DNA from: Corynebacterium sp. sy039
GTDB taxonomy: Bacteria > Actinomycetota > Actinomycetes > Mycobacteriales > Mycobacteriaceae
Direction of reading: 5' to 3'
DNA: 64,000 nucleotides
Assembly (NCBI RefSeq): GCF_007904105.1
Contig: NZ_CP042325.1
Coordinates: 930,001 to 994,000 of the forward strand
Shown piece by piece: positions 1 to 64,000 of the stretch (the stretch's first letter is position 1; every line of letters starts with the position of its first letter). The position numbers and the translations under genes are program-made. Under the pieces are notes generated by a model. That model saw only the letters and a list, made by a program, of their open reading frames with translations. It searched no databases and was not told where the DNA came from.

Positions 1-640
1 GGCTTCCCCGACGACTGATTTGTTAGACCTGTGAATAGAAGATCACACAAAACTTCGCTTTCGCTGCCATGTGTGACTGGGTAACCGTTGTGTTCAAGGA
101 TCGCGTGATAGTTTCCAATCGGCTGAGTGCTTAGATGCCGATCTAGGAAATCCAGACAGCGTTCTTGATCAAAATTCCGCAGCCAGAACTGGGCACATGC
201 TTGCGGAATCTGGCGTTTAGCACCCGTGAACCATTTCTGCCGCAAGTCTCGGTCATTCTTCTGCTGCTTTTTGGTGCGGGTGGAAGGGTCTGCTGTGTTC
301 TACCAAGATTGACATATAGATTTTACCTATAAAATATATAGATATTTTCCTGGTGTTTTACCGATTAGAGAGTGCGTCACCTCCGTCAACAACGTGAAAA
401 AGAGGACACTTTATGCCAGTTTGCGTCCCTGTCTGTGCAGGTGAGGGGGTTCTTGTTAGTCTATGTCAATTTTGGTAGAACACAGCAGGAAGGGTCTGGC
501 GGGTAGAGCTTGTTCTTTCCTGGGCCTTGGAGCTCTCTCTTGATAGTCATGTCCGAGAGCTGAAGCAGAAACTGGCCGCCGCCGTCCTGGTCTGTATCGC
601 AGCAATTTCGGATGAGTTGGAAGAGGTCGCTGAGCTGCAT
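1..640 (-). pseudogene. Unknown gene interrupted by a MITE-like element; runs off the left edge
   Basis: The minus strand opens with ATG at 640, preceded by GAGAGG and an in-frame TAA just upstream. It reads MQLSDLFQLIRNCCD and continues for 51 codons to ..LYPPDPS. There a 197-bp element cuts in and ends the frame a few codons later. If the element and one copy of the 9-bp duplication are removed, the frame continues without a stop (..TRTKKQQKNDRDLRQKWF..) for at least 95 more codons to the window edge, where the gene is cut off. I do not recognise the family. Cys and Trp residues in the second part (ACAQFWLRNFDQERCLDFL) look like a genuine folded protein. The repaired frame is direct sequence evidence; loss of function is inferred. 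Confidence 0.7.
291..487. mobile_element. MITE-like non-autonomous element with 26-27 bp inverted ends and 9-bp target duplication
   Basis: The left end TGCTGTGTTCTACCAA and the right end (reverse complement) match over about 26 bases with one mismatch. The flanks carry a direct repeat GGAAGGGTC at 282-290 and 488-496, a typical target-site duplication. The interior is about 140 bp, AT-rich, and has no ORF that could be a transposase, so movement would need a partner IS supplied elsewhere. Excision in silico restores a reading frame across the insertion site, which confirms the boundaries. The IS family cannot be named from the ends alone. Confidence 0.75.
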
Positions 641-1097
641 GTGCTTGGCTTACCTCTCTTTCTTGTCCGCCGATGTCCGCTATCTGTCCGCGCTTGTCCG
701 CTGCTCTCTCGTCTTGGTCTGGTTTCTGCCGCAAACTCAAAGTAGTTCAAGTTTTCAGGCGCTCAGATTCAATTTTACTTCGATTTTACTTCGCATAAAC
801 ACACGAGTGTGGGACTTGCAAAACTTGAGCCGCGGTCAAGTATCAGAGGCCTATGATGCCGAACCGCTGAGCTGCAGTTATCCCTGTTCGCTTGCCTCGA
901 TCATCTGGTTGAGGACCTACTTCTAATTCAATACAGGAGACTTCTCGTCGGGCCCGGCGGGTACTCGCACCACTACCAGTCTTGCGCTGGTGGCGGTGCG
1001 GGTGCCCGCCTTCATTTTTACCCGGCGAGCTCCTGAACACAAAGGCCTAGCGCAGCAGTCTCCGTGACGCCACTTCGGTGGAGAAACGGAGGCCACG
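641..1097. other. Gene-free stretch with a long GC-rich hairpin
   Basis: No convincing gene is visible. The left part is the divergent upstream region of the disrupted minus-strand gene. The right part is the leader of the phage-like operon and contains the hairpin annotated separately plus a small stem near CTCCGT/ACGGAG just before the GTG start of the first gene. Confidence 0.5.
944..1029 (+). terminator. Long hairpin with T-rich tail and an alternative outer stem (terminator or attenuator)
   Basis: Arms 957-979 and 987-1009 pair over about 23 bp with a few G-U or mismatched positions around a short CTTGCG-type loop, followed by TTCATTTTT. An outer pair, CTCGTCGGG (944-952) with CCCGGCGAG (1021-1029), pairs with one mismatch and encloses the T-rich tail. 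It sits about 70 bases before the operon's first start codon. It could end transcription entering the module or regulate it. There is no obvious leader peptide. Confidence 0.5.
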
Positions 1098-1697
1098 GTG
1101 AATAACCACCTTCAGAACAACAACGAAAACCCAGCACCATACTCAGTACGAGTCAAAGCTAGCCACACCCAGATCTACGTGCCATCAATCATCAAGCAAA
1201 GTATACAGCAATACGCCTGGATCGAGCTAGTCGATCCGCCCGAAGGTAAACTGCTCGATCTGCTTTACGACCCCTGCTGCATCGCCGACTGGAAGATCGA
1301 CTACCTGCAACAGGCCTATGAGGAGTTCCGTGATGCTGAGAACGAACGCAAGCGCGGCGGCACCCTCTCATACAGCAACCTCAGCGTGGAGCTGCCCGCA
1401 CAGACCGGGCTCTACACCACAGTCGCTCTTGAAACCGAAGAACAAGCCGACGCTCGCCTCACTTTGGCTGGTCTTCTAGCTGAGCTCAGACCAGAGCATC
1501 GCCGCCACTTCCACCTGCACTTTATAGACAAATACACCTTCGTCGAGATTGCACGGCTAGAAAACCCAGACGCCGACAAGGCAGATATCGACAAACGTGC
1601 CAACAGTATCGGCCGGGCGGTAAAGCGCAACTTTGAGAAGCTGCAAAAAAATTCTCAAACCGATTGTCCGGTTCCAGCCCCTCCCACGGGCGGATAG
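1098..1697 (+). CDS. Sigma-70 region-4-like phage regulatory protein
   Basis: This 199-residue protein starts at GTG with a strong ACGGAGG site five bases upstream. The C-terminal third (LRPEHRRHFHLHF.. then ..RANSIGRAVKRNFEKLQK) resembles the helix-turn-helix of sigma factor region 4, which reads the -35 element or works as a phage late-type activator. No region 2 is recognisable in the N-terminal part (..WIELVDPPEGKLLDLLYDP..). It heads a same-strand run of small genes with tight spacing, as in phage or integrative-element early modules. The role in transcription is inferred from the HTH; a plain DNA-binding protein is the alternative. Confidence 0.55.
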   Translation: MNNHLQNNNENPAPYSVRVKASHTQIYVPSIIKQSIQQYAWIELVDPPEGKLLDLLYDPCCIADWKIDYLQQAYEEFRDAENERKRGGTLSYSNLSVELPAQTGLYTTVALETEEQADARLTLAGLLAELRPEHRRHFHLHFIDKYTFVEIARLENPDADKADIDKRANSIGRAVKRNFEKLQKNSQTDCPVPAPPTGG

Positions 1698-1760
1698 ATG
1701 CAAAGGCCACTACGGCCACAGCACAAACAGTCCGATCAATTTGAAGTTTTAGGAGGAGCG

Positions 1761-2006
1761 ATGTCAAAGCATCGACTCAAGGTTTCCCTCACTAAGGAAC
1801 CGGAACGAGACGCCCTGGTCTCAACTAAGCGCATCAGCATCAGTGAACGATTCCTGCGGTTCCTGCTGGGCAACAAGCACGAAGTCACCGTTCTGGTGCC
1901 AGGTAACCAGGTCAGCACTTTGGAAATTGTACGGCCTGACGATGACCTGATGGCGTTAGCTGATGCGGTAATGCTTCACCCCGCAGGTAAGAAACAGGAG
2001 GCCTAA
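1761..2006 (+). CDS. Small basic protein of the phage-like module, function unknown
   Basis: An AGGAGG stands directly before the ATG, which favours this start over an in-frame ATG 63 bases upstream. The product is 81 residues (MSKHRLKVSLTKEPERD..), basic in the first half. The middle segment RISISERFLRFLLGNKHEVTVLVPGN is amphipathic. No catalytic motif or membrane segment is visible. The next gene begins three bases after its stop, so the two are probably cotranscribed and translationally linked. I do not recognise the family. Confidence 0.6.
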   Translation: MSKHRLKVSLTKEPERDALVSTKRISISERFLRFLLGNKHEVTVLVPGNQVSTLEIVRPDDDLMALADAVMLHPAGKKQEA

Positions 2007-2009
2007 ACC

Positions 2010-2462
2010 ATGAACATCACTGTTTTGAACCAGCTGATCGCTGCCAATAATGACGAGCTGGAAGCCCGCGTGAAGTTTGGCAAGGCTCTTGAGGAGTTTG
2101 CTTGGACGCTGATTGAAGATCACGCAGGAATGCCAGGGGCGCGACCGATCGCCGCGGCAGAACTCTACCGCCCAGATTTGGTAGCTGAAGCAGAGGCCTA
2201 CGAGGCAGCTGAAGCCCAAAATGCACAGGAACAAATCGAAGCTTCCGCATCAGCGGCACCTGCGGCTGAACCGGCAAGCGAGCCAGCAACCACACCTGAG
2301 GTAACACTGGTGGAGCTGCGCACCCTGCTATCTGAACTCTCGCAGGCTGGTCTAACTGAGGATGTTAGGGCTTTGCTGGCTGAGTTTGGGTTCGACAAGC
2401 TCTCTGCTGTTCCTGAAGACCAGTACGCGGCGCTTTATGCGCGGGCGAAGGAGCTGAAATAA
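2010..2462 (+). CDS. Small acidic phage-module protein with Ala/Glu/Pro linker
   Basis: The product is 150 residues. The N-terminal part is helical (MNITVLNQLIAANNDEL..). A low-complexity Ala/Glu/Pro linker follows at residues about 68-95. The C-terminal domain (TLVELRTLLSEL..LLAEFGFDKLSAVPEDQY) resembles the small C-terminal domain of phage proteins often carried between a regulator and DUF2800 genes and loosely annotated as rrp5-like. That label is not meaningful here. It abuts the DUF2800 gene: its TAA is followed directly by the next ATG. Confidence 0.6.
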   Translation: MNITVLNQLIAANNDELEARVKFGKALEEFAWTLIEDHAGMPGARPIAAAELYRPDLVAEAEAYEAAEAQNAQEQIEASASAAPAAEPASEPATTPEVTLVELRTLLSELSQAGLTEDVRALLAEFGFDKLSAVPEDQYAALYARAKELK

Positions 2463-2951
2463 ATGGCGCCTGCAGCACACGCAACACTATCCGCCTCAGG
2501 TGCCCACCGGTGGATCAACTGCACTCCATCAGCCCTGATCGAAGCAGCAATCCGAGCCGAACACGGCGATGCTTCATCACCTGCCGCAGAGCAAGGAACC
2601 ATCGCCCACGCCCTAGTGGAGTGGAAGATCCGCCGCCTGGACCACCGGCTACGAGACGGTGCTGGCGAAAAGCCAGTTAGCCCGCTCATTGATGAGGAAA
2701 TGGAAGATCACACCAGTGACTACGCCACCTTCATTCTGGAACGAGCCACACAAGCCAAAGCCGAAGATCCATCCTTCGTACTGGCTGTGGAGCAGCGACT
2801 GGGTAAGAAGCGCTTCACCGAACTTCTTGGCCATCTGGTCCATAAGCCAGCTGGCAAACCTGCACTGGTGCCCGTAACTGACAAACGGCCAGCCCTCACT
2901 TTGAGGGATCCAGCCACCGAATTTACAACTATCAACCAGGCGAAAGCCTAG
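2463..2951 (+). CDS. DUF2800 (phage exonuclease-like) protein with an internal deletion
   Basis: The N-terminus (LSASGAHRWINCTPS..AAEQGTIAHALVEW) is typical of DUF2800, a phage family related to PD-(D/E)xK nucleases that acts beside single-strand-binding proteins in recombination/replication modules. Family members I know are roughly 370-400 residues; this one has 162. The reading frame passes from ..VLAVEQRLGKKRF to the characteristic C-terminal end (KPALVPVTDKRPAL..ATEFTTINQ), so the central catalytic part appears to have been lost in frame. The protein is probably inactive even though the ORF is open. The start abuts the preceding stop. Confidence 0.7.
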   Translation: MAPAAHATLSASGAHRWINCTPSALIEAAIRAEHGDASSPAAEQGTIAHALVEWKIRRLDHRLRDGAGEKPVSPLIDEEMEDHTSDYATFILERATQAKAEDPSFVLAVEQRLGKKRFTELLGHLVHKPAGKPALVPVTDKRPALTLRDPATEFTTINQAKA

Positions 2952-2965
2952 AAAGAAGGACAATC

Positions 2966-3511
2966 ATGTCTGCAACTACTCGTGTTATCACCGGCGTTGT
3001 TCGCCTCTCGTACTGCAATATTTGGGAGTCAAAGTCCATCAATGGCTCTGACCCTAAGTACTCAGTGTCCATTCTCATCCCTAAGAGCGACACCGCCACT
3101 ATTACAGCTATTGAGAAGGCTGTTGAAGCAGCTCTTGCTGCTGGTACTGGCAAGTTCGGTGGCAAGATCCCACCGCGCGGAGCGCTCAAGCTGCCACTGC
3201 GTGATGGGGATACCGAGCGTGAAGATGAAGCCTACGCAGGCCACTTCTTCGTCAATGCCAACTCCAAGAACCCACCACAGGTTGTGGACGGAACCCTAGC
3301 GCCTGTCTTGGGTCGCGCGGAGGTCTATTCCGGCTGCTACGCACGCGTCAGCATCGAGCTCTATGCCTTTAACACTAATGGCAATAAGGGTGTGGCAGTA
3401 GGGCTTGGGAACATCCAGAAGATTCGTGACGGTGAACCACTGGGTGGTGGGAACATCAGTGCCGAGTCCGATTTCGGAGCCTTCACCGCAACCGACGATT
3501 TTCTAGCTTAA
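2966..3511 (+). CDS. DUF2815 single-strand DNA-binding-like phage protein
   Basis: The product is 181 residues (MSATTRVITGVVRLSYCNIW..). The pattern around RLSYCNIWE..KYSVSILIPKSD and the central ..GHFFVNANSKNPPQVVDG.. fit DUF2815, a family with an OB-like fold comparable to T7 gp2.5-type single-strand-binding proteins. It normally follows DUF2800, and that order is kept here. An AAGAAAGG ribosome site precedes the ATG. The downstream genes usual in such modules (polymerase A, VapE-like primase, VRR-NUC) are absent, so the module is a remnant. Confidence 0.75.
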   Translation: MSATTRVITGVVRLSYCNIWESKSINGSDPKYSVSILIPKSDTATITAIEKAVEAALAAGTGKFGGKIPPRGALKLPLRDGDTEREDEAYAGHFFVNANSKNPPQVVDGTLAPVLGRAEVYSGCYARVSIELYAFNTNGNKGVAVGLGNIQKIRDGEPLGGGNISAESDFGAFTATDDFLA

Positions 3512-3528
3512 GAAAGGAGCACAAAACC

Positions 3529-3687
3529 ATGGATACGGGAGTTTACTTGGCCATCGTCGCCGCCTTCTATCCGCTGCTATTCGGCTGGTTCCTCGGTCAA
3601 ATTTCAGTCTGGGTAACCGAATGGTGGCTGGATCGCAAGCGCGCCAAGCGACTAAAAGAAGCAATTTACCACCTAGCTAAGGAATGA
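3529..3687 (+). CDS. 52-residue membrane protein ending the phage-like operon
   Basis: ATG follows AGAAAGGAGC by a good distance, 17 bases after the DUF2815 stop. The protein MDTGVYLAIVAAFYPLLFGW.. has one hydrophobic segment at residues about 5-33 and a basic tail (LDRKRAKRLKEAIYHLAKE). It is too short for common ORF cut-offs but has clean signals and is followed directly by a strong terminator. The function is unknown; a small phage membrane protein is the plainest reading. Confidence 0.6.
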   Translation: MDTGVYLAIVAAFYPLLFGWFLGQISVWVTEWWLDRKRAKRLKEAIYHLAKE

Positions 3688-3702
3688 CCCTTAGCAGCCG
3701 AC

Positions 3703-3757
3703 GGGTGGGAGCAGTCACCACTGTTGGTGGGGCTGCTCCCACCCTTCTCTTTTTTAT
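3703..3757 (+). terminator. Rho-independent terminator of the phage-like operon
   Basis: The perfect 12-bp arms GGGTGGGAGCAG (3703-3714) and CTGCTCCCACCC (3733-3744) are followed by TTCTCTTTTTTATT. Confidence 0.9.
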
Positions 3758-4688
3758 TAAAACGATTTATGGTGGAACCATTGAAGTAAATGGAACCACC
3801 CGGACAATCACGGCTTTTTATGAGCCACAATCAACCTTGTCTTAGTGCATAAACCGCTTCAGAATATGAACCCCAGCTCATAATCAGCGAGTTGGCTGAG
3901 TGAAAAGATAACCCACTTAGTCTGAATAAGCACAAAGTTTGCCGGGGCGCTTGGCACGCACAGATCAGCAGTCGTGAATATCAGGGCACATTTCCTTTCT
4001 TCGTCCGCGCCTGGGTATAACAAAACACCCGCACCGCCGCAGGCGGGGGTGCAGGCAGGAGATGTTGAGTATATAAAGCTTGGTTAGCTGCGGGCTTTGA
4101 GCAGGCGTCTCATTATGTTGTCTGCGAAGTGCGTGCTTGATAGTCGGTGAGGCTGTTTGGTTTCACGATGTCGAAAATTCGTGTCACAGCCTATGTGCCT
4201 GTTTACTAAAGCTCTGACTCATTGCTACAAAAGGCACATTATACTCCGATGATGGGGTGTTTGCTGATCGGGTCAAAATTGCTGATTGCTTCCTTATATT
4301 GGATAAGGCGAGCAAAAATCTGGGCATAGCCTTAATCAAGCGTGGAGTGACGAAGTTGCTTGCAATCGTGATCTTCAGTCACTCTCATATGTCACGGTAA
4401 ATCTCGTCCGCGCTGAGCAGGTTGCCGTTGCGTTGCACCGACGCTAGATAAGCGTTTGGTTAGGAATGTGGTTTCTCGACAGGTCACATTGCCAGGGTCG
4501 CAGGTTTACGGGTTTTGGGGTGGCGATTTTCAGCATGTGGGCTTCTGTCCCAGCAGTGACCCTGTCCACTGTTGGGGCGGTTTTCGTATTTGTACGTACC
4601 CGCAGTTCGCCACGGTTCGTGTTGTCTTTTGCCATAGGTTACGTCGTCTCTTCAAAACGTGTTCCTCTTGGAGGTGACGGACTATATG
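3758..4688. other. About 930 bases without a recognisable gene
   Basis: Short frames exist on both strands but none has a ribosome site, length or composition that supports a gene. Two minus-strand tails, one ending ..LLSADEIYRDI near 4395 and one ending ..IMRRLLKARS near 4088, could be the last codons of decayed genes. An imperfect GC-rich hairpin lies around 4027-4052. This looks like a junction where an element has degraded. Confidence 0.45.
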
Positions 4689-5657
4689 TTAGTTTCTGAG
4701 GTGAGGGGGCTTGGGTGGAGCAGGAAATAAAATGTCTCCGATGCTGAATTTTCCGTCTTCGTCGTAATATTCGGCGTATGCAATCGGTGCAAGTTTCAAC
4801 CCAGTAGCAACAGCCAGTAATCCTTGGAACCATACCACATACTCACGGTCATTGTCTTTCTTAGCGAGAATTGGCACCTCTTCGAGGATGATATCGGCAG
4901 CTTCATCTGGAGTTGTTGCGGCGGTGATGTATCCGCTACCTACCCGTGAGCCAGCAGTCATGGGATATGCCAGCACAGGAGCATCCGACTCGGGAACATA
5001 TTCACTTTCGCTAAAAGGCCAAGGCTCAAAATACTCTTGTGACGTGATCTGCATACGCCAATGCAATCCAGTTGGCCCCATCCCAGGGTAGATGCGTACA
5101 CCTTCATAGCCGCGTTGGTGAAGGACACCTACACCTTGGAGAAGACGTAGCCACGTCAACCGCCCAAGTCGATACTCCAGACTGGAACGGATTCGTTCAT
5201 CCGTCGTGACTATTCTGATCTCTTTGACTCGGGTGGTCGCGGTGGACAGCGTATCTGCTGCCACGTTGATCTCATCGTCTAGTAGCCATTCGTATGAGTC
5301 TGTGTTAATCAATGGAAAAGCGATAGATTTAACACCAAGCTCATCTGCTACAGCTAAACAATTCCGATAACTGGATTCCAGCAAACTACGGTCTATTTTC
5401 CCAGACTGATAATTTGAGCCTGGAGTGTGAATCACGAATCGGGCGGACAGATTAAAACCGTGCGTCCAACCAGCTTTGCCGGGCTCTAGCCCGTTGGGGA
5501 ATCGGGCTATACATTCTTCGAGCAGGTCGTGACCTGCTGCCTGATGGATAGCACTATCAACACTGCAACCATCACACGCCTGAGTGTTTGCAGCATTCAC
5601 GATTGCGTCTACTTCCTGGGTGGTGATATCCCCCTGAACCGCCTTCAAGATTGTCAT
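4689..5657 (-). CDS. Macro-domain (ADP-ribose-binding) protein with an extra C-terminal domain
   Basis: Residues about 1-165 form a macro domain: MTILKAVQGDITTQEVDAIV then NAAN, a variant loop ACDGCSVDSAIHQAAG and ..VKSIAFPLINT. Macro domains bind ADP-ribose or remove it from proteins or nucleic acids. The remaining ~155 residues (LTWLRLLQGVGVLHQRGYE.. WRMQITSQ..) form a separate domain that I do not recognise. I chose the ATG at 5657 because GGGAG lies ten bases before it; an upstream ATG at 5687 would add ten residues. The neighbouring Abi gene suggests a defence or stress role, perhaps reversing ADP-ribosylation, but no ADP-ribosyltransferase partner is present. Confidence 0.75.
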   Translation of the reverse strand: MTILKAVQGDITTQEVDAIVNAANTQACDGCSVDSAIHQAAGHDLLEECIARFPNGLEPGKAGWTHGFNLSARFVIHTPGSNYQSGKIDRSLLESSYRNCLAVADELGVKSIAFPLINTDSYEWLLDDEINVAADTLSTATTRVKEIRIVTTDERIRSSLEYRLGRLTWLRLLQGVGVLHQRGYEGVRIYPGMGPTGLHWRMQITSQEYFEPWPFSESEYVPESDAPVLAYPMTAGSRVGSGYITAATTPDEAADIILEEVPILAKKDNDREYVVWFQGLLAVATGLKLAPIAYAEYYDEDGKFSIGDILFPAPPKPPHLRN

Positions 5658-5819
5658 GTCATACATTCTCCCACATATTGACATCAACAGGGATGTTTTT
5701 CTGAGGTAATACCTTGTATGCGCGCGACAGGCTCTAGGCTAACTATGCAAAGATTTCACGGCCCTACGAGGTTTTCAGTGTGCTCGTGTAGCGAAACAAC
5801 TGCTGAACTCCTGATTAGG

Positions 5820-6003
5820 GTAGTGTTAAACTTACGAAAAGCAGTGGAATACACCTACACGGGGGTGTTTTATGCTGTTTTCGTGGGGGTATGAATCGAT
5901 AGTAATAGTTGGATTTAAGCTTTGATGTGATTCTGTGCTACTGTCATCGTAATCGTTCAGCCCGCCCCAACTTTTTGGTTGGGAGTGGGCTGGATCTTTT
6001 TCT
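5820..6003 (+). ncRNA. Candidate non-coding RNA upstream of the Abi gene
   Basis: About 370 bases precede the Abi gene and hold no ORF. On the plus strand there is a small hairpin, ACACC(5851-5855)/GGTGT(5864-5868), and then a strong one at 5958-5992: CAGCCC/GGGCTG outer stem, CCCAAC/GTTGGG inner stem, then GATCTTTTTCT. The second looks like a terminator yet lies only 22 bases before the Abi ATG, so it could end a separate short RNA. Abi_2/AbiF-type HEPN proteins are reported relatives of Cas13 with adjacent RNA antitoxins. That this locus makes one is inference, and the 5' end is a guess. Confidence 0.4.
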
Positions 6004-6024
6004 ATAGTTGCAAGGAAGTCTTGA

Positions 6025-6984
6025 ATGTCGAAGGCGGTTAAACCGGCAACCACAATTGTGCAGCAGATCACTTTACTCCGTGACCGGGGTATGGAAGTCG
6101 ATCGAGATTTAGCTGAGCAATGGTTAGCTAATGTGAGTTACTATCGACTGTCTGCATACTGGTTTCCAGCACGTAAAATTGCGGAATCGGGTGAACGTCT
6201 TGACAGTTTCAAGGATGGCATTTCTTTTGCAGATGCTGTTGCGCTTTATGAAGCTGATCGTAAATTGAGAACATTGATCCATGACGGACTTGAGCGTATA
6301 GAAGTTACTATGCGTACTAGAGTGGGGGAACAGCTTTGCGTTGTTAATCCCATTTTTTACATGGATTCCGGCAATTTTCGCCCTAATTTCAAGCATGAAC
6401 GCTGGTTGAGTATCGTACAAAAGCGTATCAAACGAGCTGCGAAACGTAATGAGTCTATCAAACATTATCAAGACAAGTATGGTGCTAATTTTCCATTCTG
6501 GGTTCTTGCTGAAGTATTAGATTTTGCTGATATTTCTCGGATGTTTGATGGCATGTTTGCGTCTGATCAGCGTGCTATTGCTGAAGACTTGGGCATACAT
6601 ATTGATTTGGATATATTGTCAGTGAACCAACGACAGAAGGCTAAGAGTAGCCCTCCACTTGCTCGCTGGCTTGAACAGTTAACCATTATTCGTAACTCTT
6701 GTGCACACCATAGTCGCTTATGGAATAAATCCTTCACGCCGGCACCGACAGCGGCTTTTAGAACCATAGACGCCTTCGCTGCTTTACCTATTGGTCAGAG
6801 TGAGCGAATTTTTGGTGCTATTACTGTGATGTCATACTTGCTGAATGAGACATCACCGGGGACAACATGGCCTGAAAAAGTAACGGATCTCTTGAATCGT
6901 GATTTCTTATCGAATCCGATAGTGGAGAAAAATAGTCTAGGGATACCCGATGATTGGAACGGAACTTTCCGATCCTTCATGTGA
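6025..6984 (+). CDS. Abi family (Abi_2; AbiD/AbiF-like) HEPN protein
   Basis: This 319-residue protein starts at ATG after AAGGAAG. It matches the Abi_2 family: KPATTIVQQITLLRDRGMEV at the N-terminus, ..YYRLSAYWFPAR, ..FADAVALYEADRKLRTLIHDGLERIEV, and the HEPN ribonuclease signature R-x4-H in IIRNSCAHHSRLWN (Arg223, His228). Family members block phage growth by abortive infection, probably by cleaving RNA in the cell. It is a single gene, convergent with the oxidoreductase downstream. All expected motifs are present and the length is usual. The GC content is visibly lower than in the phage-like module to its left. Confidence 0.85.
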   Translation: MSKAVKPATTIVQQITLLRDRGMEVDRDLAEQWLANVSYYRLSAYWFPARKIAESGERLDSFKDGISFADAVALYEADRKLRTLIHDGLERIEVTMRTRVGEQLCVVNPIFYMDSGNFRPNFKHERWLSIVQKRIKRAAKRNESIKHYQDKYGANFPFWVLAEVLDFADISRMFDGMFASDQRAIAEDLGIHIDLDILSVNQRQKAKSSPPLARWLEQLTIIRNSCAHHSRLWNKSFTPAPTAAFRTIDAFAALPIGQSERIFGAITVMSYLLNETSPGTTWPEKVTDLLNRDFLSNPIVEKNSLGIPDDWNGTFRSFM

Positions 6985-6990
6985 ATCGTG

Positions 6991-7899
6991 CTACATCCGC
7001 AGCAAAATCTTTCCGGGTGTGTGCATTGTCATGCTGGCTTTGAGGGCCTGTTGTACGTCGTCGAAAGCATAATCGGCGGCTATGCGCACCGTGAGTGCGC
7101 CTTGGAGCGCATACTCCACGGTGCGCTCAAGCTCATCCTCGGGGTGGCTCAGACCAGGAATTCCGGCGTCGTGAGAATACTGAGTACCCCATACCGTGAC
7201 AGTGCGCATATCTGGATGCACACTGAGCAGCGCACATGTAGCCTCCGCAGGTTCTTGCCCACCGACGGCGTCCGCCACAGCAGTGGGCTGCGCAATAGCC
7301 CGAACATCAGCAATCAGGTTGGGGCCGTACTCAACGGGTATTACCCCTAGCGAGCGCAGAAAATCATGGTTTCTGGCAGATGCGGAACCTATCACCGTCG
7401 CACCCTGTGCAATGGCGATTTGCGCAGCAGCTGACCCAACGCTTCCGGCCGCGCCATGAATAAGGAACACATCGTCGGCGGTAATTCCAAGCTGGTGGAT
7501 GATGGAGTATCCCGCAACTGCTGAGGACGGCAAACCTGCGGCCTGGTCAATCGGTAAACCAGGCGGGAGTGCTACGACGTATCGGGAGTTCACCAGTTGG
7601 CGTTCCCTATAACTTCCGGCACGGCTACCGACGATAACTTTTTGCCCTGGTCGGAGATGCTGTACGGATGTGCCAACCTTCTCCACGGTGCCAACACTGG
7701 CCCAGCCGGGAACCCCAGGGAAAGGGTGGGGATCCTGGTGCCTGAAAGCCCCAGCAATCATTTTCCAGTCGATAGGATTCACACCAATGACTTCATTGCG
7801 CACAATAAGCTCATCGACGCCGGGCTGTGGCAGGCTCTCCTCTTCAATCCGAAGAACCTCGGGGCCACCGTATTCGTAGTAGGCGATTCTGCGGCTCAT
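6991..7899 (-). CDS. NADP-dependent quinone/zeta-crystallin-type oxidoreductase
   Basis: A medium-chain dehydrogenase/reductase without structural zinc cysteines. Residues 1-120 form the GroES-like catalytic domain (..GVNPIDWKMIAGAF..); the nucleotide-binding domain carries IHGAAGSVGSAAAQIA at about residue 145. Such enzymes reduce quinones or enones with NADPH in the cytoplasm. The ATG at 7899 lies just behind AGAGGGA; an upstream in-frame ATG would add six residues. Its 3' end faces the Abi gene with only six bases between stops. The ABC permease upstream ends 17 bases before this start, so readthrough into this gene is possible. Confidence 0.8.
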   Translation of the reverse strand: MSRRIAYYEYGGPEVLRIEEESLPQPGVDELIVRNEVIGVNPIDWKMIAGAFRHQDPHPFPGVPGWASVGTVEKVGTSVQHLRPGQKVIVGSRAGSYRERQLVNSRYVVALPPGLPIDQAAGLPSSAVAGYSIIHQLGITADDVFLIHGAAGSVGSAAAQIAIAQGATVIGSASARNHDFLRSLGVIPVEYGPNLIADVRAIAQPTAVADAVGGQEPAEATCALLSVHPDMRTVTVWGTQYSHDAGIPGLSHPEDELERTVEYALQGALTVRIAADYAFDDVQQALKASMTMHTPGKILLRM

Positions 7900-7916
7900 T
7901 TTCCCTCTTTCTTGCA

Positions 7917-10142
7917 CTAATCGCGGCGTAAATCATTAACTTCAGGGTTGGCACGCACAGCTCGCATAGCGATCAGAATATAGAGCGACCCTAAAATACA
8001 GGTGATTGATAACGCAATGTTTAATGGTTCTGTATAAGATGACCAACTCATTGAATCGCTTATATCAAGGATATGCACCATAGCTGTATCAGCTACGATA
8101 GCAACGATCGCTCCTAGGAGAACTGACGCTAACAGAGGTATGAAGGAATAGAGGATCCATACCCATCGTTGTTGCCATGCACTTACACCGACAAGCCCTA
8201 AAGTAGCTACAAGGTTCCTTCTATGAGACGCTGTACTTGCAGCAGCTACAAAGGCAAAAATGGCACACGTTATCACAGTCCACCAGGATACCACACGATA
8301 GAGAGAAGCAACTTGATCTGCACTGTATATACGCGCTGCTTTGGCTAACGACGGTGAGTAAATGGGAGCTAATGGTTCAGCAGCGTGTATAGCCTCAATC
8401 AGCCCTGGTGTTTCTTTTTCCCACGCAAGATACCAAGTGCTATCAGGTGGTGCTGCAGAAGGGTTACTATTGACTATTTTAGAAATACTGCGGACAAGAT
8501 TGGGAACCACTAATTGTATGGAAGATTTGTCAATAGTTCCGTCTTTATCGCACGCAATTTTTATTCCAGAATAAGAAGCAAACTTATCACATTCTGTATA
8601 AACGTTTCCTTCTTTGTCTTGAGCTAAAAGAAGAGCGTCATATCCAGCTGCAGTGCTTGTTTCTTGATCGTTTGATTGCTTTGTGACGTTATTATTTAGG
8701 GAATCGTTGTTATTTAAGGACTCAATAAGCGATTGAGGTTGTGTTGTTTGAGTTAAAACTATATTGCTGCGTTGTTCATCGGATACATTTCCTGTTTGCT
8801 CATATGTTATTAACTGCCCTATGAGGGCGGCAGTTAGTGCAGCGGCTAGCACAGCTAGTCCAACAGAGGCAGGTCCTCGAGCGGATTCAGTAGATTCTTC
8901 TTCTAGGCGTGCCCCTGCAAGGAGAGGTACGAGGGTACCAGTACGCCGTAGTAGTTTTCCGCTGGAAGAAATGATAAAGGAAAGCATGTGGCGGAAGAAT
9001 AAAATGCAGATTGCTAATCCAGCCAAACCAAGGAATAGAGTAGCTGCCCGCAAAGAGTGCCGATAGTAGCTGGCTATGGCTATGACGCACAACCCTAGAA
9101 AAAACATGAAAGGCGACCATTTAGCGTTACTGTTTTTACGCTGAGTTTTTCGCATAGCGTACACAGTGTTTGCAATGATCATGGCAGCTCCCGCAATAAT
9201 GACTGGTGCACGTAACACATGGAAGTCATGATTAAACCACTGTGCTTCTGCGGGTAGAGTTGCATTAAGAATGGGGGATGCAATAAATGCCGTAACAGCA
9301 CCCAGTACCCAACCAAGGGTTGTCATTACACCAATTTCGGTGGCAGATATGATTGATGCTGTTCGTTGTGATAAACCTGCCGAAATCATGGAAGCTAAGA
9401 CTTTTTTACGGCGCCTTGCCACGATAGAACTAGCAGTTGCCGCCGCTAAAAGACAGGGCAAAGCCGCTACAAGAGCACAGGTGAGTAACAGACCATGAAC
9501 AGAGGAGTCAATGGTGTGATCGCTTGGTATTTGCGATGTTGCAATTGTTTTGCCCTGCCAGCCAAATCCATGAGCGCGATATTCCCCTCCTGAACTAGCA
9601 AAATTTTCAAGAGCTAATTTATTTGAGTTAGTATTTCTGATTTCCTCAGGAGTAACGCCTCTCCAGGCTACAAGTTCATGCGGATTGCGTAGCCCTTCTT
9701 CAGAGATAATTCCCTGCGTGGTAGAGGCTGCGGAGGTGTCACTGTGCGAACTTTCAACTACATTTCTTTCTTCCAAGGCAGGAGATATGAATAGTTCCCC
9801 TGGTTTAGGTAATCGTTCTAGCCCCGGAGGTGGTGGTACAGCATCCAGTTCACTATTTCCAGAAGCGACGAGGAATTCTGTGTAGGGTTCTCCATCTATA
9901 AGGAGAAAACGAGTGTCTGTGAGGACATAGGGTTCTGATTCTGAACTACTAAAGTCATACCGTGGCTGCCGATCCAGATCCCTTATGCCGCGTTCTGTGA
10001 CAGTGCCAGGTAGAGCCATAGCTATGACAAGGAACATTGAGGCTACTGCAATAGAAAAAATTGCAATGACATGGGACCATGAGCGTCCCCGAAAAGCAAT
10101 TGTTGCCCCTAGGCTTATGGCTCTGAAGATTGGTTTACTCAT
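7917..10142 (-). CDS. FtsX-like ABC transporter permease (MacB/BceB type)
   Basis: About 741 residues with a first membrane helix near residues 20-45, a large extracellular stretch, three helices in the middle (..SIVARRRKKVLASMISAGL.. is the FtsX-type cytoplasmic loop), a second extracellular region and a final helix group (..ATLGLVGVSAWQQRWVWIL..). This two-repeat FtsX layout is typical of exporters or sensors for antimicrobial peptides and lipids. It partners with the ATPase just upstream, whose last codons overlap this start by eight bases. An ATG six codons upstream is also possible. The substrate is unknown. Confidence 0.8.
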   Translation of the reverse strand: MSKPIFRAISLGATIAFRGRSWSHVIAIFSIAVASMFLVIAMALPGTVTERGIRDLDRQPRYDFSSSESEPYVLTDTRFLLIDGEPYTEFLVASGNSELDAVPPPPGLERLPKPGELFISPALEERNVVESSHSDTSAASTTQGIISEEGLRNPHELVAWRGVTPEEIRNTNSNKLALENFASSGGEYRAHGFGWQGKTIATSQIPSDHTIDSSVHGLLLTCALVAALPCLLAAATASSIVARRRKKVLASMISAGLSQRTASIISATEIGVMTTLGWVLGAVTAFIASPILNATLPAEAQWFNHDFHVLRAPVIIAGAAMIIANTVYAMRKTQRKNSNAKWSPFMFFLGLCVIAIASYYRHSLRAATLFLGLAGLAICILFFRHMLSFIISSSGKLLRRTGTLVPLLAGARLEEESTESARGPASVGLAVLAAALTAALIGQLITYEQTGNVSDEQRSNIVLTQTTQPQSLIESLNNNDSLNNNVTKQSNDQETSTAAGYDALLLAQDKEGNVYTECDKFASYSGIKIACDKDGTIDKSSIQLVVPNLVRSISKIVNSNPSAAPPDSTWYLAWEKETPGLIEAIHAAEPLAPIYSPSLAKAARIYSADQVASLYRVVSWWTVITCAIFAFVAAASTASHRRNLVATLGLVGVSAWQQRWVWILYSFIPLLASVLLGAIVAIVADTAMVHILDISDSMSWSSYTEPLNIALSITCILGSLYILIAMRAVRANPEVNDLRRD

Positions 10143-10812
10143 AAATTTTCCCACGTTCAATATGTAAAACTCTGTTCATTTTTTCTGCTAAGACACGATC
10201 ATGTGTGACCGTAATGAGGGCTGTTTTACGTTCTTCAACGCGAGAAAATAAAAGATTGGACACTATATCTGCGGTATCTCTATCAAGCGCGCCAGTTGGT
10301 TCATCTGCTAACAGTAGTGGTGGATTACGCAATAAGGCACGAGCAATTGCTGTGCGTTGCTGCTGCCCACCGGATACTTCATGAGGTTTGCGAGAAGCTG
10401 TTGCAGGAGAAATCTCCATCTCTGACAATAATTTCAGAGCATTATTCCTTGCTTGTGCTCTATTATCACCAATCAATAAAGAGGGAACCATGACATTTTC
10501 TAATAATGTTAGTTCGGGTATAAGTTCGGAGAACTGCATCACGAAACCGACGCTGTTAATGCGAAATTCTCTTTGTTCTTTAGAGGTGAAATTTTTGACA
10601 GATTTCCCATTAAAATAAATATCACCAGAATCTGGCTTTAGTAAACCTGCAATGGTATAGAGGAGAGTGGTTTTTCCCTCACCACTTCTCCCTAATATGG
10701 CCACTGTTTCCCCGGGCTTAACGTCGAAATTAAGATCAGTGAAAACAGACTCATTTCCTCGACTAACATTTAGATTACGAGCGCTTAGTAGAGGCTGTGT
10801 GTGATCATTCAT
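10135..10812 (-). CDS. ABC transporter ATP-binding protein (MacB/LolD-like)
   Basis: The 225-residue ATPase has Walker A GRSGEGKTTLL, Q-loop in VMQFSELIPELT, signature VSGGQQQRTAIARAL and Walker [12 protein letters not shown] followed by H-loop TVTHDR. It hydrolyses ATP to drive the FtsX-like permease encoded directly downstream. The ATG is followed by MNDHTQPLLSARNLNVSRG. About 100 bases of AT-rich DNA before it should hold the promoter, since the gene upstream on the same strand ends at 10914. Confidence 0.85.
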   Translation of the reverse strand: MNDHTQPLLSARNLNVSRGNESVFTDLNFDVKPGETVAILGRSGEGKTTLLYTIAGLLKPDSGDIYFNGKSVKNFTSKEQREFRINSVGFVMQFSELIPELTLLENVMVPSLLIGDNRAQARNNALKLLSEMEISPATASRKPHEVSGGQQQRTAIARALLRNPPLLLADEPTGALDRDTADIVSNLLFSRVEERKTALITVTHDRVLAEKMNRVLHIERGKIYE

Positions 10813-10913
10813 GGAAAGTCTATTCTATTCTTCATTTCATGGTTTGTGCTCGATGTTTTTCTAAAGCGCTTGACTTAAGACTACGTTCCCCAACCACACT
10901 ATTCAAGTCTATA

Positions 10914-12002
10914 TCAGGAACAATACTCCTCACCCCAGCGCATAATTAGCCGGTCATTACCACAAGCAGCAGATAATGATTCCAGGATTTTCTGTGTAGA
11001 AAAACCGCTATTCCTTAGGTCATAAAGAATATGAAAAGCCACATCCCGTGCGCTGCGTTCACTGCTTATGTTCACAGGCTCAGCACCCACCAGCAGGGTA
11101 GTGACAGATGTATCCGCGCGCTCACCCTGCATATGACTATCCTGGTTATGTTCCTGAACAGCACTATCCCCGTCGCGCCCATCCCAGCACAGCATCACCT
11201 GCGTCGCCAGGCTGATCTCCACCACCTTTGCCCGCCTTAGCGCAGCATGAGCCGCAACTGGCATACCTGCCAATAAATACGTGCCCACCACAATTTCCAG
11301 CGCTGTGCGTCGTAAAGCAGCGGGAGCGTGCTGCGTACCAGATAGCGTTTCGACAACCACCTCAGCGGCCTCAGCGCCCGGATTATCTTTCAGCCGCACC
11401 ACTGCGTCCAGTATTTCCACAGTTTGCGCAGCAACAGGATAAGACACGGTAAGCGAATGAACCGCCAGGTCATCCACCAGATTCCGAAGATTCACAAGGG
11501 AAGTAGGATCTGCTAAGGATGCAGCACGCCAGGGGTCGGCATGGTATCCAATGTATTTCGCATGGCTCATCCACTCATTCAGGGGAGAGCCGCCAGAAAC
11601 CCCAGAGCACCCCGCGGAATGGCCTGCAGAACACCAGCGTTGCGCTCCCTGCACATAAGAATCAGGTGCATAAGAATCCCAAGAAATATGCAGCAGCTCG
11701 TCAAAGCTCGCGTCGGATTGCGCAAGACGAGAATCAAAACCCTGCCCGCTCAGAACGTGGGCGTCGATCCCTAAACGCGCAGAAAGACGCAGAATCATCT
11801 CCCCACTTGGCGAACTCTCCCCAGATTCCCACCGCGAAACAGCACTGGGGGAGCAGATCCCCAAGGCGAGCGCACGCTGGGATAGCCCACGGTCCAGGCG
11901 TGCGTGGCGTAAACGCCGCCCGAAAAACTCAGCATCACCCTGGGCATCCATACTGCTATATGCTAGCCCGTTCGTCTGAAAAGTGCCTATCAACGGGGAC
12001 AT
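10914..12002 (-). CDS. XRE-family transcriptional regulator with a large C-terminal domain
   Basis: The 362-residue protein carries a helix-turn-helix at residues about 28-82 (RLRHARLDRGLSQRALALGI then SPSAVSRWESGESSPSGEMI). The remaining ~270 residues are helical and low in similarity to anything I recognise, possibly a ligand-sensing or TPR-like region. It starts six bases after the MFS gene's stop, so the pump and regulator form an operon, and the regulator may control the pump. There is no clear ribosome site at the first ATG; MDAQGDAEFFG, 17 codons on, is an alternative start. Confidence 0.75.
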   Translation of the reverse strand: MSPLIGTFQTNGLAYSSMDAQGDAEFFGRRLRHARLDRGLSQRALALGICSPSAVSRWESGESSPSGEMILRLSARLGIDAHVLSGQGFDSRLAQSDASFDELLHISWDSYAPDSYVQGAQRWCSAGHSAGCSGVSGGSPLNEWMSHAKYIGYHADPWRAASLADPTSLVNLRNLVDDLAVHSLTVSYPVAAQTVEILDAVVRLKDNPGAEAAEVVVETLSGTQHAPAALRRTALEIVVGTYLLAGMPVAAHAALRRAKVVEISLATQVMLCWDGRDGDSAVQEHNQDSHMQGERADTSVTTLLVGAEPVNISSERSARDVAFHILYDLRNSGFSTQKILESLSAACGNDRLIMRWGEEYCS

Positions 12003-12008
12003 CAGTGC

Positions 12009-13427
12009 TCATTGCGTACGACGAGCCGCCCGCGCTGTCATCGCAGATAACGCCGCACCACACACTGCGCGCACAGCAAAGACAGCACCCAGACCAGGTG
12101 CCGAACCTGCCCACACACCCACCAATACAGTGCCCGACGCCCCACCAAACTGCACCATAAGCCGGCTATGCGCGCTCACCACCGCAGATTCACGCGCATC
12201 CACCAGCTCATACCCCGCAGACAACGCCAGGATAGTGCACGCGCCCAACCCAATACCTCGAAGAACACAGCACAGTCCGCACACGATGTAAGTACCCAGT
12301 GCGGCGGTACTGCTTATCGACGCAATGGGGAGCGTGCTCAGTGCGGTAATGATAAGCCCAGCGCTGATAATTCCAAACGCATTCTTGCCCTTCAAGCGTC
12401 CCACCACAGCTTTGCGCGCATACCACGCACCAACACCCTGCAACGCCAACAGCACACCCGCAATCCACGCTGGTTGGTGCAGATCATGCTGTATGTGTAC
12501 AGATGTTGCCAAAAGAGTGCCATAAAAAACGGCTCCTACCAGTGCACACAGCAGCATAGCGCTTGCAAAAGGAATGTGCCGATACAACTGCAGGTTGCGG
12601 ATGAGGGATAGGTGAGGGGTGTGATGAGAGGAGGATTCATCGTGCCGGGAGAGCTGTGGGCGCCGAGGAAGATCCACCAACGCCGCCGGAGCTAACGCAA
12701 GAGCTAAAGCAGCAATAGGGACATTGATAAGGAAAAGCCACCGCCAATCAAGAACATCGGCCAGCAAACCACCGCACAGCGGACCTATGGCAGGGGCTAT
12801 AACAGCAGGTAAACCAATTGTCGCCAAGGCCGTGCGCATATTATTCTTTCCCACCAACTGCGCCGTTGCGTGCTGCACCGTGGGCATAATGAAACCACAA
12901 GCAACACCCTGGAGTAAACGTGCGAGGATAAAGAAAGTAGCGTTCGGAGCCAACCCCACGGCAAGAGATGCGAGAGCAAAACCTGCCACAGAAACGTACC
13001 AGATAATGCGGCTGCCATAACGCTCAAGGCAACGAGCGGAGAGAATAATACCGACGCCCGCAGCGAAAATATACCCAGAAATTGCGTAGTGAATAGAACC
13101 GTAGCCGATAGCGTCTAGGGAAGAAGCTGGTGCTGCTGGGCTTGGGCTTGCCGACGGTGGGCTTGGGCTAAAATCTGCTGCGATATGCGGCAGGAGGATA
13201 TTGACCAGGCTAGAATCCAGCAACGGCAAAATAGCGGATAAGAGAAAGACAAAGGTTGTTCGAGGGGAGAGCGTACCAGGGGAGATGGGCTGGTGCCGTG
13301 GTAGATGAGGGTGTTGGTGATGTGAAGGATTGGGGCGCTGGTGATGTGAGGGATTGGAGGGGCGTCTGGAATTGGCGGGCTGCCTGGTTTTGGAGGGGCG
13401 TCGAGAAAAGAAGCGCGAAGCAATCAT
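12009..13427 (-). CDS. MFS drug-efflux transporter (DHA2-like)
   Basis: A 472-residue membrane protein. The first ~50 residues are an unusual Ser/His/Pro-rich cytoplasmic tail with repeats of the SHHQ type. The transporter body starts at TTFVFLLSAILPLLDSSL. The first helix motif LLDSSLVNILLPHIAADF and motif C (PAVIAPAIGPLCGGLLA) fit proton-coupled drug exporters of the DHA2 group. It is cotranscribed with the XRE regulator downstream. A weak GAAAG stands before the ATG. The true start may be further in, which would drop the low-complexity tail. Confidence 0.75.
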   Translation of the reverse strand: MIASRFFSRRPSKTRQPANSRRPSNPSHHQRPNPSHHQHPHLPRHQPISPGTLSPRTTFVFLLSAILPLLDSSLVNILLPHIAADFSPSPPSASPSPAAPASSLDAIGYGSIHYAISGYIFAAGVGIILSARCLERYGSRIIWYVSVAGFALASLAVGLAPNATFFILARLLQGVACGFIMPTVQHATAQLVGKNNMRTALATIGLPAVIAPAIGPLCGGLLADVLDWRWLFLINVPIAALALALAPAALVDLPRRPQLSRHDESSSHHTPHLSLIRNLQLYRHIPFASAMLLCALVGAVFYGTLLATSVHIQHDLHQPAWIAGVLLALQGVGAWYARKAVVGRLKGKNAFGIISAGLIITALSTLPIASISSTAALGTYIVCGLCCVLRGIGLGACTILALSAGYELVDARESAVVSAHSRLMVQFGGASGTVLVGVWAGSAPGLGAVFAVRAVCGAALSAMTARAARRTQ

Positions 13428-13612
13428 CAGGTTTTCTTTCGGGCGTTTTAATTTACGATTTTTACTTTGTTCCCTTGATGAAACCTGATTGTGTACGGGG
13501 CGGGCAAGTGGTGAGTATCTACCCTTAGGTTATTTCCATTTATGCTGGTAGGTGGTGTTTTTATAGCTTTTTCTCAGTAAAATGTTGCAGGGTTTGCCCC
13601 CCATTAGACTTA

Positions 13613-14194
13613 ATGCTGTTGGAGCTGCGCCTAGCTAGATGGTGGTTAATTGTGATCATTCTGATTGCAGAGATTTTATTTTGGGTATTCATCGCCTTGG
13701 GAATGACGGCTCGTTATCTGTTTCGTCTCCCTGCGCTTAGTAGATTTTTACTGTGCATGGTTCCGATGGTGGATGTATTCCTGATTATTGTTGTGATTCG
13801 TGATCTCCGCCTTGGAGCTCCTGTGGGGTTGGCTCATCAGCTCGCTGGTCTTTATCTTGGTGTTAGTCTCGTGCTTGGTCCAGGAATAATTCGATGGTGT
13901 GATGCGAAAATAAGAAGTCTGTCAGGGGGTTACAGTAGCGACGCAGGTTCTAAAACTTTCCGTCAGCAGATGCTTGCCGAGTTGAAGTTTCTTGCTAAAT
14001 GGTCGCTGGCGATGGGAATCGCATATCTCATAAATCAGTTGTTGGTTTTCTTAGCGGTGAATGAAACTCAAAAGGAAGCTCTGGCAGAGGCTGCTTCTAT
14101 GCCTTTGAGCTCTATCATTTTTGTGGTTATATTTGGCCCTGGTTGGTTGATTTTATTTGGGAAATCTTCACGTGATCGTGAGAAGAAAAATTAA
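13613..14194 (+). CDS. Hypothetical multi-spanning membrane protein
   Basis: The 193-residue protein has hydrophobic segments near residues 12-35, 42-62, 72-95, 125-150 and 160-180, separated by basic loops (..IRWCDAKIRSLSGGY..; ..KSSRDREKKN at the end). I do not recognise the family. It lies before the ABC operon but about 100 bases upstream of the G-tract promoter, so it is probably expressed separately. It could be an immunity or accessory membrane protein of that ABC system; nothing in the sequence proves this. The ribosome site is weak. Confidence 0.55.
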   Translation: MLLELRLARWWLIVIILIAEILFWVFIALGMTARYLFRLPALSRFLLCMVPMVDVFLIIVVIRDLRLGAPVGLAHQLAGLYLGVSLVLGPGIIRWCDAKIRSLSGGYSSDAGSKTFRQQMLAELKFLAKWSLAMGIAYLINQLLVFLAVNETQKEALAEAASMPLSSIIFVVIFGPGWLILFGKSSRDREKKN

Positions 14195-14278
14195 ATAGCA
14201 CCTTTTATTATTTGGGGAACTACCGACGGCGCATCATAAGAAATCTCATGAACATTATGCGTTTTAGCTCTTTATCTC

Positions 14279-14309
14279 TTGAGATTATCGTGCGGGGGGG
14301 GGGCATAAT
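14279..14309 (+). promoter_or_regulatory. Promoter with G10 tract in the -35/-10 spacer (candidate phase-variable switch)
   Basis: TTGAGA (14279-14284), nine bases, ten G (14294-14303), then CATAAT (14304-14309). The spacer is 19 nt; 17 nt would be optimal. It lies about 65 bases before the ABC ATPase start. The same arrangement recurs at 47524-47554. A 29-codon ORF (ATG 14248, stop 14340) also runs through the tract, so a translated role cannot be excluded. Confidence 0.6.
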
Positions 14310-14374
14310 AGTTTTGTCTGCGCTCATTACATCGTCGTGAGTCTAAGAGTAAACGCAACAGAAAGTGGTGTCTT

Positions 14375-15028
14375 GTGCTTGAGGTTAAGGATGTAGTTAT
14401 TCGTATCGGGGGAAAAACTATTATTGAAAAGGCACGTTTTAATGTTGCTCCTGGGAGTCTTATTGCTATTTCAGGGCATTCTGGAAGCGGTAAAACAACA
14501 TTATTACGTAGCATTATGGGGATTACTCAGCCAGATAGCGGTTGTATTTCACTTGGTGATTTGGTTTATTCTGATCTATCTGCTCAACAGCGTCGAGCTT
14601 TTAGGCTAAAAAATATTGGCATTGTAGATCAAACAAGCAGCTTAGTCGAAGAATTAACCTGTGCGGATAATGTTCGCTTGCTTTGTGAAGCAAGCGGGAT
14701 GCGCTCTCGTGATGCCAAAGATATGGCTTATGATTGTTTATCCAGAGTGGGGATGGCTGATTATGCTTCTCGAGAACCTGAAACACTTTCTGGTGGTCAA
14801 CGTCAGCGAGTTGCTATCGCTTGTGCGTTAGCGACGAAACCACGTCTTATTGCGGCAGATGAACCGACATCAAGTCTGGATGATTCTTCGACGGAACAAG
14901 TTGTGGCTGCTTTGCGGGAAATAGTGGAAAATAGCGACATACCTGGTGTGATTGTGACTCATGATTATCGTGTTAAAGAAAAAGTGGATCAGGTTTTGGA
15001 GTTGAGAAATGCTACGATTTGCGGCTAA
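14375..15028 (+). CDS. ABC transporter ATP-binding protein
   Basis: The 217-residue ATPase shows Walker A GHSGSGKTTLL, signature LSGGQRQRVAIACAL, Walker B LIAADEPTSSL and H-loop VTHDYR. It starts at GTG behind GAAAG and overlaps the first permease gene by 20 bases, so the three genes form one operon. It resembles the LolD/MacB type used for extraction or export of peptides and lipids. Expression should depend on the G-tract promoter upstream. Confidence 0.8.
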   Translation: MLEVKDVVIRIGGKTIIEKARFNVAPGSLIAISGHSGSGKTTLLRSIMGITQPDSGCISLGDLVYSDLSAQQRRAFRLKNIGIVDQTSSLVEELTCADNVRLLCEASGMRSRDAKDMAYDCLSRVGMADYASREPETLSGGQRQRVAIACALATKPRLIAADEPTSSLDDSSTEQVVAALREIVENSDIPGVIVTHDYRVKEKVDQVLELRNATICG

Positions 15029-15845
15029 ATTCGCGCAGAAAAACAAAGTGGAAATCATTGTCATGTCTCTTGTGAGTATGAGCGTAGCTCTTTTAGCAGC
15101 TTTACCAGTTGCGGGGATTGCAGCGCTATGGTCGCATAATAATCGCATGGAATGGGCACAAAATCTGGAGCAACAACATGGAGGCGTGACTAAGTTTCTG
15201 TATGCGGGGAGTTCTCAGGTAACTGTTACGCAGGTCGACCAGGCAACTTTATCCTCGATAGTGGGTAGCTATCCCCAACCATTAAACTGCTTTTTCACTG
15301 CCGGAAAAGACATAGATACCATGCAGATAGCGCAGCTACAAGAACGTGGTTGCAAGAATTTATCTACGACGTATTCTGCAGAGGATAACCATACAATTAA
15401 TCTCGTAGAGTCGAGTGATAACTCAGCATCTGATGAGGTAGCTAATCATTTTATTTCCGAACTTGATGACATAACCCGCTATGTCACCCTTGTCTATTAT
15501 CTTGTTCTTGTTTTGCCTAGCATTATTGCTTTCTGGCAATTATCAAAGCTTTTCGACGATAACTCACGCTCCATGCGTATGCGGCTCATTATGCGTGGTG
15601 TACCAGCTAAAACCATTGGCGTAGTATCGTCGGCAGCAAGTATCTGCGCCCATAGTATTGGCATTATTTTTGCTGCACTTCTTTTGGGAATAATACTGTA
15701 TTACCTACGAGATATTGAGTGGCTAGCACAAGGTTTCACCGCAACTGACCTCTTCCAAGGCTGGATAAGTGGTTGTGTGATCATCATAGGGATAGCACTA
15801 TTGCACACAATTCTTGTTACCTACCGGAGGTCAAAGGATGTCTAG
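15009..15845 (+). CDS. FtsX-type permease, first half-protein
   Basis: The 278-residue protein has one helix at residues about 18-40, an extracellular part with two Cys (..QPLNCFFTAGKD.. and ..ERGCKNLST..) and three C-terminal helices (..YYLVLVLPSIIAFWQL.. and onward). This is half of the usual two-repeat FtsX permease. The second half is encoded separately just downstream, overlapping by eight bases. No stop or frameshift suggests recent breakage, so the transporter is probably a natural heterodimer. Confidence 0.7.
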   Translation: MLRFAAKFAQKNKVEIIVMSLVSMSVALLAALPVAGIAALWSHNNRMEWAQNLEQQHGGVTKFLYAGSSQVTVTQVDQATLSSIVGSYPQPLNCFFTAGKDIDTMQIAQLQERGCKNLSTTYSAEDNHTINLVESSDNSASDEVANHFISELDDITRYVTLVYYLVLVLPSIIAFWQLSKLFDDNSRSMRMRLIMRGVPAKTIGVVSSAASICAHSIGIIFAALLLGIILYYLRDIEWLAQGFTATDLFQGWISGCVIIIGIALLHTILVTYRRSKDV

Positions 15846-17130
15846 TCAAAGAATATCTAGGTGGCAATCATATTCGGGAATACTATTCATTCCATGCGGC
15901 ATAGTTATCGCCGCAGTATTGCTTTTCCTCTCAGAAATGTATATGGTGCCGATATTGATTCCGCTTAGTTTCCTCGTTGCCTTGGCAGCATTATTGTTGG
16001 CAGCACCTGCGATTGCACGTTTGTGCGCGGGACTATATCGGCTTATTTTTAGGACAGGCGTGAAATATGAACTCATGGCTGCTTCTTTAGAGAAAAGGGC
16101 ACATTCCATTGGGATAAGCGTCGTACTGCTTACTGCTATATCGAGCTGTGCCTCTTTAACAACGGGACTAATACAAACAGGATTAGGTGAAATACCAGAA
16201 ACAAGCGGATATTGGAAAGCACAGATAAGCACTGCTTCGGTATCACATGGGGTGAGTCGTGAACAAGCTACTGATTTTGTAAAAGATAAAGGGGTGGTAC
16301 TTGGTGAAGCACGGATTCTGCTTTCTGCATCAGAAACAACGAATGTTTTTATTGGTAGTTGTGCGGATTATGCTGCCTATTCCAATGATGATCCACAGTG
16401 CCCTAAGGAAACTGATATGGCACCAGAAACATTGTATGTACCAGCAGATAGTAATAATTCTTATGCGGATGCACAGTTATTCTTTCCGGATATAGATGAC
16501 ACGAAAAAATATGATTTATCCACTGTTCACGTACAAAAAGTACCAGGTTTGACCGAGACTATTTTGTCTACGCATAATCAAGAAATACTTGCGCAAGGAC
16601 TCCTTTTTGTGCTTGATGAAACTCAGTTTTCTCTGACACAATTCCTAGAGTTTCTATCCCATACTGAGGTGGGGATAACAGACCAGGAGCATATTGACTA
16701 CACACTGTTTATGATGAAGCATTCTTATGCTGCACTAGGCAAGATATTAGTGATAGTGCTTATGGTTTTTGCCAGTTCGGTAGTGGTTGCGATTGCAGTG
16801 TGCGCAGCATTGCGCCGTAGGAAACTCGTGGAGTCTTTAGAATTGCGAGGCGTAAAACCGTCGATAGCAAAAGGAATACTTCGCTTAGAGTGCGTGGGAT
16901 TAACTTTGCCTTTTGCTTGTGGTGGCATAGCGGTGGGCAGTATTTTTGCCATGCTCATTGCTCAAGCGTCGAGTATGAACTACCGTGATGTTAATCTGCT
17001 CTTTTCTCTTGGCGAATGCTTTGTGTTGGTCATTATGGTGTTGGTTGCAACCGAGCTAGTGCTGCGGTTCAGTGAGCGTGCTGTGTCTAAAGGAGATCAG
17101 GAACTTATTACTTCTGCAGTGAGCTCATAG
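15838..17130 (+). CDS. FtsX-type permease, second half-protein
   Basis: ATG follows ACCGGAGG at good spacing and overlaps the end of the first half-permease. The ~430 residues start with two hydrophobic segments (..SGILFIPCGIVIAAVLLFL..), continue with a loop and a helix near ..HSIGISVVLLTAISSCASLTTG, a large extracellular domain with a Cys pair (..GSCADYAAYSNDDPQCPKE..), and end with three helices (..AALRRRKLVESLELRGVKP.. is the FtsX loop). It would pair with the 278-residue half and the ATPase. The 3' end overlaps the convergent FHA-like gene by 34 bases. Confidence 0.7.
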   Translation: MSSQRISRWQSYSGILFIPCGIVIAAVLLFLSEMYMVPILIPLSFLVALAALLLAAPAIARLCAGLYRLIFRTGVKYELMAASLEKRAHSIGISVVLLTAISSCASLTTGLIQTGLGEIPETSGYWKAQISTASVSHGVSREQATDFVKDKGVVLGEARILLSASETTNVFIGSCADYAAYSNDDPQCPKETDMAPETLYVPADSNNSYADAQLFFPDIDDTKKYDLSTVHVQKVPGLTETILSTHNQEILAQGLLFVLDETQFSLTQFLEFLSHTEVGITDQEHIDYTLFMMKHSYAALGKILVIVLMVFASSVVVAIAVCAALRRRKLVESLELRGVKPSIAKGILRLECVGLTLPFACGGIAVGSIFAMLIAQASSMNYRDVNLLFSLGECFVLVIMVLVATELVLRFSERAVSKGDQELITSAVSS

Positions 17131-17537
17131 CTGCGTAGTTGAGTCTCAAAGTTAATGGTTGTTGTGCCTGCTGAAAGTGATAGTTCTGCTCCTGGCGCCA
17201 AGGGGAGTGTAACGTGTTCTTCTGTCCATAATGATTGTGCTGGTAGAAGCAGTGTAACCGGAATATGAGTGCCAACATTATGGATGAACCATTTTCCTTG
17301 TACTCCCCAGATTCTTAGTAATCTGCGGTGTAAACCAGGATCGTCGATACCTACCGCAAAATTACCTTGGCGTCCGATAATCACCTCGTTATTTACTTGG
17401 CTTTGTTGGCTTCCGACGCTGGCCTCAAAAATCATGCGAGTGCCTTGACGATTATCGAGAATGAGGCGGTGGACAGGTGTATGTCCTGCATCATCGCTAC
17501 CACTACTTTCAGAAAAACCAGAAAACTCTAAGGACAT
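17097..17537 (-). CDS. FHA-like phosphothreonine-binding domain protein (tentative)
   Basis: AAAGGAG precedes the ATG. The 146-residue protein contains NEVIIGRQGNFAVGIDDPGLHRRLLRIWG and later KWFIHNVGTHIPVTLL, which resemble the Gly-Arg, Ser/His and Asn motifs of forkhead-associated domains that read phosphothreonine. The serine/histidine core is degenerate, so binding is uncertain. It is convergent with the ABC permease and overlaps it by 34 bases. Nothing links it to a kinase in this window. Confidence 0.55.
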   Translation of the reverse strand: MSLEFSGFSESSGSDDAGHTPVHRLILDNRQGTRMIFEASVGSQQSQVNNEVIIGRQGNFAVGIDDPGLHRRLLRIWGVQGKWFIHNVGTHIPVTLLLPAQSLWTEEHVTLPLAPGAELSLSAGTTTINFETQLRSYELTAEVISS

Positions 17538-17738
17538 GATGAGTTGCTCCTTTAGGGTGCGGATTGCTAATAATTTTTTTGCTTATAGGAATTATAGAGA
17601 GTGAAAAGATACAAGGTCTACTCCAATATTTTGCCATTGGTTTAAGGGGTTCCGGGGCTTAGCATTGCGTAACGTCGATAAGCAATTGTTATCAAACTGT
17701 TAATGCGTAGATTCTTATTTCATGCAACAATAATATGC

Positions 17739-18707
17739 ATGATTACTGTGCAAAACCTTTCTAAACGTTATGGGCGCCAGCAGGTTCTCAACAATCTTTC
17801 TTTTAGCATTCCCGACGGTCAGGTCACCGGTTTTTTAGGACCAAATGGAGCAGGTAAATCCACCACAATGCGCTGCATCTTGGGGCTTGATCGTCCAAGT
17901 GCAGGAAGCGTCAATTTTTCTGGTGCATATCTGAACGGGCAACCTTATTCAGGTTCTTTTAGCTCTCTGAAACACAAATCCAATGTCGCTGGTGCGGTAC
18001 TTGATGCGGCGTGGTTTCATCCTAAACGCTCTGGTAAAGGACACTTAAAGGTATTGGCTGACTCTGCCGGGGTACCACGTACGCGAGTAGACGAGTGCCT
18101 AGAGATTGTAGGTTTGAGTTCAGCAGCAAAACGTGCAGCTGGGGGTTATTCTTTGGGAATGAAGCAGCGTTTGAGTTTAGCTGCTGCATTATTGGGTAAT
18201 CCACAACATTTAATCATGGATGAGCCGGTTAATGGTCTAGATCCTGAGGGTGTTACCTGGATGCGCAATATCATTCGCCATCTGGCAAGTGAGGGGCGTT
18301 CGTTATTGGTAAGTTCGCACTTGCTTTCCGAGATGCAGATGACTGCTGATCGTCTGGTTGTGATTGCTCGCGGAGAGATGGTAGGCGAGTACAGCATGGA
18401 TGAGTTTTTGTCCGGCGGAACGTATGTCAGTGTTACTACTGAGTCTCCTGCTGAAAAGTTGATAGAGATATTGCGGGGTTATGGCTATACGAGTTCTATT
18501 GATTCTGCAGGAAAAATACGGATCAGCGCTGAGGACAGCCAGCAGTTCGACGAGGCGCAGTTGCGTTATCTTATTGCCCAGATTGCGGTTGAACATCGTT
18601 TGTTGATTACTGAGTTGATCACTAAGACTGAAAACCTAGAGCAACGATTCCTTGCCGCTACTTCGGCAAAGCAAGAATATAAGATGGGAGCAACACAAAA
18701 TGTCTAA
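17739..18707 (+). CDS. ABC transporter ATP-binding protein (drug/bacitracin-type)
   Basis: MITVQNLSKRYGRQQVLNNL begins an ATPase of about 322 residues with Walker A GPNGAGKSTTM, signature SLGMKQRLSLAAAL and Walker B HLIMDEPVNGL, H-loop VSSHLL. The extra ~90 residues after the core are usual for the DrrA/BcrA type. I took the second ATG because the first adds an odd hydrophobic leader (MRRFLFHATIIC). No strong ribosome site separates them. It overlaps the permease gene downstream by eight bases; together they form an exporter. Confidence 0.8.
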   Translation: MITVQNLSKRYGRQQVLNNLSFSIPDGQVTGFLGPNGAGKSTTMRCILGLDRPSAGSVNFSGAYLNGQPYSGSFSSLKHKSNVAGAVLDAAWFHPKRSGKGHLKVLADSAGVPRTRVDECLEIVGLSSAAKRAAGGYSLGMKQRLSLAAALLGNPQHLIMDEPVNGLDPEGVTWMRNIIRHLASEGRSLLVSSHLLSEMQMTADRLVVIARGEMVGEYSMDEFLSGGTYVSVTTESPAEKLIEILRGYGYTSSIDSAGKIRISAEDSQQFDEAQLRYLIAQIAVEHRLLITELITKTENLEQRFLAATSAKQEYKMGATQNV

Positions 18708-19572
18708 TACAGCTAACACAGTTACTTCTGATGTTGCAAAGCCTGTGCAGCAGCAGGCACGTGGGCGAATGGTGCCAGCTAACCCTTCTTTTGGCAGTGC
18801 TATGAAGGCTGAGTTTACAAAGTTGTTTACCATGCGTAGCACTTTGGTGTGGATAATTCTTTTTTTGGGATGCCAAATAGGAATTTCTGTGCTTAATGTA
18901 TTTTTCCACCAAATCAATGACATTCCAGCCAGCATAGTTACCTGGTCAGATGCAGCTCAGGGTACATGGATTGCTCAGATTCTTGCGGTTATTTTAGGCG
19001 GTGGTGCCAGCGCTGAGATCAGTCATAGGATGACTGCGCATTCATTTTTAACGCAAAATAATCGTTCTAATTGGTTGTGGGCTCGGTTTATTGTTCAGTG
19101 GCTTTTTGTATTTGTGCTTAATGCAGTAGCTGTTTTTGGTTCTTTTTTGGTGCTCATTACAGATTTATCGGGTCCATTTGTTTTTGATTCTGCATGGCAG
19201 CCGATATTAGTGTCTGTGCTTGGTGTTCCTTTCTATACCACTATTGCGACTGGTTTGGGCGTAACATTACGCAATCGTGTAGCGACAATTGGCTCTTTAC
19301 TGGTGGTGTTTTTGGTCATTGAACCTATGCTCATTATGTCTGAGAAACTTTCTCCTATTCTTGAGTGGATGCGTAAGCTCAGTGCTGGAACTGTGCTGAC
19401 CAATATGGGGCAATGGTATGACTCTATGTGGAATGGTACGTTCAATACCGTAGAACAAGGCAGGGAATTGGGATATGTAACTCCAGGTCTTTCAATTCTT
19501 GTTCTCGCTGGATGGGTTATTGTGTTTGTTGTGGCGGGACTGTGGTCAAATAAAGCTCACGACGTGCGCTAG
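18700..19572 (+). CDS. ABC-2 type membrane permease
   Basis: ATG follows GGGAG and overlaps the ATPase end. The 290-residue protein has a hydrophilic N-terminus (MSNTANTVTSDVAKPVQQQ), then six hydrophobic segments: near ..STLVWIILFLGCQIGISVL.., ..WIAQILAVILGGGASAE.., ..FVFVLNAVAVFGSFLVL.., ..VSVLGVPFYTTIATGLG.., ..IGSLLVVFLVIEPML.. and ..LSILVLAGWVIVFVVAGLW. This is the ABC-2 layout found with BcrA-like ATPases. The substrate is unknown. Confidence 0.8.
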   Translation: MSNTANTVTSDVAKPVQQQARGRMVPANPSFGSAMKAEFTKLFTMRSTLVWIILFLGCQIGISVLNVFFHQINDIPASIVTWSDAAQGTWIAQILAVILGGGASAEISHRMTAHSFLTQNNRSNWLWARFIVQWLFVFVLNAVAVFGSFLVLITDLSGPFVFDSAWQPILVSVLGVPFYTTIATGLGVTLRNRVATIGSLLVVFLVIEPMLIMSEKLSPILEWMRKLSAGTVLTNMGQWYDSMWNGTFNTVEQGRELGYVTPGLSILVLAGWVIVFVVAGLWSNKAHDVR

Positions 19573-19731
19573 GCGTTAAGTATTGTTTGTGGAATAAGCG
19601 CGGTGTGCAGTGTAATGCATATCGCGCTTTGTGCTTGTCTGGTGTATGGGTTCGTTGGCCTTGTAGTTTGGTAGTGGTGTCCAGTTCCCGAATCTAGAGG
19701 AATGGGGGAAATAGCAACAAGATGTTTATGG

Positions 19732-20136
19732 TTATGTGCCATTGATGAGGTGCATCTCTTTGATTAGATGAAATGGGATTGTGTGTTCTGCTAGTCGAAT
19801 GATTTGCAGCGGAATAATTACCTCAACAATTGTATCGCGTATGCTGACATACTTATTTTGGTTACTTTGAGTTTGGGGTGCATAGTAGGTGAGTAGTATC
19901 TCATCACCTTTGGTAAGGGTAGTGATGAATTGTGATAGATACCGTGCCTGCTCATCACTGAGTTCTATAAAATGCTCACTGGAGGCTTCTTTGCTTTTTG
20001 CTTGTTCATAAAATCCGGCGAGGGCATTAAAAGGCATGAATTGTCGTGCGCGTTGGGCAGAAACGCGTGCGCGGTGTTCTCCATACGTGGCTATGCGTTT
20101 ATGTATTGCGGTGAGTAAAAAGTCATTATCCTGCAC
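19732..20136 (-). CDS. YolD-like protein
   Basis: The central motif SAQRARQFMPFNALAGF matches YolD-like proteins, which in Gram-positive bacteria are encoded beside UmuC-type polymerases. The exact role is not settled, though a UmuD-like helper function has been suggested. I chose a GTG start at 20136 because AGGTGG lies five bases upstream; a GTG three codons earlier is possible. The 5' end overlaps the polymerase gene, so the pair is an operon likely under the same SOS control. Confidence 0.7.
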   Translation of the reverse strand: MQDNDFLLTAIHKRIATYGEHRARVSAQRARQFMPFNALAGFYEQAKSKEASSEHFIELSDEQARYLSQFITTLTKGDEILLTYYAPQTQSNQNKYVSIRDTIVEVIIPLQIIRLAEHTIPFHLIKEMHLINGT

Positions 20137-21436
20137 GATGACCACCTATTTGCTTATTTCTTTCTCTGGCAGTGGCTTTCTTGTTGAGACTGATTGCTTT
20201 GATGAGGGAGTTTTTGCCATATTTGTCTTTGATATTATTAATCGTTTTCAGCACAGTATGTTCTTTGGCTAGTTGTTCTTCGTCATCAAAAAGTGAAGGT
20301 GTGAACGAGGTATCTGGTTCGAGTTCGCCAAAGCCGACGCTGATTCGTCGAATAGGGGCAGTGGTGTGAGTGGTAGTGTCGTAGAGTTCGAGGACTTTCT
20401 CTATCAGAGTCTGTGCGGAATTAGTGAAATATCCTAATTTTTTAGTTCCTCCAGTATGGCGATACGTCGGTACCTCGGCAGGGGTTGGAGCGTAGCGAAC
20501 AGAGAGGAAAACATGAGAACACACTTTTTCTTTTGCGATGAGTTCTAGGACACTGGCATCCGCCATTTCGTATACAACTGTGCGGGCTTCGTCGAAAGTG
20601 TAATTGCTGGGCAGAATCTGGCTATGTGATGAAGAATGACTTTTCGGTTTATAAGAGTGAATATCGTCAATAGTGCATGGTTCTTGCCCCCAGGCATGAT
20701 CGATAAGATATTCCGCATTTTGACCAAACTCTTTATAGAGTTTCTGCGGTGAAGCAGCAACAATGCCACCAAGATTGTAGATACCGAGTCTCGCTAATCG
20801 ACGAGCAATGCCCAAACCTATTTGCCAAAAGTCAGTGATAGGAGTGTGGAACCAGTACGTGTGGCGAAAAATGTTTTCATCGAGAATGCCGACTCCGTCA
20901 GGAGAATGCTTTGCGGTGATGTCGAGAGCTACTTTTGCAAGGAATAAATTAGTGCCAATGCCAATAGTGGCGCTAATGCCGGTTTGTTCAAGGACTTCCT
21001 TGAGGATTTTTTGAGCTAGATCTATCTCTTGCGTTTTATATAGTTTGAGATAGCTGGTTGCATCGATAAAACACTCGTCAATGGAATAGAGATAAATGTC
21101 TTCGGGGGAAAAATAGCGTAGATATAAAGAATAAATATGAGTAGATACTTCCATATATCGGCGCATACGGGGTAAGGCAACTGTGTAGCGTACGTGTGAT
21201 GGGATATCGCGAAGCCGACAACGGTTTTTGATGCCAATTGTTTTCATCGGTGGGGTGATGGCGAGGCAAACGCTGTGATCTGTGCGCTCAGGATCTGCCA
21301 CGACTAGATTGGTGCGTAATGGGTCTAAACCCCGATCAACGCATTCGACACTAGCGTAAAAAGATTTAAGGTCTATACAAAAATATGTTTTTTGGTTACT
21401 GCCATTTTGTATGTGATCATGCTTGTGTTGCTTCAT
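20126..21436 (-). CDS. UmuC-like Y-family translesion DNA polymerase
   Basis: About 436 residues. CIDLKSFYASVECVDRGLDP near the N-terminus and YSIDECFID carry the acidic metal-binding residues of Y-family polymerases; ATIGIGTNLFLAKVALD and the helix-hairpin-helix-like thumb follow; the end ATARERNKQIGGHRAG is characteristic of the UmuC group found with YolD. These polymerases copy damaged DNA at the cost of mutation. The start at 21436 follows a G-rich GGGGTGGGG stretch and leaves room for the LexA box just upstream. A longer frame to 21556 would run through that operator and is unlikely. Confidence 0.85.
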   Translation of the reverse strand: MKQHKHDHIQNGSNQKTYFCIDLKSFYASVECVDRGLDPLRTNLVVADPERTDHSVCLAITPPMKTIGIKNRCRLRDIPSHVRYTVALPRMRRYMEVSTHIYSLYLRYFSPEDIYLYSIDECFIDATSYLKLYKTQEIDLAQKILKEVLEQTGISATIGIGTNLFLAKVALDITAKHSPDGVGILDENIFRHTYWFHTPITDFWQIGLGIARRLARLGIYNLGGIVAASPQKLYKEFGQNAEYLIDHAWGQEPCTIDDIHSYKPKSHSSSHSQILPSNYTFDEARTVVYEMADASVLELIAKEKVCSHVFLSVRYAPTPAEVPTYRHTGGTKKLGYFTNSAQTLIEKVLELYDTTTHTTAPIRRISVGFGELEPDTSFTPSLFDDEEQLAKEHTVLKTINNIKDKYGKNSLIKAISLNKKATARERNKQIGGHRAG

Positions 21437-21458
21437 AAACCCCACCCCAAGAAAAATA

Positions 21459-21474
21459 TCGAACAATGTTTCGA
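21459..21474. promoter_or_regulatory. LexA (SOS) box upstream of the umuC-like gene
   Basis: TCGAACAATGTTTCGA is TCGAAC-N4-TTTCGA, one mismatch from the actinobacterial SOS consensus TCGAAC-N4-GTTCGA. It lies 22 bases before the polymerase ATG. Confidence 0.75.
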
Positions 21475-21620
21475 TATTTATATTAGGTGTAGAGTCGTGT
21501 TTTTGCAAGAGTGTTGTGTGAAAATTATTTATGGGTACTGAACTGCATATTTGCATAAAAATAAGAGGTTGTTTAGAATTTCACAAGACCACGTGATTGA
21601 TAGGAGCGTGGTGAATGCTA

Positions 21621-21693
21621 GCCCCGTTCGTCTAGTGGCCTAGGACGCCGGCCTCTCACGCCGGTAACACGGGTTCGAATCCCGTACGGGGTA
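21621..21693 (+). tRNA. tRNA-Glu (anticodon CTC)
   Basis: Acceptor GCCCCGT pairs with ACGGGGT; the anticodon stem CCGGC/GCCGG encloses CTCTCAC with anticodon CTC; the T arm CGGGTTCGAATCCCG is complete; the discriminator is A. CCA is not encoded. In C. glutamicum a tRNA-Glu lies next to the ltbR-leuCD region; here it is about 41 kb from it. Confidence 0.95.
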
Positions 21694-21694
21694 C

Positions 21695-21726
21695 AAAACC
21701 GCTCAGAAATGAGCGGTTTTCTTTTT
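21695..21726 (+). terminator. Terminator of tRNA-Glu
   Basis: AAAACCGCTCA / TGAGCGGTTTT with a four-base loop, then TTCTTTTT. Confidence 0.9.
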
Positions 21727-21887
21727 GTCCAACTTATCTCTGGTTTTCCTCAAGAATAAGAATGTTGGTCTGGCTTGAGTTGTCAGGTTTTCCATTCGCT
21801 AGATTTGTTGCAAAAAAATGGTATATCCCTGCATTTCGGCGTGTCAAAGCTTAAAGTGCTGAGATTCTTGTTGCTAATGTTATCAAT

Positions 21888-23282
21888 GTGCTTAATGTAA
21901 TTGATGCGAAAAGAATTAAGAATGTGACTATCAGTCTCTCTGCACTGATGATTGGTGCGGGACTGTCGAATGCGCCAGCTTATGCCCAAGAAATTCCTGC
22001 ACAGGTTTCTCCTCATGCCGCCCCCGCTCCGGCTTCGGTACCAAATACTCCAGCATCACCCCCAGCGTCAGTAGCTAACACACCAGGTACCCCTTCTTTC
22101 CCGGTTGCAACCGAGGTACCATCTTCTGCACCTGCTCCCATATCGATAGGAGGTTTGGAAGGAATAGTGCTGCCGCAACCAGATGTCGTAGCGCCTATAC
22201 CTGCACCTGCACCAGAAGCAGCACCCGAGTCACCAAAACCTGCCCCTGCAACGACCCCTGTTCCAGAGCAAGCAGTACCTGCGCCTAACCCTGCCCCAGA
22301 ACAACCAGCACCCGCACCAGCTCCTGCACAGGAAAAAGCCCCAGAATGGGCACCACCAGCAGGATTCGTACCAGCGTCGAATATGAAAGACGCACGTCCT
22401 GGCACCGTCGCATCGATTGATTTCACACAAAAATCTGGGGCTGCGCGTAATGCGTTAGTTTCCGTGGCTAAAAAATACGACCAATCTAAGCCAACCCCAG
22501 TGATCTTCGCTTATGGTGGTCGTGGCGATACCCCGCAGAATTTCCGCAAATACTCCCGCTTGCTCAATATGGCTGCTGGTGATGAGGCTATCGTCGTCTA
22601 TCCACGCGGTATTGATAATTCATGGGAAGGCGCACCATACGCCGTCACCAAACGAGGAGAAGATGTGGCATTTACCCGTCAAATCCTCACTGAGCTGCAG
22701 GGATATTTCAACGTAGATATCAATCGAGTGTACGCACTTGGAATGTCTAACGGCGGCGGTTTTGTTGCCAACCTAGCATGCCAAGCACCAGATATGCTGG
22801 CAGGAATCGTGAGCATATCTGGCGCGTTCTACAACCCAGTCAATGAAAACTGTGTACCTGGTATGGTACCAACACTAATTATGCATGGCGACGTCGACCG
22901 CCTTACCCATTACGAAGGTGGATTACTACACGACGCACCATATCTATCAGTGCCGACGCTGTACCAGTCCATTCAACAGCGGAATAAATGCACAGAACCG
23001 CCACAGGTTAGCCAACTGCCCAACAACGTTGAAGTAACACGAGGAGCAGGATGTGCTGCCGAGGCTGTTCACTGGAAAATACGTGGACAAGGGCATAACT
23101 GGTGGTGGGCACCAGATACTCCACAGGTAGCATGGGATTTCTTATCTCGTCAGAACAAAGCAAAACTACCCAAGCCAGAGCCAGAAGTGGCACCAGAGGT
23201 AGCTGCGGCGCCGAAGCCTGAAGCAGCACCTGAACCACCTGCGATACCAGAAGCTCCTGCACCTCAAAACGCTCCCCACTAG
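21888..23282 (+). CDS. Secreted alpha/beta-hydrolase esterase (PHB depolymerase/feruloyl-esterase type) with Pro-rich arms
   Basis: 464 residues from a GTG start (ribosome site weak). A signal peptide ends at ..SNAPAYAQ-E. Residues about 35-165 are a Pro/Ala/Glu-rich linker. The catalytic domain begins near GTVASIDFTQ, with VIFAYGGRGDTPQNFRKYS, the nucleophile elbow GMSNGGGF, an Asp in MHGDVDRLTHY and the terminal GQGHNWWW histidine. The last ~45 residues are again Pro/Ala/Glu-rich. This resembles LpqC/polyhydroxybutyrate depolymerase-like esterases. The arms could span the corynebacterial cell wall. The natural ester substrate is unknown. Confidence 0.75.
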   Translation: MLNVIDAKRIKNVTISLSALMIGAGLSNAPAYAQEIPAQVSPHAAPAPASVPNTPASPPASVANTPGTPSFPVATEVPSSAPAPISIGGLEGIVLPQPDVVAPIPAPAPEAAPESPKPAPATTPVPEQAVPAPNPAPEQPAPAPAPAQEKAPEWAPPAGFVPASNMKDARPGTVASIDFTQKSGAARNALVSVAKKYDQSKPTPVIFAYGGRGDTPQNFRKYSRLLNMAAGDEAIVVYPRGIDNSWEGAPYAVTKRGEDVAFTRQILTELQGYFNVDINRVYALGMSNGGGFVANLACQAPDMLAGIVSISGAFYNPVNENCVPGMVPTLIMHGDVDRLTHYEGGLLHDAPYLSVPTLYQSIQQRNKCTEPPQVSQLPNNVEVTRGAGCAAEAVHWKIRGQGHNWWWAPDTPQVAWDFLSRQNKAKLPKPEPEVAPEVAAAPKPEAAPEPPAIPEAPAPQNAPH

Positions 23283-23290
23283 AAAGCGTC

Positions 23291-23602
23291 CTAATTCTTT
23301 CCCAGCATGGGTAGGGGATCTCCTGCGAGGAAACTGAGGGCATCTACGTGCGTGATAGTCCCTGTTTGGGGTGGGATAAGGTCTGCTGTGATGAGGAAGC
23401 AGGGTACTCCTGGGGGTGTGCCGTTGAAGGCTGCAAGTTCACGGTTGAGGGTATCGTCGTTGTTGGTTTGATAAGCAACCTGTATGAAGGCTTCTGTTTC
23501 TGCTTGGGTGATGCGAAAATCAATTTCCTTAGAGCCGTTGCGTACTGAGGAAACTTGGTAGCCGCGGCGTAGCGCCTTAAGACTGTAAACTGTAGTTTCC
23601 AA
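23291..23602 (-). pseudogene. C-terminal remnant of a DUF4143 AAA+ ATPase gene
   Basis: The 103 residues LKALRRGYQVSSVRNGSKEIDF then ..TEAFIQVAYQTNNDDTLNRELAAF match the C-terminal nuclease-like end of DUF4143 ATPases, which are normally about 400 residues. The ATPase domain (Walker A and B) is absent, so this is a remnant joined to a start region with a GGAAACT-type repeat. It reads METTVYSLK at the start and may still be translated. Confidence 0.65.
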
Positions 23603-23680
23603 AAGTGCTCACCACAACAAAAATGGAAACTATACTTTACAAAAGACGATTATTTTGTGGATGTGGAAAGTACAGTTTCC
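23584..23680. repeat. Three copies of a GGAAACT-type palindrome
   Basis: GGAAACTACAGTTTACA (minus, 23584-23600), GGAAACTATACTTTACA (23625-23641) and GGAAAGTACAGTTTCC (23664-23679) share one near-palindromic core. The first includes the start of the DUF4143 remnant; the other two lie in its upstream region. They could be operator sites or short recombination repeats. Confidence 0.55.
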
Positions 23681-23730
23681 AGATTTTGTTGGGTTGTCTG
23701 AATCCTTGGTGGTGAAGTTGGTTTTAATAT

Positions 23731-24450
23731 TTACCAATTTTCGTCTGCAAGTGGTGCTTCGTTCAGCTCTTCCTGGCGTGACTCCCAGTCTGGTAAGAAT
23801 CTATCCATAAACTCCATAAAACGTGCGTTATGCTTCCGTTCTAAGAGATGTGTTAGCTCGTGTACCACGATATACTCCAGACATCGTGGATTCTTTTTGG
23901 CGAGTTCAGGGTTGAACCACAGGCTTGCTGAATCTGGATTGCAGGTACCCCATTTTGTTTTCATACGTCGGACTTGAATCTTGTCAGCTTTTACACCGAT
24001 TTTGGGCTCCCATTTGGAGATGAGTCTTGGTAATTCCTTCTTAATTTCACGACGGTACCAACGGTCAAGGATCTTGAAGCGATCTTCAGGGCTTGAATCT
24101 TTAGGGGAGTACACCCATAAGGTGTTGCCGGACAGCTCAATCTTGGGAACACCGCTGTGCTTGGATACGTCTAGCAGATAACGTTTTCCCCACACATAGT
24201 GGCTTTCACCTGATATCATTTCACGACGAGTTTGCCGTGTAGCTTTTTGGAAACGTTCACGCTCTTTTTTAATCCACGGCACTCTCTGAGTGATGGCCCG
24301 ACGGATCGTATCCTCATCAATTCGGTGAGGTGCAGCTACACGCACACGCCCCATTGGTGGATAGACCGAGATGTGCATATTCTTGATGCTCTTATATAAC
24401 ACCTCAATCTCTAGGCCGCTTACCGAGATATACCCTCTACTGGAACTCAT
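23731..24450 (-). CDS. YgjP/SprT-like zinc metallopeptidase (DUF45)
   Basis: About 239 residues with HELTHLLERKH, the HExxH zinc motif plus a following His, near residue 200, and the family motif RRMKTKWGTCNPDSASLWFN. DUF45 (M48-related) proteins are frequent companions of type I restriction systems, with no settled role there. The start overlaps the end of hsdR by 14 bases, so it is the fourth gene of the hsd operon. The upstream in-frame ATG at 24483 would lie deep inside hsdR and lacks a ribosome site. Confidence 0.75.
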   Translation of the reverse strand: MSSSRGYISVSGLEIEVLYKSIKNMHISVYPPMGRVRVAAPHRIDEDTIRRAITQRVPWIKKERERFQKATRQTRREMISGESHYVWGKRYLLDVSKHSGVPKIELSGNTLWVYSPKDSSPEDRFKILDRWYRREIKKELPRLISKWEPKIGVKADKIQVRRMKTKWGTCNPDSASLWFNPELAKKNPRCLEYIVVHELTHLLERKHNARFMEFMDRFLPDWESRQEELNEAPLADENW

Positions 24451-27400
24451 TGTGTCTTTCGATAACTGATAGTAGATTCTCAATGACTGAGGTTTCTAGT
24501 TTTCCAGATGTATTGAGATGGATGGTGCGTGCTAGAGCTTTTCTTTTCGGTTTGCTAGAAGGCCAGTCATGTTCTTTATTCTGTTGAATAGCGGTGTAAA
24601 GATCTTCTAAGTCTAGAACAATTCCTTCTGGCCAAGCAAAATCAATAAAAGCCTGACGTGCTTGAGTATTTGCCCAATTTGGATACTCGGAGTCTTCTCC
24701 TGAACCCTTACCAACATGTTGCGCTAGTTCAATTAGTTTTTCCAAATATTCTTCGTAGCCTATGCTGTCTTGGTGGCGTTTCTCGATGAGCTCGTCAAGG
24801 AGCGAAGACATTTTCTCATAGTACTTCGGGTTCATGGCTTGTTCATCGACGATAGTCTTACGAACATTGTTTACAATTGTTTCTGCTACAGCTCGCTTGT
24901 CTTTTTTGGTTCCTTCAGGCAACATTTCGATGGCATCCTTACCACGATCAACAATCAGGCTGACTAAACCTTGTTCGAAAGATGCCAGGGGTCTAGAAGG
25001 CTCTGCAGAGACGTAGGTATCTAGAAGCGAACGAATACCAGCTTCGAATTGCTTGATATCTTCATTGTCACCTGCTCCGAGTTTTACCTCATCGTATACA
25101 TCGGAGTAGAACTCGACTTCTTTGCGGATTTGTTGAGCTTCGGTAGTGGAATAACCGGCTTCTGCCATTTTGTTAGCAATATTAGCAAAAGCCCGCACCA
25201 GCTTAGATACCCCTTTATAGAGATCAACTCGCTTCAATTCATTGTCTTTAAGTTGTTGAGCATTGCCGCTGTCCTTTGCACAGAAGTATTGTTGGAATTG
25301 TAAGGTGCCACGCGGAGGCGCGACTGGTTCACATAGCGCCTGAACGTATTCAAGAGCTTCTTCGAGATCTCTTCGCTCTTCTTCAACACGATTCTTAAGC
25401 AGACCTTCAATGTCTTCTTTCTCGTACTCATCGAATGCTCCGGAAGTATAATCATCGACAGCCGCATTGATAGATTGGAAGAGATCACGATAGTCGACGA
25501 TGTATCCGTAATCTTTGTCACCTCCATCAAGACGATTAACGCGGCAAATAGCCTGAAATAGACTGTGGTCTTGCATCTTCTTGTCGATATATAGGTAAGT
25601 TGCGCTAGGAGCATCAAAGCCGGTTAGAAGCTTGTCGACGACAATGAGTAGACGCATTTGTCCTGGGTGATTGATAAAAGTCTCTTTGACTTCTTTTTCA
25701 AACTCAGGGATCCGCTTTACTGCTTCGTCCTGAGAAACACCGAAGTAATCTGACAGCATTTTTCGGTAAACTTCGTACTTAAACATTGCTTCGTTTTGGC
25801 CTAACCCGGAATCTTCTTTAGAGATTGAAGCAGCTGTCGGCTCATAGCTTGTGATGATCGCTATTTTTCCAGTTAGAGGACTTTTGGAAAAAATTTCGTA
25901 GAACTTGCAAGCCTGGTACACGCTCGAGCAGACGAGTATAGCGTTGCCTCGCCCATCGCTTAGACGTGGCTGACTGTCCATGTCCATAATGATGTCCTGT
26001 GCGATCATACGTACTCTAGGTTCTGAGGACTCAATTTCACGGATTGTTGCCCAACGTTGTTTTAAGCGAGACTTTGTTAGATCAGTCATGCCTTTGGTTC
26101 GAGCTTCAAACCACTTGTCGATTTGTTGTTGACCAGTTAGGCGTTGTCTAATATCCCTAGCTTCGTACCGTAGATCTAGTACTACTCCATCTGTAACGGC
26201 TTCATCGAACTTGTAGGTGTGTATGTAAGAGCCAAAGGTTTCAATGCTCTTAGCTTTATCCTTTTTTAGTAAGGGTGTACCTGTGAAGCCAATGAACATA
26301 GCTTCGGGTAGCAGTTCTTTCATTGCTGCGTGGAGTTTGCCGCTCTGGGTGCGGTGTGCTTCATCCACGAATACAAATAGATTGCCTTTTGGTGAAAAGC
26401 CCTCAGAACGCGATTTCTTCAGATGCTGGAGGAAGCTTTCAGTGTCATCAGTGGATGTCTCATTGTCACCACGGAATTTGTGTACGAGTGAACAGATTAA
26501 CCATGGTTGGCTCTTGTTTAGTAGTCCAAGCAGGTTTTTAGCTGAAGATGCTCGTTCAATAGATTCATTGACACCATCGAATACTAATTCGATCTGATTA
26601 TCAAGTTCAGTACGGTCAGTGATAATTAAAACACGGGCATTCTCCTGATTTTCACGTATCCATTTGGCTAGCCACACCATTGTGAGGCTTTTACCGGATC
26701 CTTGAGTATGCCAAATAATTCCCCCCTCACGGGAAGCTATGCGAGGTTGTGCTTCTTTAATAGCGAAGTATTGGTGGTAGCGGCATGTTTTCTTTGTACC
26801 TGCGTCAAAGACAATGAAATCGTGAATAATTTCTAGGAATCTGGTTTTTTCCAGCATCTGTAGGATTTCACGGTCGAGAGGTTCCTGTACTTCACTGGTT
26901 TCTTTCCATTGTAACCAGTATTTTTCTGATGCTTCTATGACGCCGTAGCGTAAGCCTTCAACGTCATTACCAGCAAAAAGAAGCTGGACGGTTGTGAAGA
27001 AAGAACGGATGAACTGTGAACCTTGATTTCCTATATTTTGGCGGATCCCCTCACTAACACTGACTTTGGAGCGCTTGAGTTCAATAACCCCCAGAGCTAT
27101 ACCGTTGACATAGAGAACGAGGTCTGGGCGTTTTGTGTTCTGACCTTTAACTGTTACTTCTTCGGCAACTGCAAAGTGGTTTGCCTGTGGACTTTCCCAG
27201 TCAATGAGCTGTACGGTTTCAAATGTTTCAGATGCGGAATGCTGAACTTTGACTCCATAGCGTAAAAGCTCATAGATTTTACGATTGACCTCGTATAGAG
27301 ATCCGCCAGCGGGGAGTGAAGCTTTTTTCGTGAACTCCTGAACAGCACGACGGATCAGAGTGGTCTCGTAACCACGAGACTCGAGGTTTTGCTGTAGTAG

Positions 27401-27526
27401 TGATTCGAGGATATTGGAATTATCACGGTCACGCCAATCACCGAGATACTCATAGCCAAGGTTTTGCGTTAGAAGGTTAATGACTTTTCCTTGGGTAACA
27501 ATTTCTTTTTGCCCTACTTTGTTCAT
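24437..27526 (-). CDS. hsdR: Type I restriction enzyme, R subunit
   Basis: The 1029-residue protein shows the nuclease motif in RPDLVLYVNGIALGVIELKRS (PD..ExK, residue ~135-155), Walker A QGSGKSLTMVWLA (~272), DEAH box FVDEAHRTQSGKLH (~387) and later helicase motifs (..FTGTPLL; ..LLTGFDAP; ..QAICRVNRL). HsdR translocates and cuts DNA lacking the methylation set by HsdM/HsdS. Its ATG overlaps the end of hsdS by four bases. The frame is intact, so restriction could remain active if M function is lost, unless the R subunit needs an assembled M2S complex, as is usual. Confidence 0.9.
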   Translation of the reverse strand: MNKVGQKEIVTQGKVINLLTQNLGYEYLGDWRDRDNSNILESLLQQNLESRGYETTLIRRAVQEFTKKASLPAGGSLYEVNRKIYELLRYGVKVQHSASETFETVQLIDWESPQANHFAVAEEVTVKGQNTKRPDLVLYVNGIALGVIELKRSKVSVSEGIRQNIGNQGSQFIRSFFTTVQLLFAGNDVEGLRYGVIEASEKYWLQWKETSEVQEPLDREILQMLEKTRFLEIIHDFIVFDAGTKKTCRYHQYFAIKEAQPRIASREGGIIWHTQGSGKSLTMVWLAKWIRENQENARVLIITDRTELDNQIELVFDGVNESIERASSAKNLLGLLNKSQPWLICSLVHKFRGDNETSTDDTESFLQHLKKSRSEGFSPKGNLFVFVDEAHRTQSGKLHAAMKELLPEAMFIGFTGTPLLKKDKAKSIETFGSYIHTYKFDEAVTDGVVLDLRYEARDIRQRLTGQQQIDKWFEARTKGMTDLTKSRLKQRWATIREIESSEPRVRMIAQDIIMDMDSQPRLSDGRGNAILVCSSVYQACKFYEIFSKSPLTGKIAIITSYEPTAASISKEDSGLGQNEAMFKYEVYRKMLSDYFGVSQDEAVKRIPEFEKEVKETFINHPGQMRLLIVVDKLLTGFDAPSATYLYIDKKMQDHSLFQAICRVNRLDGGDKDYGYIVDYRDLFQSINAAVDDYTSGAFDEYEKEDIEGLLKNRVEEERRDLEEALEYVQALCEPVAPPRGTLQFQQYFCAKDSGNAQQLKDNELKRVDLYKGVSKLVRAFANIANKMAEAGYSTTEAQQIRKEVEFYSDVYDEVKLGAGDNEDIKQFEAGIRSLLDTYVSAEPSRPLASFEQGLVSLIVDRGKDAIEMLPEGTKKDKRAVAETIVNNVRKTIVDEQAMNPKYYEKMSSLLDELIEKRHQDSIGYEEYLEKLIELAQHVGKGSGEDSEYPNWANTQARQAFIDFAWPEGIVLDLEDLYTAIQQNKEHDWPSSKPKRKALARTIHLNTSGKLETSVIENLLSVIERHNEFQ

Positions 27527-28704
27527 GATTTGTCTCCTGTCGTTAGCCTGGTTCGTCCACTTAATAATTCCTGCATCAAGCCTTGTTTGATTGCTTTGGT
27601 GGATTCAAGTTGTTTTTCGAGAGCCTGGATTTTCGCATCAGCAGCGTCTAGGATTTCAATAATCTTAGTTTGCTCAGATACTTCTGAAGGGTATTGAATT
27701 TCAATGGGGGATACGTCTTTTGCATGGACGTGGGGTTGTGCACCGCCAGTTTGAGATAGAAAAATCTGATTCTGTTTCAGTTTAAGTAAGTAAAAAGCAT
27801 ATTTAAGTGTGATGTCTTTTGCGTGAGACACAGTTGTGCAATCAGATGCCCAAATATCGGAGTCATGCCAAGCTACATAACCAGCATTCGCCCCTGAGGA
27901 GCTAATAGAAATCACAGGTCCTTTTCTGTTTGCTGTATCGATGTAATCTGCAGGTTTAATGCCTGCTGCAATAAGTGGGATCGATCCATGTTTTATTTGG
28001 TGAGGAACCGAGGAACCTCGGATGAATTGTAAGACGTTACCAAAAGTAGATATATTCCATTTTTCTGAAAAGCTCGGTAAACGAGTCTTGCCGGTCAGGA
28101 GTTCCTGCATCAAGCCTTGCTTGATTGCTTTGGTGGATTCAAGTTGTTTTTCGAGAGCCTGGATTTTCGCATCAGCAGCGTCAAGAATCTCAACTATTTT
28201 CTTCTGAATCGGTAGAGGTGGGAGTAGGATTTCAAGATTATTTAAATCAGAAGCATAAATATGATAAACGGTTGAACCCCTTACCAATTTCAAAACTTTC
28301 TGTTCGTTATGCCGTATTAAATAAGCAATGAATGGTGCGAATGCTTTGTCTGGTGATAAACGCATGATTAGTATATCGCTGCCGAGGATTATATCCGGTT
28401 TCGTTAAAGCACTTGCCTTCGCTAGACCATGTGGTGTTACATCTGATGTTGGCATAAGTACGTCATTGTTGCTTGAAAAAGATTTTCCAGTCCATTCTGT
28501 AGTGCTTTTAATTTTATTGATTCTTGCACCGTAGTCAGTGAAAAGTTCACCGTAATGTATACATTTGTTCTTTTTGCTGGTTCCTATTATCGATTTAGGT
28601 AGTCCAGTTCCTTTGCTGAAGTCTGCAATATCGCCAATTCGTGTCAAATTCCAATCCGTAGTATCAGTTGGCACATGATTCTTATCGGTCAGGAGTTCCT
28701 GCAT
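27523..28704 (-). CDS. hsdS: Type I restriction enzyme, specificity subunit
   Basis: 393 residues with two target-recognition domains: TRD1 (residues ~10-150, ..WNLTRIGDIADFSKGTGLP..) and TRD2 (~205-350, ..WNISTFGNVLQFIRGSSVP..). Each is followed by the same conserved helix (EILDAADAKIQALEKQLEST..QELL), encoded by nearly identical 80-bp repeats. HsdS chooses the bipartite DNA target. The start shares its A with the TAA of the downstream hsdM frame, as expected for translational coupling. A longer frame from 28728 is unlikely. Confidence 0.85.
   Translation of the reverse strand: MQELLTDKNHVPTDTTDWNLTRIGDIADFSKGTGLPKSIIGTSKKNKCIHYGELFTDYGARINKIKSTTEWTGKSFSSNNDVLMPTSDVTPHGLAKASALTKPDIILGSDILIMRLSPDKAFAPFIAYLIRHNEQKVLKLVRGSTVYHIYASDLNNLEILLPPLPIQKKIVEILDAADAKIQALEKQLESTKAIKQGLMQELLTGKTRLPSFSEKWNISTFGNVLQFIRGSSVPHQIKHGSIPLIAAGIKPADYIDTANRKGPVISISSSGANAGYVAWHDSDIWASDCTTVSHAKDITLKYAFYLLKLKQNQIFLSQTGGAQPHVHAKDVSPIEIQYPSEVSEQTKIIEILDAADAKIQALEKQLESTKAIKQGLMQELLSGRTRLTTGDKS
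27569..28182. repeat. 80-bp direct repeats in hsdS, with an 18-bp third copy at its start
   Basis: 27569-27648 and 28103-28182 differ at one base. The 18 bases at 28093-28110 recur at 28687-28704 around the hsdS start codon. Recombination between copies would delete or swap a recognition domain. Confidence 0.85.
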
Positions 28705-31153
28705 TATATCCCCATTTCCGCAAGCCAATTGTCTAATACTGCTTTGGTAGCTTCTAGTTCGGCTTCAAGCTCTTCTACCGTCACGGCATAGCGGTTACCG
28801 AGTTTTATTAATCTTTCGTTGAGTTTTTGTTGAATCTCAAGTTCAATTTGTCTGAGTCGTTTTTCTATAGAAACTCCCCATTTATCCATCACGACCAGCT
28901 GTCGTACCTCATTAGGAGTCAGGATCGGATACTTTTTGAGTACAGCAAAATCTAGTTCGAGTGTAGCTTCCTTCACTTGCTTCTTTGCTTTAGCTTCTGC
29001 TGAGAATAACTTGCTTGCATAATTAAGAGCTTCGATCTCTTCAGCATCAGCATTTTCTGCTTTAGCGGCCTTCAGGCGATCAGTAATATCCTTTTTCTTA
29101 ATGCTGCCATCGTCGTTAACTGCTTCATAAAGAAGTCCTTCCTCAGCAGAGTTCTCGTCCAAGTATTCTGCGAGCTCCTGCACTGCTTGCTCTTGGTGCT
29201 GAGTAAGCTGTTCAAGCTCTTCTTGTTCAGCAGGGAAATAGCGGTCAATAATGAGCTGCGGTGGGATTAAATCAGTCACCCAACGTTGAGTCTTCGTGCC
29301 AGTGCCGAACTTAATATCTGCGTCTTCGTATTTTGGCTTTTTCTTGTTGTCATAGCCGGTGATGCGAGCCTCACGAGGCTGAGCAGCTTCTTTCCAATCT
29401 GAGTGCATAATCAGAGCAACATCATCGTGCATCGTCTCATGCCAGTAGCTCATCAATTGTTCATAGGCACTATACTCACTGATCAGTGGGCGTCTTTTAA
29501 ACTTTTCTAATAAATCGTCACCAAGGATTTGGATAAGTTCATGCGGGGGGGGGTCTGTGAATCAATGGATTCCAAGGTTTCCCTATGGCTAGCCCACCAC
29601 TCTTCAATATGCCGCGAATTGATGTCTTGGAAAACCTTTACGTCGTTAGAGCTTTCAATAGTCTCAGCGACTTCTTCTGTTTTAACAGTTAGTTCAACAT
29701 AACCATCACGGAGAGGCTTAAAGAGCTCTTGTCGAAGATTTGGAAAAGCCTGCCAGTAGTCATCCAACGCATCAATATCTCGAATAGGAATACCACCGTT
29801 GAGATGTCCTCCCAAATCTTGGATGTCCTCAGGTTCTGAACTATCAATGTAACGAGGAATATTGAGATTGTAATTATTTTTTGGATCAGCGATTTCTGAA
29901 ATCGGAACCATACGAGAATAGCGTTCCTCCTCAATAAGACCCAAGTAAGTGTCCGTAATTTTACGCATATCTCGTGAACGGAGACGGTTTTTAGCCCCGT
30001 CCTTTATAAATCCCTTTGAGGCATCAATCATGAAGATCCCCTTACGGTTTGCAGCATCATTTTTATCGATCACGATGATAGAAGCCGGGATACCTGTGCC
30101 GTAGAACAAGTTGGCAGGTAAACCAATAATGGCCTTGATGAGACCACGCTTAATGAGTTCTTGACGGATAGTCGCCTCAGCATTGCCGCGGAATAATACA
30201 CCATGTGGCAAAATTACTGCACCACGACCATTAGGTTTGAGAGATTTCAACATATGAAGAAGGAAAGCATAATCACCATTCTTCTCTGGAGGTTCAGCGA
30301 AACCATCAAAGCGCCCGAATTGGTAATCGAAACCATTCTTCCAAGTCTTAACGGAGAATGGAGGATTGGCTACGAAATAGTCGAAAGTCTGAAGTTTATT
30401 ACCGTCATGAAACTTAGGGTTTGCTAAAGTGTCACCTTGCCTGATTGTGTGTGTTTCATTATTATGCAAGATCATATTCATGCGAGAAAGAGCCCAAGTA
30501 GCGTTATCTTTTTCTTGACCATAAATAGTCAGACCATTCGGAGATTCGTCAGCAACTTTGATTAGCAAGGAACCAGAACCACAGGTCGGGTCATAGACTG
30601 TTGTAGATTTTGGAGCATTACGTGGAATCTCAAGAAGTTTAGCCATAACACGAGAGACTTCAGCTGGGGTGTAGAACTGCCCCTTGCTCTTGCCAGATTC
30701 CGTAGCGAAATGGCGCATAAGATACTCGTAAGCATCACCAAGAAGATCATCCCCCTCTGCTCGCGAACCAGAGAAATCGATATCTTCGAAGATACCAATC
30801 AAATTACTCAAGGTGTCCTGCATTGACTTACCTTCACCCAGCTTGTTTGGGTCATCAAAATCAGCGATGTTAATGACTCCTTGGAGATCATTAGCTTCAG
30901 CTAGGAGACGAATAGCTTTGTTAATTTCTTCACCAATATTGGTTTTGCCTTTGAGGGTGATTAAATGATCGAAAGAAGCACCTTCGGGTATATCTATAAG
31001 GCTAAAAGGGTCGCTTTTAGCCTTATCGGAAACATACTTGACGAAGAGTATCGTCAGTACATAGTCCTTGTATTGACTGGCATCCATACTTCCGCGAAGT
31101 TCATCTGCACTTTTCCAGAGCGAACTATACAGATCGGACTTTTTCAAGGCCAT
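28704..31153 (-). pseudogene. hsdM: Type I methyltransferase subunit, out of frame at a C9 tract (candidate phase-variable gene)
   Basis: From 31153 the frame encodes ALKKSDLYSSLWKSADELRG, SAM motif YDPTCGSGSLLI and catalytic NPPFS, then reaches C9 (sense strand) near residue 535 and stops eleven residues later. In the +1 frame the protein continues ..HELIQILGDDLLEKF.. EYSAYEQLMSYWHE.. to ..LDNWLAEMGI at 28706, where the stop overlaps the hsdS start. One extra C (or two fewer) restores an HsdM of 816 (or 815) residues. The present state lacks the ~270-residue C-terminal part that usually contacts S and M. A sequencing error in the homopolymer is the main alternative. Confidence 0.85.
29545..29553. 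repeat. G9 homopolymer (C9 in the hsdM sense)
   Basis: Nine G in the plus strand; the only such tract inside a gene in this window. Its length sets the hsdM reading frame. Confidence 0.9.
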
Positions 31154-31432
31154 TACCACGTCACCACCTTTAGAACCTACAGGTTATTTTTGCTCATACT
31201 TACTGTACTTTTATCTTCAGCTATCACTTGTTTGACTCGCTTACAGGATCGAACACAATGCTGTGATGCAATGTTCAAATTATATTCTGCGAATTGGTGT
31301 TGTGCCTGAGAAGTTAAGAATATAGGTAGTGCCGTATCATTTTTGGACGGTATGTGTGGTGCGCATCCAAACGTTGCCTAGTCCCTTCTCTTCTGATGGA
31401 TCTTCACTTTAGGTGGCACTAGTGGAGAACAG

Positions 31433-32323
31433 TTACGAACTCTCCTTTATGATGCTCTGCACTGTCTCCACGAATGCTTGCTCCGTAGGGGATAGTAGCT
31501 TGTGTCGTGGCCATGCCAGATGAAGGCGTGAAACAATCGGTGGGTTAAAAGGGATGAAATGTACATCCGGGCGGTGGTCATTCAACCCGCCAATGCAAAT
31601 AGCTACCGCATTGCCTGAAGAAACAAAAAGGCTAGCGTTGAACAACAAATTATATGTTCCACAGACTTTCACATTGCCAGATATGCCTAACCACTGGGAT
31701 AGCCCTTGCGGAGTAACAACATTTTCAGGGACAAGAACCGGGTATTCTCCAAGCTCATTAAGCCCAATGCTACTGCGTGTCCTGAGGGGAGAATTGTGAG
31801 CAACAAGGACACCCCATTCATCGGCATCAGGTATTTGTATGCTGTGATAACGGCTTAAAGGCCACGGCTCAATAAAAAGTCCAAAAGAAAAAGAACCATC
31901 ATTAAGGCCATCTTCCACAGCACGTCCACCGCCAGAATGAATAGAAAAACGGACAGAGGGATTCTTTTCCCTTATCCGGTGGGCTGCAGTAACCAGGTAT
32001 CGGAATGTTGCACTTTCTGCAGCGGCAACACGTATTTCACCTGCCAGGGTGCCAGATGAAGGATTTAATTCTTCAAAAGTTCCTTCAGCAATGGATAAGA
32101 GCGTTCGGGCACGTTCTTGTAATAATGCTCCTGCAGGTGTGAGTGTGATTTCTTTATTAGATCTGATGAGTAACTGTTGACCTATATGCTTTTCTAGGTT
32201 GGACAATTGCCTGGATACTGCTGGTTGGCTGAGGCCTAATACATCAGCTGCGGCACTCATGGTTCCCTCATCAATGACGGTGAGGAAGGTTTGTAGCTGC
32301 TCTAAGTTTAACGGAGTGGTCAC
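31433..32323 (-). CDS. LysR-type transcriptional regulator
   Basis: 296 residues: the N-terminal HTH (NLEQLQTFLTVIDEGTMSAA then DVLGLSQPAVSRQLSNLEKHI) and a C-terminal substrate-binding domain (..GEIRVAAAESATFRYLVTAA..). It is divergent from the alcohol dehydrogenase with about 140 bases between them, a classic LysR arrangement, so it probably controls that gene pair in response to a metabolite. The inducer cannot be read from the sequence. Confidence 0.85.
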   Translation of the reverse strand: MTTPLNLEQLQTFLTVIDEGTMSAAADVLGLSQPAVSRQLSNLEKHIGQQLLIRSNKEITLTPAGALLQERARTLLSIAEGTFEELNPSSGTLAGEIRVAAAESATFRYLVTAAHRIREKNPSVRFSIHSGGGRAVEDGLNDGSFSFGLFIEPWPLSRYHSIQIPDADEWGVLVAHNSPLRTRSSIGLNELGEYPVLVPENVVTPQGLSQWLGISGNVKVCGTYNLLFNASLFVSSGNAVAICIGGLNDHRPDVHFIPFNPPIVSRLHLAWPRHKLLSPTEQAFVETVQSIIKESS

Positions 32324-32464
32324 GGTATCTATTCTGCACCATCCTATGCAAAATACGCATAATGATATATGAAATATACTTATTTGTTTTAGATCTGGGT
32401 GGGAAATAGCCTTGAAAATGTCTATTCATCACATCAGTATTCACCTGTTAAGTAAGGAGAAAAT

Positions 32465-33487
32465 ATGCGTGGAGTTATGATGCGTGGCGCAGGAAACCCC
32501 GTCGTGGAAGAACTACCAGATCCAGTTATCGAACACCCTCAGGATGCAGTGATTTCTATTGTTGTTGCCTGTATTTGTGGCTCAGATCTATGGCCTTATC
32601 GTGGGCATGAAGATGCAGAAAATCTCCATATGGGGCATGAATATGTAGGCCGAGTAGAGGAAATTGGTTCCGACGTTACCACCGTAAAACCTGGTGATTA
32701 TGTTGTGGGTTCCTTTGTTATCTCCGACGGAACCTGCGACATCTGCCAAGCAGGGTACCCATCACGTTGTGTAAACGGCTCTTTTGTGCATGGAGGTATT
32801 GGAGTCCAAGCTGAAAAAGCTCGTATCCCTTTTGCCGATGGAACCCTCGTTGCACTACCGGATAAACCCACTGAAGAAATGCTACCGAGTCTCCTTGCGG
32901 CTTCTGATGTATTAGGGACAGGATGGTTTGCCGCTGAGGCTGCAGGTGCGGCACCGGGGAAAAGCATCGCTGTTATAGGAGATGGAGCAGTGGGACTCAT
33001 GGGCGTACTTTCAGCCAAAGAAATGGGTGCCGAACGCATCATTATTTCTTCTCGTCACCCGCAGAGACAAGCATTGGCTCGGACACTAGGAGCAACGGAT
33101 GTTATTGAAGAGCGTGGTGATGAAGCCGCAGAGAAAATACGTGACATGACTGGTGGTTTGGGTGCGCATGGTTCTATCGAAGCTGTAGGAACCCAAGAAT
33201 CTATGATGCAAGCTATTCATTCCACTCGACCAGGTGGTTCTGTTGGTTTTGTAGGAGTATCACATAACCAAGAAATTCCAGGCATGGATCTATTTTTCTC
33301 ACTGATTCACTTACATGGTGGTCCCGCGCCAGTGCGTCGTTACCTTCCCAAACTTATTGAAAAAATCTACGCCGGTGATATTAACCCAGGCCTAGTGTTT
33401 GATAAAGAAATTAATCTTGACGATATTGCAGAAGGCTATCGGTTAATGGATAGCCGTGAAGCAATTAAGGTTTTGGTGCGTCCATGA
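32465..33487 (+). CDS. Zinc-dependent alcohol dehydrogenase
   Basis: 340 residues with catalytic zinc ligands in [13 protein letters not shown] and HMGHEYVG, structural lobe [12 protein letters not shown] (three of the usual four Cys; the first position is not Cys) and the NAD fold [14 protein letters not shown]. It oxidises an alcohol or reduces an aldehyde/ketone in the cytoplasm. AAGGAG precedes the ATG. The stop overlaps the next ATG (ATGA), so the acetyltransferase is coexpressed. The divergent LysR gene is the likely regulator. Confidence 0.85.
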
Positions 33488-34053
33488 GCATAACTCTTAA
33501 AGAATTACGTGAATTTCTTGCCACCGGTGGAGTAATGGTGCCTGGTTCCCCTGAATGGGAATTGATGAATAACTATGCTGCACAGGCCCGGGATACGTGT
33601 GTTCACCTGAATAATGCTGGCTCAGATATGACCGCCATCCAGGAATGTTTCTCTGAGCTGACCGGCCATGAAACACCAAAAACTTTTCGCCTTTTCCCAC
33701 CTTTCACCGCAGATTTTGGGAAGAACATTCGGGTAGGTGAAGATGTATTCATTAACTCCGATTGCTCTTTCCAAGACCAAGGTGGAATTGTCATTGGTGA
33801 CCGCACCTTGATTGGCCATAAGACAATCATCGCAACCCTGAATCACGGAATGAACCCTGATAAGCGGGCTAATCTGGAACCTCAACCGGTGACAATAGGA
33901 TCAGATGTGTGGATCGGATCTGGCTCTATCATCCTCCCCGGAGTAAGCATTGGTGATGGGGCTATTGTAGGGGCTGGTTCTGTAGTGACACGCGATATTC
34001 CCCCTCGCGTAGTTGTGGTGGGTAACCCAGCAAAGATCATTCGTGAACTTTAG
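33484..34053 (+). CDS. Hexapeptide-repeat O-acetyltransferase (maltose/galactoside type)
   Basis: 189 residues. The left-handed beta helix is visible as imperfect hexapeptides (..[20 protein letters not shown] then [18 protein letters not shown].. [20 protein letters not shown]), with the catalytic His in ATLNHG and the conserved end ..[12 protein letters not shown]. Such enzymes move acetyl from acetyl-CoA to a sugar or other hydroxyl. It overlaps the alcohol dehydrogenase stop by four bases, so the acceptor may be the alcohol made or used by that enzyme; this is inference. Confidence 0.8.
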
Positions 34054-34066
34054 TCAGATTTTCTAT

Positions 34067-34100
34067 CGTGTATCGTGGCGCTGTAGTACCAAGATACACG
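34067..34100. terminator. Hairpin between convergent genes
   Basis: CGTGTATCGTGG / CCAAGATACACG, 11 of 12 pairs, loop of ten. There is no T run, so it may be a weak or bidirectional terminator between the acetyltransferase and the FMN monooxygenase. Confidence 0.5.
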
Positions 34101-34151
34101 TTGCATAGTCCTCAATGGGATCTTTGTAAACTCAAATGCTGCTGTATCCTG

Positions 34152-35483
34152 CTACTGTATCCGTGGATCCAAACCATACTGCTCTGGTGCTCCGAGGTGT
34201 TCCCGCAGGGTAGAGCCTTCGTAGTCAGTGTGGAATAGTCCTCGCTCTTGTAAAATAGGTACGACGTTATCCACAAAGGCGTCGATACCGTCTTCATAAG
34301 CATCAGGGGAATACCAGAAACCATCTACGGCTCCTGCCTCAAACCATTCGGTAAGGTGATCAGCCACTTCTTCTGCAGTTCCCACTGGTGATGGGTGGAA
34401 ATCAATGATTCCGTGGTAAAGAATATCCCGTACACTCCACCCCTGGCGTGCAATCTCTAATGCCTTGGCAGAACGAGGATCACCAGGGTGTGCATGAGCG
34501 TTTTTCAGTACAGCGGGATCAATAGGGGAATCAAGATCTTTTCTGGTGAGAGTAATCCCCAACATGGCGCCTAAGTAATTAACGCGCTGTAAAATATTGG
34601 GTTCCACAAACTTACCACGGCGATCCAACGCCTCGCGTTTTGTTGGAGCAATAGTTGGCATTACACCAGCAAAGAACTTAATCTCATCAGGATTACGGCC
34701 TGCGTCTTCAGCAGCTTTGCGTACTGCATTACGCTGGCGGATAGAATCCTCAATACTGAAGGTTGCGCCGATAACGGCATTGGCATAGCGCCCTGCGACC
34801 TGGAGGCCATTAGGTGAGCCACCTGCCTGGAAAATAACAGGCTGTCCTTGCGGAGAAGGTGGAATAGGCAATGGTCCTGCTGAGGCAAGGAACTCTCCAG
34901 CCATGTTGATAGGGCGGATTTTGTCGCGTCGTGCAAAGATACCTTTTTCTTTATCAAGAACCAAGGCATCTTTTTCCCATGATCCCCAGAGAGCTTGCAC
35001 AATCTGAACAAACTCGTGGAGTCTGCCGTAGCGGTGAGCGCTGGATTCCATATTCTGTCCAAAGTTTGCTGCTCCACGAGGATCGGAGCCGGTCACAGCA
35101 TTCCAGCCGATACGTCCACCACTGATGACATCGAGAGTTTTGAGTTGGCGGGCAAGATTATAAGGTTCATTCCATTGGGTAGACGCGGTGGAGGCTAAAC
35201 CAATTTTTGATGTTCCGCGTGCTATGGCTGCCATAGTGATGAGTGGATCCATAGTCATTTGAGGAGCTTCTTTATCGGATCCCATCGTCTGATTAGGGGA
35301 GTCTGGGAAGAAGATGAACTGGAACTTTCCGCGTTCTGCCTTTTGTGCATAGCGAACGTGCGAGTCAACGTTGCTGTAGTTGTGTGGATCTACCCCATCG
35401 AAGTTCCAGGCAGTGACTTGTGATCCGTAGCCGTTGCCTAGCTGCATGCCGATGATCATTTTCTTTTGAGTGTTATTGGACAT
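34152..35483 (-). CDS. FMN-dependent monooxygenase, NtaA/SnaA/DszA family
   Basis: 443 residues with the family's start KKMIIGMQLGNGYGSQVTAW, ..DPLITMAAIARGTSKIGLAS.., ..SGGRIGWNAVTG.. and ..VIFQAGGSPNGLQVAGRYA.. Members use reduced FMN and oxygen to cleave C-N or C-S bonds in chelators, sulfonates or sulfones. The flavin reductase that would supply FMNH2 is encoded just upstream in the same operon. GAAAGGT precedes the ATG. The actual substrate is not evident. Confidence 0.85.
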   Translation of the reverse strand: MSNNTQKKMIIGMQLGNGYGSQVTAWNFDGVDPHNYSNVDSHVRYAQKAERGKFQFIFFPDSPNQTMGSDKEAPQMTMDPLITMAAIARGTSKIGLASTASTQWNEPYNLARQLKTLDVISGGRIGWNAVTGSDPRGAANFGQNMESSAHRYGRLHEFVQIVQALWGSWEKDALVLDKEKGIFARRDKIRPINMAGEFLASAGPLPIPPSPQGQPVIFQAGGSPNGLQVAGRYANAVIGATFSIEDSIRQRNAVRKAAEDAGRNPDEIKFFAGVMPTIAPTKREALDRRGKFVEPNILQRVNYLGAMLGITLTRKDLDSPIDPAVLKNAHAHPGDPRSAKALEIARQGWSVRDILYHGIIDFHPSPVGTAEEVADHLTEWFEAGAVDGFWYSPDAYEDGIDAFVDNVVPILQERGLFHTDYEGSTLREHLGAPEQYGLDPRIQ

Positions 35484-35501
35484 GATTGTACCTTTCTGGA
35501 T

Positions 35502-35978
35502 TTATAGAGTGTTTATGTGACCTTTGTGGAATACAAGTGGATTATGGTGTGCATTGTGTATATGGTCGGTGACTTTCCAGAGCGTGAGTGTGTGGTCGCC
35601 GGCTTCTATTTCTTGTTGCTTTTCGACGAAAATCTGAGCCGCTGCATCGGGCAATACTACTGCACCAGTGTTGTGGGTGATTACTTCAACTCCATCAAAG
35701 CGTTGTGCAGTGGGTCGTTTGAGCAGTGTGGCTGTTTCAAGATTGTGAGCACTAAGAATACTAATGCCGATATGATCCAGTTGTTGCAGTTGTGGCCATG
35801 TAGTTGAGGTGTGTGCAAAGCTCAGACTGATGAGAGGTGGATCGAGGGAGATGGTTGTGAATGAATTAGTGAGCATTCCTATGGGGGTGCCGTCGAGATG
35901 CCCTGCGGTGAGGGCGACGCCGGTTGGGTATAATCCGAAAGTTTTTCGTAGTTCCATCGGATCAAGGTGTGGTGTCAT
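35502..35978 (-). CDS. Flavin reductase (FMN reductase partner)
   Basis: 158 residues from the ATG at 35978, which follows AAAGGGG. The motif ELRKTFGLYPTGVALTAG.. LDGTPIGMLTNSFTTISLDPPLISLSF is typical of flavin reductases that supply FMNH2 to two-component monooxygenases. It is divergent from the TetR gene and directly upstream of the monooxygenase. A longer frame to 36338 overlaps the TetR gene and is rejected. Confidence 0.85.
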   Translation of the reverse strand: MTPHLDPMELRKTFGLYPTGVALTAGHLDGTPIGMLTNSFTTISLDPPLISLSFAHTSTTWPQLQQLDHIGISILSAHNLETATLLKRPTAQRFDGVEVITHNTGAVVLPDAAAQIFVEKQQEIEAGDHTLTLWKVTDHIHNAHHNPLVFHKGHINTL

Positions 35979-36009
35979 CGTGACCCCTTTCTCGTTAAGT
36001 GGAGATGTA

Positions 36010-36037
36010 TTCCGTTTATGAAATGTATAATACGGAA
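36010..36037. promoter_or_regulatory. Candidate TetR operator between divergent genes
   Basis: TTCCGT (36010-36015) and ACGGAA (36032-36037) form an inverted repeat across an AT-rich centre (..TATAATACGGAAG contains a -10-like TATAAT). Position between the TetR gene and the flavin reductase suggests control of both. Confidence 0.5.
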
Positions 36038-36070
36038 GGGTTCTCCACTTTTCAAGTGTAAGATGAAAGT

Positions 36071-36643
36071 ATGGAGCAAAAAGAACATACGGAACAAAAG
36101 AAAAAAGCACGTAAAACACGTGCTGACGCCCAAAAAAATCGCCAAAGAATACTTGAGGTGGCTGCTCAAGCCTTCGACGAAAAAGGCGTAGAGGTACCCA
36201 TGGAAACCATCGCAAAGCGTGCGGGGGTTGGGGCGGGAACATTGTATCGCCATTTTCCCAATAGGGAAGCGTTAGTGGCTGCTGTTCTGGCAGAAAAAGA
36301 AGAAGCCGCGATATTAGTGGCAGATGCTGCAGGTACAAACTCCCTCGAATGTTTATTTGCGCAGGTTCATGCGCTCGGGCAATGGTTTGGTACCTATAAA
36401 GGATTGACGGAACCTATGCGCTCGGCAGTATCACAAACGACATCGCCATTAGGAATGCAATGCCATGATGTCATTTCCGTGCTAGATGATCTTATACAAC
36501 AAGCTCGGGAGGACGGATATATTCGCCCAGGTGTGACTGGGCGAGATATATATTTACTTACTTTGGGGACTGCGTGGGCGGCGCAGCACGTAGATGATCC
36601 AGAACCATTATATGAGCTCATGGCACATGGATGGATGGCGTGA
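36071..36643 (+). CDS. TetR-family transcriptional regulator
   Basis: 190 residues. A lysine-rich start (MEQKEHTEQKKKARKTRADA) leads to the HTH (RILEVAAQAFDEKGVEVPME then TIAKRAGVGAGTLYRHFPNR), followed by a helical ligand domain. It is divergent from the flavin reductase/monooxygenase operon, with an inverted repeat between them, so it is the likely local repressor of that operon. Confidence 0.85.
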   Translation: MEQKEHTEQKKKARKTRADAQKNRQRILEVAAQAFDEKGVEVPMETIAKRAGVGAGTLYRHFPNREALVAAVLAEKEEAAILVADAAGTNSLECLFAQVHALGQWFGTYKGLTEPMRSAVSQTTSPLGMQCHDVISVLDDLIQQAREDGYIRPGVTGRDIYLLTLGTAWAAQHVDDPEPLYELMAHGWMA

Positions 36644-36678
36644 GCGGTTTCTTGGAATTTTGGGATGGGGTATATAGA

Positions 36679-36715
36679 AAAAGATCCAGTTGACTCTTTA
36701 CGAACTGGATCTTTT
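36679..36715. terminator. Bidirectional terminator between TetR and SDR genes
   Basis: Perfect AAAAGATCCAGTT / AACTGGATCTTTT arms around an 11-base loop, with T runs on both strands. Confidence 0.9.
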
Positions 36716-36726
36716 ACTTGTCGAAG

Positions 36727-37500
36727 TTATTTAATCAAGAATCCTCCATCGACTGGTAATGCAACACCAGTGATGAATGCTGAGTCTGAAGATAATAAAA
36801 ATGCAATCGCAGCTGCGACATCGCTTGGCTTTGTTAAATGTCCCATAGGAATTGGTTTTGCCAATTCTGCTTTTCCTGCGTCCAGCTCTGCTCCTGTTGC
36901 GCCCAAAAGACCGTCAATCATAGGGGTATCGGCATCTGCTGGACAGATTGCATTGACACGTATTTTATCGGAAGCATGTTGAAGAGCCATCTGACGAGTA
37001 AGGTTAATGACAGCTCCTTTGGAAGCAGCATATGCACATTCATCATTATTGACCACAAAACCAAAAACGCTAGCGATATTTACGATGGATCCACCACCAT
37101 TTTTAAGAATATAAGGGATACCATATTTTCCAGTTAGGAAAATACTTTTTACGTTAACTGCCATCATCTTGTCCCACGCACTTTCAGAGCATTCGACGAC
37201 ACCTCCTTCGCCTAAAGCTATGCCCGCACAGTTGACAATTCCATCAAGTTTTCCAAAGACTTCTACAACGTGTTTAATACTGGCTTGGACTGCTTTTGCA
37301 TCCGTGACATCAGCTTGGACCGCAAGAGCAGATTCAGATTTGAGTGTGTTTAATTCGGAAACTGTGCGTTCGGCTGAGGCCAATTGCAAGTCAACCACTG
37401 CAATTTTTGCTCCCTCAGTAACCAAGCGAATTGCAGTTGCATATCCGAGTCCTGATCCGGCACCAGTGACAATATATACGTTATCTTTAAGACCGTTCAT
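36727..37500 (-). CDS. Short-chain dehydrogenase/reductase
   Basis: 257 residues with the NAD(P) motif TGAGSGLG, ..NCAGIA, catalytic Ser in NIASVFG and Tyr/Lys in YAASKGA, ending ..GVALPVDGGFL. The ATG at 37500 follows GGAGGA; a longer frame upstream lacks a site. It is the last gene of a minus-strand operon with the NCS1 permease and aldehyde dehydrogenase, so it likely oxidises an alcohol intermediate of the imported compound. Confidence 0.85.
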   Translation of the reverse strand: MNGLKDNVYIVTGAGSGLGYATAIRLVTEGAKIAVVDLQLASAERTVSELNTLKSESALAVQADVTDAKAVQASIKHVVEVFGKLDGIVNCAGIALGEGGVVECSESAWDKMMAVNVKSIFLTGKYGIPYILKNGGGSIVNIASVFGFVVNNDECAYAASKGAVINLTRQMALQHASDKIRVNAICPADADTPMIDGLLGATGAELDAGKAELAKPIPMGHLTKPSDVAAAIAFLLSSDSAFITGVALPVDGGFLIK

Positions 37501-37573
37501 AATTCCTCCATGTGTGTTATGTGACGAGTAGTGTTGCAAGATATGAAAGATTTTTATCAGTTTCAATAGCTCA

Positions 37574-38962
37574 TCATGAACCTCCTTTTGTTTCACTATG
37601 AGCGTCAGATCTTTTGTCTTTGCCTACTGTCATGAAGGCGCAGTACAAAAGACCTGGTAGTACAAGTGCGATAATCCATGAATAGTCAGTGTTTCCTATC
37701 CGCTCATAGATGAATCCCGTGAAAAAATCTGTTTTTGCAAAGGGAAGTTCCACAAGTAAAGTGAGGATATAGGCAGATATAGCTTTGGTATTGAAAGCTC
37801 CATATATACCATGTGGCGTGTATATATCTGGGATAAAATACTTTCCTTTGCGGACGAAAAAGTAGTCAGCTAGGTTTATACTTGTCCAAGGAAACAGTAG
37901 ATATCCCAGCACGATTAGTAGATTTCCGAAGAAAATCATAAATTCCCCAGATGCCAGGGTTGCTATTCCCATGGAAGAAATAAATACTATAAGGAATAGA
38001 AATAAACGCAGAGATAGCGAATTATTGATTTTTATAAAAGTGTCGATAATTGTGGTGAGTGCCATGAACGCCCCATAAAGGTTGAGAACATTTGTTGCAA
38101 TAACCCCAAGAACTACGAACACATATACTCCAGATGCCCAGGATTCAGGGAACATACCAGCAATAATTTTGCTTGGAGAACTACTATAGGAACGGAATTC
38201 GGTTGCAAGAATTGCTCCTAGGATCATCAACCATGTAGTGCTGACGACGAGTCCACTGTAAGTGTAAAAAGTTAATTTTTTTCCACTGGTGTTTGACGGT
38301 AAATATCTTGTGTAATCAGCAATATAAGGTGCAAATGTTAATTGCCAGGCGGCTGTTGCCGCTATCAATGATAAAAATGCAGATAAATTAAAGTCGGTAA
38401 TGGATAAAGCGTTTTCTGGAAGCCCTTTCTTCAGCGCCATAATAGTGACACCGACAAACCCGATACCAAGAAGAACTGCTAATATCTTTTCTGTTTTTTG
38501 GATGAGATTGAAACCATAAAAAGTGATGATGAGAACAATGATTCCAGAAAATATGATGCCAAAGAAGATATTTATACCACTTGCATCGGCTATGGCTTCA
38601 CCAGCTATTACTTGGTTACTAGCTACGTAACCAATATACATAATGAGGGTCGCAATTAGAGGGAGTACTGCACCATAATAGCCAAATTGTGCTCTACTTT
38701 GGATCATTTGTGGAATACCTAAGTGAGGTCCTTGAACTGCATGGCCTGCAACAAAGAGTGCTCCAATAAAATTTCCCAAGATTATTCCGACAGAAGTCCA
38801 AAAAACATTGAGCCCAATGGTGATCCCAATGCTTCCAGTTAGTGTGGTAAGAACCATCATATTCACGGAAAACCACAGTGGAAATTGCTCAGCTGGATGA
38901 CCACGTCGTTCAGATTCGGGAATAAATTCTATGGATCGTGTTTCTAATCCTTTGATATACAT
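37574..38962 (-). CDS. NCS1-family nucleobase/hydantoin/vitamin permease
   Basis: 462 residues with about twelve hydrophobic segments. The N-terminal SIEFIPESERRGHPAEQFPL then WFSVNM and the ..GPHLGIPQMIQSRAQFGYYGA motif are typical of NCS1 transporters (cytosine, purine, allantoin, hydantoin, pyridoxine). GGGAG precedes the ATG. It is encoded between the SDR and the aldehyde dehydrogenase. It points to a nitrogen-ring or nitrogen-rich substrate for the cluster, though the exact one is unknown. Confidence 0.85.
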   Translation of the reverse strand: MYIKGLETRSIEFIPESERRGHPAEQFPLWFSVNMMVLTTLTGSIGITIGLNVFWTSVGIILGNFIGALFVAGHAVQGPHLGIPQMIQSRAQFGYYGAVLPLIATLIMYIGYVASNQVIAGEAIADASGINIFFGIIFSGIIVLIITFYGFNLIQKTEKILAVLLGIGFVGVTIMALKKGLPENALSITDFNLSAFLSLIAATAAWQLTFAPYIADYTRYLPSNTSGKKLTFYTYSGLVVSTTWLMILGAILATEFRSYSSSPSKIIAGMFPESWASGVYVFVVLGVIATNVLNLYGAFMALTTIIDTFIKINNSLSLRLFLFLIVFISSMGIATLASGEFMIFFGNLLIVLGYLLFPWTSINLADYFFVRKGKYFIPDIYTPHGIYGAFNTKAISAYILTLLVELPFAKTDFFTGFIYERIGNTDYSWIIALVLPGLLYCAFMTVGKDKRSDAHSETKGGS

Positions 38963-38973
38963 TGTTTTCTCCC

Positions 38974-40461
38974 TTAGCCCCATTGAAACCATGTTGTTTT
39001 AAGATCTGTGTAGTTATTAAAAGCATGAACAGACAGATCTCGACCAAAACCGGATTGCTTAAAACCACCAAAAGGAGTAGTAAAACTCAAGGCATCAACC
39101 GTATTTACAGAAACTGTCCCAGCGTTAAGTACTGCCGATACTCTATTTGCTTTGGACAAGCTATTTGTCCAAACTGATGCTGCTAATCCGTATTTAGTGG
39201 CATTAGCAGCATCTATAGCATCTTGTTCTTCTCTAAACGAAGACACGATAGCTACGGGACCAAAAATCTCCGTTTGGTGTAAGAAGTGATCGCCTGGAAG
39301 ATTACCGATTATTGTTGGTTCAATATAGCAATCTGATCCATTGATTTGTAGCCGCTTTCCTCCTGCAAGAATTGTGCCATCGCTTTGAGCAGATTTTATT
39401 GCTGACCATACCTTTTGAGTATGTGACTGGGATACTAATGATCCTGTTCCACAGGAGGGGTCTAGAGGATCGCCTGGTTTGTATGCCTTACTTTCCTCAA
39501 TAAATTTTTCCACAAAGTGTTCATATATTGGTTCTTCCACAAAAATACGTGAATTAGCAGAGCACACCTCTCCTTGATTGTAAAAAGCGCCGAATGCAGC
39601 TTTTTGCGCAGCAAGTTGTAGATCTTCACAGTCTGCAAAGATTATGTTTGAGCTTTTGCCACCCGCTTCTAATGCTAAGCGCTTTAGATTCGATTCTCCT
39701 GCATAAATTTGGAGCAGCTTAGCAACTTCGGTAGACCCTGTAAAAGCTATCATATCCACGTCATTGTGTCGGGAAAGGGCTTGACCTGCTTCCTCTCCTG
39801 TGCCGGGAACTACGTTGATAACACCAGGTGGGAAACCTGCTTCAGTGGCAAGTTCAGCTAAACGCAGAGCTGAATAGGATGCCTCTAACGGCGGCTTTAC
39901 TACAACAGTATTTCCTACTGCTAATGCTGGGGCAATTTTCCACGTCAGAATTTCAAGTGGATAATTCCATGGAACAATTACTCCTATGACTCCAAGCGCT
40001 TCTCTTGTGACTTGAGCTGTTGCTTTAGGCGGTGTAACCGGGATAGAATCTTCCATTTTTTCTATAGCTTCTGCATAGAAACGGAAAAGAGCTGCGGCTC
40101 CGGGTATATCTATTGTTACCGCTTCTCGAATGGGCTTTCCCATTTCTAGACTATCGAGTAGTGCGAGTTCTTCAGCATTTTTATCAATTAAGGCTGCAAG
40201 GTTAGTTAGTAATTCTTTTCGATAAGTAACTCCATTTGTGTGCCATTGTCCTTGAGAGAAAGCTTGGCGAGCTGCAACCACTGCTGCATTGATATCGCTT
40301 GCTTCAGAGAGGCTTAAAGAGCCTATATACTCATTGTTTGCTGGATTTATTTTCTCTGTTGTTCTTTTGGAATCTGTTTCGATCCTTTGTCCGTTGATAA
40401 ATGGTCTTCCGTCGAAGTGCAAATTGCTTTGTAAATTGACCCAGTAGGCTTTTGTATTCAT
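38974..40461 (-). CDS. NAD(P)-dependent aldehyde dehydrogenase
   Basis: 495 residues with catalytic Glu in LALEAGGKSSNIIFAD and Cys in NQGEVCSANSRIFVEE, plus IVPWNYPLEILTWKIAPAL and ..TVSVNTVDALSFTTPFGGFK. It converts an aldehyde to its acid. It is first in the minus-strand operon with the permease and SDR and is transcribed toward them. The sequence is closest in style to betaine/aminoaldehyde dehydrogenases, but I would not name a substrate. Confidence 0.85.
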   Translation of the reverse strand: MNTKAYWVNLQSNLHFDGRPFINGQRIETDSKRTTEKINPANNEYIGSLSLSEASDINAAVVAARQAFSQGQWHTNGVTYRKELLTNLAALIDKNAEELALLDSLEMGKPIREAVTIDIPGAAALFRFYAEAIEKMEDSIPVTPPKATAQVTREALGVIGVIVPWNYPLEILTWKIAPALAVGNTVVVKPPLEASYSALRLAELATEAGFPPGVINVVPGTGEEAGQALSRHNDVDMIAFTGSTEVAKLLQIYAGESNLKRLALEAGGKSSNIIFADCEDLQLAAQKAAFGAFYNQGEVCSANSRIFVEEPIYEHFVEKFIEESKAYKPGDPLDPSCGTGSLVSQSHTQKVWSAIKSAQSDGTILAGGKRLQINGSDCYIEPTIIGNLPGDHFLHQTEIFGPVAIVSSFREEQDAIDAANATKYGLAASVWTNSLSKANRVSAVLNAGTVSVNTVDALSFTTPFGGFKQSGFGRDLSVHAFNNYTDLKTTWFQWG

Positions 40462-40607
40462 CTTTGTTTCCTGTTCGCTGAAAAGTATTAGATATCGAAT
40501 ACCTATTGATTAACCATTATTTTGGTTCATTTCAGTTGTGTAAAACAGAAAAATAAGAATTAGGGTATCTCCAAAATAGATTTAGAAGGATAAAATTATC
40601 TAGAAAA

Positions 40608-41525
40608 CTATAGGTGATGTGAATTTACCTGCATGAAAACATGATGGAATGAGTCTCTAAAAGCTTTTCCCTTTCGTGAAAGCGGTTCATCGTTCCGGGA
40701 TATAATGCCAATTTGTAGATCACTGGAGTACCCCTCAATGGGGATCATGTTAAGTGGAAGTCCTTCATTGGTAAGTCCATGTGTTGGACCTTGATTGAGA
40801 AGTGCGTATCCATAACCTCTGGCAGCCATGGAGCGTACGGCTTCGAAACTCTCAAATTTGTAGGCGATTTGTGGTATTAAGTTTGCGCGATCAAATACAG
40901 ACAAGAAATAGTCTGCAGATTTTCCGAGATTGAGGAGTATGAGTGGATCTGAAATCAATTCTTCCAGTTTTATGCTGGTACGTTTTGCCAACGGGTGTTC
41001 TTCGGAAAGCCCTGCGAAAAGATCGACTGTGCCAATTTCTTCGAACTTTATATTGGGGCCATAGTCAAAGTTATAAGCGATTGCTGCTTCTATTTCTCGT
41101 GTAAGTAATGCAGATTCCAACTGGACAGCATTGTATTGACGCATTTCAACCGTTAGACCTTGATGTACGGAATTGAGTTGTTCGATGACAGGCGGAATCC
41201 AAAATTGTCCGAGTGTTGTAAAGCAGCCTGCTGTCAAAAGGCCAGATAGTTCCTCAGAGGAAATGTTTTCTACAGCTTCATCAATTTGTCGTAGTCCTTG
41301 TGTGACCATTTGGTAGAAACGTAATCCCTCGTCGGTGAGAGATACTCCTTTTGATCTTAAACGGTGAAATAATTGCTCTCCAACAGTACTTTCTAATTGG
41401 GAAATTGCTGTTGATATAGCGGATTGTGCAATGTACATATCGTCTGCGGCTGCGCTCATTGATCCCAATTCAGCAACTCTTGTGAAATAGCGAAGCTGAG
41501 TCATGGTAAGTCGTGTTGTGTTCAA
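40608..41525 (-). CDS. LysR-type regulator of the catabolic cluster
   Basis: 305 residues with HTH MTQLRYFTRVAELGSMSAAA then QSAISTAISQLESTVG, and the usual ligand-binding domain. It is divergent from the flavin monooxygenase gene and lies between the two arms of the cluster, so it probably controls both. The first ATG is seven codons before MTQLRYF; either could be the start. Confidence 0.8.
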   Translation of the reverse strand: MNTTRLTMTQLRYFTRVAELGSMSAAADDMYIAQSAISTAISQLESTVGEQLFHRLRSKGVSLTDEGLRFYQMVTQGLRQIDEAVENISSEELSGLLTAGCFTTLGQFWIPPVIEQLNSVHQGLTVEMRQYNAVQLESALLTREIEAAIAYNFDYGPNIKFEEIGTVDLFAGLSEEHPLAKRTSIKLEELISDPLILLNLGKSADYFLSVFDRANLIPQIAYKFESFEAVRSMAARGYGYALLNQGPTHGLTNEGLPLNMIPIEGYSSDLQIGIISRNDEPLSRKGKAFRDSFHHVFMQVNSHHL

Positions 41526-41702
41526 TGAAAACCCTCTTATTAATTCGCCTTGTTTTATATCGTGGAGGAGTATTTATCACTTTTTCAGATATAGACTTTC
41601 GGAAAATGATAGTTGATATATATCTATTAGACAATCAAAATTGTATTCACAGCACATAAAAAGCGAAACACTATCCTAGTGATTTCATGGAATGGAGCGT
41701 GA

Positions 41703-42962
41703 ATGATGAAGAATATCATGACTGAGGTTGTTGTGGTTGGTGCTGGTCAAGCAGGAATAGCGACAAGTGAGCATCTCAAAGAAAAAGGTATTAACCATGT
41801 AGTTCTTGAAAGAGATTGTATTGCAGCACGCTGGCGGAAAGAGCGATGGGACTCCCTGGTAGCCAACGGTCCTGTTTGGCATGATCGTTTTCCTAACCTT
41901 GCATTTGGAGGCGAACAAGATCGTTTTGCTTCTAAAGAAGAAATTGCGGATTATATGGTTGAGTATGCGGAAAAGTTTGATCTGCCCATTGTCGAAGGAG
42001 TGGAAGTACTTCAGGTAACGCGTAAAAATAGACAAAGTGGTTTTGTCGTCAGCACGTCTCATGGAACCTATGAGTGCGGTTATGTAGTTGCTGCGACGGG
42101 TGCCTTTCAGATTCCAATAATTCCACCGATAGTTCCTGAAAAGAGCCATATTGCCCAAATCCATTCTTCGGATTATCGCAATCCGAATAGCATCCCTGAA
42201 GGTGGAGTTCTTGTTGTTGGTGCTGGGTCTTCAGGCGTACAAATTGCAGAAGAGCTTCGAGCTTCTGGAAGAGAAGTGTATTTATCGGTAGGACCACATG
42301 ATCGTCCACCACGTAGTTATCGCAATCGTGATTTTGTTTATTGGCTAGGTGTTCTCGGTAAATGGGATATGGTAGCCCCTCAAGAGGAGACGCAACACGT
42401 AACTATTGCAGTAACAGGAGCAAAAGGGGGGTATACCATTGATTTTCGTGACCTAGCATCTGCGGGAATCACTTTAGTTGGGCGTACTGTTTCTTTCAAG
42501 AACGGAATTATATATTTTGCGGGAGATCTTGCGCAAAATATTCGTTCAGGAGATGAAAATTATCTTTCCTTATTGCGAGAAGCAGATGCATATATCGCAG
42601 AGCATGGCCTACAACTTCCAATAGAACCTGAGGCCTATGAACTTGGGGAAGATCCTGATTGCGTCAAAAATCCTGTCCTTGAACTTAATTTGATCGAATC
42701 AGGTATCTCTACCATCATTTGGTCGACTGGTTTTGGCAGAGACTATACCTGGTTAGATGTTGATAAAGCGACCGACGAAGAAGGAAAACCTAACCAGACA
42801 CGAGGAATTTCTGAGGCACATGGTATCTATTTCGTTGGTTTACCATGGCAGTCTCGACGTGGTTCATCATTTATCTGGGGTTCTTGGCATGATGCGAAAT
42901 TTGTTGTCGATCAAATAGATATTCAACGGAATTATCGTGATTACGCTAATCCAAAAGATTAA
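41703..42962 (+). CDS. FAD-dependent flavin-containing monooxygenase (CzcO/YUC-like)
   Basis: 419 residues with two Rossmann motifs, VVVVGAGQAGIATSEHL near the start (FAD) and VLVVGAGSSGVQIAEEL near residue 175 (NADPH), and ..RWRKERWDSLVANGPVWHD.. and ..WSTGFGRDY. Such enzymes hydroxylate or Baeyer-Villiger-oxidise small molecules, including N-heterocycles. GGAG precedes the ATG. It is the first gene of a plus-strand operon (then Rid, DUF1028, M20) and probably performs the first oxidation. Confidence 0.8.
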   Translation: MMKNIMTEVVVVGAGQAGIATSEHLKEKGINHVVLERDCIAARWRKERWDSLVANGPVWHDRFPNLAFGGEQDRFASKEEIADYMVEYAEKFDLPIVEGVEVLQVTRKNRQSGFVVSTSHGTYECGYVVAATGAFQIPIIPPIVPEKSHIAQIHSSDYRNPNSIPEGGVLVVGAGSSGVQIAEELRASGREVYLSVGPHDRPPRSYRNRDFVYWLGVLGKWDMVAPQEETQHVTIAVTGAKGGYTIDFRDLASAGITLVGRTVSFKNGIIYFAGDLAQNIRSGDENYLSLLREADAYIAEHGLQLPIEPEAYELGEDPDCVKNPVLELNLIESGISTIIWSTGFGRDYTWLDVDKATDEEGKPNQTRGISEAHGIYFVGLPWQSRRGSSFIWGSWHDAKFVVDQIDIQRNYRDYANPKD

Positions 42963-42979
42963 AAACATAAGGAGAGAAC

Positions 42980-43396
42980 ATGAAATATACCCGTATTCGC
43001 CCGTTTAATACTAAAGACACATATCCTGAACAAAATCTTTCTAACGATCTTTGCCAGGCGGTTGTTGCGAATAATCTGGTCTTCTTACGTGGACAAATTG
43101 GTCAGGATCTTGATACTCGGGAGTCTGTTGGCATTGGTGATGTTAAAGCACAAGCAGAGAAAGCAATGGCAAATATCAATTTGCTGTTGTCGGAGGCAGG
43201 TGGTTGCCTTGAGGATATTGTCAAAATTACTGTTTATTTAACAGATATTCGTTATCGAGAACCTGTTTACAACGTTATAGGTAAATGGCTCAAGGGAGTT
43301 TTTCCAGTGTCGACAGGTCTTGTAGTTGATGCACTTGCTCGTCCAGAGTGGCTGGTGGAAATTGATGCCACTGCCGTACTTTCTGACAGTAATTAG
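42980..43396 (+). CDS. Rid/YjgF-family protein without the RidA arginine
   Basis: 138 residues (..VVANNLVFLRGQIGQDLD.. DIVKITVYLTDIRYREPVYN.. FPVSTGLVVDALARPEWLVE). In RidA the position after FPA is Arg, needed to deaminate enamines/imines; here the segment reads FPVSTG, without that Arg. This places it with non-RidA Rid subfamilies found in catabolic clusters. AAGGAGAG precedes the ATG, 17 bases after the monooxygenase stop. The chemistry is therefore open. Confidence 0.8.
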   Translation: MKYTRIRPFNTKDTYPEQNLSNDLCQAVVANNLVFLRGQIGQDLDTRESVGIGDVKAQAEKAMANINLLLSEAGGCLEDIVKITVYLTDIRYREPVYNVIGKWLKGVFPVSTGLVVDALARPEWLVEIDATAVLSDSN

Positions 43397-43478
43397 TGCC
43401 GTATCACATAGTGGTGTGCAAAAACAATAATTGGATTGTTTTTAGAACATGGTCAAATGAAATTTTAGGAGAAATGGG

Positions 43479-44147
43479 TTGACATTTTCTATTATTGCTA
43501 GAGATGAAACCGGTGCACTGGGGCAAGCGGTAGCATCTTCTTCACCTGCTGTTGCTGCTCGATGTATGCACTTACGCGGTAATGTGGGCGCAGTGGCATC
43601 ACAAAATATTACTGATCCACGTTTTGGTAGTTTTTTATTAGATCGACTTGCCGACGGATTTTCCGCGTCTGATGCGTTTAGACAGCTTGCAGCGCTTGAT
43701 AATACATTGAGTTATCGGCAAATTACTATCTTGCCATTTTCAGGTTCTGGCTATGCATATTCAGGTAAAAATACTTTAGGTATTCATCATCAAATTATCA
43801 GTGATGATTGCGTGGTGGCAGGGAATATGTTGGCTGGTGAGGATGTTATCTTGGCTATGCTAGAAGCCTTTGAGAAAGCCCCTGGTGAATTAGAATACCG
43901 ATTGCTGAAAGCAATGAAAGCAGGACAATATGCTGGAGGAGAAGCTGGACCAATACATTCGGTTGGCTTGGGTGTTGTACGTAAAGCAGGGTGGGTTGAA
44001 ACTGATTTACGCGTCGATTGGTCTGAGGTTCCATTAGAAGATCTGGAATCACTCTTGAATGTATGGATGCCTCAGCGTGATGATTACGTTATACGTGGGG
44101 TAAAACCACATGTAGCACCTGCTTATGGAGTTCCTGGTGAAAAGTAA
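43479..44147 (+). CDS. DUF1028 (Ntn-hydrolase-like) protein
   Basis: 222 residues from a TTG start (TAGGAG eight bases upstream). The start TFSIIARDETGALGQAVASS then SPAVAARCMHLRGNVGAVAS fits DUF1028, a family with a predicted N-terminal nucleophile hydrolase fold of unknown function that appears in amidohydrolase clusters. Its end overlaps the M20 gene by eleven bases. The role is inferred from the neighbours: cleavage of an amide or other C-N bond. Confidence 0.75.
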   Translation: MTFSIIARDETGALGQAVASSSPAVAARCMHLRGNVGAVASQNITDPRFGSFLLDRLADGFSASDAFRQLAALDNTLSYRQITILPFSGSGYAYSGKNTLGIHHQIISDDCVVAGNMLAGEDVILAMLEAFEKAPGELEYRLLKAMKAGQYAGGEAGPIHSVGLGVVRKAGWVETDLRVDWSEVPLEDLESLLNVWMPQRDDYVIRGVKPHVAPAYGVPGEK

Positions 44148-45288
44148 ATTAAAAAGCATTGCTGCGGAAAAAGTAAAGCAAGAATTGTATTTATTAGTTG
44201 AACTGTCCGAGTGGCTTCATGCACATCCTGAAGTAGCATGGCAAGAATATGAGTCGTCAACTCGTTGCACTGAATATCTACGTCAAAAGGGTTTTTCTAT
44301 AGAAGAAAAATATGTTGGCATCGATACTGCTTTTCGTGCTGTTAAAGGAACTGGTACTCGACGTATTGGGGTCATGGCTGAATACGATGCATTACCTGGA
44401 ATCGGACATGCATGTGGCCATAACCTGATCGCTAGTATGTCTCTAGGGGCTGGTCTAGCATTAGCGGAAGTTGCAGATGAACTGGATATTACAGTTGAGG
44501 TTTATGGCACACCAGCTGAAGAAGGGGGAGGCGGAAAAATTGAAATGCTTGATCGTGGTGCGTTTGCAGGTCTTGATTTCGCAATGATGGCTCATCCTGC
44601 ACCAGTTGATGTCAGTAGAGCACAACCCTTTGCAGTGATGCATTGGCAGATAAATTTTATAGGGAAAGCATCTCATGCAGCTGCTTATCCCAGTGAGGGA
44701 ATAAATGCTTCAGATGCGTTTATTATTTCTGAAGTTGCTCTTGGCCTTTTGCGGCAGCAACTTCCTCCTACAGTACGCGTGCATGGCATCCTTACTAAAG
44801 GAGGCGATGCCCCTAACGCAATACCGCATAGAACACAGGGGCGTTGGTATGTGAGAGCTTCTACTATGACTGAGCTCAAAGAAACAGCTGAGAAAGTAAA
44901 AAATTGTTTTCAAGCAGGTGCTTTAGCGACTGGTTGTGAGTTATCCATTATCGAAGAGTCAAAACCATATTCAGATTTTCTGATAGATGAGCCAGCACTG
45001 GCTTTTTATGAGAGAAATGCGAAGGCACTGGGGCGAAAATTATATAGAGATGGACCAGAGACACATATGTGTCAGGCCTCCACTGATTTTGCAAATGTTT
45101 CGCATATAACACGAGCTATTCATCCATACATAGGTGTAAATTCTTTTCCTGTTCTTAACCATCAGGCTGAATTTGCTGATGCATGTATTGGCTCAGTGGC
45201 AGAACAAGCACTTTCTGATGGAGCGACAGCGCTTGCTTGGACTGCTATCGACGTGGCTTTGGAATGGAAGAAAGATACTACTGATTAA
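44137..45288 (+). CDS. M20-family amidohydrolase (AbgB/PM20D2-like)
   Basis: About 383 residues. Metal ligands are visible in MAEYDALPGIGHACGHN, TPAEEGGGGK, MMAHPAPVD and near the end VLNHQAEFADA. Such enzymes split N-acyl amino acids or related amides. A GTG at 44137 follows GGAG at six bases; an ATG four codons upstream is possible. It closes the catabolic operon. The natural amide is not known. Confidence 0.8.
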   Translation: MKSKLKSIAAEKVKQELYLLVELSEWLHAHPEVAWQEYESSTRCTEYLRQKGFSIEEKYVGIDTAFRAVKGTGTRRIGVMAEYDALPGIGHACGHNLIASMSLGAGLALAEVADELDITVEVYGTPAEEGGGGKIEMLDRGAFAGLDFAMMAHPAPVDVSRAQPFAVMHWQINFIGKASHAAAYPSEGINASDAFIISEVALGLLRQQLPPTVRVHGILTKGGDAPNAIPHRTQGRWYVRASTMTELKETAEKVKNCFQAGALATGCELSIIEESKPYSDFLIDEPALAFYERNAKALGRKLYRDGPETHMCQASTDFANVSHITRAIHPYIGVNSFPVLNHQAEFADACIGSVAEQALSDGATALAWTAIDVALEWKKDTTD

Positions 45289-45417
45289 CATCAGTAACAC
45301 AATGGAAAATTTCATAGTGTTGAGAAGGGATAGCCTTCTGTATAGTGCACATTATTTTGTTCGATACAAAAATATAAAGAAATTTTCTTTCCCCAGCTAC
45401 TTCCCATAAACACTCCA

Positions 45418-46581
45418 GTGGATCTTCAGGTATTCTCCACGTTCTTCTCATGTCGCAACAATATGGTGAGTTGCGTGCAGATAAAAACTAGAAGCAATAG
45501 TGCTTATATTCATGGAAAGAATAGTCATAAATTAGGTAAATACCTGAGGAAGAGCAGTGCTACCGCACTATTTTCTCAAAATCGCATCATCGGTCTAGAC
45601 CTAGCCCGCGCTTTAGCGCTAATGGGTATGATCGTTGCTCATCTTTTTTCGGCAGAAGGTTCAGCCAATTTCATTTTTCACGGTTTCCCATCAGCGTTAT
45701 TTGCCATTTTGGCTGGCGTTTCGCTTGGACTGATGAGTGATAAAGCAGTGAAGGCTGGTGGACAAGAGCTGACGATTATGCGTCATCGTTTAATGGTCAG
45801 AGGAGTGCTTTTGTTCTTGTTGGGAGTGATATTGGAGCCGTTATCGGGAAGTATTCTGGTGGTTCTGCAAGTTTTTGGATTGTGCTACATTGCTTTGTGT
45901 TGTGCCCCACGCTGGCAAACCCGAACTCTTGTTGTTGTCGCTATATGGCTACTTGCTATCACCGTAACAGCGCAGGTAGTTGCTGCAGTTTATACGCAGC
46001 CATTTGAGGTTCTTTCTTTCCCTTATCCTGCTGCGGCTTGGGCGTTTTATATGGTTATTGGTATTATCGCTTACCGATTTATGCTTGATAATTCTCGCGT
46101 ACTCTATTCAATCATTGCTATAGCCATTCCAGTTGTATCTCTGGGTGTGTGGTTGCGCCATGCTTTTGATTGGGAGACATTAGTGAGTTCAAGCGATAAG
46201 AATATTGCTTTTGTTGCAGCGGCATTGAATGCAACATCACACTCGGGGGCATTGATAGATGTGCTTTCTACCACTGTGGGTGCTTTAGCTTTGTTATCTA
46301 TGTGCTTGTTGCTATGCCAGGTGCCATATGTAGCTAGAGTTGCGTATCCTCTGCAGTGTCTTGGTTCTATGCCGTTGACTTTCTATGTCCTACATCTCCT
46401 TAGTGCTGGACTTGCTGAAAAATTATCGCTAAATATGACGACTATTGGGTGGAGTTCTCTTTTGGGATTCCTTATTCTTGCGACGATAATGCGTCGCTTT
46501 TGCAGGCAGGGCCTTTTAGAACGAGCAATAAAAGAGGCGATCCTGACAGCAACAAACACCACACTTCCTGCACGATTCTAA
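45418..46581 (+). CDS. DUF418/DUF1624-like multi-pass membrane protein
   Basis: 387 residues from a GTG without clear ribosome site; the first ~50 residues are doubtful and an ATG at 45463 may be the start. The motif RIIGLDLARALALMGMIVAHL then HGFPSALFAILAGVSLGLMS is typical of DUF418/DUF1624 (predicted acyltransferase-like membrane proteins). About ten hydrophobic segments follow. The protease gene starts 15 bases after its stop, so the two form an operon next to the bacteriocin locus. Confidence 0.7.
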   Translation: MDLQVFSTFFSCRNNMVSCVQIKTRSNSAYIHGKNSHKLGKYLRKSSATALFSQNRIIGLDLARALALMGMIVAHLFSAEGSANFIFHGFPSALFAILAGVSLGLMSDKAVKAGGQELTIMRHRLMVRGVLLFLLGVILEPLSGSILVVLQVFGLCYIALCCAPRWQTRTLVVVAIWLLAITVTAQVVAAVYTQPFEVLSFPYPAAAWAFYMVIGIIAYRFMLDNSRVLYSIIAIAIPVVSLGVWLRHAFDWETLVSSSDKNIAFVAAALNATSHSGALIDVLSTTVGALALLSMCLLLCQVPYVARVAYPLQCLGSMPLTFYVLHLLSAGLAEKLSLNMTTIGWSSLLGFLILATIMRRFCRQGLLERAIKEAILTATNTTLPARF

Positions 46582-46596
46582 AGAAAGGACAGAGTT

Positions 46597-47478
46597 ATGT
46601 CTATAACGCTACGTCGATGTGCTGCATATATGACTGTGATGACGATAGGTGCTTTTACCACGTTTTTCCCTAGCGCTCGAGCTATGGAGAGCACAACCTT
46701 TGCTCCGGATAATACGGAGAGTAACGCTGTGGTTGCCACGCAGATAAGCGATCGGGGAGACAAAGACGGTGATTGCACTGGTACAGCTATTACACCGCGA
46801 TGGGTGATTACGGCACGTCATTGTGTTGATGGATATGATGAAGACGGTACTGCAAAACCTTCGGGAAGTATTCGTTTAGGCCAAGGCGATAAACAGTACC
46901 GTGTGGGAGTTGATGGGTGGTACTGTGCGCCAGAAGGAGATATAGCACTGCTGCACACTACTGAGGATATGAAACTCGGCTCATATCCACAGCTTGCTCA
47001 ACAGGTGCCGCAACCTGGGTCGGAAACTGTGACTTATGGTTGGTCACCGGATGGTTCAGGAGGAACTACTCGCCTTCCTATGGCTGTGGGACAGCTAGAT
47101 CGGTATGAAGAATTATCTCTTTATGGTGGTAAAAATGTGGGGGTGGTAAACCTCAAAGGTGGTGCAAAAATTCAGCCAGGGGATTCTGGTAGTCCCACAT
47201 TTGTTCAAGGTAGACTGATCGGTGTTAGTACAGCATCACCCGGAGATGATGCTGATGGAAAAGCATCCCAGTTATATACCAGCCCTGTAGCGAATGTGTA
47301 TGGGTGGATTGCCGGTATGATTGCATCCGACGAACTTCCTCAGGATACTAAGCAACAAGGGAGTGGCAAAGAGAAAATTCCTGTAAAGACTCCTATTTTG
47401 TTGGGGAGTATTGCAGTATTAGTGTGTGTTTTCATCGGCGGCGTGTATGTGATTCGCAGCGGACGAGAAAACACTTGA
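46597..47478 (+). CDS. Membrane-anchored trypsin-like serine protease
   Basis: 293 residues: a signal sequence to about residue 28 (..FFPSARA), catalytic His in ITARHC, Asp in PEGDIALLHT, Ser in QPGDSGSPTF, and a C-terminal membrane helix (PILLGSIAVLVCVFIGGVYVI). The active site should face outside. AAAGGAC precedes the ATG. It lies before the bacteriocin transporter and might process secreted or surface proteins, perhaps the bacteriocin; that is inference. Confidence 0.8.
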   Translation: MSITLRRCAAYMTVMTIGAFTTFFPSARAMESTTFAPDNTESNAVVATQISDRGDKDGDCTGTAITPRWVITARHCVDGYDEDGTAKPSGSIRLGQGDKQYRVGVDGWYCAPEGDIALLHTTEDMKLGSYPQLAQQVPQPGSETVTYGWSPDGSGGTTRLPMAVGQLDRYEELSLYGGKNVGVVNLKGGAKIQPGDSGSPTFVQGRLIGVSTASPGDDADGKASQLYTSPVANVYGWIAGMIASDELPQDTKQQGSGKEKIPVKTPILLGSIAVLVCVFIGGVYVIRSGRENT

Positions 47479-47523
47479 CCATAATAATTTGGGCACATTT
47501 TAGTTAATTTCTCCTTAAAAGTC

Positions 47524-47554
47524 TTGCATTTTTCTCACGGGGGGGGGGCAAGAT
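47524..47554 (+). promoter_or_regulatory. Promoter with G10 tract in the -35/-10 spacer upstream of the bacteriocin transporter
   Basis: TTGCAT (47524-47529), nine bases, ten G (47539-47548), then CAAGAT (47549-47554): a 19-nt spacer, with start codon about 35 bases further and AAGGAGG in between. The arrangement copies 14279-14309 base for base in spacing. An inverted TCTTGC/GCAAGA also flanks the tract. Confidence 0.65.
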
Positions 47555-47588
47555 TTTGTGTTAACTGCAAGGGTTTTAAGGAGGCGTT

Positions 47589-49664
47589 ATGTCGCAAAGC
47601 ACCACGGGTGAGAAACGGCTGTTTTCTGTGCATAGTAATGCTAGCTCTGGCACGATTCTTATTCGTTGTGCTTTGTTTCTCGCACTGTTGTTAGGTGCAA
47701 TACTGGGTTACTGGGCGAGTACAACGATGGAGCAAGAGGGGCTTCCAGGTGTCAATGCTGTGGTAAGTGTGAGGAGTCTTGCCAAAACACAAAAGCAACC
47801 AGAACAGGTATTAGAAGATTTATCGCAGATCGCTAGACAACATCGAGCGTTGTTAATGGTGCAGTTTCCTGACCCACAAGGGCGTATTGTGTATGGTGCT
47901 GGCGGCAAACTTGATGTATGGCACAAAAATGGCTATCGCGGATTACCAGGTACGCCGTCGACGGTTGTTAAAGAATTGACTGATATTCCGCATGAAGAAT
48001 ATCGCCAAATGTTTGAGCTTTCAGGCTCCAAGAAGTTTCACGAGGCTGTGTTTGCGTATCTCGATAGCCAGGGAATAAGCCATCAGCAATATCCTTTGAC
48101 AGAGTGGACTTTTTTACTTACCGGTACTGCACTGGGTGAGCTTACCGCCTTACTTCTTGTTTTCTGCATAGCCTTTTGTCTCATTGGTGTCATTCTCAAT
48201 GCGCACGCTGATTCTGTACGCGCTTTACATGGTTTTGGTTTATGGCGTAGTGCTCAGTATGAGTTGCATAGGGCATTTTCTAAGAGCGTGTTGATAATTG
48301 CAGTGTGTGTTGTAGCTTGTGTTGGGGTTTTTGCTGCGTTGAGTAATTCCCAATCTGCTATGCAACTAGCGCATTATCAAGCAATTTTTGTGGGTATTGC
48401 TCTTTGTGCTTGTGTGCTTTCTGTTTGGTTAGGGTTGTGTGCATTGCGCTGTGCTTCCATTGTTTCCCTGCTATCAGGAAAGTTGCCAAGCAAGGCAGTA
48501 TTGGGCAGTGTTTTTCTTATTCGTATTGGTGCTTGTATGTGTGTGGCATCGTTGAGTATAGGAATTTTTAACTACAGCAGTGAATGGTGGAAACAGCATA
48601 AGGAAGTACCAGTTTGGGTGTCGGAAAGCACGGTATATAGCGCTAGTGTTACTGGGGCTCGTGAGCTGACAGAGATGCGTGAGGCATGGGAGTTATTATC
48701 ACGGCAGCTGCGAGAAATGTCTGCGCAAGGAAGTGTCCTCTATGCGAAATATCTTGATTATGCAGTGGTGCCGAACTCGCAACTTAATCGAGATCTGTTG
48801 TTTTATAATGAATCGGCTGCACGACGATCATTGGATGGTGCATTGGAAAAAGCATATCGCAAGTCGCCTTATGATAGTGAAACTAGGGTATTTATTCCTG
48901 ATTCGATACCACAAAATTTAGATATAACATCAGAGCTAGAACGATATGGTGTTTCTGTATCCCAGGCACGCATTAGCACGTATGCATCGGGTAGCAGTCA
49001 TGGAAAGTCATGGGAAGTTGGTGATAATGAGTGGATAAACCGTGCATTGATTGCTGATCCAATAGTGGTTGTATATCCAAATAATTTAGAACAGATAGGT
49101 GATCGTAATCTTGTTGCAGCTCTTACTCAGAAAGATGTTCTGTTTACGCAGTATTCACATTTTCAAGAGCTGGCTGAGGATCCACTGATAGGTAATTTCA
49201 TAAGGTCAGCGGAACTTATGAGTCAACAATGGGCACAGCATCATCAAACTTTGGGGAAAGTAGTCTGGATTTATGCTGGTGCATTGATTGCTGCTTTGTT
49301 TTTGAGTGTGGTCACAGCTTTAGCTGTATGGTATAGCTGCTTAAAAGTTTTTCATCAACGATTGCGTGCAACCTATATACATGGTGTGATTCCCACGGTT
49401 CTTTTTAGTGTCTTATTGGCAATAGAAGCTGGGATAGTTGTTCTGGTAGCGGGATTTTTGTGGAGCCGTGCAGCCCGTTTCCGAGCTTGGTCGGAAGGCG
49501 GGGCATTAGCAGGTGCTGCAGATCCATCACTTATGGCTGCTTTTCATGTATCAAACTTTTCCTGGTTGTGTTCTCTCATAATCGCTGTGGTAACAGCTTT
49601 GCCAATTACAGCTTTATGGTTGCGCCATGTAAGCACAGCTGAATTGATACATACAAGGAGGTAA
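47589..49664 (+). CDS. Bacteriocin-associated integral membrane (BIM-type) permease
   Basis: 691 residues. One helix near residues 24-44 is followed by a soluble extracellular part, then helices around 180-205, 230-255, 265-290 and 310-330, a second extracellular region, and three terminal helices. This resembles FtsX-like permeases of lactococcin-972-type systems (BIM proteins), which work with a small ABC ATPase. AAGGAGG precedes the ATG. The ATPase follows four bases later and the bacteriocin overlaps the ATPase end, so one transcript from the G-tract promoter should cover all three. Confidence 0.8.
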   Translation: MSQSTTGEKRLFSVHSNASSGTILIRCALFLALLLGAILGYWASTTMEQEGLPGVNAVVSVRSLAKTQKQPEQVLEDLSQIARQHRALLMVQFPDPQGRIVYGAGGKLDVWHKNGYRGLPGTPSTVVKELTDIPHEEYRQMFELSGSKKFHEAVFAYLDSQGISHQQYPLTEWTFLLTGTALGELTALLLVFCIAFCLIGVILNAHADSVRALHGFGLWRSAQYELHRAFSKSVLIIAVCVVACVGVFAALSNSQSAMQLAHYQAIFVGIALCACVLSVWLGLCALRCASIVSLLSGKLPSKAVLGSVFLIRIGACMCVASLSIGIFNYSSEWWKQHKEVPVWVSESTVYSASVTGARELTEMREAWELLSRQLREMSAQGSVLYAKYLDYAVVPNSQLNRDLLFYNESAARRSLDGALEKAYRKSPYDSETRVFIPDSIPQNLDITSELERYGVSVSQARISTYASGSSHGKSWEVGDNEWINRALIADPIVVVYPNNLEQIGDRNLVAALTQKDVLFTQYSHFQELAEDPLIGNFIRSAELMSQQWAQHHQTLGKVVWIYAGALIAALFLSVVTALAVWYSCLKVFHQRLRATYIHGVIPTVLFSVLLAIEAGIVVLVAGFLWSRAARFRAWSEGGALAGAADPSLMAAFHVSNFSWLCSLIIAVVTALPITALWLRHVSTAELIHTRR

Positions 49665-49667
49665 ATA

Positions 49668-50315
49668 ATGCGAATTACAGTAAGAGACGCAAAGAAGACA
49701 GTGGGGACTCGTTCTCATAATCGAGTTTTATGGGAAGGTATCAATGTGGATATTGATACTGGTGAGCGGGTATGTATAACTGGTGAATCTGGTTGTGGTA
49801 AAAGCACTTTGCTTAATTGTATTGGGTTATTGGAAAAATTTGATGCAGGTCAGTTATTTCTCAACGGAGTTGACCTGACGCAAGCCTCAACGCGCACTAA
49901 AATGCGCTTTCGACGCGAAACCATTGGTTATTTATTCCAAGATTACGCGCTGATTGATAATGAAACGGTTGCGCAAAATGTAACTTTAGCGGCGCGCTCG
50001 AATGCTAAGAAATCACCCCAATCTTTGCATACTGCTTTAGAGATTGTCGGTTTGCGGGGGAGAGAACAAGAGAAGGTTTATCAACTCAGTGGAGGCGAGC
50101 AGCAACGAGTAGCAATAGCAAGACTTCTCGTACGACAACCTGACATTGTTCTTGCGGATGAACCTACTGCCTCTTTAGACAGGGGAAATGCTACGACGAT
50201 TCTCGAACAGCTCGATATATTAGCGGCTAAAGGCGCGTCGATAGTGATAGTAAGCCACGATCCGTGGGTTGTAGAGCAATGCGATAGAACAGTGGAGTTG
50301 AAGAAAAATGTCTAA
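49668..50315 (+). CDS. ABC ATPase of the lactococcin-972-type system
   Basis: 215 residues with Walker A GESGCGKSTLL, signature LSGGEQQRVAIARLL, Walker B IVLADEPTASL and H-loop VSHDP. It should energise the BIM-type permease upstream for export of, or immunity to, the bacteriocin. AAGGAGG lies six bases before the ATG. Its end overlaps the bacteriocin gene by eight bases. Confidence 0.85.
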   Translation: MRITVRDAKKTVGTRSHNRVLWEGINVDIDTGERVCITGESGCGKSTLLNCIGLLEKFDAGQLFLNGVDLTQASTRTKMRFRRETIGYLFQDYALIDNETVAQNVTLAARSNAKKSPQSLHTALEIVGLRGREQEKVYQLSGGEQQRVAIARLLVRQPDIVLADEPTASLDRGNATTILEQLDILAAKGASIVIVSHDPWVVEQCDRTVELKKNV

Positions 50316-50625
50316 AAAATCTTGGATTATCAGCGGTGTCGGAGCAGGAGCGCTTATTATTGCTGGCGCGGGAGCACTAACAATAGGCGGCGAAGTCGTA
50401 CCTACCACTATCAACCCAGCGGAGGGCGGGGAATGGAGTTATGGCGCTTCTGGCGGGAGAACCTGGTCGTATTTTCAGCACGAGAAATCCCATAGTGCTT
50501 CGGTACAAGGACATGATTATGTTGATACAGGTTGTTTAGATGGCAGAACCTGGGCAAGAGCACAAACCCACTCACGCTGGATCAGTATCCTGGGAAATGA
50601 ACAAGACAAAGAAGTGTGCTCATAA
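50308..50625 (+). CDS. Lactococcin-972-like bacteriocin precursor
   Basis: 105 residues: a basic start and a hydrophobic leader (MSKKSWIISGVGAGALIIAG then ..GALTIGG), then a mature part GGEWSYGASGGRTWSYFQH then EKSHSASVQGHDYVDTG, ending ..RTWARAQTHSRW.. Lactococcin 972 has the same pattern: Gly-x-Trp, Tyr/Ser-x-Tyr-His, HSA(T/S)V, and a late WAKA. Lcn972 binds lipid II and blocks septum formation; whether this one does is unknown. A Cys pair (..TGCLDGR.. and ..KEVCS) is absent in Lcn972 and may form a disulfide. It is encoded with its ABC system and converges on the DapA-like gene, overlapping by six bases. Confidence 0.85.
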   Translation: MSKKSWIISGVGAGALIIAGAGALTIGGEVVPTTINPAEGGEWSYGASGGRTWSYFQHEKSHSASVQGHDYVDTGCLDGRTWARAQTHSRWISILGNEQDKEVCS

Positions 50626-51501
50626 CCCAAGATTGCGTGCCATGTCCGCAACCTTTGCATAGTCATGTGCTGTCATATCGTGCAGCGGCAGTGGTAGGCA
50701 AGCAGGAGAGACTAGGCCCTTATACTGAGCAATGGCTGTGATTACGCGCAGACTTGAGTGCTCGTCGAAAAGCTCCCAGAGCGGGGTAAGATCGTGTGAT
50801 TTTTTGATTCTTTCCTCGGAGTGAGCGTAGGCGAGCGCATGGGCTGTGTCGGGAATAGTTCCAGCCATAACTGAGTACCAAATATCACACCCAGCATTGA
50901 GTCCGCGTGCTGCGTGGCTATCAGTGGAAATCCCTAAAGTCACCTGTTCGGGAATGAGAGCGCGAATAGTATCAATATGCTGGCGAGCGGCTTGTGAACC
51001 CTCTGGCACACCTGGCAATTTAATAGAGGCGATATGCGGTAATTCAGCAATATCCCTATAGAGTTCAGGAGTGAATTGGAAATGCGTGGTGCCTGGATTG
51101 TCATAAAGAATGATGGGGAGGTGGGTATGCTCACTAGCACTTCGATACAGCTCGAATACTTCCGTATCTTTTAGCGGTTGATAACACATCGGAGCTAGAA
51201 GTAACCCTGCAGCACCAGCTTCTTGTGCCCAATCGATATTGCGCAATACGTCGTATGTGTTCAGTGCTCCGACCCCAACAAAAACTGGTTTATCTCCGCA
51301 ATGTTCTAAGGCAAGCTGTGCGACGTGAGCGCGTTGTGCCACAGATAAATAAGCATAAGAGCCGGTAGATCCTAAAACGGTAATAGAATCTACCTGTGAT
51401 TGCGCCAGCATGCTAATAATCCTGATAAACGCACTGCTATCAAGCTCGTTATTGCGTAGCGGGGTAAGCGGGAAGGCACTGAGTCCGGTGAAAATACTCA
51501 T
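50620..51501 (-). CDS. DapA/NanA-family class I aldolase
   Basis: About 293 residues with Tyr in LPIILYDNPGTTHF and the Schiff-base Lys in ASIKLPGVP, typical of dihydrodipicolinate synthase/N-acetylneuraminate lyase enzymes, which join or split pyruvate with an aldehyde. I cannot tell which one. There is no dapB-like neighbour, so biosynthetic DapA is not supported. Start taken at the ATG in MSIFTGLSAF; another ATG lies two codons upstream. Confidence 0.8.
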   Translation of the reverse strand: MSIFTGLSAFPLTPLRNNELDSSAFIRIISMLAQSQVDSITVLGSTGSYAYLSVAQRAHVAQLALEHCGDKPVFVGVGALNTYDVLRNIDWAQEAGAAGLLLAPMCYQPLKDTEVFELYRSASEHTHLPIILYDNPGTTHFQFTPELYRDIAELPHIASIKLPGVPEGSQAARQHIDTIRALIPEQVTLGISTDSHAARGLNAGCDIWYSVMAGTIPDTAHALAYAHSEERIKKSHDLTPLWELFDEHSSLRVITAIAQYKGLVSPACLPLPLHDMTAHDYAKVADMARNLGL

Positions 51502-51537
51502 GGTCATACTTTCAGGCAAAAGAAGGACAGAAAATTA

Positions 51538-52663
51538 TCATATGGATTCAAGATACTCCACCATATAAGGCAGACAGAACTCTAAATAGCCACGAGAATG
51601 CGCAGATATTATTTCTCGGTGAATAAGTGCTTGTCGTGGTCGTGAAAGAGCAGTAGTATCTGTTCCTAATTTTTCCGCAATATCTCTTAACGCAATAGGC
51701 GCATCAGTGGTTTTACACAGTTCTGCCATGGCGTACAAGAAGTCCCATTGTCTCTGACTAATACCGTGCAAAGAGGGTTCATGGACTTGCCTTCCTAAAC
51801 GGTTTATTGCTTCTGGCAGGGCAGAGCGTACATGGTCTTCATTAATAACATCAGAGTTATCTATTTTTGCATAAGCCCAAGAAATGGAACCTATCACTTG
51901 TATCAAATACGGGTACCCGTAGCTGTTTTGAGCTGCTAGTTTTAGAGCACTATCCTCAAATGTCTTTTCACCTTGATTAGCTGTATCTCTAAATAATTCT
52001 TGAGCGACTTTTTCTTGTAAAGTGCTCAAATGGATTTTTTCTGCTCTACGTAGAAAAGTAGTTCCGTCCATTTGGAGCAAGTCGTCAATGCCACTGGGTA
52101 AACCTGCTGCGAGGAATGCAATTTCTGCATCATCCCGGTTGAGGTCTTGAATAGCAACAGCTAATTCTTGTAAATGCTCAGTATGTGCGCTTTGTATTTC
52201 ATCAACAGTGATCAAGATTCCTACCGCATATTTATGCGTCATTGCAGCAAGATCATGTAGTTGGCTTAGCAAATTAGGTTTTGGTTCTACGCTGGTATTT
52301 TCTACTTGAGTTGTTATACTCAGTGGGCTAAAACCAATGCCAGTGACATGGCGTTTGCGGGTTGGTGGATGAGTATCTAAAGTTCTCATTACTCGGGGGA
52401 TAGTCGTTTCGCTGAGGTCGGAAATCATGTTTTTTTCCAACATGAGCGCGCACAGTTACCCATCCTTGAGCTGCTGCAGCATTTTCTAATTGGTTGAGTA
52501 GAACTGTTTTTCCAATGCCTCTTGTCCCTGAGATAAGGGCAGTTCGCCAAGGGTTACTGGGACCTTCAGCTAGAGCTAAGGAAAAGGAATTAATTTCTGC
52601 TTTTCTGCCAGCGACGACGGTAGGGGAACGCCCAAAAGTTGGGTGAAAAGGGTTCGGATTCAT
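51538..52663 (-). pseudogene. AAA+ ATPase with winged-helix tail, frameshifted at an A7 tract
   Basis: The first part (52663 down) carries Walker A SGTRGIGKTVLL and reads ..WVTVRAHVGKKHDF.. into a wrong frame; the second (from 52443) continues ..MISDLSETTIPRVMRTL.. with Walker B-like VGILITVDEIQS and a C-terminal HTH (..IALRDIAEKLGTDTTALSRP..). Removing one base from the A7 (T7 in plus, 52430-52436) joins them in one 374-residue ORF. The family is a MalT/ORC-like P-loop protein; the function is unknown. Error, decay or slippage switching are all possible. Confidence 0.75.
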
Positions 52664-52772
52664 GTTTCAAGGATAAGTATGCATAAAAGTAAAATCAATA
52701 CATAAAGCGCATAAAACGTAGGTAAAATGCATAAAACTTTTAATTGGTCTCGAATCACGCTATGGGTATGTT

Positions 52773-53408
52773 TTATGAGTGAGTACGCCTATCACGGGAA
52801 ATGGAACGGATAACCATGATTGTGCTGTAGATGCCAACTACAAAAAGCAGAGCACTAACAATGCAAATAGATATATGATCTGGATCAAGGCAGCTCATAG
52901 TGCAGGGTAGCTCAAGATATATTTTATACATTGATTCGACTAGGGCAATGAGTGGAAGTGTAAACCGTGCACTATAGCCGAAGAAATCATGTCGCGAGGC
53001 GATAGCGCCCAACCAGCCAATAGGGCCGCATAACACAACAGCTGCGATGAACCACTGTTCATTGCCTGACCATATCCTGCTGTCCATAAAACCAATAAGT
53101 ACCCCTAAACCATAATGCACAATAAGAGTGCACTCCATTGCTAGTATCGCAATAACCGGTGCATACCAATTAGTCAGGCGCCCATTCTTGAAAAGCCAGC
53201 CAACATCGAAAGAAAGTGCTGCCCATAACACGCCAGCATTGAATATTCTGCTGAAAAAGAAATGCCAAAAATTAAGGAATTCGTGCCTACCATCGTTCAG
53301 ATACACACCGATAGCGTCGCTCAGCAGAGAAACAACTGCTAGTACGATGACTCCAACAGCTGTATAGAGGTAACGTCGAGGCGTAGCGTGTTGTTGGCTA
53401 TTAAACAT
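52773..53408 (-). CDS. Hypothetical seven-helix-like membrane protein
   Basis: 211 residues from the ATG behind GAAAGAGA. Hydrophobic segments lie near residues 14-35, 48-70, 80-103, 115-140, 150-170 and 185-205. I do not recognise the family. Trp and acidic residues in loops (..NDGRHEFLNFWHFFF..) suggest a small channel or accessory protein. It stands alone between the broken ATPase gene and a divergent protease gene, about 115 bases from the latter. Confidence 0.6.
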   Translation of the reverse strand: MFNSQQHATPRRYLYTAVGVIVLAVVSLLSDAIGVYLNDGRHEFLNFWHFFFSRIFNAGVLWAALSFDVGWLFKNGRLTNWYAPVIAILAMECTLIVHYGLGVLIGFMDSRIWSGNEQWFIAAVVLCGPIGWLGAIASRHDFFGYSARFTLPLIALVESMYKIYLELPCTMSCLDPDHISICIVSALLFVVGIYSTIMVIRSISRDRRTHS

Positions 53409-53525
53409 GGTTTCTCTTTCAGTAATGTAGGTACACCTTTTCACTGCAATACAGTGGGACTGCTACACTTAGTGAAAAATAAGAATAACTTATTGCAGAG
53501 TATATATTAGATGGAGATACACTCA

Positions 53526-54938
53526 ATGAATGCTATGAAAAAGCGTGCCATAGTGGTTGCGGTAGCTACTTCTTTAGGGCTTGGCATGGGCTTTTCCCCT
53601 GCACATGCTCAACCAAAAGAACCACCGCTACCCCAACCAGATCCTGCCGGTTCTGTGCTTGATGGACGGCTGTCAGAGATGAATGAAAATGGTGCGTATT
53701 TTGCACAGAAACCATACTCTGAGCACCCCGTTTCCCGCGCAGTGGCACGCTTTATCAATGGCGGTTCCATGTGTACCGCCTCTGTGATTGATAGCGAGTC
53801 TGGCCTGCTAGCCATTACCGCAGCACACTGTATTGCGAAAGCTGACGGCCCTGTGTGGAAAATTACCGACGCAACACGCAACAACATAGCAGCTGGTAAA
53901 TCCATGATTACCCCCGCATTCGATGGCACTTCCAATGACCCTGCGGTGCGTAACCCTTATAAAAGCTGGAAGGTAGCGGACGCTTTTGTGCCAGAGAATT
54001 CCTCTGCCGATGTTGCGATTCTGAAATTAGCGCCTAATGCAGAGGGAAAAACTATCCAGGAAGTGACTGGTGCTTTTGGTATTCACCCTGAGCTAGCTGA
54101 GGGTGAGCAGGTACAGGCTTCTCTTATTGGTTACCCAGGACCTGCTCCTTTTAACGGTCAATCCCAGTCTGTGTGCGTGGGTAATTACACCCGTTATCCG
54201 GGGCAGAATAACCGAGAAATCCACAGAGTCCCTGATGAAAAGGAATGTTGGGTTGGTGGCGGTGCCAGTGGTGGACCGTATGTTACTGCCAGTGATGACC
54301 CCAATTTAGCTGGTGAAATCATCACGGTATTGAACTCTAATGGTGGTGCGAATATCGCCGCCGTGATTGATGAACTTGTTACTAAGGCTGAAGGTGGTGC
54401 GGAGAACACACCTGAGCAGACAGTCCCTACTTCAGCGGAGTCTACAACAACTGAGGCGACCCCAACCACAGAGGCAACAACTTCGGAAGAACCATCCCCA
54501 GAAGCAACGACCACGCCTGCAACAACAGAAGCAACCACAACAGAAGAGGCAACCACTGAGCCAACCACAACGGAAGAGGCTTCTGCTGAAACTACTCCAA
54601 TGCCGGAACCAGCACCTGAATCTACAGAACCTGTTGTCCCTATAGAAACTACTTTCCCTGCAGATGATCCAGTATCACCATCACCATCGATGTCAACTGT
54701 ACTGAGCCCATCAACTTCAGAGCCGGTAGCCATCACCTCTGCATCGCAACCACAGAGCACTGCGATGACAACTCCTGCGATGGTGAGCACTGAAACTCAT
54801 ACAGTTGTTGTGAAGAAGAAAGATGAGGCTACGAACCGCTCGATGAAAATCGTCGATAGTGTCAAGAAAAATGCGCATAAAACTGCTAAGAAAAACCGAC
54901 CAAAAATTACTACAGGTGGGGTTTTGCTTGCTAAATAG
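53526..54938 (+). CDS. Secreted trypsin-like serine protease with long Thr/Glu-rich tail
   Basis: 470 residues: signal peptide ending ..GFSPAHA-Q, catalytic His in ITAAHC, Asp in SSADVAILKL, Ser in GGGASGGPYV. From residue ~295 a stretch of ~100 residues is made of Thr, Glu, Ala and Pro in repeats like TTEAT and TTEE, then a basic end (KKNAHKTAKKNRPK). The tail may span the wall or be glycosylated. ATG 53526 is nine bases after GGAG. The terminator follows. Repeat number in the tail could vary by slippage. Confidence 0.8.
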   Translation: MNAMKKRAIVVAVATSLGLGMGFSPAHAQPKEPPLPQPDPAGSVLDGRLSEMNENGAYFAQKPYSEHPVSRAVARFINGGSMCTASVIDSESGLLAITAAHCIAKADGPVWKITDATRNNIAAGKSMITPAFDGTSNDPAVRNPYKSWKVADAFVPENSSADVAILKLAPNAEGKTIQEVTGAFGIHPELAEGEQVQASLIGYPGPAPFNGQSQSVCVGNYTRYPGQNNREIHRVPDEKECWVGGGASGGPYVTASDDPNLAGEIITVLNSNGGANIAAVIDELVTKAEGGAENTPEQTVPTSAESTTTEATPTTEATTSEEPSPEATTTPATTEATTTEEATTEPTTTEEASAETTPMPEPAPESTEPVVPIETTFPADDPVSPSPSMSTVLSPSTSEPVAITSASQPQSTAMTTPAMVSTETHTVVVKKKDEATNRSMKIVDSVKKNAHKTAKKNRPKITTGGVLLAK

Positions 54939-54961
54939 CTAGTGGAGAATGCAATTCCAAG

Positions 54962-54997
54962 TTAAAGCTCCTGAGCGATAGTGCTCAGGAGCTTTAA
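54962..54997. terminator. Terminator between the protease and sortase-like genes
   Basis: Perfect TTAAAGCTCCTGAGC / GCTCAGGAGCTTTAA arms with a six-base loop, followed by CTTTTGGG; active in both directions. Confidence 0.85.
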
Positions 54998-55028
54998 CTT
55001 TTGGGTCTTTGACTGCTTTTAGCGGAGA

Positions 55029-55727
55029 TTATTGTGGCTGATTGATAGTAGCAGTGATGATTAAGTTTTCTGCAGCATTAGGAACGCAAGTAACAAAGAA
55101 AAGAGTTCCTGGAGTTTGTGACCAAAGTTCTTCTTTATCCGTTATTTCAGTTTTTGGAATTTGCTCCACCGCAGTAATGGTAAAAGCATCACCACCAACA
55201 TTGATCTCACTGCCAGCGTGTACTTTTGCTTGACGTGTAGCAGAGTCCCATACAAAATTGCCAGGTGCCATTCCCGCACCGTCGAGAGCATGAGCAACGA
55301 TCATGACAGACCCGTTATCGGGATCATGGTAGCCAGGTGAAAAATCGCCAACAACATAAGCATGGGTAAAACCAACTGGCTCGATTACACCGTTGTATGA
55401 GTTCATCGTTCCTAGGGGCACATTCATACCAACCTCAGGAATTTCAAGGTATTCGGTATTCTCACCATAATCAGTTATTTGCTGAATATCCTCTGGACTA
55501 TGACCAGCGTAGTCTGCATTTTCCATGTCAACCGCTTGACCGTTGAGATCTACACCAAGTACATCTGCATCCCAGGTGTCATAGCCGGTAGCTTGTTGCA
55601 CAGAAGTGGAAGCATCTGGGGTGTTGGATACATTATGGGAGCTACAAGAAGATAAAGAAAGTGCACAGATCACACCAAGCGCTGCAGCAGTTACTTTAGC
55701 TTTGTGACTCTGAGATTTAGCCACCAT
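55029..55727 (-). CDS. Sortase (class E/F-like) lipoprotein lacking the catalytic Arg
   Basis: 232 residues. The lipobox is ALSLSSCSSH near residue 27. The C-terminal domain shows His in MIVAHALDGAG and Cys in TLFFVTCVPNAAENLI. In class F enzymes an Arg sits just before the DNIVV-like strand; here the matching segment is AAENLIITA, without Arg. So transpeptidation may be impaired or the residue lies elsewhere. AAAGGA is eight bases before the ATG. No LPxTG-type substrate is visible nearby. Confidence 0.75.
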   Translation of the reverse strand: MVAKSQSHKAKVTAAALGVICALSLSSCSSHNVSNTPDASTSVQQATGYDTWDADVLGVDLNGQAVDMENADYAGHSPEDIQQITDYGENTEYLEIPEVGMNVPLGTMNSYNGVIEPVGFTHAYVVGDFSPGYHDPDNGSVMIVAHALDGAGMAPGNFVWDSATRQAKVHAGSEINVGGDAFTITAVEQIPKTEITDKEELWSQTPGTLFFVTCVPNAAENLIITATINQPQ

Positions 55728-55849
55728 AAGGAGATATCCTTTCACACAAAAGTAGTAATTCTCTCCTATTCTATTTCATAGGAGAAAACACAGTTATGAG
55801 AAACATCATACATCTAGAAAGAAGAAGTTTCTTATTTACGGAATAAGGC

Positions 55850-56536
55850 CTAGATTGGTTGGGCAAGATATTCGAGAATTGCTTTGACTCGACGATTTTC
55901 TTCTGTCGCTGGCAATTGTAGTTTCATAAAAATACTTGATACATGTTTGGCAACAGCGGCTTGAGAAAGAACAAGTTCTTTGCTGATTTCTCTATTTGAT
56001 TGTCCACGAGCCATTAAACCAAGGACTTCTTTCTCTCTAGGCGAAAGACTACCAAGACCAGTACGCTGTGCGGATATCAATGCACCAGCAACAGTCGGAT
56101 CAATGACTGTTCCTCCCGAAACTACCATATAAAGTGTGTCGAGAAAGTTCTTTACTTCAGATACTCTATCTTTGAGCAAATAACCTGTACCACTTGTAGC
56201 TTTATCAAAAAGTTCAACAGCATATGTGTGCGCGACATACTGACTCAGTACGATTATTCCTAGTTGAGGCCTAATTTTTCTAATTTCTAGTGCAGCACGT
56301 AGTCCGTCGTCGGTCATATTCGGTGGCATACGCACATCAGTAATCAATAGATCTGGTTCGCATTCATGGGATTGATCCTGAGTAAAAAACTCAAGCAATT
56401 CAGTAGCTGTACCTAGTTGCGCGATTACATGATGCCCACGACGCTCTAATAGTCCAGCTAATCCTTCTCTTAACAAGACGGAATCATCAGCAATAACAAT
56501 TGATAGCGGTTCAGTATGTATCTGTGCAGTATTCAT
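55850..56536 (-). CDS. LuxR-type response regulator
   Basis: 228 residues with a receiver domain (SIVIADDSVLLREGLAG, phospho-acceptor Asp in LLITDVRMPP, Lys in YLLKDRV) and an HTH (LSPREKEVLGLMARGQSNRE then ISKELVLSQAAVAKHVSSIF). It is the partner of the histidine kinase encoded just upstream and probably controls the divergent ABC exporter. Confidence 0.85.
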   Translation of the reverse strand: MNTAQIHTEPLSIVIADDSVLLREGLAGLLERRGHHVIAQLGTATELLEFFTQDQSHECEPDLLITDVRMPPNMTDDGLRAALEIRKIRPQLGIIVLSQYVAHTYAVELFDKATSGTGYLLKDRVSEVKNFLDTLYMVVSGGTVIDPTVAGALISAQRTGLGSLSPREKEVLGLMARGQSNREISKELVLSQAAVAKHVSSIFMKLQLPATEENRRVKAILEYLAQPI

Positions 56537-56550
56537 GATTAGTGATGTCC

Positions 56551-57309
56551 TTATGTGTCCATATATGGCGTGAAAGAAGAAATAGCGCTTTGTCCACGTT
56601 CGAGCAAGAGGGGAATAGTGCCGATTATTTGGGTGGGACCACCTGATGGTGAGTTTAAGGTGAGCGTACCACCAAAAGAATCAAGTCGTTCTGCTAAACC
56701 ATGAATTCCACGACCAGGAATAATGCGTGCGCCACCTGATCCTTCGTCGACAACAGAAATTTTTAGATCTTGGTCTGTTGTAATAAGCACAGAAACACGT
56801 TTATTTGGTGCATATTTGGCAGCATTAGTGAGCGCTTCAGTGGCAAAGAAATAGCCAGCAGCTAGAACACTAGGCGATAAAACTGGAAGAGGATGAGGGG
56901 CATAAACATGAATATGATTGCCATATTTACTCGCGGCTTCACTAATTGCTGCCACTAAACCACGATCGCGCAAAATGTGCGGTGGAATACCACGAACAGT
57001 TTCACGCAATGCGGCAAGACCATGATGAATATCATTTTTGGCCGCTTCAATTAATTGAGCACTTTCTCCCTGAGCGTCTAAGGAGGCTTCTCCTAGTTTT
57101 ATAGCTGCTGCAACGAGATACTGCTGTGCGCCATCATGGAGATCACGTTCGATGCGTTGGCGCTCGCGTTCATAGGCATCGGCAATTTTACGGCGCGAGG
57201 CAGTTAGTTCCGCTATTCTTTCTGCTTGAGTCTTTTCTGCAGAGTATGTGCCTCGACCATCGACATTGCTTAATCGACGATCTAACAAGCGATTGAATAG
57301 TCGCAGCAT
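56551..57309 (-). CDS. Sensor histidine kinase, soluble short form
   Basis: 252 residues with the HisKA_3 phospho-site RERQRIERDLHDGAQQYLVA and the ATPase domain (..FFATEALTNAAKYAPNKRVS.. and GRGIHGLAERL). No membrane helix precedes it, so unlike most members it must sense through a partner or in the cytoplasm. AGGAGGAAT precedes the ATG. An upstream coding remnant for a membrane part is not visible. The FtsX-like exporter next door is a candidate sensing partner, as in Bce-type systems. Confidence 0.85.
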   Translation of the reverse strand: MLRLFNRLLDRRLSNVDGRGTYSAEKTQAERIAELTASRRKIADAYERERQRIERDLHDGAQQYLVAAAIKLGEASLDAQGESAQLIEAAKNDIHHGLAALRETVRGIPPHILRDRGLVAAISEAASKYGNHIHVYAPHPLPVLSPSVLAAGYFFATEALTNAAKYAPNKRVSVLITTDQDLKISVVDEGSGGARIIPGRGIHGLAERLDSFGGTLTLNSPSGGPTQIIGTIPLLLERGQSAISSFTPYMDT

Positions 57310-57519
57310 ATTCCTCCTGCCTATGTGCCCTTATGCCGTTGATAGTTGCGAGTTATTCTCGTTACTTTTCTTAGAATCTAAGGATAATGCTATTGCGCAT
57401 TTAGATTTATTACACCACACAGCATCATAGTCATGAACATGGGGGTAGTGCTGGCACTACCTAAAAAATAATTGTGAGCAGTATGGCGCAAGGAAGGTTT
57501 TTCAACTGAAATAGGGGTC

Positions 57520-58221
57520 ATGAGTCAAACACTTCAACTACATGAGCTCACCAAGGAATTTGGTGGTGGTCCGGTACTATCCGGTATTTCTTTAACGATT
57601 AACGCTGGCGAGAGCGTAGCGATCATGGGTCCTTCTGGTTCGGGCAAATCAACCCTGTTGCATTGTATGTCAGGTATCTTGGTTCCTAGCAGTGGTTCTA
57701 TTACTTTTGGTGATACTCAGATCGGCACGATGACTGATAAACAACGCAGCAAAATCCGATTGCATAACTTTGGTTTCGTATTCCAGGATGGGCAGTTACT
57801 CCCTGAGCTATCTAATATGGAAAATGTTGCATTACCAGCAATGTTGGCAGGAGTAAGTAGAAACAAAGCAAAACAACATGCCCAACATCTACTTGACCAA
57901 CTGGGCATCGGAAACTTGGCACAGCGTCGTCCTGGTCAGATCTCCGGCGGACAAGCACAACGCGTAGCCATTGCGCGTGCGCTAGTAACACAACCTGCAA
58001 TCATCTTTGCTGATGAACCGACCGGTGCATTAGATCAAAGTACCGGTCATGAAGTAATGCAGCTATTGACCACCATGACTAAGACAACTGGGTCAACATT
58101 AATCATGGTGACCCATGATGCAAACGTTGCGCAATGGTTAGATCGGCTTGTTGAAATTCGAGACGGCATTATTCACTCTGATCGTCGATTAACTCAGCGT
58201 ACTGTGCGACAGGAGAACTGA
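57520..58221 (+). CDS. ABC ATPase (BceA/MacB-like)
   Basis: 233 residues with Walker [13 protein letters not shown]-loop [12 protein letters not shown], signature [15 protein letters not shown], Walker [12 protein letters not shown] and H-loop VTHDAN. It is divergent from the two-component genes and one base before the permease start, forming a Bce-like set that probably handles cell-wall-active peptides. Confidence 0.85.
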
Positions 58222-58222
58222 G

Positions 58223-59644
58223 ATGAAAACTGCGCAATTAGTTTGGGATCTCCAAAAAGCTAGTATCCGTAATCGTGAAGGCACAGGGCTGATTAATATA
58301 TTCGCCATTGTGTCAATGATTGTTAGTGCTTTTTTCTCGTTTATCGTTGTTGGCGGCACCTGGATGTTTTACCAGAGAATGAATCATCCAGAAGCAGCAA
58401 GTGCAGCAATGAAACAAATGTGGGCAGAGGATCCTAAAGACGCACGTATATTTCTGGCTATATTCTTATGGTTAGCTGTCATAGCGTGTAGTTTTCTCTT
58501 TCCAGCTATTTTCAGTCTTACGGCGCAATCTGCAGTATTGGGGGCTTCGGCACGTGAACGTCGCTTAGCTGTGTTAAGGCTCGTCGGTCTATCCGCAACT
58601 GATATTACGGCTATGGCACTGATAGAAGCAGCCATCCAGTCTTTCATTGGTATTTTTCTTGGCTTTTTACTGAGCGTGGTGTCGCTACCGCTGTTTACGA
58701 AACTGTCTTTCCAAGGCAAAAATATCAGTGTTTCTGAGATGCTTCTCCCTTGGTGGGGTGATGTTTCAGTGGCGGTTATTTTAATGTTGCTCAGCGTCGT
58801 TGCTTCTTTTATCGGCATACAACGAGTGCGAGTAACTCCTTTGGGCGTTGCAAAGCGAGAGATACCTGCAGCAATGAAAGCATGGCGGTTGTTTGTTTTT
58901 ATTGCACTTATTGTGATTGTGTTCGTCGTCTTAAACAGCATAAGTATTGGAAGGCCATCAGCATGGGCGATGATGATCTTTTTCTTGATGCTGCTGATCA
59001 ACGCGCTAGGCATAAATCTTGTTGTGCCATTCATTTTGCAGTTCCTTGCTTATCTTGCTTCCTTCTTACCAGGAACTGCGCATTTTATTGCTTGTCGACG
59101 TATCAGCGCTAATGCTCGGTTGGTGTGGCGTCGTAGCAGTGCTCTTGCATTCTTTGGCGTGCTATCTGGTTATATGGTGGGTTCGCCGCTGGGAGATGGA
59201 AACATTTCTGATTTGCTAGGCGAAGACAATACCAGTGGCAGAATCATGTTTGGTGATATTAACACTGGTATCCTGCTCACACTTGCTTTTGGTTTTACCA
59301 TCAGTGCAGTATCCATTTTCCTTGGACAAGCCAATGACATCTTTGAGCAAGCAGAATTATCGCGTTCTTTGCAACTAATCGGAATGAGAAAATCCCTGCA
59401 ATCTGCAATTGCCTATGCAAATATCATGGGGCCAATTATCGTAGTGAGTCTTTTTGGTTTTTGCATTGGAGCGCTGTTGAGTGTCGCCATTTTTTCCAAT
59501 AGTATGGGCACCGATGATTTCCATCTACAGTTAATCAACGCTGGGGTATTACTCGGGCTTGGTTGGCTCACCACATTTTGTGCGGTATTAGCCACCCAAC
59601 CCTTGCGTAATAGAGTGCTGCGAAAAATGGACAGAAAAGAATAA
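58223..59644 (+). CDS. FtsX-like ABC permease (BceB-like)
   Basis: 473 residues with about ten hydrophobic segments. FtsX loops are seen in ..LGASARERRLAVLRLVGLSA.. and ..LSRSLQLIGMRKSLQ.. The large extracellular domain of classical BceB (~200 residues) is absent; the longest outside stretch is short. AGGAGAACTGAG precedes the ATG. It pairs with the ATPase and likely the kinase. The substrate is unknown. Confidence 0.8.
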   Translation: MKTAQLVWDLQKASIRNREGTGLINIFAIVSMIVSAFFSFIVVGGTWMFYQRMNHPEAASAAMKQMWAEDPKDARIFLAIFLWLAVIACSFLFPAIFSLTAQSAVLGASARERRLAVLRLVGLSATDITAMALIEAAIQSFIGIFLGFLLSVVSLPLFTKLSFQGKNISVSEMLLPWWGDVSVAVILMLLSVVASFIGIQRVRVTPLGVAKREIPAAMKAWRLFVFIALIVIVFVVLNSISIGRPSAWAMMIFFLMLLINALGINLVVPFILQFLAYLASFLPGTAHFIACRRISANARLVWRRSSALAFFGVLSGYMVGSPLGDGNISDLLGEDNTSGRIMFGDINTGILLTLAFGFTISAVSIFLGQANDIFEQAELSRSLQLIGMRKSLQSAIAYANIMGPIIVVSLFGFCIGALLSVAIFSNSMGTDDFHLQLINAGVLLGLGWLTTFCAVLATQPLRNRVLRKMDRKE

Positions 59645-59650
59645 GAATAA

Positions 59651-60997
59651 TTATGTGCGCTTTATTCGCCTAATGGCAGCGTCGATAAGCAAGAATAATA
59701 GTAGGCTTGCTGCAAAAAGTGGAGCTAGAGCGCAGTAACATAAGAGAAAAACAGTCCAGGCGATAACTAAACCAGTGGGTATATTTTTTAGACCGACTGG
59801 TTGTGGTAGTCGTCCTGGCTTTTTGTTTTTACCTCGATGCCACCACATTCGGTACCCTTGGAAAATCATGTAGAGCAATCCCAGCGCTGCCACAGCCAGG
59901 ACAAGCTGGTTTATCAGCCCGAAGAGCATACCCATATGCAGTTGGATAAGCCAATTTGTTAGTTTTGCGGCAAGTGGAATATCTGCGTAATTTACCTTAT
60001 CGACAAGCTGCGCAGTATGCGGATTAACAGAAATAGTAGAGTTAGCAAGTTTATATGGCTGACGTGTTTCTTTGATAGTCCAGGCTTGTTCTGGTTCCCC
60101 AATGCGAATATCGAGGATGCCCTTTAAGTGCTCTTGGCGCGCAGTGCGTACCATATCATCGACTCGCATATATTCTGCAGGCGAACTTTCGATGTTTTTC
60201 ACTATGTGATCCTCGTGGCAAGATGCGCCAGCAGGAATTTCATCTAGAGCTACCACAGGTTTTGGCTCCACCCAATTCAGTTGTGTGCGTAGGAGAGCGA
60301 TATTATTTCCTGCCACTAATGACCAGGTCAAACCAGTAATGGTTAGGAAAAGAAAGATAGGTAGTAACCATAAACCAAGCCGTGAATGTGCTGTGACGAG
60401 TCGTTTGCGCTGCGATAGAGGGCGTGTGTGGTCTTTCTTTTGTTTCTTAGTGCTCAACCATAAAAATAAGCCGAGGATACTGAGCATTCCCAACCATGAG
60501 GCAGCCGTTTCTGAGTAGAGGCGCCCAAGGTCGCCAAGCCATAGATTGCGATGCCCTTGTGAAAGCCAGGTGCGAATGGGCAGTGCTCGAGAACTACCAT
60601 ACTGAACCAGATCCCCTTTGATAGCAAGATCACCTGGATCGACAAAAACTGCTTGGGTGTAACTAGGACTAGGTAGACGAGGATCATGGAACAATACTCG
60701 AGTGGTGTCGCGTGGGTTATCAGATACTTGTATTCCGGCAAAGGAAAGCTCAGGATGAACTTTTTGTGCAGCTGCAATTTGAGCAGAAAGCGGTTGTGCT
60801 TGATGCGTGGAACTAGCAGTTAGTTGCTCTCGGTACACAATTTTTTCAATTGACGGTGCTAGTGCATAGAAAAAACCGCTGACCGTAGCAACTATGAGCA
60901 GCGGTGCGACGAAAATCCCGGCAATACTGTGCATACGCGCTAATCCAGCGCGAAATCGCATTGCTTGGGGTTGGGAAAAAGATAAGAACGTAGACAC
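59651..60997 (-). CDS. PepSY-associated membrane protein (PiuB-like)
   Basis: 448 residues with a helix near 25-50 (HSIAGIFVAPLLIVATVSGF), a PepSY-like outer region, a helix pair near 165-185 and 205-225 (..HSRLGLWLLPIFLFLTITGL), a second outer region and three helices at the end. PiuB-like proteins are linked to iron or heme uptake and ferric reduction, with His ligands in helices (RMHSIAG, WSLVAG..). The start is GTG with no strong site; an ATG twelve codons in is possible. It converges on the ABC permease. Confidence 0.75.
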   Translation of the reverse strand: MSTFLSFSQPQAMRFRAGLARMHSIAGIFVAPLLIVATVSGFFYALAPSIEKIVYREQLTASSTHQAQPLSAQIAAAQKVHPELSFAGIQVSDNPRDTTRVLFHDPRLPSPSYTQAVFVDPGDLAIKGDLVQYGSSRALPIRTWLSQGHRNLWLGDLGRLYSETAASWLGMLSILGLFLWLSTKKQKKDHTRPLSQRKRLVTAHSRLGLWLLPIFLFLTITGLTWSLVAGNNIALLRTQLNWVEPKPVVALDEIPAGASCHEDHIVKNIESSPAEYMRVDDMVRTARQEHLKGILDIRIGEPEQAWTIKETRQPYKLANSTISVNPHTAQLVDKVNYADIPLAAKLTNWLIQLHMGMLFGLINQLVLAVAALGLLYMIFQGYRMWWHRGKNKKPGRLPQPVGLKNIPTGLVIAWTVFLLCYCALAPLFAASLLLFLLIDAAIRRIKRT

Positions 60998-61103
60998 GTA
61001 TAGATGTCGGATAGGTGTAGTGAAAAGTTCCCAACTAAAGCTGGTCGTAAAAAGTTAGGTAGAGAAAATTATGCGTACAACCAGCGTAGGGGCCGTATCG
61101 TGA

Positions 61104-62816
61104 TTATGTGAAATCGCTTACCTTTCCGCTGCCGCCGAGGAGCCAAGACATCACAATAGCTCCTGGATCGACGACTCCTATGGCAGCGTCACCAACATAA
61201 CTAGCGCGACCTTTCTTTGCTGCCATATTACGAGTGCTCTTAGCACCTTCCGTTGCGGCACGATAGCAGTGTTCTAGCAATTGAGCAAAATTGGTGCAGC
61301 CTTGTTCTTGTGTTTGTTTAGCTGTATGGGCAGCAGGTGCTAATGCGTCTACCAAGGTATTGTCGCCGGGTTGAGCTCCGCCGAGCTCGGTAATAGCGTT
61401 GAGTGCTGCGCTAAGGCCAGTGCTAAGACCTATAACGTCATTATGCGCTGTATGCATTGCAGCAGCTAGTTCTCGGAAAAGTGTACCGAATACGGCACCA
61501 GATGTGCCGCCCGCGCGGATGAATAATCGCTGTGCTAGTGCTTCAAGAACATCGGCATTGCTGCCTCGAAGTGGTAAATCAATAGTGCCAAAGGCTGCTG
61601 CCATATTGTCACCGAAGTCGCCGTCGCCAGCTAAGCGATCGAGTTCGCTAAGTTGAGAAATAGCGCCTTGAACTCTACTAATAAAGTTGCTCAACCAAGT
61701 ATTTTCAGTACCGTCGGATGGTAATGCGTCGTCGAAGTGCATAGTTGCAGCGCTATATTCAATAGGGTGTTCTTTGTCGCCGGCAATCACTCGTGGCCAA
61801 TTTGGGGCGCTAGTAGGGGCATCAAGCAGTTGGATGATTTCATCTGTGCTGCGCGTTAGCGTTATGGAAACACCTGCCATATTCATTGCAGTAACATAAC
61901 TGCCCACTAAGGCACGGCGAAGATGAATGCCTTGGGCAGCTAATTGCTCTACGACGCAGCCAAAAATAAGTGATAGCTCTAATGCTGTTGTCCCGCCCAA
62001 ACCATTGACAATGCAAATAAGTTCTTTCTCATCGTGATTGAGTTCTAGCCCACGCATGATGTCGTCGAGAAGCTGTGCAACGATTTCTTGAGCGGCTTTG
62101 CTGTCAACGCGTTCCACGCCACGCTCACCGTGAATACCTACTCCGACCTCCATTTTTCCATGAGGAAGATCAAAGGTAGTGCGACCATGAGTTGGATTGT
62201 GTCCGGGAGCGAGCGCAACTGCCATACTACGAGAATTATCGGCAACCCATTGTCCAATGCGTGCTACTTCACTCAGGTTATCTCCACGCTGAGCAGCAGC
62301 ACCAGCAATTTTTTCTACGAGGATAGTTGCTGCGGTACCGCGTCGTCCTGGTCTAGTATCGTCATCACCCAGGTCGGTAGCAACATCATCAGCGACGAGA
62401 ATGACGGCGGTATCTACGTCGTGTGTGGCTTGGCGTGCTACATGAAAATTCATGACATCACCGGTGTAGTTTTTGACGATGTGCACTACACCAGCACCTT
62501 GGTCTGCCCACCGTGTTGCTTGAGTAATCTGAACTGCATTTGGTGAAGTAAAAAGTAGACCTGGGCACACGGCGCTGAGCATGCCGCTACCGAGAAATCC
62601 TGCGTGCAGTGGTTCATGCCCAGAACCACCTCCTGACACAAGCGCTACAGCCGGTGCACCAGCATCGGTAGTGATAGGGGAGGTACGACCAATAAAACCA
62701 TTGTCATGCCAAGATGCATCGGGATGTCCAGCAATGAAACCGCCTAATGCCTCAGGTAGAAATTGTGCAGGATCATTGCGAAACGATGCGGTCGATTGAT
62801 TGTGCGAGGTGTTCAT
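61104..62816 (-). CDS. Dihydroxyacetone kinase, DhaK-DhaL fusion
   Basis: 570 residues. The N-terminal DhaK domain has the covalent His in SGGGSGHEPLHAGFLG and ..GDDDTRPGRRG.., the C-terminal DhaL domain has the Mg-binding LAGDGDFGDNM. It phosphorylates dihydroxyacetone with ATP. The fused form is typical of ATP-dependent enzymes, not of PTS-linked DhaKLM. The start overlaps the ltbR stop region; CGGAGG stands close to the ATG, with a GTG six codons upstream as alternative. Confidence 0.9.
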   Translation of the reverse strand: MNTSHNQSTASFRNDPAQFLPEALGGFIAGHPDASWHDNGFIGRTSPITTDAGAPAVALVSGGGSGHEPLHAGFLGSGMLSAVCPGLLFTSPNAVQITQATRWADQGAGVVHIVKNYTGDVMNFHVARQATHDVDTAVILVADDVATDLGDDDTRPGRRGTAATILVEKIAGAAAQRGDNLSEVARIGQWVADNSRSMAVALAPGHNPTHGRTTFDLPHGKMEVGVGIHGERGVERVDSKAAQEIVAQLLDDIMRGLELNHDEKELICIVNGLGGTTALELSLIFGCVVEQLAAQGIHLRRALVGSYVTAMNMAGVSITLTRSTDEIIQLLDAPTSAPNWPRVIAGDKEHPIEYSAATMHFDDALPSDGTENTWLSNFISRVQGAISQLSELDRLAGDGDFGDNMAAAFGTIDLPLRGSNADVLEALAQRLFIRAGGTSGAVFGTLFRELAAAMHTAHNDVIGLSTGLSAALNAITELGGAQPGDNTLVDALAPAAHTAKQTQEQGCTNFAQLLEHCYRAATEGAKSTRNMAAKKGRASYVGDAAIGVVDPGAIVMSWLLGGSGKVSDFT

Positions 62817-62833
62817 ACCCTCCGAGAGTAACA

Positions 62834-63613
62834 CTACTGCGCTAAGAGCGCAGTAACATTATTAGCTGCTTGTATGAGTTGTTCTGCCCACAGTTGTCCC
62901 GGTGATGGCTTAAGCCTTTCCGACGGACCGGAAATGGATAGCACAGCGATAAGTTGTTTGGCGGAGTCAAAAATTGGGGCAGAGCAGCTCGCTAAACCTA
63001 TTTCTCGTTCGGATATTGATTCTGCCCACCCTTTCTGTCTGATTGTTTCCAAATCACTTGGAGTGATGTGCTGTGCAGCAGGTAGGATGCGTTCACTGAG
63101 TTCTGATGAACCATAAGCGAGAAATACTTTTGCTGCGGAGCCTGCTTGGAGGGTAAGTCGTGTACCTACCGGTACTGTGTTTTGCAATCCTGAGTCTGGT
63201 TCTTGAGCTGCAATACACATTCGTGTTGTACCAGCTAATTGATAGAGTTGTACCGATTCATGAGTGGTGTCCATGAGACGGGTCATTGTGTTATGCGCGG
63301 CGTCGATAAGCCTGGTGGAGTGCTGATTAGTCAGTGATGCTAATGCAGTACCAATGCGCCATCGACCATCGCTACCGCGAGTAAGAAGATGATGTGCTTC
63401 GAGGGCAGTAGCTAAGCGATGCGCTGTTGCACGTGGCAATTGTGTCTCTTGTGCAAGTTCAGCGAGGGAACGCGGTTGCCCGGCAACGCTAAACATAATG
63501 AGAACTGCTCGGTCAAGCACTTTAATTCCACTTGTCGCATGTTCAATATCGGCAGATATGGCAGTGCTGTCATGATGCGTGTGTTTCTCGGAAGGTATGT
63601 TAAGCTGTCCCAT
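62834..63613 (-). CDS. ltbR: IclR-type regulator LtbR of leucine/tryptophan genes
   Basis: 259 residues with HTH RSLAELAQETQLPRATAHRL and the IclR effector domain (..SISEREIGLASCSAPIFDS..). It is divergent from leuC, as LtbR is in C. glutamicum, where it represses leuB, leuCD and the trp genes. A palindrome overlaps its start. dhaK follows immediately, probably by readthrough. The recognition is from sequence likeness and context together. Confidence 0.9.
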   Translation of the reverse strand: MGQLNIPSEKHTHHDSTAISADIEHATSGIKVLDRAVLIMFSVAGQPRSLAELAQETQLPRATAHRLATALEAHHLLTRGSDGRWRIGTALASLTNQHSTRLIDAAHNTMTRLMDTTHESVQLYQLAGTTRMCIAAQEPDSGLQNTVPVGTRLTLQAGSAAKVFLAYGSSELSERILPAAQHITPSDLETIRQKGWAESISEREIGLASCSAPIFDSAKQLIAVLSISGPSERLKPSPGQLWAEQLIQAANNVTALLAQ

Positions 63614-63645
63614 ATTGTGATATTATATATCTCAATATATGGGAT
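63608..63645. promoter_or_regulatory. Palindromic operator candidate for LtbR
   Basis: TCCCATATTGTGATAT and ATATCTCAATATATGGGA form an imperfect inverted repeat covering the ltbR start codon, within the divergent ltbR-leuC region. This suits autoregulation and leuC control. Confidence 0.6.
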
Positions 63646-63750
63646 TAGCAATTGGTGAGTACGCAATAAAAGAGTCTCGCTATGAGCACAATCCCAGGTT
63701 CATTATAAAAGACAATAACAAGACGTAATGAGATGAATGAGGTGCTTTCC

Positions 63751-64000
63751 ATGACCAGCCCCATGGATTCCCATGATAATACACATAAGCCAGGTCAAGA
63801 GGGGAAAAATAAACTAACCCTTGCTGAAAAAGTATGGCGCGATCATATTGTTTCTCAAGGCAAACAGGGCGACCCTGATCTTATTTTCATTGACCTGCAA
63901 TTATTGCATGAGGTTACCTCACCACAAGCCTTTGATGGTTTACGCTTGGCAGGGCGTACAATACGTCACCCTGAATTACATCTAGCAACCGAAGATCATA
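63751..64000 (+). CDS. leuC: 3-isopropylmalate dehydratase large subunit, 5' part (cut by window edge)
   Basis: The first 83 codons are present: an extension of about 20 residues ([20 protein letters not shown]), then [18 protein letters not shown] and [20 protein letters not shown], typical of LeuC. With LeuD it isomerises isopropylmalate in leucine synthesis. GAGGTG lies before the ATG; an in-frame ATG 18 bases upstream is possible. The iron-sulfur cysteines are beyond the window. Confidence 0.9.

Follow-up and report, generated by a model that had tools for sequence, protein, structure and literature searches.

A probable porA-type poly-G spacer switch before a Lactococcin_972-type bacteriocin operon in the tract-rich genome of Corynebacterium sp. 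sy039

Introduction

Promoters that carry a repeat tract in their spacer are well known in Neisseria. The porA gene of Neisseria meningitidis has a poly-G tract between its -35 and -10 elements, which changes in one-base steps (PMC3899988, citing van der Ende 1995). In P. acnes (Cutibacterium), the homopolymer HPT_37 is also located between the -35 and -10 elements, and tract lengths of 5 and 7 go with an approximately 2-fold difference in expression; tract variation in this species follows the clades, which the authors read as slow accumulation (PMC4746626). The lactococcin 972 cluster is the described system closest to the genes considered here: its orf2-orf3 may code for an ABC transporter with a role in immunity and, when the cluster was cloned in a single vector under its own promoter, promoter mutants only were obtained, according to the cited account (PMC4055356).

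Here we describe a bacteriocin operon of Corynebacterium sp. sy039 in which a G10 tract occupies the spacer position of a putative promoter. The sequence comes from a one-contig genome of 2,236,339 bases, and the window, meaning the whole 64-kb stretch that was analysed, corresponds to bases 930001-994000 and has a G+C content of 46%.

Results

Promoter region and gene content of the operon

A sequence-only reading of the window had pointed to a motif composed of TTGCAT, 9 nt, G10 and CAAGAT, with a spacer of 19 nt, and we found this motif to be exact (Table 1). The permease start codon, which had been placed about 35 bases further on, is the ATG at 47589, with 34 nt separating it from CAAGAT. 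The ATPase gene begins 3 nt past the permease stop and has its own AAGGAGG, while the bacteriocin gene and the ATPase gene share an 8 nt overlap, so that the three genes form a tightly packed operon. Upstream, a protease-like gene ends 110 nt before the operon. The sigma-A motifs given for C. diphtheriae are ttgcaa and TAgaaT, 16-20 bp apart (PMC5784534), and those given for C. glutamicum are TAnnnT and ttgnca, in a search that allowed 16-19 nt (PMC3890552). The putative 19-nt spacer is thus near the edge of the corynebacterial range, yet inside it.

Table 1. Features of the putative bacteriocin-operon promoter, its genes and other tract-bearing sites (window positions).
Feature	Position	Strand	Remark
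-35-like hexamer TTGCAT	47524..47529	+	5/6 vs C. diphtheriae motif ttgcaa
TTTTCTCAC (9 nt, hexamer to tract)	47530-47538	+	read directly
G10 tract within putative promoter spacer	47539..47548	+	spacer total 19 nt
-10-like hexamer CAAGAT, weak, abuts G10 tract	47549..47554	+	first T of -10 missing
AAGATT, alternative second hexamer	47550-47555	+	outscores CAAGAT with corynebacterial weights, spacer 20
Ribosome-binding site AAGGAGG	47578..47584	+	ATG 4 nt further on
Permease gene, BIM-like, 691 aa	47589..49664	+	TIGR01654 25.7 bits; context of homologs
ABC ATPase gene, 215 aa	49668..50315	+	best NCBIfam TIGR03608 L_ocin_972_ABC
Lactococcin_972-type bacteriocin precursor gene, 105 aa	50308..50625	+	PF09683
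TTGAGA-9 nt-G10-CATAAT (944294)	14279..14309	+	geometry as in bacteriocin promoter, before ABC operon
ABC operon downstream of 944294 promoter: PF00005 ATPase plus two ORFs with no Pfam match	14375..17130	+	
TTGACA-9-G10-TAGAGT (2040129; L032:3014-3060)	outside window	-	upstream of ABC operon
C9 tract shifting frame of type I methyltransferase gene hsdM	29545..29553	-	pieces 29507-31159, 28704-29456

The bacteriocin precursor passes the PF09683 cut-off (27.1 bits against 22), and its N-terminus appears Sec-like by eye. The ATPase scores 227.1 bits with TIGR03608, below the cut-off of 254.85, and this family is still the best among those listed. The permease had been called BIM-type; its own score with TIGR01654 is remote (cut-off 189.35) and it is without a Pfam match, but the neighbourhood of its homologs fits the name. 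Indeed, Lactococcin_972-like ORFs adjoin 11 of 20 homologous permease loci in a hand-made motif scan (12 loci were positive, of which one, L080, was judged false and dropped), and all five neighbouring ORFs tested, from four loci, pass Pfam. In one genome (G026), Lactococcin_972 genes flank the permease homolog on both sides (L002:1127-1429 and L002:4167-4505).

The ABC pair had also been assigned to bacteriocin export. This assignment is doubtful, since the corresponding lactococcin 972 pair is tied to immunity and the precursor has the Sec-like N-terminus mentioned above, and we set it aside on the strength of that immunity link as it is worded in the cited paper (PMC4055356). By analogy, the permease and ATPase probably serve self-protection. 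With such a role, both the toxin and the protection against it would follow one setting, which would leave OFF cells exposed to ON siblings unless other immunity is present.

Tract and promoter compared with chance

The G10 tract is not a chance run. The window contains 200 G/C runs of length 4, 32 of length 5 and three of length 6, none of length 7-8, then one of length 9 and two of length 10. Overlapping G8 words number 8 against 0.54 expected, a count reached in 0/100 shuffles.

The promoter itself was scored with two sets of weights, both of our own making, whose answers differ. With E. coli-type weights, applied to 14 tracts of the sy039 genome, a third of the flank shuffles did as well as the best -35/-10 pair at the G10 tract (p 0.33); the score was 6.0 on the operon strand and 6.1 on the opposite one. 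Corynebacterial weights gave a shuffle p of 0.064; they were applied to nine of those 14 tracts, including two of the seven surface promoters described below, and to five promoters of relatives, for which the p values are circular because these promoters were found by a pattern already holding TTGA. The reported geometry taken by itself (TTG 15 bases before the tract, with A2 and T6 of the abutting hexamer) had a shuffle rate of 0.0037, in a test that is circular for the bacteriocin-operon tract and not circular for the other 41 tracts. The surface-gene promoters ranged from 0.03 to 0.36 with E. coli-type weights and gave about 0.11 for the two that were rerun with corynebacterial weights, so they are not strong by the shuffle measure either. 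The shuffle p of the 944294 promoter moved from 0.0045 (E. coli-type) to 0.072 (corynebacterial), and that of the 2040129 promoter held at 0.001 and 0.0013. The bacteriocin-operon promoter by itself is weak, and it is the genomic context that makes it credible. Of the proposal that a bacteriocin locus lies behind a promoter here, the Lactococcin_972 operon and the spacer position of the G10 hold up, and the promoter match is the weak part.

A TTGACC near 47475 was considered as an upstream promoter and rejected, being without a convincing -10 by eye and absent from a promoter scan. That scan took spacers of 16-18 only and therefore cannot list the reported 19-nt promoter either.

The same geometry at other operons and in other genomes

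The exact geometry (TTG, 9 nt, tract, abutting hexamer) was found at two of the 41 other tracts of the sy039 genome, and both of them precede ABC operons (Table 1). All three promoters of this kind stand at exactly G10. Shuffle rates for the geometry were 0.0007-0.014 over nine sy039 tracts; a rate of about 0.004 over 41 tracts gives about 0.16 chance fits and hence a probability near 0.01 for two or more, a figure that comes from our own arithmetic and in which paralogs are not independent.

A strict form of this architecture gave nine matches in 3/242 genus genomes, compared with one match in the reversed control, and a single match in 387 genomes beyond the genus (397 genomes minus 10 counted as genus members). 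A looser form was found in 48/242 genus genomes and in 26/242 for the control, the latter counted by us from the table. Seven of the nine strict matches belong to one tandem family of a single genome (G039), with the form TTGAC-9 nt-G9, G10 or G11-TACGTT. This family consists of seven tandem lipoprotein-like genes (L117, G039:C1:2362500-2375000), and the one protein of the seven that was scanned is a Peripla_BP_2 protein. Another design, TTGACAAATGAT(GA)-G10 to G13-C-TT(G/A)AAT, is common to G022 (two promoters), G202 and G211, and three of these four promoters lead into an ORF, our script finding none at G211. In G174 and G087 (L121, L122) a common promoter has G8 in one and G9 in the other, and 77/77 printed flanking bases are identical.

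We examined 20 loci with a homologous permease in 15 other genomes of the genus (chosen at E <= 1e-40, some of them ending at contig ends): none has a G/C run of at least 7 or an A/T run of at least 8, an absence that speaks against the spacer-switch reading. A DNA search of relatives with the 944294 promoter and ATPase returned short matches within the ATPase gene only, and a permease scan of named genomes found no second sequence of the tract.

Tracts of the genome and slippage in the lineage

The sy039 genome contains 42 G8+ tracts on both strands together. Its 37 G9+ tracts rank it third among 151 genus genomes, behind two drafts of about 20 contigs, one of which (G119) has many of its listed runs at contig ends. 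Long G/C runs are in excess at recurrent gene or promoter positions, as in contingency-type systems, and replication slips at its tract may tune or switch the bacteriocin operon.

Each of seven intergenic G11-G13 tracts (L013, L014, L015, L017, L034) is followed 43-51 nt further on by a large gene, and these genes resemble one another in their N-termini. TGGACA-7 nt-tract is found in six of these seven surface promoters, the exception being 65143, and the one large-gene protein that was scanned has ten DUF7507 stretches. Outside the window, 20 paralogous signal-peptide genes have a C9-C11 tract at one shared position (for example L031:6552-8123 and L018:2872-4509), and as assembled 5/20 of these tracts are in frame and 15/20 out of frame. 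By its sequence layout this family looks like a switchable surface-protein library, and in our view it is more striking than the bacteriocin-operon tract. A G8 tract also seems, by our own reading, to frameshift an ABC ATPase gene (G000:C1:1274737; L023:3038-3045). The G8 of a galE-like gene matches what we take to be a glycine motif and was left out of the switch count.

Tract lengths differ between paralogous flanks in the sy039 genome. The permease protein is identical at 683/691 positions to a Corynebacterium sp. sy017 record. The five in-frame signal-peptide genes were compared with their best-matching records outside sy039. The best match of 611298, which has C11 in sy039, is an SY003-named record that is 90% identical over its length and has the same sequence past the tract; its first residues are readable with C9 only, provided that the flanks are as in sy039. 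In sy039 itself, the annotation of a C9 paralog (P0126) begins at the same unusual start as this record. The best matches of 1782580 (93%, sy017), 1975771 (98.5%, sy017) and 1978839 (96.5%) begin at internal codons, a sign that these counterparts may be out of frame, and that of 1918200 (97%) is in frame as in sy039. Of these five coding tracts, all in frame in sy039, four thus seem to be out of frame in the sister strains' records, although annotated starts are gene-caller choices, the records stand for clusters and homopolymers may contain errors. For hsdM, the sister-strain record finishes in the same shifted tail as sy039; the tract is therefore in the same state in both strains, and this result counts against general fast switching.

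No MutS match was found in the sy039 genome, in a search that was positive for 11/14 control genomes, and a NucS match is present. In M. smegmatis, NucS leaves 1-2 nt indels unrepaired, which the authors of the cited work connect with homopolymer phase variation (PMC11551767). At the sequence level, slippage in the sy039 lineage is supported by the variation among paralogous tracts, the C9-versus-C11 record, the lack of a MutS match and the NucS match.

Discussion

We propose that the G10 tract would be part of the spacer of a sigma-A promoter of the Lactococcin-972-type operon, where replication slippage would add or remove single Gs. Each such step would alter both the length of the spacer and its helical phase, and lineages would thereby inherit differing transcription levels for immunity and bacteriocin jointly, a mode of action like that of the poly-G spacer of meningococcal porA. 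Output would be expected to be low-to-moderate at G10, to rise at G7-G9 and to be slight from G11 upwards, where the earlier reading had put G8 as the strongest state and G10 as weak. We infer the transcription start at the G10 promoter, the variation of the G10 itself and this map of length to output. On balance we lean towards the tract being a slippage-variable promoter spacer, under which reading the operon would probably carry a spacer switch of the porA type, in a genome rich in tracts.

The tract could also slip while lying outside the working spacer, transcription coming from another promoter, from read-through of the protease-like gene or from an internal site, so that its length would matter little. 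We consider this unlikely, though it deserves attention. Another promoter is suggested by the weak hexamers and by the shuffle p values of 0.33 and 0.064, but the exact geometry recurs at two further sy039 operons and at seven G039 promoters, and the distance of the G10 promoter to the ribosome-binding site and the ATG fits. As for read-through, a scan of the + strand between 47300 and the operon found no terminator-like site, so that transcription could continue from the upstream gene. An internal start could use a promoter-like site in the ATPase gene (49875-49903), in a stretch with 3 such sites against 1.6 in shuffles.

If the tract is a true promoter spacer, it might still change only slowly and give strain-to-strain differences instead of an on/off switch. 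The shared hsdM state in the sister strain is in favour of this, as is the way in which P. acnes tracts track clades in the cited study (PMC4746626), but the apparent frame shift at four of the five coding tracts in the sister strains' records, with the caveats given above, speaks against it, and we find slow change alone improbable. The length of a long homopolymer is easily miscalled. A single assembly underlies the G10 reading, and the tract or its length could be an assembly or sequencing artefact; this is very improbable, given that run lengths are bimodal and that the 42 tracts recur in particular settings, with twenty of them at a single site of one gene family and seven in front of related genes. 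A slippage-variable spacer remains our preferred reading.

If this reading is true, bacteriocin and immunity would be a clonally variable trait, which raises the question of how OFF cells survive ON siblings. More tentatively, we envisage the possibility that placing a bacteriocin and its own immunity under a slippage-switched promoter would divide one clone into immune killers and vulnerable non-producers, a heritable social switch; such a switch would be one among the outputs of a poly-G/C contingency system that spans the genome and also drives the 20-gene signal-peptide library, the seven surface-protein promoters, ABC operons and the type I methyltransferase. It seems that sy039 uses promoter tracts and reading-frame tracts side by side, and its relatives repeat the promoter design; the genus, with a NucS match and no MutS match in sy039, could therefore offer a Gram-positive model in which to study variation by slippage.

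Our literature search, with most subscription journals outside its scope, gave no report of such promoter switches in Corynebacterium among the matches listed. What is already known is the type of mechanism, described for porA in Neisseria and HPT_37 in P. acnes; what is new is the operon that it putatively controls, the recurrence of this promoter layout within the genus and the dense occurrence of genes with tracts in sy039. The operon resembles porA in having a poly-G tract in the putative spacer, but porA is a porin gene from another phylum, whereas the sy039 tract precedes a bacteriocin/immunity operon, and its variation and effect on expression are predicted. HPT_37 is an actinobacterial homopolymer between the -35 and -10 elements, the position proposed for the sy039 tract; it differs in being a short C tract that precedes a methylase-like gene with a leaderless transcript. 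Within the genus, the G039 promoters share with sy039 the 9 nt followed by the tract and the abutting hexamer, with tract lengths that vary among paralogs, but their hexamers are stronger and their genes form a Peripla_BP_2 lipoprotein family (as judged from one of seven proteins). In gene content, the closest counterpart is the lactococcin 972 cluster of the Lactococcus plasmid pBL1, which also combines a Lactococcin_972 bacteriocin with two putative ABC transporter genes; the cited description lists the bacteriocin gene first and, in its account of the cluster, leaves a homopolymer unmentioned, whereas in sy039 the permease and ATPase genes come first (PMC4055356).
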